This document shows positions 1 to 36,571 of a stretch of 36,571 nt of DNA, in pieces. The DNA is from Ignavibacteriales bacterium (lineage in GTDB: Bacteria > Bacteroidota > Ignavibacteria > UBA10030), in contig JACPSI010000059.1 of NCBI GenBank assembly GCA_016193365.1, positions 1 to 36,571 on the forward strand, written 5' to 3'. How positions within the stretch are numbered: position 1 is the first letter of the stretch; each line of letters starts with the position of its first letter. Under the pieces are notes generated by a model. That model was not told where the DNA came from, did not search any database, and worked only from the letters and a program-made list of their open reading frames with translations. Made by a program: the position numbers and the translations under genes.

Positions 1-1
1 C

Positions 2-658
2 GGAGTTGTCATTGACACGGAAGACGGCCCGGTCATCATCGGAAAGAATGTCAAAGTCTTTCCCAACGCGACGATTATTGGTCCGGTGTTCATCGGCGAT
101 AATTCGTGGATCAAAGTGGGAGCGCAAATCTACGAGAACACGTCCATCGGCCCTGTTTGCAAAGTTGGGGGTGAAGTGGAAGAGACAATTATCCACAGTT
201 ATTCAAACAAACAACATGCGGGATTTCTTGGCCACTCCTACATTGCCCCCTGGGTCAATCTGGGCGCCGACACAAACAACAGCGACCTCAAAAACAACTA
301 CGGCAATGTGAAAGTCTATGTCAACGGACAACAGGTGGACACGGGCCTGCAATTTGTCGGCCTGACGATGGGAGACCACTCCAAAGCAGCAATCAATTCC
401 ATGTTCAACACGGGAACAGTCGTGGGCGTGTGCAGCAACATCTTTGGGTTTGGTTTTCCGCCGAAATATGTTCCTTCATTTTCGTGGGGGGCGGCGGGAG
501 AGACCTTTACGACCTTCAGCATTGACAAAGCCATCGAAGTGGCGAGGCGTGTGATGGCCCGCAGAAAAATCGAGCTCACGGCAACGGAGGAAAAGTTGTT
601 CAGAAAGATTTTTGAGCTCACGAGCGACGACCGGAAAAAACGGGGAATGCCTGTTTGA
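2..658 (+). CDS. Alternative GlmU-type sugar nucleotidyltransferase/acetyltransferase, C-terminal part
   Basis: Partial gene: the frame is open from the left edge and ends at TGA 656-658. About 218 residues are visible. The first part has hexapeptide-like periodicity (VIIGKNVKVFPNATIIGPVFIG) typical of a left-handed beta-helix acyltransferase domain. It is followed by GxxKxGGEVE and HAGFLGHSYIAPW motifs, which I associate with the Bacteroidetes-type alternative GlmU family (nucleotidyltransferase domain followed by LbH domain). The N-terminal nucleotidyltransferase domain would lie outside the window. The probable role is UDP-GlcNAc synthesis or a related sugar-nucleotide step in the cytoplasm. 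The exact substrate cannot be read from this fragment. Its stop overlaps the TTG start of rsmB by four bases (TTGA), suggesting translational coupling. Confidence 0.75.
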   Translation, partial: GVVIDTEDGPVIIGKNVKVFPNATIIGPVFIGDNSWIKVGAQIYENTSIGPVCKVGGEVEETIIHSYSNKQHAGFLGHSYIAPWVNLGADTNNSDLKNNYGNVKVYVNGQQVDTGLQFVGLTMGDHSKAAINSMFNTGTVVGVCSNIFGFGFPPKYVPSFSWGAAGETFTTFSIDKAIEVARRVMARRKIELTATEEKLFRKIFELTSDDRKKRGMPV

Positions 659-2025
659 TACAGCAAGCACCGCAAATATTGTCCCAGGAGAAACTCTACG
701 CAGGTCCGAGGGGGATCTCTGTCAAAATTCTCAATCGCGTAGAACGCTCGGATGCCTACCTTGATAAACTCCTCGATGCTGAGCTTCGGTCGGAGGACAT
801 GAACGAGCTGGATAAAGGCCTGATGAACGAGATCGTCACCGGGGTTGTCCGATGGAAGATGAAACTTGACTGGGTACTGATAGGATTTTTTCACGGCAAT
901 TTTACAAAGGCGGAAACAAACATCAAGAACGCCCTGAGAGTAGCACTCTATCAGATTCTTTTTCTTGACAAAGTTCCGCATTCAGCCGTTGTGAACGAGG
1001 CGGTCGAGTTCATCAAAAGATTACGTGGACAGAAAGTAGGCGACCTGGTAAATGCCATTCTGCGCAATATCTTGCGTAATCTCGAGAACATCCGGTATCC
1101 TGACATCAACGAGGACAGGGTTCGCCATCTTGCGGTGGTTGAATCGCATCCCGCTTGGATGGTGCGGAGATGGATCGACCGTTTTGGCTACGACGAAGCG
1201 AGGCAGCTTGTGTCTGCCAACAACCAGCGCCCCGATTTGTCTCTTCGAGTGAACCGGCTGAAAATCGACTTCAACTATTTCACCTCACTCCTCGACCAGC
1301 ATCAGGTACAATACAAAAGGTCTGAGTATCTCGATTACTTTGTGCGGGTTAAACACATGGCGGGCATCGGCGCCTCGGAGATGTTTCGACAGGGTTTCTT
1401 TGCTGTGCAGGATGAAAGCGCCGGATTGCCCGTGCTTCTCCTGGACCCGCAGCCGGGGGACAGGGTGATCGACCTTTGCGCGGCGCCGGGTGGAAAAACG
1501 GCGTTTATCGGCGAGCTCATGAAAAACTTGGGAGAAATTGTTGCTGTTGACAGATACGAGACTCGTTTGGCCCTCGTGAAAGGAGCTTGTCAGCGGTTGG
1601 GGATTGCGAACGCTCATATCATTATTGCGGATGCAACTTCAATTCAGATTCCTCCAGCTGATAGGGTGCTTGTCGATGCGCCATGTTCTGGTCTTGGTGT
1701 TCTTTCGAAAAAACCGGATGCCAAATGGGCTCGCGAACCCGAGGATCTCCTTGACCTGGTCAAGCTGCAAAAAAACATTCTCGAGAATGCAGCGACTCTT
1801 GTTAAACCAGGGGGAGTTCTCGTTTACAGTACGTGCACAACTGAAGTTGAAGAGAATAGCAACGTGTTCAGGGAGTTTGTTGCGAAGCACCCGGAGTTTT
1901 CCGTTGAATCGGCACAGCCGTACGTAAAATCGCAGGTCGTCGGCGCCGAGGGTTACGTCGAGACTTTTCCGCACAGGCACGGGATGGACGGATCGTTCGC
2001 TATACGTATGAGGAAGAGTCCGTAG
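655..2025 (+). CDS. rsmB: 16S rRNA (cytosine-C5)-methyltransferase RsmB
   Basis: A 456-residue RsmB/Fmu-family enzyme, which methylates C967 (E. coli numbering) of 16S rRNA using S-adenosylmethionine. Residues about 20-150 form the NusB-like RNA-binding domain. The methyltransferase domain has the SAM-binding motif VIDLCAAPGGKTAF near 271-284. Both family cysteines are present: Cys344 in VDAPCSGLG (motif IV, release) and Cys394 in YSTCT (motif VI, nucleophile). The start is inferred to be TTG at 655, inside the TTGA overlap with the upstream stop. A second TTG lies at 679. The first in-frame ATG is near residue 49, inside the NusB domain, so it is unlikely. Length matches the family. Confidence 0.93.
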   Translation: MIQQAPQILSQEKLYAGPRGISVKILNRVERSDAYLDKLLDAELRSEDMNELDKGLMNEIVTGVVRWKMKLDWVLIGFFHGNFTKAETNIKNALRVALYQILFLDKVPHSAVVNEAVEFIKRLRGQKVGDLVNAILRNILRNLENIRYPDINEDRVRHLAVVESHPAWMVRRWIDRFGYDEARQLVSANNQRPDLSLRVNRLKIDFNYFTSLLDQHQVQYKRSEYLDYFVRVKHMAGIGASEMFRQGFFAVQDESAGLPVLLLDPQPGDRVIDLCAAPGGKTAFIGELMKNLGEIVAVDRYETRLALVKGACQRLGIANAHIIIADATSIQIPPADRVLVDAPCSGLGVLSKKPDAKWAREPEDLLDLVKLQKNILENAATLVKPGGVLVYSTCTTEVEENSNVFREFVAKHPEFSVESAQPYVKSQVVGAEGYVETFPHRHGMDGSFAIRMRKSP

Positions 2026-2032
2026 CTTTCGT

Positions 2033-2063
2033 TTTGTAATCAGCTCAATTCTTGTTACATTTT
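2033..2063 (+). promoter_or_regulatory. Candidate Bacteroidota-type promoter for the DUF1028 gene
   Basis: TTTG at 2033-2036, a 19-base spacer, then TACATTTT at 2056-2063. This matches the known Bacteroidota consensus TTTG-N19-TAnnTTTG except for the last base. It lies 37 bases before the start codon. Confidence 0.5.
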
Positions 2064-2100
2064 CCGCGTTGTTTGCCCTCGAATCACTCCGGAGGAAATC

Positions 2101-3126
2101 ATGCGTACAGCACGAACGCTCTTCGTCGTAACAATTCTCACCCAGTTTCTCTTTCTTGTCGTTCATTCTCCTCAAAAGTTTGTTTCTCATCCGGTCGTCT
2201 CGACGTTTTCCATCGCTGCTTTTGATCCCGGGAACGGCGATGTGGGCGTTGCTGTTCAATCAAAATTCCCAAACGTACGGCCGGTTGTTCCCTGGGCTGA
2301 ATCCGGCGTGGGTGCTGTAGCAACACAATCCTTCGCCAATGTCTCGTTCGGCCCCAAAGGCTTGACGCTGATGCGAAACGGAGCCACAGCGGAAGAGGCA
2401 CTGAGCATTCTCATTGCCAACGACAGCCTGAGACAAACACGGCAAGTGGGAATCGTGGATGCAAAAGGTCATGCGGCAAGCTGGACAGGAAATGAGTGTT
2501 TTGATTGGGCAGGCGGCACGGCCGGAGAGAATTGGGGCGGAAAAGGCATGCAGGTGACCGGCAAAGGATTTGCAGCGCAGGGAAATATTCTCGTCGGAAA
2601 AGAAACGGTCGAGGCTATGGCGAGGGTCTTTGAATCAACCAAAGGATCATTAGCCGACCGCCTTGTTGCCTCGCTTGTCGCGGGAGGAAAAGCCGGCGGG
2701 GACCGTCGTGGGGAGGAGTCAGCGGCTCTTCTCGTAAAAAGAAAGGGCGCGGGATATGACGGAACGACCGACGATTACATTGACATCAGTATCTACGACC
2801 ACCCAAAACCTCTGCAGGAACTTGAAAGGCTCTATAAACTCCACAAACTCTATTTCTTTCGAACAGAGGCGAAAAACCTGATCAGTATTGATGCCTCAAT
2901 TTCTAAGGAGTTGCAGTCGATTCTGAAGGATAAAGCATATAAGGGAATGGAATTCTACGCGGGGCCTGTCAACGGCACATTTGATGGCGCGACGAAAAAA
3001 GCACTTCAAGACTTCATGGGATGGGAAAACTATGATGTACGAATCCGTGATGACGACAAAATCGATAAAGAAGTGCTGGAAGATATACGAAAGAATTATG
3101 CCGAGTGGAAGTCAAGAAAAAGATGA
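2101..3126 (+). CDS. Secreted DUF1028 protein with C-terminal peptidoglycan-binding-like domain
   Basis: 341 residues. A strong ribosome-binding site (GGAGGAAA) sits just before the ATG. Residues 1-22 are a hydrophobic signal-like segment, so export is likely. Residues about 33-245 match DUF1028 (Ntn-hydrolase-like), with the recurrent motifs STFSIAAFDP, GVAVQSKFP, GVGAVATQSFAN and GFAAQGNILVG. The C-terminal part (about 270-335; GMEFYAGPVNGTFDGATKKAL) resembles the putative peptidoglycan-binding domain often attached to this family. No reaction is established for DUF1028, so enzymatic function is unknown. A cell-envelope location is inferred from the signal and the C-terminal domain. Confidence 0.88.
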   Translation: MRTARTLFVVTILTQFLFLVVHSPQKFVSHPVVSTFSIAAFDPGNGDVGVAVQSKFPNVRPVVPWAESGVGAVATQSFANVSFGPKGLTLMRNGATAEEALSILIANDSLRQTRQVGIVDAKGHAASWTGNECFDWAGGTAGENWGGKGMQVTGKGFAAQGNILVGKETVEAMARVFESTKGSLADRLVASLVAGGKAGGDRRGEESAALLVKRKGAGYDGTTDDYIDISIYDHPKPLQELERLYKLHKLYFFRTEAKNLISIDASISKELQSILKDKAYKGMEFYAGPVNGTFDGATKKALQDFMGWENYDVRIRDDDKIDKEVLEDIRKNYAEWKSRKR

Positions 3127-3265
3127 AGCTGAGGAGAAAAATTGTGGGAGCAATTGCCCCCCGACCGAACTATTGATTTCATATACTCGGCCGTTCGGGC
3201 GGGGATTGCTGGATGAATGGAATGTTGAAAATGCTTTTGCTTGAACATACTGAGACGAAGACAAC

Positions 3266-4501
3266 TTGAGAGCAATTGTTAAACCAAAACCGGTTGACGG
3301 GCAAACGTGGCCAACGGGGTTTCAGATTATTGAAAAACCCGAGCCGCGGGTTGAAACGCCGGATGATATTATCATTCGCGTTTTTGCCGGAGCTGTGTGT
3401 GGAACTGATGTCGGCATTTATAACGCCAAGGAATCGTTGCGAGTCATGATGCTGAAATCGCTTACCGATCCCATTACCATCGGACACGAATTCAGCGGTC
3501 AAATCGTCGATGCGGGCAAAAAAGCCAGATCCCACATCGCTCGCCTTCTCCTGCAAAAAGCAAATACCAATACAGCGCTGAAAAAACGTCTTCGCGGACG
3601 GTCTCCAGGATCTCTCTCGTCGGATAAGAAATTTCTTTCCATGCTGGAGTCCGAGTTTTACAGCACTGCAGAGATGCATGTCACGTGCGGCACGTGCTAT
3701 CAATGCAAGGTTGGCGAAAAGCACGTTTGTCGAAACACGATTATCAAGGGAGTGCAGGACGACGGCGCATGGGCGACATATGTCAAAGTGCCTGCGGAGA
3801 ATATTCGGCTTTTTTATCGGAATGAGATTCCCCCCGAAATCATCAGCTTCATGGATGCTCTTGGGAATGCGACTCACACGGTACTGTCGGCGCCGATAAA
3901 GGGCAGAAACGTGGCTGTGCTTGGTTGCGGCGTCCAGGGTTTGATGGCTGTTGCGGTTGCCAAACATGCGGGAGCGAAAAAAATCTTTGTGACCGATGCT
4001 TCTTATGAAAAAGACTCACACGAAAAAATTGCGTCAACACGATTCGCTCAGGCAAAAACCTACGGTGCCGATTATTGCTTCGACGTCGCGGTGTCGGATG
4101 AACGTAAAGCTTTTTTTGAGACACTAAAACGCGAAACCGCCGACACCGGCGTTGACGCCGCGTATGAAATGTCGGGAAGCTACAAAGCCTACAATGATGC
4201 GGCGAGGATTATTCGCATGGGAGGAATATTCTCTCTTCTTGGTATTCCCGTGGGGACGTTGCCTGTGGATTTTGCCAAGAATATTATTTTCAAAGGCATA
4301 ACGGTAAAGGGAATTATCGGCAGGCGGGTTTTTGAAACGTGGGACCAGATGGAGCAATTGCTCAAGTCCGGACTTGCAAAACAGTTCATGAAAACAGGCT
4401 TTATCACGCATCAATTGCCGATGGAGAAATTCGAGGATGCTTTTGCCGCCATTCGGTCCGGGGATGCCTACAAAGTTCTCTTGAAACCATTCTCAGCTTA
4501 A
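3266..4501 (+). CDS. tdh: L-threonine 3-dehydrogenase-like zinc alcohol dehydrogenase with insertion
   Basis: A 411-residue medium-chain dehydrogenase starting at TTG (MRAIVKPKP, a normal MDR N-terminus). Catalytic zinc ligands are Cys45 and His74-Glu75 (GHEFSG). The structural zinc site is Cys141-x2-Cys144-x2-Cys147-x7-Cys155. The Rossmann motif LGCGVQG is near residue 219. His138, three residues before the first structural Cys, matches the position of E. coli Tdh His90. Together with kbl immediately downstream, this supports L-threonine to 2-amino-3-oxobutyrate oxidation. The odd feature is about 37 extra, mostly basic residues between Glu75 and Cys141 (66 apart versus 29 in E. coli Tdh), replacing the usual GDRV strand region. 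Alternative: another sorbitol/threonine-type MDR. Confidence 0.8.
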
Positions 4502-4518
4502 CTGTCACCAGGACTCCC

Positions 4519-5736
4519 ATGAATTACACTGAACTTCTCACGGGCGAGCTTCGGCGGCTGGAAGATTCGAAAACCTTTAAATACGAAACCGTGTTGCGTT
4601 CACCGCAAGGCGGGCGTGTCAAGGTCGACGGAAAAGACCTTGTGATGCTGGCGTCGAACAACTATCTCGGTATGTCGAACCATCCAAAAGTGAAAAAAGC
4701 CGCGATGGACGGCATAAAGAAATTCGGCTACGGCGTGGCGTCAGCGCGTTTTCTCTGCGGAACGCAAACGATCCATCAAGAGCTCGAGAAAAAGATTTCG
4801 AAATTTGTCGGGACTGAAGATACACTTCTCTTTTCATCATCGTTTGCTGCGAACATCGGCTTTTTCTCGGCGATGACGAATGAGAAACTCGGAATGGAGT
4901 ATTACAAGGATGTTATTTACAGCGACCGGCTGAATCACGCAAGCATCATTGATGGCCAGCGTCTCTGCCGTCCTGAAGTCACGGACAAGAAGATTTACCA
5001 TCATGCTGACGCTGCCGACCTTGAACGACAATTGGAAGAGGACAAGAACAAAGAGTACAGATTTCGCATCATAGCAACGGACGGCGTGTTCAGCATGGAA
5101 GGGGATATGGCGCCGCTTCAAAAGCTCGTGGAGCTGAAACAAAAACACAACGCTCTCCTGTTTGTGGACGACGCGCACGGCATCGGCGTTGTCGGCAGGA
5201 CGGGGCGGGGGATTGCGGAACATTTTGGCCAACTGGGGAACATCGACGTCATTGTCGGGACCCTTGGCAAAGCTATCGGCGGCGCAGCTGGCGGATTCGT
5301 TGCAGGTTCCAGGAACATGATTGCTTATCTCCGCCAAAAAGCCCGGACGTACGTTTTCTCAAATTCTCTGCCGCCTTCCATCGTCATGGCGTCCTTGGCG
5401 GCATTCGATTTGCTTTCGAAAGACAAGACCATCGTCAAACGATTGCAAGAGAACACGGCCTACTTTCGCAAAGAAATAAAAAACCTTGGCTTCAAGATCA
5501 TCGACGGCTCTCATCCCATTGTCCCCATTCTGCTTTTTGAAGCATCAGTGGCGCAGGACATGAGTGCGGAGTTGCAGAAAGCCGGCGTGTACATAAAAGG
5601 GTTGTGGTTTCCGGTGGTGCCCAAAGGAGAAGCGAGGCTAAGGGCACAGATTTCCGCAGCGCATACCAAGAGAGACCTTGATTACGCGCTGGAGGCATTT
5701 GAGAAGGTCGGTAACGGAATGGGAGTGATCGCGTAG
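4519..5736 (+). CDS. kbl: 2-amino-3-ketobutyrate CoA ligase (glycine C-acetyltransferase)
   Basis: 405 residues from ATG 4519, close to the 398 of E. coli Kbl. The same frame is open further upstream, but that part overlaps tdh and carries no family sequence. It is a PLP alpha-oxoamine synthase: [10 protein letters not shown] (cofactor aspartate and histidine) and [13 protein letters not shown] with the Schiff-base lysine. The stretch [16 protein letters not shown] is Kbl-like. It cleaves 2-amino-3-oxobutyrate with CoA to glycine and acetyl-CoA, the second step after threonine dehydrogenase. The start is 17 bases after tdh, so the two are probably one operon. BioF is the main alternative within the superfamily; the tdh neighbour argues against it. 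Confidence 0.9.
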
Positions 5737-5756
5737 GTCGGCATTAATGCCGACCT
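5735..5756. repeat. Perfect 22-bp palindrome at the kbl stop codon
   Basis: AGGTCGGCATT/AATGCCGACCT reads identically on both strands and begins inside the kbl stop codon. There is no following T-run, so it is not a standard terminator. It may be a dispersed intergenic palindrome (REP-like) or an mRNA 3' stabilising hairpin. Confidence 0.7.
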
Positions 5757-5766
5757 GCCTGAGTTG

Positions 5767-6897
5767 ATGAAGCAACGTCTCGTTTTCATCGATCTCCTCC
5801 GCGGCTGGGCAACGGTTGTCATGATCGAAGTGCATGTCTTTAATGCATTCATCATCCCCTCCTACAAAGAGACATCGTGGTACGATGTCCTGAATTACGT
5901 AAACGGTTTGGTCGCTCCAAGTTTCATTTTTATTGCCGGATTCATCTTCCTTGTTTCCAGTCAGAGAAAGCTCGAAGAGTTCAGACAGTACGGCTCAGCT
6001 TTTTGGAAACAACTGCGTCGGATCGGGCTCATCTGGGGGATTGGCTATGTCCTGCACCTCCCGTTTTTTTCGTTTCGCCGCACACTTTATGAATCAACTC
6101 AGGTCGAGTGGCTGAAATTCTTTCAATCGGACGTCCTTCATTGCATCGCTTTAGGGTTGCTTATTCTTTTTATCGCCCGACTCATCATACAGTCTAATAG
6201 AACGTATCGAACATTCCTTCTCAGTCTCGGCTTGTTCATTATTTGCGTGGCTCCGTTTGTTTGGGACCTTGACGTTTACGGATTTTTCCCGGCGCCTATC
6301 GCCGCGTACGTCAGCGGCGAGCGTTATTCTCAGTTTCCAATATTCCCCTGGCTCGGTTTTATGATGTTTGGCGGTTATTGCGCACAAAAATTCCTCGAGG
6401 CCAGGCAATCAGAAAGAGACAAGAGATTCATGAAAAACTTCGCCGTCACGGGGTTCCTCTGTGCGATTGGCGGTGCGGTGGCCATGGAAATACCGTTTTT
6501 TGTTCCGTTTGCATCGGCCGACGTCCGAGCGAATACTTTCTTCTTTATCGAGAGGCTTGGCATAGTGTTCGTTCTCCTCTCCCTCTGCTGGCGGTACGTC
6601 GAAAATCGGAAAACAGAAAAATCGTTTGTCCTCGACGTCAGCCGTGAATCTCTGTTCGTCTATGCCGCCCACCTTCTCGTCATCTATGGCATGTTCTTTC
6701 GTGACAGAAGCCTTTCCTTCATCTTCGGCGGGACGCTTCAGGTGGTCGAGTGCATTCTCGCGACCGTCGGACTTATCGTCGTCATGATTATCTCTGCGAA
6801 ATTGTGGGGATGGCTTAAACGCCAGCATGTTCCTCTTGCCCGCGGTATTTCATTCGCTACTGTTTTTCTGTTTTCGTACCTTTACTTCACCCGCTAA
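5767..6897 (+). CDS. DUF1624 / HGSNAT-like membrane acyltransferase
   Basis: 376 residues from ATG 5767 (a TTG lies one codon upstream). A multi-pass membrane protein with roughly ten hydrophobic segments. The N-terminus RLVFIDLLRGWATVVMIEVH is typical of the DUF1624/heparan-alpha-glucosaminide N-acetyltransferase catalytic family, as is the following GLVAPSFIFIAGF segment. Related proteins move acyl groups across membranes onto sugars, but the substrate here cannot be deduced. The stop codon shares one base with the rmuC start (taATG), indicating an operon. A general acyltransferase-3 member is the main alternative. Confidence 0.75.
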   Translation: MKQRLVFIDLLRGWATVVMIEVHVFNAFIIPSYKETSWYDVLNYVNGLVAPSFIFIAGFIFLVSSQRKLEEFRQYGSAFWKQLRRIGLIWGIGYVLHLPFFSFRRTLYESTQVEWLKFFQSDVLHCIALGLLILFIARLIIQSNRTYRTFLLSLGLFIICVAPFVWDLDVYGFFPAPIAAYVSGERYSQFPIFPWLGFMMFGGYCAQKFLEARQSERDKRFMKNFAVTGFLCAIGGAVAMEIPFFVPFASADVRANTFFFIERLGIVFVLLSLCWRYVENRKTEKSFVLDVSRESLFVYAAHLLVIYGMFFRDRSLSFIFGGTLQVVECILATVGLIVVMIISAKLWGWLKRQHVPLARGISFATVFLFSYLYFTR

Positions 6898-7961
6898 TGG
6901 AGACTCTCACTGTCATACTCCTTGTTGTCGTTGCAGCCCTACTCGTGTTGTTCCTCTTGAGACAGTCGGGGGCAAAAGTTTCAGATCCGATTCAGTCGAA
7001 TATCCTGTTCCAGCAACAAATGGAGGCGCTCCGGTCAGAGTTGACGCAGGGACTCCGAAGCCAGGAAGAGCGAATATCGCAAAGTCTCAGTTTAGTTACG
7101 AACCAAACCGGTCAGGTCGGCACGAGGCTGGACACTGCGGCGAAGGTCATTCAGGATGTCCAGAACAAACTCGGCGAGTTGGGAAAGGCCACCCAGGAAA
7201 TCAAAGAACTGGGGCAGAGTGTTTCGACATTGGAAGAGATGCTCAAAGCGCCAAAATTCCGCGGCGGCCTGGGGGAATTGCTGCTTGAGGATTTGCTGAA
7301 ACAGGTATTACCGAACGGTTCGTTTGAAACGCAATATCGATTCAAGAAGGGCCATACTGTTGACGCTGTGATCCACACGGCGGGGAATCACATTGTTCCT
7401 ATCGACTCGAAATTTCCGCTGGAAAATTTTGAGAAAATGGTCAAGGCCACCTCCGACCAGGAGCGTAGAACAGCCACGTTAACATTCAGGAAAGACGTCA
7501 AAAAGCATATTGATTCGATAGCGGAAAAATATATCCTTCCGGATGAAGGCACATTCGATTTCTCCCTGATGTATATCCCTGCGGAGAATATTTACTATGA
7601 AACTATCATCAAAGACGAGAAGCTGGCCGAAGAGGATGGCCTCTACGCCTATGCAGTTCAAAAGCATGTTGTTCCTGTCTCTCCGAACAGTTTCTACGCT
7701 TATTTGAGCGTGATTGCTCTTGGTTTTAAAGGATTGCAGATCGAAGAGCGTGCAAAAGAGATCTCGCAAAACCTGGCGCGGCTCAACTCCGAACTGTTGA
7801 AGTTTGCAGAGGTCTTCGAAACGCTCGGCAACCACATCAAAAACACCTCCAATAAATATGACGAGGCAGACAAGAAACTTGCCTCGTTTACCGACAAATT
7901 GAAAGGCATCCAGGCGCCGGAAGCACCAGAGCCGAAACAGCTGGATGTGTTCGGCAACTGA
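6897..7961 (+). CDS. rmuC: DNA recombination protein RmuC
   Basis: 354 residues. An N-terminal transmembrane helix (about 4-22) is followed by a coiled-coil region (about 35-115). The RmuC domain then carries RGGLGELLLEDLL, VDAVIH, VPIDSKFPLENF and YIPAENIYYE. RmuC-family proteins carry a PD-(D/E)XK-like nuclease fold and limit inverted-repeat-dependent rearrangements in E. coli. The predicted location is membrane-anchored with the catalytic part in the cytoplasm. The start overlaps the previous stop by one base. Confidence 0.92.
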   Translation: METLTVILLVVVAALLVLFLLRQSGAKVSDPIQSNILFQQQMEALRSELTQGLRSQEERISQSLSLVTNQTGQVGTRLDTAAKVIQDVQNKLGELGKATQEIKELGQSVSTLEEMLKAPKFRGGLGELLLEDLLKQVLPNGSFETQYRFKKGHTVDAVIHTAGNHIVPIDSKFPLENFEKMVKATSDQERRTATLTFRKDVKKHIDSIAEKYILPDEGTFDFSLMYIPAENIYYETIIKDEKLAEEDGLYAYAVQKHVVPVSPNSFYAYLSVIALGFKGLQIEERAKEISQNLARLNSELLKFAEVFETLGNHIKNTSNKYDEADKKLASFTDKLKGIQAPEAPEPKQLDVFGN

Positions 7962-8073
7962 CCGGTGTGCCGTACGGACCAATTCTCGCTTGCTTTTCCC
8001 CCTTGTTTTTCCAATATTCACACTCGATTTTTCGTTCACTTTTGTTTCACTCCATCCTCGAAGGAGATGTGCT

Positions 8074-8841
8074 ATGTCCCATGAAGCTTCAGCGGAACCC
8101 ACAGGAATGCAATGGAAGTGGGTGATTCTGGGAGTTGTCGCAGGCTTGGCAATTGTGGGGGCTTCGTATTTTATCGTAGCACCGACATTTCACAGTGACG
8201 AGATTCAGGCGGTGGTCATGTTGGTCGGTTATGCTGTGACGGGCGTGATCGTCGGCTATTTTTCGCCGGGCGTTACCATCAAAGAAGCGACGGTTGCCGG
8301 CTTTCTCGTTTTTATCTTCATGCTCGTCCTGTTGTATGCAACGGGAGCGGAGCTCATCGAAAACCAATCGATCAACCTCCTCCTGCTTCTCCTCGGTGTT
8401 TCTATTTCCTGGGTTGGTGGATGGGTTGGCGAGAAACTTCAGGGTTCACATGGGGACGCGGCTCACCACACAGGTTTTCAATGGAAATGGGTCCTTACCG
8501 GGGTGGTGCTCGGCTTTGCCCTTAATATCCTTTTTGTCTTTTTGCTTGCGCCCGCGTTCAAAATCGACTTGAATGTAGTCCTTGCGGCGTTTATCGCCAG
8601 CTTTGTCGCAACGGGATTTATTGTGGGTTACAAATCGCCCGGAGTAACGTTGAAAGAGCCAGCGGTAGCCGGATTGTTTGCCGTAGCTGTTGATTGGTTA
8701 TTCATAGAATTCGGCATCACACTTTCCGTCCCAAGCAAATATCTTGTCGCAGGCCTCGCGATCGGATTTCTCTTCTCGCTTTTTGGCGCGTGGCTTGGTG
8801 AGAAATATCAGGAATCAGTTCAAAGCAAAGCAGTCACTTAA
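8074..8841 (+). CDS. Integral membrane protein made of two tandem 113-residue repeats
   Basis: 255 residues from ATG 8074, which has an AAGGAG ribosome-binding site; the frame is open further upstream without supporting sequence. I recognise no named family. Residues 11-123 and 134-246 are clear repeats of equal length, with the same landmarks at a fixed 123-residue offset: G(M/F)QWKWV at the start, GYxSPGVT(I/L)KE in the middle, GxWxGEK(L/Y)Q at the end. Each half has about four hydrophobic helices, so about eight in total. The short linker SHGDAAHH is histidine-rich. Function is unknown. A terminator follows directly, and pfkA has its own promoter, so it is probably transcribed apart from pfkA. 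Confidence 0.8.
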   Translation: MSHEASAEPTGMQWKWVILGVVAGLAIVGASYFIVAPTFHSDEIQAVVMLVGYAVTGVIVGYFSPGVTIKEATVAGFLVFIFMLVLLYATGAELIENQSINLLLLLLGVSISWVGGWVGEKLQGSHGDAAHHTGFQWKWVLTGVVLGFALNILFVFLLAPAFKIDLNVVLAAFIASFVATGFIVGYKSPGVTLKEPAVAGLFAVAVDWLFIEFGITLSVPSKYLVAGLAIGFLFSLFGAWLGEKYQESVQSKAVT

Positions 8842-8864
8842 ACTCTGGAACAATCGAATTTTTC

Positions 8865-8897
8865 AAAAAGCCTCTTCCAATTCTGGAGAGGCTTTTT
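8865..8897 (+). terminator. Rho-independent terminator after the duplicated membrane protein
   Basis: Stem AAAAAGCCTCT (8865-8875) pairs with AGAGGCTTTTT (8887-8897), ending in a T-run. It lies 24 bases after the stop codon. Confidence 0.85.
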
Positions 8898-8932
8898 GTT
8901 GTACGAGAGTAATCTGACAGGTCTCAGATGAA

Positions 8933-8962
8933 TTTGATCGAGTCCAGTCAGGGTTACGTTTG
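8933..8962 (+). promoter_or_regulatory. Candidate Bacteroidota-type promoter for pfkA
   Basis: TTTG at 8933-8936, an 18-base spacer, then TACGTTTG at 8955-8962, an exact match to TAnnTTTG. It sits after the upstream terminator and leaves a leader of roughly 80 bases before the pfkA start. Confidence 0.55.
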
Positions 8963-9050
8963 CAATGCATCCATTGGAAAACAGAGTGTTAATTACGTAT
9001 CTTCACCTTTGCGATTTCGAGATTGAACCAACACTGGGAGGCACCCAAGC

Positions 9051-10133
9051 ATGAAAAGGATTGGAATTCTCACTGGAGGTGGCGATTGTCCTGGCCTGAA
9101 CGCCGTTATTCGAAGTATCGCAAAGCCCGCTTTAACGTATTTTGGATCGACGGTCGTCGGCATTGAAGATGGCTTTGAGGGGCTCGTGGAAGGAAAGATG
9201 CACGAGCTCACGCCGAGAGATGTGGGGGGGATACTCAATGTGGGCGGGACAATTCTCGGGACGTCGAACAAGGGCAATCCCTTCAAGTATCCTATTGAAA
9301 CCCCCAACGGTGTCGATGTCGTTGATTATTCCGAAAATGCAATTCGAAACTATCGGGACTGGAAGCTCGATGTTATCGTTGCTATTGGCGGCGATGGGAC
9401 AATGCATATCGTCGATAAATTCACCGAGTTGGGGCTTAATTTCGTTGGCGTGCCAAAGACGATCGACAACGACCTTTCCTCGACAGACATGACGTTCGGT
9501 TATGATTCCGCCGTGAGCGTCGCGTCGGAAGCAATTGACCGGCTTCATACAACAGCTTCCGCGCATCATCGGGTGATGATTGTCGAGGTGATGGGTCGTT
9601 ATGCAGGATGGATAGCCCTTGGCGCCGGACTTGCGGGGGGAGCTGATGCAATCCTCATCCCGGAGATTCCTTTTGAGTGGAAAAAAATCAATGAGCATGT
9701 ACTGCGCAGGAGCAAGCAAGGATCGCGGTTCAGCATTGTCTGCGTTGCCGAAGGCGCAAAACCGGCGGAAGGCGGCCTCGTGGTAAAAGAGCAGGACAAA
9801 AAACGCACCGACCCCATCAGGCTGGGCGGCATTGGTGAGCTTGTTGGAAAAAATATCACAGAATCGACGGGGCTCGAGACGCGGGTTGTTGTCCTCGGCC
9901 ATGTTCAACGGGGTGGGAGTCCGACTCCGTTCGACCGAATTCTTGCGACGAAATACGGTTCCATGGCCCTTCAGTTGGCGTCGGAAAAGAAATTCGGTTA
10001 TATGGTCGCCTTGCGCGGCAACGACGTGATGGCAGTTCCAGTCAAGGAAGCGATTCTCAAACTTCGCACTGTCCCCTTAGATTCTCAGTTGATTCTCGCT
10101 GCCCGTGCAGTAGGCACATCGTTTGGAGATTGA
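9051..10133 (+). CDS. pfkA: 6-phosphofructokinase, mixed-substrate (group III) type
   Basis: 360 residues with a GGGAGG ribosome-binding site 9 bases before the ATG. It phosphorylates fructose 6-phosphate to the 1,6-bisphosphate. The N-terminal GILTGGGDCPGLNAVIR and the catalytic TIDND (Asp139) are intact, as are the MGRYAGW substrate-binding motif and VLGHVQRGG. The phosphoryl-donor positions are mixed. GGDGT gives Gly116 (equivalent to E. coli Gly104, the ATP form). PKTIDND gives Lys136 (equivalent to E. coli Gly124, the PPi-like form). This G/K combination is known in group III enzymes, where ATP use is reported, so ATP is the likely donor but is not proven here. The next gene starts 3 bases after the stop. 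Confidence 0.93.
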   Translation: MKRIGILTGGGDCPGLNAVIRSIAKPALTYFGSTVVGIEDGFEGLVEGKMHELTPRDVGGILNVGGTILGTSNKGNPFKYPIETPNGVDVVDYSENAIRNYRDWKLDVIVAIGGDGTMHIVDKFTELGLNFVGVPKTIDNDLSSTDMTFGYDSAVSVASEAIDRLHTTASAHHRVMIVEVMGRYAGWIALGAGLAGGADAILIPEIPFEWKKINEHVLRRSKQGSRFSIVCVAEGAKPAEGGLVVKEQDKKRTDPIRLGGIGELVGKNITESTGLETRVVVLGHVQRGGSPTPFDRILATKYGSMALQLASEKKFGYMVALRGNDVMAVPVKEAILKLRTVPLDSQLILAARAVGTSFGD

Positions 10134-10136
10134 GGG

Positions 10137-11156
10137 ATGAAGGCAGCAATGGTGACGAGCTTTGGGCCTCCTGAAACTCTCAGACTGAAAGAAGTCACGA
10201 AGCCAGTTTGTGAAAAGAACCATATTCTCGTTGCTGTCAAAGCCATCGGGTTGAATTTTGCGGATGTGATGGCACGTCTCGGCGTGTACCCGAGTGTTCC
10301 AGATCCGCCGTTTATTCCGGGATTGGAGGTCTCCGGCGTGGTTATTGAAGTCGGAAGTGAGGCAAAATCCTTCAAACGGGGCGATCGCGTTATCGCCTTC
10401 ACACGACAGGGAGCCTACGCTGAATTCGTGAGTGTAAATGAGAATCATGCCTACCCCATACCGAAAAAGATGAGCTTCGAGGAGGGGGCGTCAATCGGTG
10501 TAACGTATCTTACGGCTTACCACGGACTTGTCACTCTTGCAAACATACGGAAAGACGAGAAGTTACTTTTGCATGCTGCCGCCGGAGGCGTGGGAACGGC
10601 AACCATTCAAATCGCTAGACATCTTGGTGTAGAGGTATTCGGGGCTGCAAGCTCAGCCCAAAAGCTCGATGTTGCGTATCAGCAAGGAATGCAGCATGGC
10701 TTCAATTACCAGACTGAGGATTTTGAACGCGGCGTTCGGCAAAAAACGCAGGGAAAAGGGGTGGACGTCGTTATGGACTCGGTCGGGGGAATGGTCTTTC
10801 GAAAGAGTTGGAGGCTTCTTGCACCGATGGGAAGGTATGTTTTGTACGGGTTTGCGGCTGTCACTGGAAAAAGGGGAATCAACAAGTTGAAGGCGATGAA
10901 AGAAATGATCGTTACTCCACTCGTGTATCCGCCTAACATCGTTTCGAAAAACATCGGCCTCTTCGGTTTTAACCTCTATTTCCTCTTTGACAAAGTAGAG
11001 TACTTTAAGAAAGCATCGCGACAGCTTATGAAGTGGTATAATGAAAAAGTTATCAAACCCGTGATTGGAGCGCGATTCACGTTCGACCGTATCGCGGAAG
11101 CGCAAGGGTTTCTTCAAAGCAGGAAAAGTTTCGGCAAAATCGTTGTTGTAATGTAG
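10137..11156 (+). CDS. Zinc-free MDR reductase (quinone oxidoreductase / VAT1-like)
   Basis: 339 residues. Medium-chain dehydrogenase fold with N-terminal GroES-like domain (LNFADVMARLGVYP, PGLEVSGVVIEVG, GDRV) and nucleotide-binding motif HAAAGGVGTATIQIA, typical of NADPH-dependent quinone/enone reductases. The catalytic and structural zinc cysteines of alcohol dehydrogenases are absent. The C-terminal region (YVLYGFAA; two-helix segment around LKAMKEMIVTPLVYPPNIVSKN) resembles VAT1-like proteins. Substrate unknown. It is tightly linked to pfkA upstream and aat downstream, so co-transcription is likely. Confidence 0.85.
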   Translation: MKAAMVTSFGPPETLRLKEVTKPVCEKNHILVAVKAIGLNFADVMARLGVYPSVPDPPFIPGLEVSGVVIEVGSEAKSFKRGDRVIAFTRQGAYAEFVSVNENHAYPIPKKMSFEEGASIGVTYLTAYHGLVTLANIRKDEKLLLHAAAGGVGTATIQIARHLGVEVFGAASSAQKLDVAYQQGMQHGFNYQTEDFERGVRQKTQGKGVDVVMDSVGGMVFRKSWRLLAPMGRYVLYGFAAVTGKRGINKLKAMKEMIVTPLVYPPNIVSKNIGLFGFNLYFLFDKVEYFKKASRQLMKWYNEKVIKPVIGARFTFDRIAEAQGFLQSRKSFGKIVVVM

Positions 11157-11164
11157 GGAGTAAG

Positions 11165-11764
11165 ATGTCGTCCCGTTCGCTGCAATCACGCATCATCGAC
11201 ACTCAGTTTTTGCTCATGGCGTACACCCACGGCTATTTCCCGATGGCAGATTCCGCAACCGGCGACATCGGCTGGTATTCTCCCGACCCGCGCGGAATTT
11301 TCGACCTTGAGAATTTCAAGGTTCCCAGGAGTCTGCGCCAGGTAATACGGAAGAACATCTTTGAAGTTCGTATCAATCATCAATTTGAAGACGTGATACG
11401 AAGTTGTGCAGCCCGGAAGGAAACATGGATTTCCGAGGATATCATCCAAACGTACCTGAGGCTTCACGAGCAAGACTATGCGCACAGTGTTGAAACATGG
11501 AAAAACGATGCCTTGGTCGGTGGTCTCTATGGAGTCGCGGTCGGAGGCGCTTTTTTTGGCGAATCGATGTTCAGCCGTGAGCGTAATGCTTCGAAGGTGG
11601 CTCTGGTGTTTCTTGTTGAACGCCTGCGTCAACGCGGGTTTGAACTGCTGGATACACAATGGGTCACAAGCCATCTGGCGATGTTTGGAGCAAAAGAAAT
11701 TCCCAGGAAAGACTATCTGAAACTCTTAAAGCGAGCGACGCAAAAGAAATGCACGTTTGCTTAA
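11165..11764 (+). CDS. aat: Leucyl/phenylalanyl-tRNA--protein transferase
   Basis: 199 residues. It adds Leu or Phe from aminoacyl-tRNA to N-terminal Arg/Lys of proteins, marking them for N-end-rule degradation. Conserved elements are [58 protein letters not shown] and IPRKDY. It is shorter than the 234-residue E. coli enzyme because it lacks the N-terminal extension that holds the FPxxxxA element; the GNAT-like core is complete. The last bases precede purC closely. Confidence 0.93.
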
Positions 11765-11789
11765 TCATGAATCACTTTTACACGCCCAT

Positions 11790-12701
11790 ATGGCATCTCT
11801 CACAGAAGTCCCCATCATCACACAAACAAACCTTCCCGGGCTGAAACTTCGCAATCGCGGGAAAGTCAGAGACATTTACGAGTTTGAAGACTCGCTCCTC
11901 ATCGTAGCGACGGACCGGATCTCGGCGTTTGACGTGATCATGTCGGAGGGGATCCCGTTCAAGGGAAAAGTCCTGACGAAAATTTCGGAGTATTGGTTCG
12001 AGAAAACGCAGGATATCATACCAAACCATATTCTTTCCACAATTGTTTATGATTATCCTCCATCATGCAAACCGTACTGGGGAAGTCTTGAAGACAGGTC
12101 GATGCACGTGAAAAAGACGAAACCTCTGCCGGTGGAATGCGTCGTTCGGGGATATTTATCGGGATCCGGGTGGAACGATTACAAGCAAACAGGGAGCGTT
12201 TGTGGGATCACTCTTCCCAAGGGGCTTGTGGAATCGTCGAAGCTGCCCGAACCGATTTTCACTCCCGCCACAAAAGAAGAAGTCGGTAAGCATGATGAGA
12301 ACATCTCGTTTGAGAGAATGGCCGATATGATTGGCAAGGATCTTGCTGAGAAGGTTCGAACGACATCCCTGCAAATCTATCAGCGCGGATGCGAGATCGC
12401 CGAAGCGAAGGGAATCATCATTGCCGACACGAAGATGGAGTTCGGGCAGGACGAGAACGGGAACCTCATTCTGATCGATGAGCTGTTGACTCCGGATTCT
12501 TCACGTTTCTGGCCAAAGGACAAATATCAGGCAGGCAAGGGACAGGACAGCTTCGACAAACAGTTCGTGAGAGACTACTTGCTTTCGATCAACTTCAACA
12601 AGAAACCGCCGCCGCCAAAGTTGCCCGAGGATGTAATCCTGAAGACCTCGGCCTTGTATTTGGAGGCGTTGAAAAAACTGAGCGGTAAGAGCCTCATGTA
12701 G
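11790..12701 (+). CDS. purC: Phosphoribosylaminoimidazole-succinocarboxamide synthase
   Basis: 303 residues from ATG 11790, where the normal N-terminus ([15 protein letters not shown]) begins. A TTG at 11757 would add 11 residues and overlap aat. SAICAR synthetase condenses CAIR with aspartate using ATP in purine synthesis. Visible motifs are [40 protein letters not shown] and [12 protein letters not shown]. The length corresponds to the long, yeast Ade1-like form rather than the roughly 240-residue form of E. coli. No other pur gene is adjacent. Confidence 0.95.
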
Positions 12702-12716
12702 TTCCGTGTCAGGGAG

Positions 12717-13133
12717 ATGGACGAGCGTTTTCGCATTCTGGAACATCCGGCAGACGTCGGCATCGAAGCGTACGGAGAAACGCTGCAGGAGCTGTTTGAG
12801 AATTCTGCCGCAGGGCTCATCTCGATTATTGCCGGTTCTTCCGAAATCCACTCCGGCCAACGACTTCATGTTTCCATCGAGTCTACTGACGTTGAGCATC
12901 TGCTCGTCCGTTGGTTGAGCGAAATTCTCTATCTTTCCGATGCCGAACGATTTCTCTTTGCGCGTGCCGATTTTGAGCGAATCTCTGAAACCTCACTCAA
13001 CGGATTTCTTTTCGGCGAGCGATATAACCCCGCAAAACATGAGCTGCAAATGACCGTCAAAGCAGTGACATACCATCAGCTGAAAGTTCAGCGACAAGGT
13101 ACGTGGTCAGCCACAGTATTTTTTGATGTTTGA
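12717..13133 (+). CDS. Archease, cofactor of RNA ligase RtcB
   Basis: 138 residues. The N-terminus ILEHPADVGIEAYG is the archease signature, with Asp12 as metal ligand. The C-terminus ends FFDV with the second conserved aspartate at 137. LLVRWLSEILYL is also typical. Archease speeds RtcB guanylylation and multiple turnover. Its last codons overlap the start of rtcB, so the two are translationally coupled, as often seen for this pair. Confidence 0.93.
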   Translation: MDERFRILEHPADVGIEAYGETLQELFENSAAGLISIIAGSSEIHSGQRLHVSIESTDVEHLLVRWLSEILYLSDAERFLFARADFERISETSLNGFLFGERYNPAKHELQMTVKAVTYHQLKVQRQGTWSATVFFDV

Positions 13134-14571
13134 TCACCGCATGTCAGTCCTGCAAAAACTCGACGATTACAGGTACGTGGTTCCGAAATCCTTCCGTCCT
13201 GGAATGAAGATCGAAGGTCTCATTTATGCCAACGACGAACTGATCAAACAAATTGAAAAAGATCAGACACTCGAGCAAGTTGCCAATGTTGCCACGTTGC
13301 CGGGCCTCGTCGGACGTTCGCTTGCAATGCCGGATGCACACCAGGGGTACGGTTTTGCTATTGGCGGCGTTGCCGCTGCTGACCTCGAAAAAGGAATTAT
13401 CTCGGCGGGAGGCGTCGGCTTCGACATTAATTGCGGTGTGAGGTTACTTGCCTCTGAATTGAGCCTCGAAGAAGTAGAACCGGACATAGATCAACTGCTC
13501 AACCAGATGTTTCGCGATATCCCGTGCGGAACAGGAAAAGCCGGAATTGTGGGCCTGACGTTCGACCAATTAGACGATGTTCTGGAAAACGGGGCTGAGT
13601 GGGCGGTCAGGAACGGATATGGAACCGAAGAGGATCTGCATCATATCGAAGAAACGGGAACGATGCCCAAGGCAGACCCGGCCATGGTGAGCGAGCGTGC
13701 CAAAAAGCGCGGGCGTGACCAGCTGGGGACTTTGGGTTCGGGAAATCATTTTGCCGAGGTGCAATACGTCTCGGAAGTTTTCGACGAGACAGCGGCACGA
13801 GCATTCGGTGTGCGTCAAAACCAAATTGTGGTGATGATCCACAGCGGCTCGCGCGGACTGGGCCATCAGGTCTGCACAGATTATCTTGAAGTGATGCAAA
13901 CGGCGATGCCGAAATATGGCATTAGTATCGTTGACCGCCAGCTCGCGTGCGTTCCCATCAAATCGATGGAAGGCAAGAGTTATTTGGGCGCAATGGCGTC
14001 GGCGGCCAATTTCGCGTTTGCCAACCGGCAGATGATGAGCCACTGGACCAGACAGGCGTTTGCCAGCGTCCTCGGGAACGGAACCCTCAAACTCGTGTAC
14101 GATGTTTGTCATAATATAGCGAAAGAGGAAGTCCACACTGTCAACGGCTCAATGAAGAAAGTGCTTGTTCACCGAAAAGGAGCAACACGCGCTTACCCGA
14201 AGCATCGGCCGGAGGTGCCGCCGGATTACGGTGAAATTGGCCAGCCTGTGTTGATTCCTGGAAGCATGGGTACATGCTCGTACGTTCTCGTTGGGACAGC
14301 GAAAGCGATGGAAGAGACCTTTGGGTCGTCATGCCATGGTGCAGGAAGAGCTATGAGCCGTCATGCGGCGAAAAAATCGACAACGGCAGAACAGCTCATT
14401 CAACAACTGAAAGAGAAGGGGATCCATGTGAGAGGAGCAAGCAAGAGCGGCTTGACCGAGGAAAAACCCGACGCGTACAAAGATGTTAGCCTCGTCGTCG
14501 AAGTTGTCCACCAGGCTGGGATTGCAAAAAAAGTTGCGAAGATGATTCCTATCGGTGTCATCAAAGGCTAA
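13126..14571 (+). CDS. rtcB: RNA-splicing/repair ligase RtcB
   Basis: 481 residues from ATG 13126; ATG 13141 (MSVLQKLDDYRY) is an equally good start. RtcB joins 2',3'-cyclic-phosphate or 3'-phosphate RNA ends to 5'-OH ends using GTP and manganese. Metal and active-site residues are present: Asp100 and Cys103 in GGVGFDINCGVRL, His208 in GSGNHFAEV, His239 in IHSGSRGLGH, His329 in VCHNIAKEE. The nucleotidyl-accepting histidine is in SCHGAGRAMSR (His404 in this numbering). It overlaps archease by 8 bases. No RtcA or RtcR homologue is nearby, so the sigma-54 regulation known in E. coli is not indicated. Confidence 0.96.
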   Translation: MFDHRMSVLQKLDDYRYVVPKSFRPGMKIEGLIYANDELIKQIEKDQTLEQVANVATLPGLVGRSLAMPDAHQGYGFAIGGVAAADLEKGIISAGGVGFDINCGVRLLASELSLEEVEPDIDQLLNQMFRDIPCGTGKAGIVGLTFDQLDDVLENGAEWAVRNGYGTEEDLHHIEETGTMPKADPAMVSERAKKRGRDQLGTLGSGNHFAEVQYVSEVFDETAARAFGVRQNQIVVMIHSGSRGLGHQVCTDYLEVMQTAMPKYGISIVDRQLACVPIKSMEGKSYLGAMASAANFAFANRQMMSHWTRQAFASVLGNGTLKLVYDVCHNIAKEEVHTVNGSMKKVLVHRKGATRAYPKHRPEVPPDYGEIGQPVLIPGSMGTCSYVLVGTAKAMEETFGSSCHGAGRAMSRHAAKKSTTAEQLIQQLKEKGIHVRGASKSGLTEEKPDAYKDVSLVVEVVHQAGIAKKVAKMIPIGVIKG

Positions 14572-14602
14572 TTGTGATTGCAGACATTTTTATCTACATT
14601 TG
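14571..14602 (+). promoter_or_regulatory. Candidate Bacteroidota-type promoter for mrp-nfu
   Basis: ATTG at 14571-14574, a 20-base spacer, then TACATTTG at 14595-14602, an exact TAnnTTTG match. It lies 46 bases before the mrp start, directly after rtcB. Confidence 0.45.
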
Positions 14603-14648
14603 AAATACTCATCATGATGTTGGAACGATTGAAAAAAACGGAGATTGA

Positions 14649-15746
14649 ATGCTGAAGCTCAGTGATGAAAATGTGTTGAATTCACTAAAAAACGTTCAAG
14701 ATCCCGACTTGCACAGGGATATCGTAACGCTTGGGTTTATCAAAAACCTTGTCATTCAAGGCAAAGATGTCAAGTTCGACCTCGTCCTGACCACACCATC
14801 ATGTCCCGTGCGCGATCAATTTCTTGCGGATTGCGAAAAGGCCCTCAGGAGTAACATCGACGGGATAGGAAAAATCGATATTCACATGACCTCGAGCGTT
14901 GTGGCTCACGTCGACGTGCAGAAAGAAGCTATCCTTCCCGGTGTGAAGAACACACTCGCAATAGCGAGCGGCAAAGGCGGCGTTGGGAAATCGACTGTTG
15001 CCGTTAACCTTGCCGTTTCTCTTGCTCTCGACGGAGCAAAGGTTGGACTTATTGATGCGGACGTGTATGGCCCCAGCATTCCTTTGATGTTCGGAATAAC
15101 GGAAAAGCCAAAAGTTGTGAACAACAAGCTTATTCCGCTGGAAAAGTACGGCGTCAAAATCATGTCGATTGGGTTTCTCGTGGATCCCATGCAGGCCGTC
15201 ATCTGGCGCGGACCCATGGCCAGCGGAGCGGTGAAGCAATTTATGAGCGACGTGAGCTGGGGCGAGCTCGATTACCTTGTTTTTGATTTGCCGCCGGGAA
15301 CGGGTGACATCCAGCTCACACTTGTTCAAACCGTACCTCTGACAGGCGCAGTCATCGTCACAACGCCCCAGGACGTTGCCCTTGCCGACGCACGAAAAGG
15401 CCTCGTCATGTTTAACAAGGTCAACGTCCCGGTTCTTGGCATCGTGGAGAACATGAGTTATTTCGTTTGTTCGCATTGTGGTCAGCGGGAGAACATCTTT
15501 GACAGCGGGGGCGGCAGCAAGACAGCGGCAGAGCTTGGAGTGCCTTTTTTGGGTGAAATCCCGATCGAAACCAAAATCAGGATTGGCGGAGATCGCGGAA
15601 ATCCTCTTGTGACGATGGAACCCGATAATGACCATGCACAGAGCATCCGGAAAATCGCGCGCAACCTTGCAGCTCAGATTAGCATCCGCAACATCGCATC
15701 TCCGCAAACGCCGAAAGTGGAGATCCTTATCGGAGCCAATAGCTAA
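14649..15746 (+). CDS. Mrp/NBP35-family Fe-S cluster carrier ATPase
   Basis: 365 residues in two parts. Residues about 5-85 are the MIP18/DUF59 domain (VQDPDLHRDIVTLGFI, TTPSCPVRD). The rest is a P-loop ATPase with deviant Walker A GKGGVGKST (from about 108), IDADVYGPSIP, and DLPPGTGD. Cys274-x2-Cys277 (CSHCG) is the cluster-bridging motif of the ApbC/NBP35 group. It is likely to hold and transfer [4Fe-4S] clusters to apo-enzymes in the cytosol. An Nfu-type scaffold follows by 3 bases, supporting a cluster-delivery role. Often called mrp or apbC. Confidence 0.92.
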   Translation: MLKLSDENVLNSLKNVQDPDLHRDIVTLGFIKNLVIQGKDVKFDLVLTTPSCPVRDQFLADCEKALRSNIDGIGKIDIHMTSSVVAHVDVQKEAILPGVKNTLAIASGKGGVGKSTVAVNLAVSLALDGAKVGLIDADVYGPSIPLMFGITEKPKVVNNKLIPLEKYGVKIMSIGFLVDPMQAVIWRGPMASGAVKQFMSDVSWGELDYLVFDLPPGTGDIQLTLVQTVPLTGAVIVTTPQDVALADARKGLVMFNKVNVPVLGIVENMSYFVCSHCGQRENIFDSGGGSKTAAELGVPFLGEIPIETKIRIGGDRGNPLVTMEPDNDHAQSIRKIARNLAAQISIRNIASPQTPKVEILIGANS

Positions 15747-15749
15747 CCG

Positions 15750-15980
15750 ATGGTGACGTCACAGGAAATAGAAAATAGCCTTCGAAAGGTCCGGCCGTTT
15801 CTGGAAATCGACGGCGGAAACGTCGAGCTGGTTCAGGTTACAAAGGACGGGATTGTCGAACTCAAGCTTGTCGGCTCATGTAAGGATTGTCCTATGTCGA
15901 TGATGACGCTGAGAGCGGGAATCGAGCGGGCGTTGATGCTGGATCATTCGGAAGTTCGACGCGTCGAACAGGTGAGATGA
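15750..15980 (+). CDS. NifU C-terminal-domain (Nfu-type) Fe-S carrier
   Basis: 76 residues, a stand-alone NifU-like domain. The hallmark is LVGSCKDCPMSMMTL, with CxxC binding a cluster at a dimer interface. The N-terminal RPFLEIDGGNVELV is also characteristic. It starts 3 bases after the Mrp stop and probably works with it in [4Fe-4S] delivery. Complete for the single-domain class. Confidence 0.93.
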   Translation: MVTSQEIENSLRKVRPFLEIDGGNVELVQVTKDGIVELKLVGSCKDCPMSMMTLRAGIERALMLDHSEVRRVEQVR

Positions 15981-15990
15981 GAGTTGGATT

Positions 15991-16010
15991 GCGTCAATCC
16001 CTTTTGACGC
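15991..16010. other. Short hairpin between convergent nfu and ftsE
   Basis: GCGTCAA (15991-15997) pairs with TTGACGC (16004-16010) around a 6-base loop. There is no T-run on either side, so its role as terminator is uncertain. Confidence 0.35.
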
Positions 16011-16060
16011 CCAGAGCCCGTAGTCGCAATACAATTGCAACCATCCGACCTCGCTTGGAT

Positions 16061-16732
16061 TCATTTTTTTCTTTTTAGTTCCACTTCCATCAGTTTTCCT
16101 TCCTTCAACTGAACAATTCTTGCCGGGTAGAGTCTCACGAGGTCATAGTTGTGAGTTGCCATCAGCACGGCTGTCCCGCGCATGTTGATTTTTGTGAGCA
16201 ACTCCATGATTTCGGCGGATGACGTGGGGTCGAGATTACCTGTAGGCTCATCGGCGAGGAGGATGGAGGGTTCGTTGATGAGCGCCCGTGCCATCACCAC
16301 ACGTTGCTGTTCGCCTCCCGAAAGCTCGTGCGGCATCTGGTTCCTCTTGTGGCTTAACCCCACGTCAGCAAGCGCGTGGAGCACTTTCTTCTTGATCTCG
16401 CTTCGCTTTGTGTTGGTCACGTAGAGCGCGAAAGCAACGTTCTCGTAGACGGTCCGGTCTTCGAGAAGTTTGAAATCCTGAAACACGACGCCGATTTTTC
16501 TCCGCAGATACGGGATCTCTCTCTTCCGCACACCGAATGTATCGTGCTCGGCAACCTGTACGCGCCCGCTTGCGGGCTTGAGGTCGAAATACATCAGACG
16601 GAGCAATGAGCTTTTTCCTGCGCCTGTCTGGCCGACGAGGTAGACAAACTCTCCGCTCTTCATCGCAAAGTTTACCCCATCCAGCACACGTTGGCCGTCA
16701 AACGTTACGACGACATTTTCGAGTTCAATCAT
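16061..16732 (-). CDS. ftsE: Cell-division ABC transporter ATPase FtsE
   Basis: 223 residues from ATG at 16732, the start just before [15 protein letters not shown] ATPase with Walker [11 protein letters not shown]-loop VVFQDFKLL, signature LSGGEQQRV, Walker [10 protein letters not shown] and switch histidine in [28 protein letters not shown] is characteristic of FtsE. FtsE with its membrane partner FtsX regulates peptidoglycan hydrolases at the division site. No ftsX is adjacent: downstream is the convergent nfu and upstream is pdxA, whose stop is 4 bases away. A LolD-like ATPase is the alternative. Confidence 0.85.
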
Positions 16733-16736
16733 GCGT

Positions 16737-17714
16737 TCAGCGGATAAAACGCACTGCAAGTTTGACGGCTTCGATCATGCTCGAGATATTTGCTTTTCCT
16801 TTTCCAGCGATGTCGTACGCCGTTCCATGGTCGGGCGAGGTCCGGATGATGTTCAGTCCTGCTGAAAAGTTTACGCCTTTCCCGAATGAGCTCAATTTAA
16901 GAGGGATCAGTCCCTGGTCGTGATACATCGCCATGACTGCATCATATTTCACGTGCGACCGCTTACCGAAGAAGGCATCAGCTGGAAATGGGCCATGGGC
17001 GTCAATGTTGTTGGACTTCAGCTCAGCGACGGCGGGACTGACGAGGTCGTCGTCTTCCGTGCCGATAACGCCTTTATCTCCTGCGTGAGGGTTTAAGGCA
17101 AGGACGGCAATCGAAGGATTCTTTATCCGAAAATTCTTTTGCAGCGCCTCATGAACCACGGAAACCTTTTCGACGATCTTCTCTTTTGTAATGTTTTCCG
17201 CCACCGCGCGAAGGGAAACGTGCGTCGTCACCAACCCGATTCTCATCGTTTCGGCGATAAGCATCATGGCAACATGCCTGGACCTGCTGAGGAGGGCAAT
17301 CATTTCCGTCTGGCCGGGGAAATTGTACCCCGCAAGGTTGAGCGCTTCCTTTGAAGCGGGAGCCGTTACTAACGCGTCAACCTTTTTTTTAGTGCTAAGA
17401 TCGACGGCATGTTCGATTGCCGTTCCGGCGGATCGTCCGGATGCTTTGGTTGGTTTTCCCCACTGGACATCCGCCCAGATCCCGTCGCCCACATCATACA
17501 CCGGCACGGAGGAATTGGAAATAACGGAAAGAGATGTTTTGGCCAGCTTTCCCCGGATCCGCAAGGACTTTTGCGTATGTTCGAGAACATTCAGCGGCCC
17601 AACAAGAATAGGCACGCACAGCTTTCTTACGACGGGAGAGGTAGCCGTTTTCAGAGCGACTTCGGGGCCGATGCCGTTGAAGTCGCCGATCGTTATTGCA
17701 ACACGCGGTTTCAA
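16737..17714 (-). CDS. pdxA: 4-hydroxythreonine-4-phosphate dehydrogenase PdxA
   Basis: 325 residues starting with TTG, inside a TTGA overlap with the stop of the preceding gene. It oxidises 4-phosphohydroxy-L-threonine using NAD in pyridoxal phosphate synthesis. GDFNGIGPEV opens the protein, the variant with N before GIG that I associate with Bacteroidetes-type enzymes. The three metal-binding histidines are seen in TTHVSL, LNPHAGD and MYHDQG. SPDHGTAYDIAGKG is the family C-terminal motif. Length is normal. Confidence 0.95.
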   Translation of the reverse strand: MKPRVAITIGDFNGIGPEVALKTATSPVVRKLCVPILVGPLNVLEHTQKSLRIRGKLAKTSLSVISNSSVPVYDVGDGIWADVQWGKPTKASGRSAGTAIEHAVDLSTKKKVDALVTAPASKEALNLAGYNFPGQTEMIALLSRSRHVAMMLIAETMRIGLVTTHVSLRAVAENITKEKIVEKVSVVHEALQKNFRIKNPSIAVLALNPHAGDKGVIGTEDDDLVSPAVAELKSNNIDAHGPFPADAFFGKRSHVKYDAVMAMYHDQGLIPLKLSSFGKGVNFSAGLNIIRTSPDHGTAYDIAGKGKANISSMIEAVKLAVRFIR

Positions 17715-19063
17715 AAAGATTCGGTTTGTCGCAGGACGTAGTTTCCGTTTCTCACAGGGTCATGAAAGATAAATCTGCGCCTGAGGCTCTGATACGTCCA
17801 GGTCTCTGTCGGCGTACTGTTGGGGGGGAGAGTGCGTTCCGTTGTCGTCGGGGAACCGTACAGGACAAAGATCCGGCCGCGGTCGGTTTTGTATCCGTCA
17901 TTCTCTTTTGGAGAGGAGTATCGTCGCAATGCCTCGTCAACCCTGCGGTAGTACTCGGCCATCACCTCGTTGTACGCCGTCGTGGTGTCCGGGTCGCGCT
18001 TTCGCCAAAAATCGCGGAATTTCTGATATCCGCGATAGGAGGTGAAACCGTACATTTCATCCACCTCTTCTTCTTTCGCAATAAGCCGGAGTGCATCCAC
18101 CGCGATTTCAAACGCAGCGAGGGAAAACGGCTTGTTGGGCCAGTAAACACGAAAACTCCGTTTCAATGTCGTCTTGAGCTCTCCCAATGCGAGGGTAAAC
18201 TCGACCAGATAGAATCCTGTTTCAAGGCCTTCGACCGGCAGAGGCACATATACTATTTTCCAGCCATCTGTTGAGAGAGCAGTTTCGTACACAATCCGGG
18301 TCTCCCCGGTCTTCAGCTTTGGGATTCCCGGAAAAAGCGTGAAATCCCCGCCGTTCAGCTCCTGTTTCTCCTGAAACCGTTCGTCTCTTCGTCCTTCGAG
18401 TGTCCAGTGAATTGTCAGGTCCTTTTGCTGCGCAGGCACATAAATCTGGAGAAGGTATCCGCATTTCGTTCCGTAGACGACCTCAAGCCCGCGATTGACC
18501 GCTTCAAACTCCGTGGACGTGTTCCCGTAATGCACCAGGCTCACAAGAAAAGGAATTGATGTTTCCAGCGGTTTCAGAACTGGCCTTCGAGTGGCAACAG
18601 TTTGTTTTTTTTCGACAAACGACCTTCCGGATTCTTTGTCGTCGACCTCGAACACAATACTCAAGGTGCCATCGGGAACGGTAAAAAGCATCGCACCCTG
18701 GATGTCGGACGGCGGTTCGGCGGGGTCGGGGAGTGTGGAGCGCGTGAGGTTGATCGTCCTTATTTCTCTCCCGACGGATACGCCCTGCGCGTTCAAGAGC
18801 TCCACGATGAGCTCGCCGCGCGCGGCATACTCCTCCTGCGGAGAATTTCCGGATTTTTTTATGAAGACGAAAAAGTTTTTGTTGATGCGGTAGTGAAACG
18901 CCACATACGCTTTCGACGTGTCTTCGCCGAATATCGGGACAGCCTCAAAGAACACGTTCCGGTCTCTCGGAAACTGATCCTGGGCCGGTTCCTGAGACTG
19001 TCCGCTCAATCTCGCAACAAGCAGGAGCGTTAGCAGGAACGTATTACGCAAAACTGATATCAT
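17711..19063 (-). CDS. Secreted GWxTD-domain protein
   Basis: 450 residues with an N-terminal signal peptide (about 1-21; hydrophobic core VLRNTFLLTLLLVARL). The long middle section is beta-rich with no recognised motif. The C-terminal domain matches the GWxTD family: FRDFWRKRDPD near 350, then GYKTDRGRIFVLYG from residue 390, where Tyr replaces the usual Trp. Found mainly in Bacteroidetes/Chlorobi and Acidobacteria; function unknown. The start codon lies inside the end of the glcD-like gene (20-base overlap), and the stop overlaps pdxA, so it is part of the operon. Confidence 0.85.
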   Translation of the reverse strand: MISVLRNTFLLTLLLVARLSGQSQEPAQDQFPRDRNVFFEAVPIFGEDTSKAYVAFHYRINKNFFVFIKKSGNSPQEEYAARGELIVELLNAQGVSVGREIRTINLTRSTLPDPAEPPSDIQGAMLFTVPDGTLSIVFEVDDKESGRSFVEKKQTVATRRPVLKPLETSIPFLVSLVHYGNTSTEFEAVNRGLEVVYGTKCGYLLQIYVPAQQKDLTIHWTLEGRRDERFQEKQELNGGDFTLFPGIPKLKTGETRIVYETALSTDGWKIVYVPLPVEGLETGFYLVEFTLALGELKTTLKRSFRVYWPNKPFSLAAFEIAVDALRLIAKEEEVDEMYGFTSYRGYQKFRDFWRKRDPDTTTAYNEVMAEYYRRVDEALRRYSSPKENDGYKTDRGRIFVLYGSPTTTERTLPPNSTPTETWTYQSLRRRFIFHDPVRNGNYVLRQTESF

Positions 19064-20609
19064 GGAGTATGGATGTATGTTGAGGGCCTACAATCTTACC
19101 TGGATTGAGAATGTTCTGCGGGTCGAAAAGTTCTTTCACATATTTGAACAATCCGTATACTTCGGGGCCGTACATCCTCTCCAAGAATGGCGTACGCACA
19201 AACCCGTCGCCATGCTCGCCCGAAAGAGTCCCGCCAAGCGAAGCAACTACTTCGGCGACTTCTGTCGCGACAAGGTCGATCGAATGATACTGTCTGCGGT
19301 TTCTCAGGTCGACGAACGTGCCGCAATGGATATTTCCAGACCCCGCGTGGCCGTAAATTGAAAATTCGATTCCGTATCTTTTGAGAATTTCTGAAAGTCG
19401 CGAAATATACTCGGGCATGGTCACGACGGGAACGGCGACATCTTCGATAAAACTCGATTTCCCGAACGTCTCTTCAAGGTTCATTCTCTTGCTCACTGCT
19501 TCTCTCAATTCAAGGAGGTCGCGTTGTTCGTCTTTGTCCTTCAAAACAGTCAGCCGGATGGGATGGTAGGGTTTAAGGGATTCTGCTAACCGCGCTGTAC
19601 ATTCGTGCAATTCTTCGTTTGACTCGCCCTCGAATTCGAAATACAACATTGTCGTCGCATCAGAATCGATAAGAGAATCGGTAGAGGGTGAAAAACCCCG
19701 GCCAAGAAGGAAATACGTTTTGTCCATGATCTCGATCGCACACGGAAGCAACTCTAGCGCTCGAAGCGTGGCTTGCACAGTAAGGGCATAATCGGAAAAA
19801 TAAGCCACCGCCCCGATGCGTGCTTTGGGGAGCCGTGAAAGCCGCAGTCTTGCCCCGACGATAACGGCGAGAGTTCCTTCAGATCCGACAAGGAGTTTTC
19901 GAAGGTCGAGAGATTTGCCGCTCACGGCGTCTTTCAAGTTATATCCTGAAGAATTCTTTGTCACATTGGGAAATCTCCGGAGGATGTGTTCCCTGTGCGG
20001 CAGAAGCAACGCCTCAATCTGACTGCGCATTCCTGAAAGTTTTTCGCTTTGCTGATGGCTGTTGGAGCCGGCTTCGTCGGTCACATCGGCGATGTTGCCG
20101 TCCGCGAAAACTATGCGCAAAGATTCAACATGGTCTTTGGTTGATCCGTACTTTACTCCATGCGGTCCGGCTGCATTCGTTGAAATCATTCCGCCGATGG
20201 TGCAAAGTTTTCCACTCACGGGATCAACAGGGAAATGGACGTCCCTTTCACGCAACTGTTGATTAAGCTCGTCGAGGACAATTCCAGGCTCCACATCTGC
20301 AGACGTTGGCGTGACCGCTCTTGTTGAATTCATGTATCGGCTGAAATCCAGCACAATTCCCATGCCAACGGCTTGTCCCGCCAGGCCCGTTCCACCGCCG
20401 CGGGGAATCACCGATATGTTGTTTTCGGCGCAGAACTGTATTGCTTTTTGAACATCACGCTCGCCCCTGGGGAAAACGACGCCGACGGGGAGAATGGCAT
20501 ACCAGCTCGCGGCACGGCTATACTGTTTCCGAGTTTTTGCGTCAAAGAGGCAATCTCCCTTGATGAGAGAACGTAACTCCGACTCGACTGTCTTGAATAC
20601 TGTCGTCAC
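19044..20609 (-). CDS. FAD-binding oxidoreductase, GlcD/D-lactate dehydrogenase type
   Basis: 521 residues. An FAD_binding_4 (PCMH/VAO) domain occupies about 40-220, with IPRGGGTGLAGQAVG near 68-82. An FAD-oxidase_C domain follows, including YGHAGSGNIHCG and GEHGDGFVRTPFLERMYG, then the terminal LFDPQNILNPGKIV. Enzymes of this family oxidise 2-hydroxyacids such as glycolate or D-lactate to 2-oxoacids. No GlcE or GlcF partner and no fused Fe-S domain are nearby, so the electron acceptor is unknown. The substrate cannot be decided from sequence. Confidence 0.88.
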   Translation of the reverse strand: MTTVFKTVESELRSLIKGDCLFDAKTRKQYSRAASWYAILPVGVVFPRGERDVQKAIQFCAENNISVIPRGGGTGLAGQAVGMGIVLDFSRYMNSTRAVTPTSADVEPGIVLDELNQQLRERDVHFPVDPVSGKLCTIGGMISTNAAGPHGVKYGSTKDHVESLRIVFADGNIADVTDEAGSNSHQQSEKLSGMRSQIEALLLPHREHILRRFPNVTKNSSGYNLKDAVSGKSLDLRKLLVGSEGTLAVIVGARLRLSRLPKARIGAVAYFSDYALTVQATLRALELLPCAIEIMDKTYFLLGRGFSPSTDSLIDSDATTMLYFEFEGESNEELHECTARLAESLKPYHPIRLTVLKDKDEQRDLLELREAVSKRMNLEETFGKSSFIEDVAVPVVTMPEYISRLSEILKRYGIEFSIYGHAGSGNIHCGTFVDLRNRRQYHSIDLVATEVAEVVASLGGTLSGEHGDGFVRTPFLERMYGPEVYGLFKYVKELFDPQNILNPGKIVGPQHTSILHDISFA

Positions 20610-20654
20610 TAAAATGAAAAATAGGAAGAAAGGCAGGGAAAGGCAAGGAAAGGG

Positions 20655-22133
20655 CTATTTCCAGCTTTTCAGGAAATTCGTCAGCAATCGTACGCCAACT
20701 CCTGAACCACCTTTGGGAATGTACTCTTGCGCCTCTTCAAGGATCGCCGTTCCAGCGATGTCGAGGTGCGCCCAGTTGTACGTTCCGGTGAACTTTTTCA
20801 GGAACAACGCCGCGGTAATGGATCCAGCCCATCGTCCTCCGACATTTTTGACGTCGGCAACGTCGCTCTTGATGAGCTTTTCGTACTCTTCAAACAGTGG
20901 GAGCTGCCATACTCGTTCGTACGTCTGTTCTCCTGATGCTTTGAGTTTCTTCATAAGGTCTTCATCATTTCCCATCATTCCAGTGGCCACATGGCCAAGC
21001 GCAACAACAACGGCGCCGGTCAGTGTCGCGAGGTCGATGACGGCAGCAGGTTTGTATTTCTCAGCGTAGGCGAGAGCGTCGGCCAGAATGAGGCGGCCTT
21101 CCGCGTCCGTGTTGTCGACTTCAGACGTCTTTCCGTTGAAGTGTCGAAGAATATCGCCGGGCCGCACAGCACTGCCGCTCGGCATGTTTTCGACTGCCGG
21201 GATCAGGCCGATGAGATGTACTGGGAGTTTCAGCCTGGCGACGGCCTCGAAAGCGCCGATCACCGCGGCGGCGCCGGACATATCCATTTTCATCTCCGCC
21301 ATGTTCGCGGACGGCTTGATGGAGATCCCGCCGGTATCAAACGTGACACCTTTGCCAACGAGCACAACGGGCTTCTTTGAGGCTGGGCCATACTCGAGAA
21401 TAATGAATCGCGGGGGCCTCGCGCTTCCCTGACAAACACCGATCACACCGCCCATGCCGAGTTCCTTGATTTTGCGTTCGTCCAAAACAGTTGCCTTGTA
21501 TCCAGACCGTTGAGCTGAATCCTGTGCGGCTTTGGCGAGCGTTTCAGGATATATCTCGTTGGCCGGTGCATTAGCCAAATCGCGCGCAAGGGAGGTCGCT
21601 TCACACACAACTTGCGCGTACCTCAGGGCTTCCTTCGCCGCAGCAGAAACCTTGGCGTCGTCCGAAGCGAGAATAATCTCTTCAACCTTCCTGTTTTCGT
21701 CCTTGTCTTTTGAAAGATACTTGTCGAATTGATAGAGGGAAAGAAACGCGCCTTCCGCGAACGCCACAATGGAGTCATGGGGTTTGTGGAGGAGTGAAGG
21801 CAGGAAGAGGGCTACGGTTTTTGCCTTCAGCTTGTGTGCGCGTTTTGCGGCGAAAGCGGCAGCGCGCCTGTATCGCTCGAGCGTTACTTCCTTTTTCTCC
21901 CCCAGTCCAACGAGAAGAACCCGCTTTGTCTTTGCGCCCGACTCAAGATACACCATAGCAGAATCTTTCTTTTTGCCGGCAAAATCGCCGGCTTCAAGAG
22001 CGGGAGAAATTCTGAGAACCTTTACAAGGGTGTTTGTTTCCTGCTTGAAGGCTGTCGGGTCTTGGTGGAGAAAAACGGTAATGAGATCGGCAGAGATTTT
22101 GTCGACGGAAGATTTCTGGAAAGAAAGTTTCAT
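20655..22133 (-). CDS. pepA: Leucyl aminopeptidase (M17 family)
   Basis: 492 residues, normal length for PepA. It removes N-terminal residues from peptides and is a hexameric two-metal enzyme in the cytoplasm. The active-site regions are intact: VGKGVTFDTGGISIKP (metal-binding Lys and Asp), MKMDMSGAAAVIGAF, and NTDAEGRLILADAL, the M17 signature with the third metal ligands and catalytic Arg. The N-terminal macro-like domain is more divergent, as usual. It begins 9 bases after nrnA ends and is in the same run. Confidence 0.95.
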   Translation of the reverse strand: MKLSFQKSSVDKISADLITVFLHQDPTAFKQETNTLVKVLRISPALEAGDFAGKKKDSAMVYLESGAKTKRVLLVGLGEKKEVTLERYRRAAAFAAKRAHKLKAKTVALFLPSLLHKPHDSIVAFAEGAFLSLYQFDKYLSKDKDENRKVEEIILASDDAKVSAAAKEALRYAQVVCEATSLARDLANAPANEIYPETLAKAAQDSAQRSGYKATVLDERKIKELGMGGVIGVCQGSARPPRFIILEYGPASKKPVVLVGKGVTFDTGGISIKPSANMAEMKMDMSGAAAVIGAFEAVARLKLPVHLIGLIPAVENMPSGSAVRPGDILRHFNGKTSEVDNTDAEGRLILADALAYAEKYKPAAVIDLATLTGAVVVALGHVATGMMGNDEDLMKKLKASGEQTYERVWQLPLFEEYEKLIKSDVADVKNVGGRWAGSITAALFLKKFTGTYNWAHLDIAGTAILEEAQEYIPKGGSGVGVRLLTNFLKSWK

Positions 22134-22142
22134 GGTTTCCCT

Positions 22143-23129
22143 TTAACGGGCGTACGATTGACAGCGTTCAAGGACTTTCGGAAGAATATCCGAAAGCTGG
22201 GCATCATGGACTCGAGCACCGGCCGCGTTCTTGTGCCCATTGCCGCCAAATTCCTTTGCAAGCTCATTGATGGCTATGTCGCCTTTTGAGCGGAAGTTTA
22301 TCTTCAACCCTTGCCCAAGCTCGGTGAACATCATCCCGATTTTGACGCCGTCGATGCTCAGCGTGTAGGGGACGAATGCGTCCGTGTCAACTTCCGTGGT
22401 TCCGGTTTCCGAGAGCATTTTACGTGTAATCACAAGGTAGGCGACTTTTCCCCCGTGGACGACCTGCAGGTTGGCGAGCGCATCTCCAAGAAGCTTCAAC
22501 CGTCCCGCGCTCCCTTTTTCGTAGACATTCTCGTAGATCTCCACGGGGTCGGCGCCGATCTCAACCAGCCGGGCGATAATGGTGTGCACCTCGGAATCGG
22601 TTTTGGGGTAACGGAATGAACCCGTGTCCGTCATGATCGCAGTATAAAGGAACCCTGCGATTTCCTTCGTTATGGATCGCGGGTCAAGAAAATTCAGGAG
22701 CCGGTACACGATTTCTCCCGTCGCCGTCGAAGGTTCGTCAATGATGTAGAGGTCGGCAAAATCCGCCGGGTCGAGGTGATGGTCAATGCAGATTTTGTAC
22801 GCCTTACTCTGGAGAACCGGTTCCTTTATGCTCACCAGGCGGTCCGGGTGGTTGGTGTCAAGCACGATAATGGCCTCCGCACGGGATAGAATGGGAGTGT
22901 GATTGGCGGCATCGAACGTTTCAACCAGTCCTTGTGTGTCGAGAAATAGGTAGTTTGACGGCGTAGAACTGTGGTTGATAATTGCGACATCTTTCCCACG
23001 GCTTTTGAGAAAAAAAGCGATGGCCAGCTCACTCCCAATGCCGTCGCCGTCCGGATTGACATGGGTTGTCAGCACGAATTTTTTCTTTTTCGCAACAACG
23101 GCTCGGAATGTCTCGAATTCCTTATTCAA
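22143..23129 (-). CDS. DHH-family phosphoesterase, NrnA-like nanoRNase/pAp phosphatase
   Basis: 328 residues starting at TTG; an in-frame stop lies five codons upstream, so no earlier ATG is possible. The DHH domain shows THVNPDGDGIGSE (His23, Asp27, Asp29), VLDTNHPDR and IDHH (116-118). The DHHA1 domain ends with FGGNGHKNAAG. NrnA-type enzymes degrade 2-5-nucleotide RNA and dephosphorylate pAp. The gene opens a minus-strand run through pepA, glcD-like, GWxTD, pdxA and ftsE. A c-di-AMP-degrading relative is less likely without extra domains. Confidence 0.88.
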   Translation of the reverse strand: MNKEFETFRAVVAKKKKFVLTTHVNPDGDGIGSELAIAFFLKSRGKDVAIINHSSTPSNYLFLDTQGLVETFDAANHTPILSRAEAIIVLDTNHPDRLVSIKEPVLQSKAYKICIDHHLDPADFADLYIIDEPSTATGEIVYRLLNFLDPRSITKEIAGFLYTAIMTDTGSFRYPKTDSEVHTIIARLVEIGADPVEIYENVYEKGSAGRLKLLGDALANLQVVHGGKVAYLVITRKMLSETGTTEVDTDAFVPYTLSIDGVKIGMMFTELGQGLKINFRSKGDIAINELAKEFGGNGHKNAAGARVHDAQLSDILPKVLERCQSYAR

Positions 23130-23185
23130 TCGGGCAATCGTTCAGGTGAGGAACATGGTTTGGAGACGACAAAGGGAAAAAACAA

Positions 23186-23218
23186 AAAAGGTGTGACTTC
23201 AAGGCCGTCACACCTTTT
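23186..23218 (-). terminator. Strong terminator downstream of korB
   Basis: Perfect 12-bp stem AAAAGGTGTGAC (23186-23197) and GTCACACCTTTT (23207-23218) with a 9-base loop. On the minus strand it is followed by a T-run (TTTTTTGTT), 18 bases after the korB stop. Confidence 0.88.
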
Positions 23219-23235
23219 CGGAGATTTGAAAGACA

Positions 23236-24288
23236 TCAGTTGATAACCCAGGTTTCTCCGGAGTTCAACAGTTTCGACATATCGCCTTCACCGCGTTTTT
23301 CCTTTGCAAAGCTGATTTGCCGCGTCATCTCTTCTTCATACGTCGGCCTGTTGATAGCGAGAAAAATACCAACCGGTCGGGGCAGGCTCGGCTTGTACGT
23401 CATATCTGCCAGGATAAACGAGAGCGTAGTATCCTTTTCGTTGTGAACGAGAAGGTCGTTGACCGACCACTTGCCGTCCTTGAGCGACACAACTTCTGGC
23501 GAGAAGCCGTTCAGACGAATACCTTTGTCGCGCTCTTTGCCAAACACCAGCGGTTTACCGTCTTCGAGGAAAACGACGTTATCATCTTTCGATTCCTTTT
23601 CCGTAAACTGGAAAAAAGCACCGTCGTTGAAAACGTTACAGTTCTGGTACACTTCAACGAATGCTGTTCCGCGGTGGTCGGCGGCACGTTTGAGGATGGC
23701 TTGGAGGTGTTTGGGGTCACGGTCCATTGTACGCGCGACAAACGTGGAACTTGCACCAAGGGCGAGGGAGGCAGGGTTGAAAGGATAATCAATAGAACCG
23801 TACGGAGTGGATTTTGTCACTTTGCCCAATTCTGACGTCGGCGAGTATTGACCCTTTGTCAGTCCGTAGATCTGGTTATTAAAGAGCAAAACTTTGATGT
23901 TCAGATTGCGGCGCAACAGGTGAATAAGATGATTGCCACCGATGCTCATGCCGTCTCCGTCTCCTGTCACCACCCACACCGAAAGGTCCGGCCGGGCCAT
24001 TTTGATGCCGGAGGCGATAGCCGTCGCTCTTCCGTGAATGCTGTGGAAGCCGTATGTATCCATGTAATACGGAAAACGACTCGAGCAACCGATGCCCGAA
24101 ACAAACACGACCTTGTGCTTGGGAATCCCGAGGTCGGGCATCACGCGCTGCGTCTGCGCAAGAATCGAATAGTCGCCGCAGCCGGGGCACCAACGCACGT
24201 CCTGATCGCTTTGAAAATCCTTCGAGGTGTATTTTGCCTGTTCGGCCGTTCTTGTCTGATTCAGTAAATCGTCAACGAGTGTGCTCAT
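23236..24288 (-). CDS. korB: 2-oxoacid:ferredoxin oxidoreductase beta subunit
   Basis: 350 residues. It contains the thiamine-diphosphate motif GDGDGMSIGGNH to NNQIYGLTKGQ (109-146). Four cysteines suit one [4Fe-4S] cluster: Cys34 and Cys37 in WCPGCGD, Cys68 in GIGCSS, Cys217 in QNC. It oxidatively decarboxylates a 2-oxoacid (probably 2-oxoglutarate) to acyl-CoA, reducing ferredoxin. The KorB rather than PorB assignment rests on the fused gamma-alpha partner two bases upstream and on overall motif pattern. The reverse, carboxylating direction of the reductive TCA cycle is also possible. Confidence 0.92.
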   Translation of the reverse strand: MSTLVDDLLNQTRTAEQAKYTSKDFQSDQDVRWCPGCGDYSILAQTQRVMPDLGIPKHKVVFVSGIGCSSRFPYYMDTYGFHSIHGRATAIASGIKMARPDLSVWVVTGDGDGMSIGGNHLIHLLRRNLNIKVLLFNNQIYGLTKGQYSPTSELGKVTKSTPYGSIDYPFNPASLALGASSTFVARTMDRDPKHLQAILKRAADHRGTAFVEVYQNCNVFNDGAFFQFTEKESKDDNVVFLEDGKPLVFGKERDKGIRLNGFSPEVVSLKDGKWSVNDLLVHNEKDTTLSFILADMTYKPSLPRPVGIFLAINRPTYEEEMTRQISFAKEKRGEGDMSKLLNSGETWVIN

Positions 24289-24290
24289 GG

Positions 24291-26126
24291 TTAGCCTTTC
24301 AATATTTCGTCAATTTTCTTTTCGATTTCGACGGCCATAAAGGGAAGGCCCTGGACTTTGTTCAAGCCGATTGCCGGGACAAGATATTTTGCGCGGAGCA
24401 CCTTGATAAGCTGTCCCAGGTTCATTTCTGGTACGAGTACATGCTTGAAGTTATACAGAATCTCGCCGACGTTTTTTGGCAGCGGGTTGAGATATTTCAG
24501 GTGGAGATGAGCGACGGAATTTCCTTTTTGACGGTGCCGCTCCACGGCTGTCTTGATCGCGCCATACGTGCTTCCCCATCCAACGACGAGCACGTCGCCC
24601 TTCTTGTCACCTTCCACTTCTGCCGGAGGAATTTCGTTTGCGATGCGCTCGATTTTTTCCGTCCGGAGTTTGACCATGAACTCGTGGTTTTGCGGTTCGT
24701 AATTCACGTTGCCGGTCAGGTGCTGCTTCTCCAACCCACCGATGCGATGTTCGAGTCCCGGAGTTCCAGGTATAGCCCACGGCCTCGACAACGTAGCTTC
24801 GTCACGCAAATAAGGTAAGAATCCGTCTTTCTCAGTGCGGAACTTCGGCGAGATATCCGGCAGCTTGTTAAAATCCGGTATAAGCCATGGTTCTGATCCG
24901 TTTCCGAGATACCCATCGGAGAGAAACATCACGGGCGTCATGTACTTGAGGGCGATGCGACACGCTTCGAAAGCAACGTCGAAACAATCTGCCGGTGTGG
25001 ATGAGGCAATAACTGGAATCGGCGCTTCTCCGTTACGGCCATACAAAGCTTGTAACAAGTCTGCCTGCTCGGTTTTCGTAGGCAGGCCTGTGCTGGGACC
25101 GCCCCGTTGGATATTGCAAACGACGATGGGGAGTTCCACCATGACTGCAAGACCAAGAGCTTCTGTTTTTAATGCAACCCCGGGCCCGCTTGTTGTCGTC
25201 ACGCCGAGGGCGCCTGCAAATGAAGCCCCCAAAGCAGACGTAATTCCAGCAATTTCATCCTCTGCTTGAAACGTTTTCACACCAAAATGTTTATACATCG
25301 AAAGTTCGTGCAGAATATCGCTCGCAGGCGTGATGGGATAGCTTCCCAGAAAAAGCTCGAGTTTTGCCTTCTTCGCCGCTGCCATCAATCCCCAGGCTGC
25401 TGCCTGGTTCCCCGTGATGTTTCGATACCTACCGGGAGGCAGTTTGGCCGCAGCAACCTGGTAACGAACCTTGAAAATCTCGGTTGTTTCACCGTAGCTC
25501 CATCCCGCCTTTAAGACGCGGGTATTCGCCTCCATGATCTCCGGTTTACTGGAGAATTTTGACTGTATCCACTTGACCGTCGGTTCAACGGGGCGATTGT
25601 ACATCCAGTACATCATTCCGAGTGCGAAGAAATTCTTGGATCGGTCGGCAATTTTGCTGGACAAGTTCAAATCCTGCAACGCTAAGGCCGTGAGCTTGCT
25701 GATGTCGACTTCGAACACCTGGTATTTCGAAAGCGAGCTGTCTTTGAGCGGGTTGGATTGGTAGCCGGCGAGTTTCAGGTTTCTGTCGTTGAAGCCCTCG
25801 GTGTTGACAATGATGGCCCCGCCGTCGACGAGGCTCCGAAGGTTCACCTTTAAGGCGGCAGCGTTCATTGCGACAAGCACATCGCAGGCGTCGCCCGGTG
25901 TGTTGATTTCCGTGCTTCCAAAATGAATCTGGAAGCCGCTGACGCCGAAGAGGGTTCCTTGCGGTGCGCGGATTTCAGCCGGATAATCGGGAAGGGTGCT
26001 AAGGTCGTTGCCGAGAATTGCCGTCGTGTTGGTGAACTGCGTTCCGGTGAGTTGCATGCCGTCGCCGGAATCGCCGGCAAAACGTATCGTTACTTCATCG
26101 AGTTTTTGAGTAGTTTTTTCAGCCAT
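24291..26126 (-). CDS. korA: 2-oxoacid:ferredoxin oxidoreductase alpha subunit (gamma-alpha fusion)
   Basis: 611 residues. The N-terminal gamma domain (about 10-195) begins VTIRFAGDSGDGMQLTG and has DVLVAMNAAAL. A linker is followed by the alpha pyrimidine-binding domain (about 230-470), with GSYPITPASDILHE, FQAEDEIAGITSALGASFAGA, TTSGPGVALKTEALGLAV and QRGGPSTGLPTKTEQ. A C-terminal transketolase-like domain (about 510-611) follows. This gamma-alpha fusion is the usual two-subunit KorAB arrangement. ATG start, with its own promoter upstream; korB begins after 2 bases. Confidence 0.93.
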   Translation of the reverse strand: MAEKTTQKLDEVTIRFAGDSGDGMQLTGTQFTNTTAILGNDLSTLPDYPAEIRAPQGTLFGVSGFQIHFGSTEINTPGDACDVLVAMNAAALKVNLRSLVDGGAIIVNTEGFNDRNLKLAGYQSNPLKDSSLSKYQVFEVDISKLTALALQDLNLSSKIADRSKNFFALGMMYWMYNRPVEPTVKWIQSKFSSKPEIMEANTRVLKAGWSYGETTEIFKVRYQVAAAKLPPGRYRNITGNQAAAWGLMAAAKKAKLELFLGSYPITPASDILHELSMYKHFGVKTFQAEDEIAGITSALGASFAGALGVTTTSGPGVALKTEALGLAVMVELPIVVCNIQRGGPSTGLPTKTEQADLLQALYGRNGEAPIPVIASSTPADCFDVAFEACRIALKYMTPVMFLSDGYLGNGSEPWLIPDFNKLPDISPKFRTEKDGFLPYLRDEATLSRPWAIPGTPGLEHRIGGLEKQHLTGNVNYEPQNHEFMVKLRTEKIERIANEIPPAEVEGDKKGDVLVVGWGSTYGAIKTAVERHRQKGNSVAHLHLKYLNPLPKNVGEILYNFKHVLVPEMNLGQLIKVLRAKYLVPAIGLNKVQGLPFMAVEIEKKIDEILKG

Positions 26127-26178
26127 GTGGTTGGGATTCCTTCAGAAAAGCGTGCAATACAATACGAAAGATGACCAA

Positions 26179-26210
26179 CAAATGTACGCATTTTTTGTCG
26201 GAAATGTCAA
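26179..26210 (-). promoter_or_regulatory. Candidate promoter for korAB
   Basis: On the minus strand TTGACA (26210-26205), an 18-base spacer, then TACATTTG (26186-26179). This fits both the sigma-70 pattern and the Bacteroidota TAnnTTTG element. The predicted leader before the korA ATG is about 45 bases. Confidence 0.65.
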
Positions 26211-26233
26211 CGAAAGGAATCCATGTCGATGGG

Positions 26234-26296
26234 CTCCACCGTATGAGCTTTCTCACCAGAGGTGGAGTCCATCTTATTGCGATTATGCTGGACTCC
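26234..26296. repeat. Two overlapping, mutually exclusive inverted repeats
   Basis: CTCCACC (26234-26240) pairs with GGTGGAG (26261-26267). GGAGTCCA (26264-26271) pairs with TGGACTCC (26289-26296). They share GGAG at 26264-26267, so only one can form at a time. They lie between the rplI terminator and the korA promoter. No gene is seen here. Confidence 0.6.
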
Positions 26297-26308
26297 GTCT
26301 CAACAAAA

Positions 26309-26338
26309 AAAGGCATCGACTTTTCAATCGACGCCTTT
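26309..26338 (-). terminator. Terminator of the prs-rplI operon
   Basis: Stem AAAGGC-A-TCGA (26309-26319) and TCGA-C-GCCTTT (26328-26338), one mismatch, 8-base loop. On the minus strand it ends in CCTTTTTTTG, 24 bases after the rplI stop. Confidence 0.82.
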
Positions 26339-26361
26339 CTGCTTTGAACACGCAACTTACT

Positions 26362-26805
26362 TCACTCTCTCACAACCCACACCTTGACTTTTGCCGAGAC
26401 ACCGCCGGATAATTTCACGTTCACGTCGTACACGCCGAGCGCCTTGATCGAATCGTCGAGCTCGATTTGTCTCTTATCCAACGAGATTCCTTTTTCCTTC
26501 AGGCCGTCGGAAATCAGCTGGGACGTCACAGACCCGAACAGTTTGTCATCCTCGCCGACTTTCATTTTTACAGTCAACGAAACTTTCTCCAGTTGGGCCG
26601 CGAGTGTCTCGGAGGCTTTCTTCTCCTTGTCAGCTTTCTTGACGTGCTGCTTTTTTTCTTCTTCCAGCATCTTCAACGAACTCGGTGTTGCTGGATATGC
26701 GATATTTCTCGGGAAGAGATAGTTGCGGGCATAGCCGTTCTTTACGTCAACAACTTGTCCCATCTGCCCGAGTTGTTCGATATCTTTGCGTAAAATGACT
26801 TTCAT
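26362..26805 (-). CDS. rplI: 50S ribosomal protein L9
   Basis: 147 residues. The N-terminal rRNA-binding domain MKVILRKDIEQLGQMGQVVDVKNGYARNYLFP matches L9 across its length. It is followed by the long charged connecting helix (LEEEKKQHVKKADKEKK) and the C-terminal domain (LFGSVTSQLISDGL). It is the last gene of the ribosomal block and is followed by a terminator. Confidence 0.97.
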   Translation of the reverse strand: MKVILRKDIEQLGQMGQVVDVKNGYARNYLFPRNIAYPATPSSLKMLEEEKKQHVKKADKEKKASETLAAQLEKVSLTVKMKVGEDDKLFGSVTSQLISDGLKEKGISLDKRQIELDDSIKALGVYDVNVKLSGGVSAKVKVWVVRE

Positions 26806-26865
26806 GTTTTCTCCTTGGTATTAGAGCAGACCCGCCCGAACGACCGGTGATGCGTCGCTTCTTTC

Positions 26866-27150
26866 TTAGCTCACTGCGTCCGAAACAAACGGGATGAGTG
26901 CAAGGTGGCGGGCTCGTTTGATGGCTGTGACAAGCTGCCGCTGGTGTCTTGAACACGTCCCCGTGATGCGTTTGGGAATTATGCGTCCTTGCTCCGAAAC
27001 AAAACGCTGGAGCCGTTTTTCGTTCTTGTAATCAATGTAAATGTCCTTGTTGTCACAAAAACGGCAGGTTCTTTTCTTGCGTTGCTGTTGAAGGTTCCTT
27101 GACGACGGACCGGTTCGTGTCATGGGCCTACGCAAAGGTTTATTTCTCAT
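26866..27150 (-). CDS. rpsR: 30S ribosomal protein S18
   Basis: 94 residues. The core [19 protein letters not shown] and [19 protein letters not shown] is unmistakable S18. A basic N-terminal tail of about 25 residues precedes it. The ATG shares one base with the rpsF stop. The usual ssb gene between rpsF and rpsR is absent. Confidence 0.97.
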
Positions 27151-27602
27151 TATTTCTTCTCGCTTTCTTTCAGTGCCGGCGTCGCAGCCGCAGGTTCTTC
27201 AACCCTGGTTGACTCTCTTCTTCCCGCCGAAGGGGAGGGGCCGCCTGGTGTTTCGGCAGCCTGTTTCACGAGCTCGCTGGGTGCAACACGAGCCTGGAGA
27301 GCCTTTTTGTCCAGTAGGATTGTCAGGTATCTGAGAATGTTCTCGTCGAGCTGATAATGGCGTTCGAGTTTGGAAACAGTATCTCCAGGTCCTGTAAACT
27401 CGAAAACAACGTAAAAACCGTTGTTCTTTTTCTTGATTGGGAACGTGAACCGCTTCCGCCCCCATTTGGCCAGGTCGCGAATCTCCCCGCCGTTTTTTGC
27501 TATCGCCTCTTTCGCTTTCTCGATGACGCTGTCAATCTGCGCGTCGTCGAGGCTGGCGTTGACGATGAACGTCGTCTCGTAGATCTTTTTTATTTCTTGC
27601 AT
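27150..27602 (-). CDS. rpsF: 30S ribosomal protein S6
   Basis: 150 residues. Residues about 5-100 are the S6 fold ([49 protein letters not shown]). The last 40-45 residues are a low-complexity Pro/Ala/Ser/Glu tail with no fold. It binds S18 in the platform of the 30S subunit, and its stop overlaps the rpsR start. Confidence 0.96.
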
Positions 27603-27700
27603 GATGTGTTTTCCCTTTGGTCTGGTGATTCACTGGCCCCAAGTCATTGCCTGGAGCAGGGGTTAGGATTTAGGATTGCTGATTGTAGATTTAGAAGAAC

Positions 27701-28291
27701 TCACTTTTTAGAATTCAAGGTTGTTTGATTGAACATGTTCATTGTCCTGTCAATGCCTTGCTCAATGAAGCTTAGAGAGGCTTCCCGTGCTCGTTCCACC
27801 ATTTGTTTTGCCAGGGGTAATTCCTCTTTGGAAAACTGTTCCAACACGAAGCCGGCCATAAGATTTTTGTCGGTGGGCATTGTTAACGAACCGATACCGC
27901 AACGCAGCCGTGGAAACTGGTCCGACTGAAGCTGATAAATAATCGAGTACAAGCCGTTGTGTCCGCCGTCGCTACCGCCGGGGCGCAATCTCAGAACGCC
28001 AAGAGGAAGCTGGAAATCGTCGCACACGACGAGGAGTTGCGCGAGAGGCACTTCAAAGCGGCCCACGATATCCGCAACTGCATCGCCGCTGTTGTTCATG
28101 TACGTCAGCGGCTTGGCCAAGCCGAATTCAACATCCTTCAAAGAACCGACAGCAAAGACGTACTCTCCCTTGCCCTCTTTCCACCGTAGCTTCCATTCGT
28201 CCACAACTTTGTCTACAACGTCGAAACCGAGGTTATGCCGGGTATGGATGTAGTCGTTGCCCGGATTTCCCAACCCAACGATAAAGAACAT
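27701..28291 (-). CDS. pth: Peptidyl-tRNA hydrolase
   Basis: 196 residues, normal length. It releases tRNA from prematurely dropped peptidyl-tRNA. Catalytic and substrate residues are in GLGNPGNDYIHTRHNLGF (Asn9, His19), KPLTYMNNSG, VVCDDFQLPLG and RPGGSDGGHNGL. It starts 8 bases after rplY. About 98 bases without a gene separate it from rpsF. Confidence 0.97.
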   Translation of the reverse strand: MFFIVGLGNPGNDYIHTRHNLGFDVVDKVVDEWKLRWKEGKGEYVFAVGSLKDVEFGLAKPLTYMNNSGDAVADIVGRFEVPLAQLLVVCDDFQLPLGVLRLRPGGSDGGHNGLYSIIYQLQSDQFPRLRCGIGSLTMPTDKNLMAGFVLEQFSKEELPLAKQMVERAREASLSFIEQGIDRTMNMFNQTTLNSKK

Positions 28292-28299
28292 TCACAGGT

Positions 28300-29049
28300 T
28301 TACTTTTTCTCGGCCTTTTTTTCTGCCGGGGGCTTTTTCTCGGGAGCAGCTTTTTTCTCCGCAGGGGCTTTCTCGGCGCCGGCTTTTTCTGGAGCTTTTT
28401 CCGCGCCTTCTTCGCCTTCTTCAGGTTTCTTGCCTCGCGCGATGACTTCCGGCTCTGTCGGTGCAACCGCTGCCTCGGCGGCAACCACTTCAGGAGCTTT
28501 TTCAATCGTGGGGGGAACTACTGCCACCACTGTGCCCTTTTCGCTTTCCAGAATCTTCACATTCGGCACGCTCACTTCATTGACGTGAATGGAGCGGTTG
28601 ATCTCCAGGTTCGTCACATCGATTTCGATGTGGTCGGGGATGTTTTTCGGCAAACAGGAAACCTTCATCCGGTGCATCACATGCTGAAGAATCCCTCCGT
28701 CTTTCACGCCCTTCGGTGTTCCTTTCACTCGTACAGGGATTTCAATCGTGAGCTCTTCTTTTTCGTTCAGGCCAAAGAGGTCAAAATGAAGCGGCCGCTC
28801 TGTCACAGGGTCGAATTGAACATCACGGAGGATGCATGTGTGCGATGAGCCGTCGTCGAGCTTCAGGTTAATGACGTGTGTTGCCGTCGTTTTGTAAAGA
28901 GGCTGCAGGGAGAGCTCCGCCATCGTCACCGGGATATTCTGCTGGCCATGGCCGTAATAAATCCCCGGAACTTTCCCGGAACGCCGCAGCGATTTTGCCC
29001 TTTTGCCAAGCTCTTGGCGAATTTCTGCCGCAATCGTAATTTCAGACAT
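28300..29049 (-). CDS. rplY: 50S ribosomal protein L25 (CTC/TL5 type) with charged tail
   Basis: 249 residues. The N-terminal L25 domain (about 1-95; GKRAKSLRRSGKVPGIYYG, HVINLKLDD, ILRDVQFDPVTERPLHFDLF) binds 5S rRNA. The CTC-type beta domain (about 98-190; IPVRVKGTPKGVKDGGILQ, IEIDVTNLEINRSIHV) follows. The last 50 or so residues are a Lys/Ala/Glu/Pro-rich tail built from repeats of EKKAAPEKK/EKAPEKAG type. Its role is unknown. Also called the general stress protein Ctc. Confidence 0.95.
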   Translation of the reverse strand: MSEITIAAEIRQELGKRAKSLRRSGKVPGIYYGHGQQNIPVTMAELSLQPLYKTTATHVINLKLDDGSSHTCILRDVQFDPVTERPLHFDLFGLNEKEELTIEIPVRVKGTPKGVKDGGILQHVMHRMKVSCLPKNIPDHIEIDVTNLEINRSIHVNEVSVPNVKILESEKGTVVAVVPPTIEKAPEVVAAEAAVAPTEPEVIARGKKPEEGEEGAEKAPEKAGAEKAPAEKKAAPEKKPPAEKKAEKK

Positions 29050-29066
29050 CGTTCTTCTCCTCGTTT

Positions 29067-30011
29067 CTACATCTTGTCTTTGTCAACATCGAACAGCGAG
29101 CTGATGGACTGGTGTTTATGGGTTCTGATGATAGCTTCGGCAAACAACCGGGCCGAAGTCTGTACTTCAATCTTTGAGGATTTCTCCCTGAGCGGGAGAG
29201 TATCCGTGACAACCAGTGAATGGACACTGGACTTGTTGATCCTCTCATACGCTCTTCCGGAAAGGATCGGGTGTGTGCAGGCTCCGTAAATTTCCTTCGC
29301 ACCGGCGTCTTCGATCGCTTTCGCTGCGTTCACAAACGTCCCGGCAGTGTCGATCAGGTCGTCAACAATAAGAATGTTCTTGCCTTTGACATTGCCGATG
29401 ATGTTCATGACCTCGGCCTCGTTTGCCTTCGGCCGGCGTTTGTCAATGAGAATCAAATCGGCTTCAAGGCGTTTGGCGTACGAGCGTGCCATCTTGATTC
29501 CCCCGACATCGGGCGAAGCGACGGCAAGGTTTGACACCTTCTTCTTTCTAAAGTGGTCTACGAGCACCGCCGAGGAATACAAATGGTCCAACGGAATGTC
29601 AAAGAATCCCTGGATTTGCGGCGCGTGCAAATCCATGGTAATAACTCTATCGGCTCCAGACCCCGTAATCAGGTTTGCAACAAGCTTGGCCGTGATCGAA
29701 ACACGCGGCTGGTCTTTACGGTCCTGCCGTGCATATCCAAAATACGGGATGACCGCCGTCACCCTGTTTGCCGAGGCGCGCTTGGCCGCGTCCAGAAGGA
29801 TCAGGAGCTCCATGAGATTATCCGCCGGCGGTTGTGTGGATTGGATAATGAAAACATCGGCACCGCGGATATTCTCGCTATACTTCGCCCAAATTTCGCC
29901 GTCGCTGAAATTGACGATATCCACATGGCCCAGACGAACGCCGGCTACCCTGCAGATTTTCTCCGCAAGGGGACGGTTCGCCCGTCCGGAAAAGATTTTT
30001 ATTTCGCTCAT
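29067..30011 (-). CDS. prs: Ribose-phosphate pyrophosphokinase
   Basis: 314 residues. It makes PRPP from ribose 5-phosphate and ATP. SGRANRPLAEKI, NFSDGEIWAKYSENIRG, VIPYFGYARQDRK, DLHAPQIQGFFDIP (His129 region) and the PRPP-binding loop ILIVDDLIDTAGT are all present. It begins 38 bases after the tRNA-Gln gene on the same strand, so the tRNA and prs are probably cotranscribed. Confidence 0.97.
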   Translation of the reverse strand: MSEIKIFSGRANRPLAEKICRVAGVRLGHVDIVNFSDGEIWAKYSENIRGADVFIIQSTQPPADNLMELLILLDAAKRASANRVTAVIPYFGYARQDRKDQPRVSITAKLVANLITGSGADRVITMDLHAPQIQGFFDIPLDHLYSSAVLVDHFRKKKVSNLAVASPDVGGIKMARSYAKRLEADLILIDKRRPKANEAEVMNIIGNVKGKNILIVDDLIDTAGTFVNAAKAIEDAGAKEIYGACTHPILSGRAYERINKSSVHSLVVTDTLPLREKSSKIEVQTSARLFAEAIIRTHKHQSISSLFDVDKDKM

Positions 30012-30049
30012 CTGGGCGTTGGAGAAGAAATTCAGCGACGTCAGTGGGC

Positions 30050-30120
30050 TGGGGTGCCAGGATTCGAACCTGGGAATGACGGCTCCAAAGGCCGTTGCCT
30101 TACCACTTGGCTACACCCCA
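30050..30120 (-). tRNA. tRNA-Gln (anticodon TTG)
   Basis: 71 bases that fold as a cloverleaf on the minus strand. The acceptor stem is TGGGGTG with CACCCCA. The anticodon arm is ACGGC-CTTTGGA-GCCGT, with anticodon TTG reading CAA/CAG. The T arm is CCAGG-TTCGAAT-CCTGG. CCA is not encoded. It lies just upstream of prs. Confidence 0.95.
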
Positions 30121-30151
30121 TCGAAACCAAGCGTTTCCTTGCGCAAACAAA

Positions 30152-30177
30152 AAGCCCAATTCAAAAGAATTGGGCTT
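30152..30177 (-). terminator. Terminator of the M14 peptidase gene, overlapping the tRNA-Gln promoter
   Basis: Perfect 11-bp stem AAGCCCAATTC (30152-30162) and GAATTGGGCTT (30167-30177) with an AAAA loop. On the minus strand it ends in GCTTTTTGTT. It lies about 120 bases after the M14 peptidase stop. Confidence 0.82.
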
Positions 30178-30208
30178 AAAATATAGGCAAAAAACGCTTG
30201 CGAGTCAA
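30178..30208 (-). promoter_or_regulatory. Candidate promoter of tRNA-Gln-prs
   Basis: On the minus strand TTGACT (30208-30203), a 17-base spacer, then TATATTTT (30185-30178). This is close to the sigma-70 consensus. The expected start, near 30173, falls inside the terminator stem just downstream. Confidence 0.7.
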
Positions 30209-30296
30209 CGAAAATTCCGTCTGTTGGCTCCGATTCATTGGCAAGGTTAGACTTCCGAAGTTCTTGAAAAAACGAGAAAAACTTCTGAAGTCCGTG

Positions 30297-32906
30297 TCAG
30301 GGCTCCGGAACAAAGAGCATGGCATTCATCAGAAGCTTGTTGAGGCCGATCCAGAACATTCTAAAGGCCACATCTTCTGTAAAAAGGATCGCATGTCCCC
30401 GGCCAATTCGAAAATCCTGAATGTAGGTGGTTTCGGCAGTCTTTCGCGCTTTTTCGGGGAATGCATAGCCGCTGACCTCCGTTGTGTCTTTGGAAAAACG
30501 CGCTACAGTATGACCGTTCTCGGATAATTCCACGGGAGTTCCATTCCCCTTGAAAACGAACATCTCATGCGGCATGCCAAAACCTATCGGATGTGTTGTG
30601 TCGATGAGAGCTCGGAAGATCGTCCCTGGAATATTATCCAGTCGTTGAGTTTCCTGTTTTTCAAACAGCGTCTGCCTTTTGGTAAGTTCTTTTTTCGCTT
30701 TTTCCCGATCTTTCTCTTCCTTCGATTTGTCGTCTTCCTTCTTGTCAGTCTGTAGCACCGCTGCCGTCAACCCTGGCCTGCTTTTTGCCAGGAATCGTGC
30801 GCCTTCATCAATGCCAATAAGCGTACCGCCCTGTTGAACCCAACGACGTAATTTGTCTACTGCCGCGCTGTCGATCGCGGAGCCATAATCACCACCGCTC
30901 GGTATGATGATGATGCCGTACGTATCCAACTCAAAAGTTTTCACGTCTGTGGCGCGAATCGCCGTAAAAGGAATCTTGAACTCTCGTTCAAAAAGGAACC
31001 ACAACTGACCAAAGTTATTGGAGAACACGGGAGAATCTGTAAGAACCGCGATGCTTGTTTTTTTTATCGGCATCACACGGCGCGACCCGAGGGAGATCCC
31101 TTTTTCTGTTAACCCGGTGTTGGTGCTGAAGACTTCAACTCCAAAAGTGGAAGCAAGCTGTTGAATATCCGCATGCAAGGAGTCGTTGTTCTGCGAAACA
31201 AAAGCAATGACAGTGCCCGCCCCAAAACTTCGCTGCATCGTTTCAAATTGGCGTGTTGCGTAATGTAGAGTGTAGCTTCTTTCCAGCAATTGCCATGTCA
31301 ATCGCATGGCGTCATGACGATCCCACGGAATCAGATAAGCGACTTGAGCCGCTCCACCTTTGACAGAGCCGGCAACTTGCGGAACCTCTGTGAGCTTTTT
31401 GGCCGTTGGGGGAAGCGGCGATTCTGCAGAGTAGGCATCCAGGCCGTACGCAATCGGTAACGACCACGCCGAGACATCATAAAAGAACGTGTCCTTGACG
31501 GCCGCATGTGGTTCCAGGAGTGCTCTGGCAAGGCGGCTCTGTGGCTGTGAGAGGGAAACGTAGAATGTGCCCCTTGCGAAGCTTTCCCGTGAACCCCTTT
31601 TTGAATAAAACCGTTGAACATCGAGTTGTGCCTGTTCCTGGAGTTGGTGAACCTCGATGCCTTGCGCCATCAAGATGGAAGTCAAACGGCCTGCTCGGCG
31701 CGGATCTGTACCTTGAGAAACAACGTATCCTTTCACGCGTCCAGCTGCCTCTGTGCCTGTTTGCCAAAATCTTAAGAAATCCTGAATTCGTTCTTTCTTG
31801 TGTTTGACAGTTGTTTCAAGAGTGGCTATGCCGGTGGTGAAATGATTTCTCGCTCTATCTCGAAGTGAGAGAATCTGACCGTTAGACCTTTTGATTAAAA
31901 GCCCGGCACCGCCGGCTTGTTCATACGTCATGCCGATCGCCCCGTTGAACGTAGGCCACGAATCCCCATAGCCTGGATGAAACATGTCGAAAACTTCTCC
32001 GACAAAATAAGGAATACCGTCTTTGTCGAATGCCTCGGCGTTTCCTTTGCCGTAGATTTCTCCCCATTTCTTTGCTTCCGTCGGCAACGCCTCGTGGAAA
32101 GGCGGCGCGGCAGGAAAGAAAAAGTATGTGCTGTTGTACCCCATTTCATGAAAATCGACATGAACGTGCGGCATCCACTCGCGGTAGATTTTTATCCGAG
32201 CCTGAGTTTCCTGCTGCGTTTGCCAGGCCCAGTCCCTGTTGAGGTCGAAATAGTAATGGTTGGTCCGACCTCCCGGCCATGGCTCGCGATGTTCATAGGC
32301 TCCGGGCGCGGCATTGGGAGGAAAGGAAGTTGCGCCATTCACCCAACGGACATAACGCTCACGGCCATCGGGATTTTCGGATGGATCTATGATGGTAACG
32401 ACGTTATCAAGAATGGCTTGCGTGCGAGGGTCTGTCCCGGCACATAACTGATACGCGGTCGCGATCGCAGCTTCTGGAGAAGAGGCTTCATTGCCGTGGA
32501 CGCCATACGAAAGCCACACAATCGAAGGATTCGTCCCGACGATCCGGTCTGCCACTGCTCTGGACTTGATGGTACGGGGGTCGGTGAGTTGAAGATTTTC
32601 CGTGCGAATTTCCTGCAGCCGTGCGAGGTTTTGCGAAGAGCTAATGATGATCAGTTGCAGCGGGCGGTGCTCGTACGTTTCTCCATAAACCACCCGCTTG
32701 ACTCTCTCGCTTGATGCTGCGAGTTTTTCCATATAGCGCTCAAGATTCCGATAATCGGTAAAACGTTCTCCAATTCTATATCCAAGAACAGCTTCCGGCG
32801 TCGGGATAGAGGGGTTTACTGTGCCCAATGGAAAGAAATCGGATTTTTGCCCTTGTGAAAGAGAAAAACTGATGCATGCGAGTACCAGGGCCAGCACTTT
32901 GTTCAT
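30297..32906 (-). CDS. Secreted M14-family zinc carboxypeptidase
   Basis: 869 residues with an N-terminal signal peptide (about 1-19). VLAC at 8-11 looks like a lipobox but would leave a very short hydrophobic core, so ordinary cleavage near residue 19 is preferred. The peptidase domain spans about 45-370, with zinc ligands His137 and Glu140 (VHGNE) and His253 (DFHEMG), and a catalytic Glu329 candidate (MTYEQAGG). The C-terminal half has no catalytic motif but contains a region like a type-1 glutamine amidotransferase/GldG-like fold (YGIIIIPSGGDYG, VQQGGTLIGIDEG) and a charged Lys/Glu stretch near 730. It probably degrades exported peptides or peptidoglycan-derived substrates. GGAGG ribosome-binding site. 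Confidence 0.88.
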   Translation of the reverse strand: MNKVLALVLACISFSLSQGQKSDFFPLGTVNPSIPTPEAVLGYRIGERFTDYRNLERYMEKLAASSERVKRVVYGETYEHRPLQLIIISSSQNLARLQEIRTENLQLTDPRTIKSRAVADRIVGTNPSIVWLSYGVHGNEASSPEAAIATAYQLCAGTDPRTQAILDNVVTIIDPSENPDGRERYVRWVNGATSFPPNAAPGAYEHREPWPGGRTNHYYFDLNRDWAWQTQQETQARIKIYREWMPHVHVDFHEMGYNSTYFFFPAAPPFHEALPTEAKKWGEIYGKGNAEAFDKDGIPYFVGEVFDMFHPGYGDSWPTFNGAIGMTYEQAGGAGLLIKRSNGQILSLRDRARNHFTTGIATLETTVKHKKERIQDFLRFWQTGTEAAGRVKGYVVSQGTDPRRAGRLTSILMAQGIEVHQLQEQAQLDVQRFYSKRGSRESFARGTFYVSLSQPQSRLARALLEPHAAVKDTFFYDVSAWSLPIAYGLDAYSAESPLPPTAKKLTEVPQVAGSVKGGAAQVAYLIPWDRHDAMRLTWQLLERSYTLHYATRQFETMQRSFGAGTVIAFVSQNNDSLHADIQQLASTFGVEVFSTNTGLTEKGISLGSRRVMPIKKTSIAVLTDSPVFSNNFGQLWFLFEREFKIPFTAIRATDVKTFELDTYGIIIIPSGGDYGSAIDSAAVDKLRRWVQQGGTLIGIDEGARFLAKSRPGLTAAVLQTDKKEDDKSKEEKDREKAKKELTKRQTLFEKQETQRLDNIPGTIFRALIDTTHPIGFGMPHEMFVFKGNGTPVELSENGHTVARFSKDTTEVSGYAFPEKARKTAETTYIQDFRIGRGHAILFTEDVAFRMFWIGLNKLLMNAMLFVPEP

Positions 32907-32931
32907 TGCATCCTCCGTAGAAATTTTCGAC

Positions 32932-32962
32932 CCAATGTACGGGAATTTGAGTAAGATGCAAG
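32932..32962 (-). promoter_or_regulatory. Candidate promoter of the M14 peptidase gene
   Basis: On the minus strand CTTG (32962-32959), a 19-base spacer, then TACATTGG (32939-32932). Two mismatches to the Bacteroidota consensus with exact spacing. Confidence 0.4.
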
Positions 32963-33016
32963 AACAATGCCGGCTTGCTTTTCAGTCAAGCAGGTAGTAC
33001 GTTTTTCACATTCAAC

Positions 33017-35413
33017 ATGAGCATGAAAGATCAAACAAAAGTCCTTCTCGTCGATGACGAGGAAACGCCCCGTGAAATCCTGAGCCTGGCGCTGCAGGAA
33101 CGGGGTTTTCAAACCATCCAGGCGGGCAACGGCGTTGAAGCCATGGAAATCCTGCATCGGGAGAAAGTCGACGTTGTCGTTTCCGACATCCTGATGCCGC
33201 ACATGGACGGCTACCGGCTGTGCTATGAGATACGCAAGGATGAACGCCTCAAGTGGCTGCCCTTCATCATTTTTACCGGCACCTACACCGCGCCGGCAGA
33301 TGAAAAACTCGGCATGGAGTTCGGAGCCAACATCTATCTCAAGAAGTCCGGTTCCGTCGATGATGTCGTTGATGCCGTCCAGGATGTGCTGAAGCAGGCC
33401 GCCAAACCGTCCCAACGGGACTCGCTGGATGAACTTGATGTCATGAAGGTCTACAGCGAGAGGCTGGTCGTCAAGCTGGAGGAAAAGAATATCGAGCTTG
33501 AGCAGGCGAAGAATGAACTGCTGAAAAAAAATGAAGAACTCGAACGCATGGCAAATGCCTTGAGGGCGGATATCGCGGAGCGGAAGAAAACCGAAGAACA
33601 ACTGAAACAATCGGAAGAACGATTTGCCACGGCTTTTCATGCGAACCCGGCGCTCATCACACTCTCGAACCCGTCGGACGGGACGTTCATTGATGTCAAC
33701 GAAAGCTACCTGCGGACAATGGGTTATCAAAGAGAAGAAGTGATCGGGAAAAAGTCGACAGAATTAGGGATGTGGGTTGACGACACCAGGGCGAAAGCTG
33801 TGGAGATTCTTCGCGAAAGAAGATCCTTGCACAACTTTGAAACGAGAATCCGCACGAAATCGGGCGAGGAGCGAATGATCCTCACATCAGCCGAGATGAT
33901 CGAGCTTCGCGGCAAGGAATGTATCCTCGGGATGTCGTATGATATCACAGAGCGAAAAAGAGCCGAAGAAGCATTAAGAGAAAGCGAAGGCCGTTTAAGG
34001 ACCATACTGGAATCCGAGCCTGAATGTGTGAAGATCATGGGGCCCGGATGCATCCTGGTCGAGATGAACCCGGCTGGACTGAGCATGATCGAAGCAGATT
34101 CCTTGACTCAGGTGCAGGGTGGCTCCGTGATCGACATCGTCGCGCCCGAGTATCGCAAATCTTTTGAAGAGCTGGCGAAGAGAGTGTTCGAGGGTGAGAC
34201 CGGGATGCTGCAGTTCGAAATTATTGGACTGAAAGGGACGAAGCGATGGCTGGAAACCCATGCCACCCCTCTCCGTGACCGGGAGGGAAGGGTTATGCAG
34301 ATCCTGAGCGTTACGCGGGACATCACAGAACGAAAAGTCCATGAGCAGGCTTTGAAAACGGCCGAAGAAAAATACCGAAGTATTTTTCAGAATGCCGTAG
34401 AAGGAATTTTTCAAAGCACAGCCGCGGGAAGATACATCAGTGTCAACCCGGCGATGGCGCGAATTCTTGGATACCAGTCGCCTGAAGAGCTTATGAGCCT
34501 CGTTCAGGACATAGGAAGGCAAGTGTATGCGAACCCAGTGCGTCGTGCTGAATTTTTAAGGTTGCTGGAAGAGAAAGGAGAGATTCGAGAATTTGAGTAC
34601 GAAGCCTTCAAAAAGGACGGAACAAAAATCTGGCTGTCCTCAAATGCCAAGGCTGTGAGAGGGAGCGACGGAGCGGTCAGTCGTTATGAAGGTTCCATCA
34701 TGGATGTTACCGTCCGGAAGCTGACCGAGGAGAAAATGAAGGAGTTGACGCGCAAAGTCATTGAAACACAGGAATTGGAGCGAAAGAGGATTGCGAGGGA
34801 GCTTCATGACAGCATCGGACAGATGCTTTCGACTGTAAAATTTCGCATTCAGTCGGCAGGAGAAAAAATTACATCTCAGAAAAGCAGAATTTGGAAAGAC
34901 CTCTCCGACGCGTGGACACTTCTTGAGCAATCCATCCACGAAGTGCGGCGTGTGTCGCATAACCTCCGGCCGAGCATACTGGACGACCTGGGCCTTGTTT
35001 CCGCCGTCCGGAACATGTGTGAGGAGTTCTCCGCACGCACGCATATTAAAGTGAGCCTCAAGAGTTCACGATTCTCGAGCCGGCTTGTGCCCGAGGTGGA
35101 ATTGTCGGTCTTTCGCATTATCCAGGAGGCGCTCAACAACGTGGAACAGCATTCACAGGCAACACGCCTCGCGCTGCAAATACAAAAGAAGAATTCTCAC
35201 CTCGTCGTGAACATCAAAGACAACGGTAAGGGGTTCGACCCTCACGCAGCGTACCGGCAGCGCTCGCGCGCTCGCGGGTTCGGTCTTGACGGCATCCGAG
35301 AACGGGTCTCAACGCTTGGCGGCTCCGTGAATGTCCGCACGGCGCTCAACGAAGGCGTTCACCTTCTCATTGAAATTCCGCTCATTACGCTAACGAAGAA
35401 TCAGGCGAACTAA
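33017..35413 (+). CDS. Hybrid sensor histidine kinase: REC, three PAS, HisKA_3, HATPase
   Basis: 798 residues from ATG 33017 (ATG 33023 also possible). There is no signal peptide or transmembrane segment, so it is cytoplasmic. Order: receiver domain 7-127 (Asp13-Asp14, phospho-acceptor Asp57, Lys109); coiled coil about 140-205; PAS 200-315, 325-440 and 450-568, each ending in a DITER-like motif (the last is DVTVRK); HisKA_3 dimerisation domain near 585-655 with His597 in RIARELHDSIGQ; HATPase with Asn708 (EALNNVEQHS), DNGKGF and RGFGLDGIRER. The NarL-type regulator overlaps its stop by one base and is probably its output. The N-terminal receiver could accept phosphate from another kinase or modulate this one. 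The sensed signal is unknown. Confidence 0.92.
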   Translation: MSMKDQTKVLLVDDEETPREILSLALQERGFQTIQAGNGVEAMEILHREKVDVVVSDILMPHMDGYRLCYEIRKDERLKWLPFIIFTGTYTAPADEKLGMEFGANIYLKKSGSVDDVVDAVQDVLKQAAKPSQRDSLDELDVMKVYSERLVVKLEEKNIELEQAKNELLKKNEELERMANALRADIAERKKTEEQLKQSEERFATAFHANPALITLSNPSDGTFIDVNESYLRTMGYQREEVIGKKSTELGMWVDDTRAKAVEILRERRSLHNFETRIRTKSGEERMILTSAEMIELRGKECILGMSYDITERKRAEEALRESEGRLRTILESEPECVKIMGPGCILVEMNPAGLSMIEADSLTQVQGGSVIDIVAPEYRKSFEELAKRVFEGETGMLQFEIIGLKGTKRWLETHATPLRDREGRVMQILSVTRDITERKVHEQALKTAEEKYRSIFQNAVEGIFQSTAAGRYISVNPAMARILGYQSPEELMSLVQDIGRQVYANPVRRAEFLRLLEEKGEIREFEYEAFKKDGTKIWLSSNAKAVRGSDGAVSRYEGSIMDVTVRKLTEEKMKELTRKVIETQELERKRIARELHDSIGQMLSTVKFRIQSAGEKITSQKSRIWKDLSDAWTLLEQSIHEVRRVSHNLRPSILDDLGLVSAVRNMCEEFSARTHIKVSLKSSRFSSRLVPEVELSVFRIIQEALNNVEQHSQATRLALQIQKKNSHLVVNIKDNGKGFDPHAAYRQRSRARGFGLDGIRERVSTLGGSVNVRTALNEGVHLLIEIPLITLTKNQAN

Positions 35414-36075
35414 TGTCAAAGCCAAAGCAAATCAGGATCCTCCTCGTCGACGACCATCCCATTGTCCTGTCCGGGTTGCGCAACGCTCTTTCCACGCATC
35501 CTCGTTTCGAAATCGTCGGGGAGGCTTCGGATGGAATGAAAGCGGTCGAGCTTGCAAAAGAACACCAGCCCGATATTGTCCTCATGGACATCAGCCTTCC
35601 CGGCATGAATGGCCTGGAGGCCACAAAGGTCCTCAAAAAAGAAGTGAAGAAATCCAAGGTGGTCATCCTCACGATGCACGACAACAAGGAATACGTCCTC
35701 GAGATTATTCGCTGCGGTGCTTGGGGCTACCTCCTCAAGGATACATCTCCCGCAGAATTGGCGCGTGCGATTGAACGCATTTACAAGGGCGAGACATTTT
35801 TCAGCCCGAGTGTTTCCCAGATTTTTATCGACAGTTACGTCAAGCAATCAGGTAAAATAAAACGGCAGGATGTCAAACAGCTGACGCAACGCGAAACACG
35901 AATTGTCTCGCTGTTCGGTTATGGCCTGGGGCGCAAAGAGATTGCTCACCGTATGCGCCTGAGTGTGAGAACCGTAGACTCGTACAGATGGCGCATCATG
36001 AAGAAACTCAGGATGCGGAGGGTTGCCGACCTGATCCGCTTTGCAATTAAAGAAGGTTTTGTTGATGTGCGTTAA
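35413..36075 (+). CDS. NarL/FixJ-type response regulator
   Basis: 220 residues. Receiver domain 6-125 with Asp13-Asp14, phospho-acceptor Asp59 (LMDISLPGMNG), Thr87 and Lys109 (YLLKDTSP). A LuxR-type helix-turn-helix lies at about 155-215 (LTQRETRIVSLFGYGLGRKEIAHRM, VRTVDSYRWRIMKKL). It is translationally coupled to the kinase (taATG). Phosphorylation by the HisKA_3 kinase and DNA binding as a dimer are inferred from the families. Targets are unknown; a perfect palindrome lies 78 bases downstream of its stop. Confidence 0.94.
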   Translation: MSKPKQIRILLVDDHPIVLSGLRNALSTHPRFEIVGEASDGMKAVELAKEHQPDIVLMDISLPGMNGLEATKVLKKEVKKSKVVILTMHDNKEYVLEIIRCGAWGYLLKDTSPAELARAIERIYKGETFFSPSVSQIFIDSYVKQSGKIKRQDVKQLTQRETRIVSLFGYGLGRKEIAHRMRLSVRTVDSYRWRIMKKLRMRRVADLIRFAIKEGFVDVR

Positions 36076-36152
36076 TCTCGGCTCTCATTACTGATTCTCC
36101 CTCCTGAACGACCTTTCGGCCTAACTGAAAGCTGGGAAAATATTTACGGATG

Positions 36153-36177
36153 CGTTGTAGGTAAATTACCTACAACG
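36153..36177. promoter_or_regulatory. Palindrome with 12-bp arms, candidate operator
   Basis: CGTTGTAGGTAA and TTACCTACAACG flank a single A. The symmetry is perfect. Size and form suit a dimeric DNA-binding regulator. It lies downstream of the NarL-type regulator gene; binding is not shown. There is no T-run, so it is not a standard terminator. Confidence 0.55.
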
Positions 36178-36439
36178 TAGAAACCGTACTTTACCGCATT
36201 GATTTTCCCGCCACAATAACACTTCTTTCTATACACGCGTAACATCGTAGACGTGCAACATGCGATCCCTAGGGGGCAGGGTTCATGCGACGTCATAGCA
36301 AAAAAACCGCTATACAAGGGGCATCGATTCTCTTAAGGTCAGGTTGCGGGGAAGGCTGTGAGTTTCAACACTTCAGTCACCGCTGTGTAGCATTTTCCGC
36401 TTTGTTCACTCAACACCTCCGAGCCACTCTAAAGGATTG

Positions 36440-36571
36440 CTTTATAACTTCTTTTCCTGAGGAAAGGACCTCATTGAAAGTTACAAGCTTGGCATAAATG
36501 CATACGTTGTGAGGCCTGTGGTGTTTAATGAGTTTGTGGAGACGGTAAGCGAGTTGGGGCTCTTCTGGGCC
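36440..36571 (+). pseudogene. Broken fragment of a receiver-domain (Rcp1-like) response regulator
   Basis: From 36464 to the right edge one frame reads [19 protein letters not shown], then [15 protein letters not shown]. This is the C-terminal third of a single-domain Rcp1/CheY-like receiver, whose usual form is DLxxSYxLGxNSYIVKPVDF...LGLYW. Just upstream, in the neighbouring frame (about 36447-36467), TSFPEER matches the normal preceding TSSxEER, so a one-base loss near 36466 breaks the gene. The earlier domain (acidic pocket, phospho-Asp) is not recognisable. The conserved Lys is Arg here (VVRP). The frame continues past the edge. Confidence 0.65.

Follow-up and report, generated by a model that had tools for sequence, protein, structure and literature searches.

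The SMR protein EmrE is a four-helix protein with a conserved, membrane-embedded glutamate in helix 1, and permeases of the FtsX/MacB/LolCDE type have an ATPase partner and an outer domain that separates helix 1 from helix 2. LucB of the mycobacterial Mce1 system (MSMEG_3032/Rv2536) is likewise a four-helix membrane unit, of about 140 residues; the preprint PMC9882608, in the sections drawn on here, describes a conserved LucB cleft, bounded by TM2 and TM4, in which the Mce1C linker sits, and reports orthologues in Actinomycetales that apparently occur only together with mce operons of the Mtb-like kind. A doubled membrane unit with single-unit relatives is an already known kind of protein, as in SemiSWEET, a single-unit form that stands beside the fused two-unit SWEET, the units being parallel (PMC7162841, in the portion used here). 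According to the same portion, SWEET and SemiSWEET have three-helix units, with a linker helix in SWEET, whereas the protein described below, here called the twin, has four-helix units and a short linker in its predicted structure. LucB differs from the twin in belonging to another phylum and in not being duplicated.

The twin is encoded in a 36,571-nucleotide stretch from an Ignavibacteriales bacterium (GenBank assembly GCA_016193365.1, contig JACPSI010000059.1, forward strand), hereafter the window. The gene occupies 8074..8841 on the plus strand and its translation is 255 aa plus stop. An AAGGAG-type ribosome site, read by eye on the same strand, lies just 5' of the ATG at 8074, and aligned relatives have a methionine at the equivalent place. 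Comparison with the nearest orthologue over 254 codons gave dN 0.066 and dS 1.32 (dN/dS about 0.05), indicating purifying selection. An rmuC-like gene (6897..7961, plus strand) ends 112 bases upstream and a 6-phosphofructokinase-like gene, pfkA (9051..10133, plus strand), begins 209 bases downstream, both named by eye. Between the twin gene and pfkA, a strong terminator-like hairpin with A- and T-rich arms was found at 8864..8898 on the plus strand (-20.7 kcal/mol, z -5.5 against 200 shuffles); it was absent from a simple terminator pattern scan, the likely reason being that its T run is part of the stem. Elsewhere in the window, at 12717-14571, adjoining archease-like and RtcB-like genes (names by eye) are presumably the familiar RNA-ligase pair.

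The open reading frame, its coordinates and length, and the two-unit repeat described in the earlier note are all real, as confirmed by translation and alignment. Unit A comprises residues 11-125 (8104..8448, plus strand; predicted helices 14-39, 42-63, 68-90 and 98-122) and unit B residues 132-248 (8467..8817, plus strand; predicted helices 137-162, 166-187, 194-214 and 221-254). Aligned without gaps, two 113-residue stretches at offset 123 share 30 identities and score +100 with BLOSUM62; none of 20000 shuffles of the second copy (mean -87) reached this value (z 8.0), and 123 was the best of the offsets from 40 to 199. That the repeat aligns gapless at this fixed offset, as had been claimed, is true of QWKWV (residues 13 and 136) and GEK (119 and 242) but not of SPGVT (64 and 188), whose offset of 124 leaves it out of register in the ungapped alignment. 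When gaps were allowed the units scored 198, against a shuffled mean of 35.6 and a maximum of 61 in 2000 shuffles. V, L, I, G and A are abundant in both halves, and the repeat could be imagined as a by-product of hydrophobic composition with no duplication behind it; this is refuted by the gapped score, as the 2000 shuffles preserved composition, and is opposed by the identical motifs found at equivalent places in single-unit proteins and distant twins, leaving it a negligible probability. The earlier proposal that a four-helix unit was duplicated and fused is supported.

Single-repeat homologues, which the earlier note had suggested looking for, are present, and one lies within the window's own genome, where a second locus encodes a 138 aa single-unit protein that is 33% identical over the unit. 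The window protein found a match at E 0.001 in 30 of 61 genomes (its own and relatives up to the order). A profile of the unit matched at E 1e-5 in 25 of 395 genomes drawn from the phylum, six from the same family (own genome included), five from the rest of the order, nine from the rest of the class and five from another class. Within the family 26 of 32 genomes match, 20 with a twin gene, including G022, in which the twin is a fragment ending with its contig, and six with single-unit forms only. The two-unit form is also present in other families and in another class of the phylum. A pattern scan for close relatives in named genomes returned eight loci, named in their record titles as Ignavibacteria, Ignavibacteriales, Ignavibacteriae, Bacteroidota or Bacteroidetes and all from metagenome-assembled genomes. 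The window protein had no match in plasmids or phages, and none of the eight pattern matches between the twin alignment and viral contigs was confirmed. The alignments used below contain 28 close twins (window included; L021 is cut by its contig), 16 single-unit proteins, 58 units, and 12 of 14 distant twins, L119 and L121 being omitted as close copies of L120.

The duplication had been thought recent, a view contradicted by a unit tree, by topology tests and by the spread of twins over the phylum. At the DNA level units A and B are 41% identical, and 29% at third codon positions, values ill-suited to recent copying. The maximum-likelihood tree was calculated from 73 units (18 of the 28 close twins, 8 of the 14 distant twins, 19 single units and both units of L155) and has few columns for its rows, with long rows for L026_A, L026_B and L025_A. 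A branch supported at 87/87 (not starred) has all 26 first units on the same side, and the single units, together with L155, were set apart (100/98, starred). The second units did not form one group in the best tree, L025_B falling beside the single units, and a constraint uniting all 26 second units was not rejected (p-AU 0.47). Forcing the window's two units to be sisters was rejected (log-likelihood 137 lower, p-AU 1.8e-7). As the first units stand apart from the second and the sister constraint is rejected, the doubling of the twin had most likely taken place before the sampled families diverged. Locus L155:308-1393 (minus strand) encodes a 361-aa protein whose two units are both of the single-unit type and lie inside the starred single-unit clade; judged from these sequences it is a second, separate tandem doubling within that clade, the support for its units as each other's sisters being 33/67.

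The earlier note recognised no family, and none described was found for the twin or its unit in Pfam, NCBIfam, PHROGs, PADLOC or PDB sequences at the sensitivities used; literature searches that looked for the family found no paper, weakly suggesting that it is undescribed. The NCBIfam scan covered the window protein and the partner genes, and the PADLOC and PHROGs scans covered the window protein together with L002; PADLOC gave one 17-residue match (E 0.03) and PHROGs two short ones (E 0.02 and 0.05). Among the 28 twins the only Pfam match over its cut-off was to T4SS_pilin (PF18895), a two-helix domain, in L004 (28.7 against 26.6 bits), and this assignment was rejected. T4SS_pilin matches at E up to 0.1 occurred in four of the 28 twins, those in L005, L007 and L011 falling below the cut-off (16.0, 19.2 and 19.2 bits respectively), and all four cross from the end of unit A into the start of unit B. 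DUF5518 (PF17647), also set aside, matched one twin of 28 at 16.4 bits against a cut-off of 27 bits, the match spanning one unit end to end. With the 16 single-unit proteins and 12 distant twins the best Pfam E values were 0.00028 (DUF7670, 21.7 against 29 bits) and 0.0039 (DUF6095, 17.8 against 23.8 bits). The unit profile matched an MbhD-type chain at E 0.12 and colicin B at E 0.65 among PDB sequences. MbhD (PF13244; membrane hydrogenase and Mrp antiporter subunits) carries a local look-alike of the motif, APDVAMTEAAIG, in the region that joins helices 2 and 3; when the unit was compared with MbhD/DUF4040, hhalign detected no relation, the probability being 1.2% with 25 sequences and 1.4% with six stand-alone ones against 0.5% for the reversed control. 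The 25 sequences came from the phylum; a further five, weaker and by eye resembling ND6, were excluded.

Hydropathy and structure prediction support the earlier assignment of the protein to the membrane with four helices per unit. AlphaFold2, run on the 28-twin alignment, gave eight helices for the twin (mean pLDDT 82.5, pTM 0.78). On a second alignment, with the single-unit protein of the same genome as query, it predicted four long helices plus an additional short helix (pLDDT 86.9, pTM 0.78). The two models agree on the four-helix plan and show no linker helix of membrane length, the linker of the twin being short. The predicted topology of the twin is eight helices with both termini cytoplasmic. 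The putative cytoplasmic loops contain on average 10.6 K/R over 75 residues, against 1.1 over 24 residues in the other loops; the enrichment in D/E is weaker (10.7 against 2.3).

Foldseek searches of the PDB gave nothing convincing, with best E values of 0.41 and 0.38 for the two models, and absence from these lists excludes nothing. LucB (8fed_K) was the top VIA-align match for both models, on unit B of the twin (Z 8.5, 3.7 A over 115 residues) and on the single unit (Z 9.9, 3.1 A over 119 of 141 residues), with 9-14% identity in the structural matches; on the calibration of this method a Z below about 13 may reflect a common arrangement of helical bundles, and LucB scores below that. LucB was not listed in profile searches of PDB sequences with the close-twin, single-unit and unit alignments. 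Next in the list for the twin came an FtsX domain; in that for the single unit LucB was followed by a designed bundle, a heme-exporter domain and other permease domains. Four-helix bundles of FtsX/MacB/LolCDE-type permeases matched the single unit at Z about 6-8, but neither an outer domain nor an ATPase partner of that type was seen for the twin.

Conservation was scored over 82 unit sequences, a well-conserved column being one at 70% or more. There are 18 such columns, 14 in the predicted cytoplasmic third and four that are mid-membrane glycines, with none in the outer third. The columns of Ser64, Glu71 and Gly119 round to 100%, that of Glu120 to 99%, and Gln123 is at 91%; the unit B residues S188 and E195 are invariant in the 28 twins. 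In the same 82 units no polar or charged mid-membrane column reaches 70%, Thr56 and Ser112 reaching 50-54%, and no acidic column reaches 50% in helix 1 or mid-membrane, so that the helix 1 glutamate of EmrE has no counterpart among the acidic columns of the unit at this level. The SPGVT(I/L)KE loop singled out in the earlier note is conserved and does sit between helices 2 and 3, as SPGVTIKE in unit A (residues 64-71, 8263..8286, plus strand) and SPGVTLKE in the corresponding turn of unit B (residues 188-195, 8635..8658, plus strand). GxWxGExxQ, evident from unit conservation, closes helix 4 in unit A (residues 115-123, 8416..8442, plus strand) and, from the translation and twin alignment, helix 8 in unit B (residues 238-246, 8785..8811, plus strand). 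In the twin model helix 3 starts at T68, with E71 three residues later, and this T68xxE71 spacing is that of a helix-capping box; part of the SPGVTxKE motif may therefore be structural. We infer that three motifs come together as one cluster at the cytoplasmic face of each unit: WKW, where helix 1 begins, GYxSxGxTxxE, in the turn from helix 2 to helix 3, and GxWxGExxQ, where helix 4 ends. A one-sided polar cluster, with no well-conserved polar position mid-membrane, would suit docking or a structural clasp better than a translocation path.

The surroundings of the twin gene appear to vary with the family, rmuC- and pfkA-like genes flanking it in the window's own. Among 27 two-unit loci (26 and the window), which include loci of another family and cut-short loci scored as misses, rmuC lies upstream on the same strand in 13 (45-358 bases) and pfkA downstream on the same strand in 16 (17-209 bases), the window counting in both. 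In other families the neighbours are uridine kinase, yidC and others (names by eye), and no neighbour was seen to recur across families in the 14 distant twin loci. The neighbourhood thus looks like family-specific housekeeping synteny and not a partnership.

Single-unit genes have other company. In 11 of 29 loci the single-unit-type gene stands third behind two genes for membrane proteins of about 210 and 257 aa (L040:4557-6381, on contig C113 of the window's own genome, L045, L051, L053, L054, L123, L124, L159, L161, L162 and L164; several of these share genera or a genome). The partner of about 257 aa has a C-terminal stretch of the 'QYxIxPxSxGGG' kind. Of the remaining loci, one has the first gene only, one the second gene only (at a contig end), two a lipoprotein-like gene and 14 none, three of these 14 being contigs or stretches of about 3 kb. 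The lipoprotein-like genes, L048:30-809 (plus strand) and L052:5200-6558 (minus strand), adjoin single-unit genes and share the C-terminal domain of the 257-aa partner, and the L048 product resembles TIGR03067 below cut-off. At L048:982-1758 (plus strand) two CxxC pairs accompany hydrophobic stretches in a segment, read by eye, that continues in frame into a single unit, perhaps a zinc-ribbon fusion to it. No scanned partner protein had a Pfam or NCBIfam match above cut-off, and the partner genes were absent from all 37 two-unit loci (up to 13.5 kb each).

The first partner gene is found in 28 of the 395 phylum genomes. In 12 distant first-gene loci (L169-L180) a gene of similar size comes next, matching the second-gene profile at E up to 1 in nine of the 12. 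This relative usually overlaps or touches the first gene, and in L169 and L177 the two-gene pair is itself tandemly repeated. No unit gene was found in these 12 loci, the sole unit match (L171, E 0.0034) falling within the first gene.

Comparison of sequences demonstrates that the units are homologous and that single-unit cousins exist, as well as the relative age of the duplication and the conserved motifs; the pattern of conservation and the gene set of the single-unit form are established too. Beyond these, we tentatively favour, over a transporter, a fused-dimer membrane scaffold or accessory subunit. The twin would be an inner-membrane protein, a covalently fused pair of parallel four-helix units, with a non-catalytic role as scaffold or accessory subunit in which its cytoplasmic face docks membrane partners. 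Its single-unit cousins would play an equivalent role as homodimers or as a subunit of the two-protein membrane module, and the fused form would hold two docking sites in fixed geometry; both the docking and the equivalence of a single-unit dimer to the twin are what we infer. In its favour are the placing of the well-conserved columns, the charged residues of the putative cytoplasmic loops and the four-helix plan common to both models. That the single-unit gene comes third in 11 of the 29 loci suggests a subunit role, the occurrence of the first partner gene with no unit gene in the 12 distant loci fits an accessory one, and a second tandem inside the single-unit clade is expected if units pair. 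Against a scaffold, twin neighbours resemble housekeeping genes and differ between families, the partner genes of the single-unit form are missing from the 37 two-unit loci, 14 of the 29 single-unit-type loci have neither partner gene, several of the 11 with both share genera or a genome, and the T68xxE71 spacing may make part of the motif structural. Alternatively, the protein may be a transporter or channel for small solutes or ions, with its two four-helix units arranged around a pseudo-twofold axis and enclosing a path there, in the manner of SemiSWEET dimers and SWEET. A tandem beside single-unit paralogues is the known SemiSWEET/SWEET pattern (PMC7162841, in the portion used here), each unit has a near-invariant Ser, Thr and Glu, and EmrE was third in the Foldseek list for the single unit (probability 0.66, E 0.52, TM-score 0.35/0.42). 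A transporter nonetheless appears rather unlikely, as the mid-membrane has no charged or polar column at 70% or more, the conserved polar positions lie at one face, no transporter family scored above its cut-off, and single-unit genes accompany two membrane proteins in the 11 loci listed.

The conserved motifs might instead be a structural clasp only, combining a capping box with the packing of helices 1, 3 and 4, the function residing in the variable outer part or in the bilayer. The T68-E71 spacing and the glycine columns, which suit packing, are as such a clasp would have them, but in our judgement the near-complete conservation of Ser64 and Glu71, and that of Gln123, is stricter than capping usually demands, and the outer third lacks any column at 70% or more; we regard this explanation as improbable. 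Finally, the twin could work as LucB does, gripping an Mce membrane helix and linker in an envelope lipid-transport complex. LucB headed both VIA-align lists, and its TM2/TM4 cleft holds the Mce1C linker (PMC9882608, in the sections drawn on here). The same sections report its orthologues in Actinomycetales, apparently only where an Mtb-like mce operon is present, the Z scores may reflect a common helical-bundle arrangement, identity is 9-14%, and LucB was not listed in the profile searches. The window's genome (G000, rated 97% complete) has no match to PF02470 (MlaD/Mce) at E 0.001, whereas 4 of 14 control genomes do, Escherichia coli and Bacteroides among them, and this absence weakens a LucB-like role, which we consider very unlikely.

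Under the favoured reading as a scaffold or accessory subunit, the twin would belong to a family of dimeric four-helix docking units scattered through the phylum, fused once anciently and again later in a second lineage, and separately recruited as third subunit of an undescribed two-protein membrane module; this whole history is possible, though on the doubtful side. The family marks a conserved, unnamed bacterial gene set. Single and doubled forms occur in one genome, doubling apparently took place on two or more occasions, and the near-invariant residues are a small set that can be tested. Together these features make the family a clean system in which to ask why fusion of a dimer is favoured.
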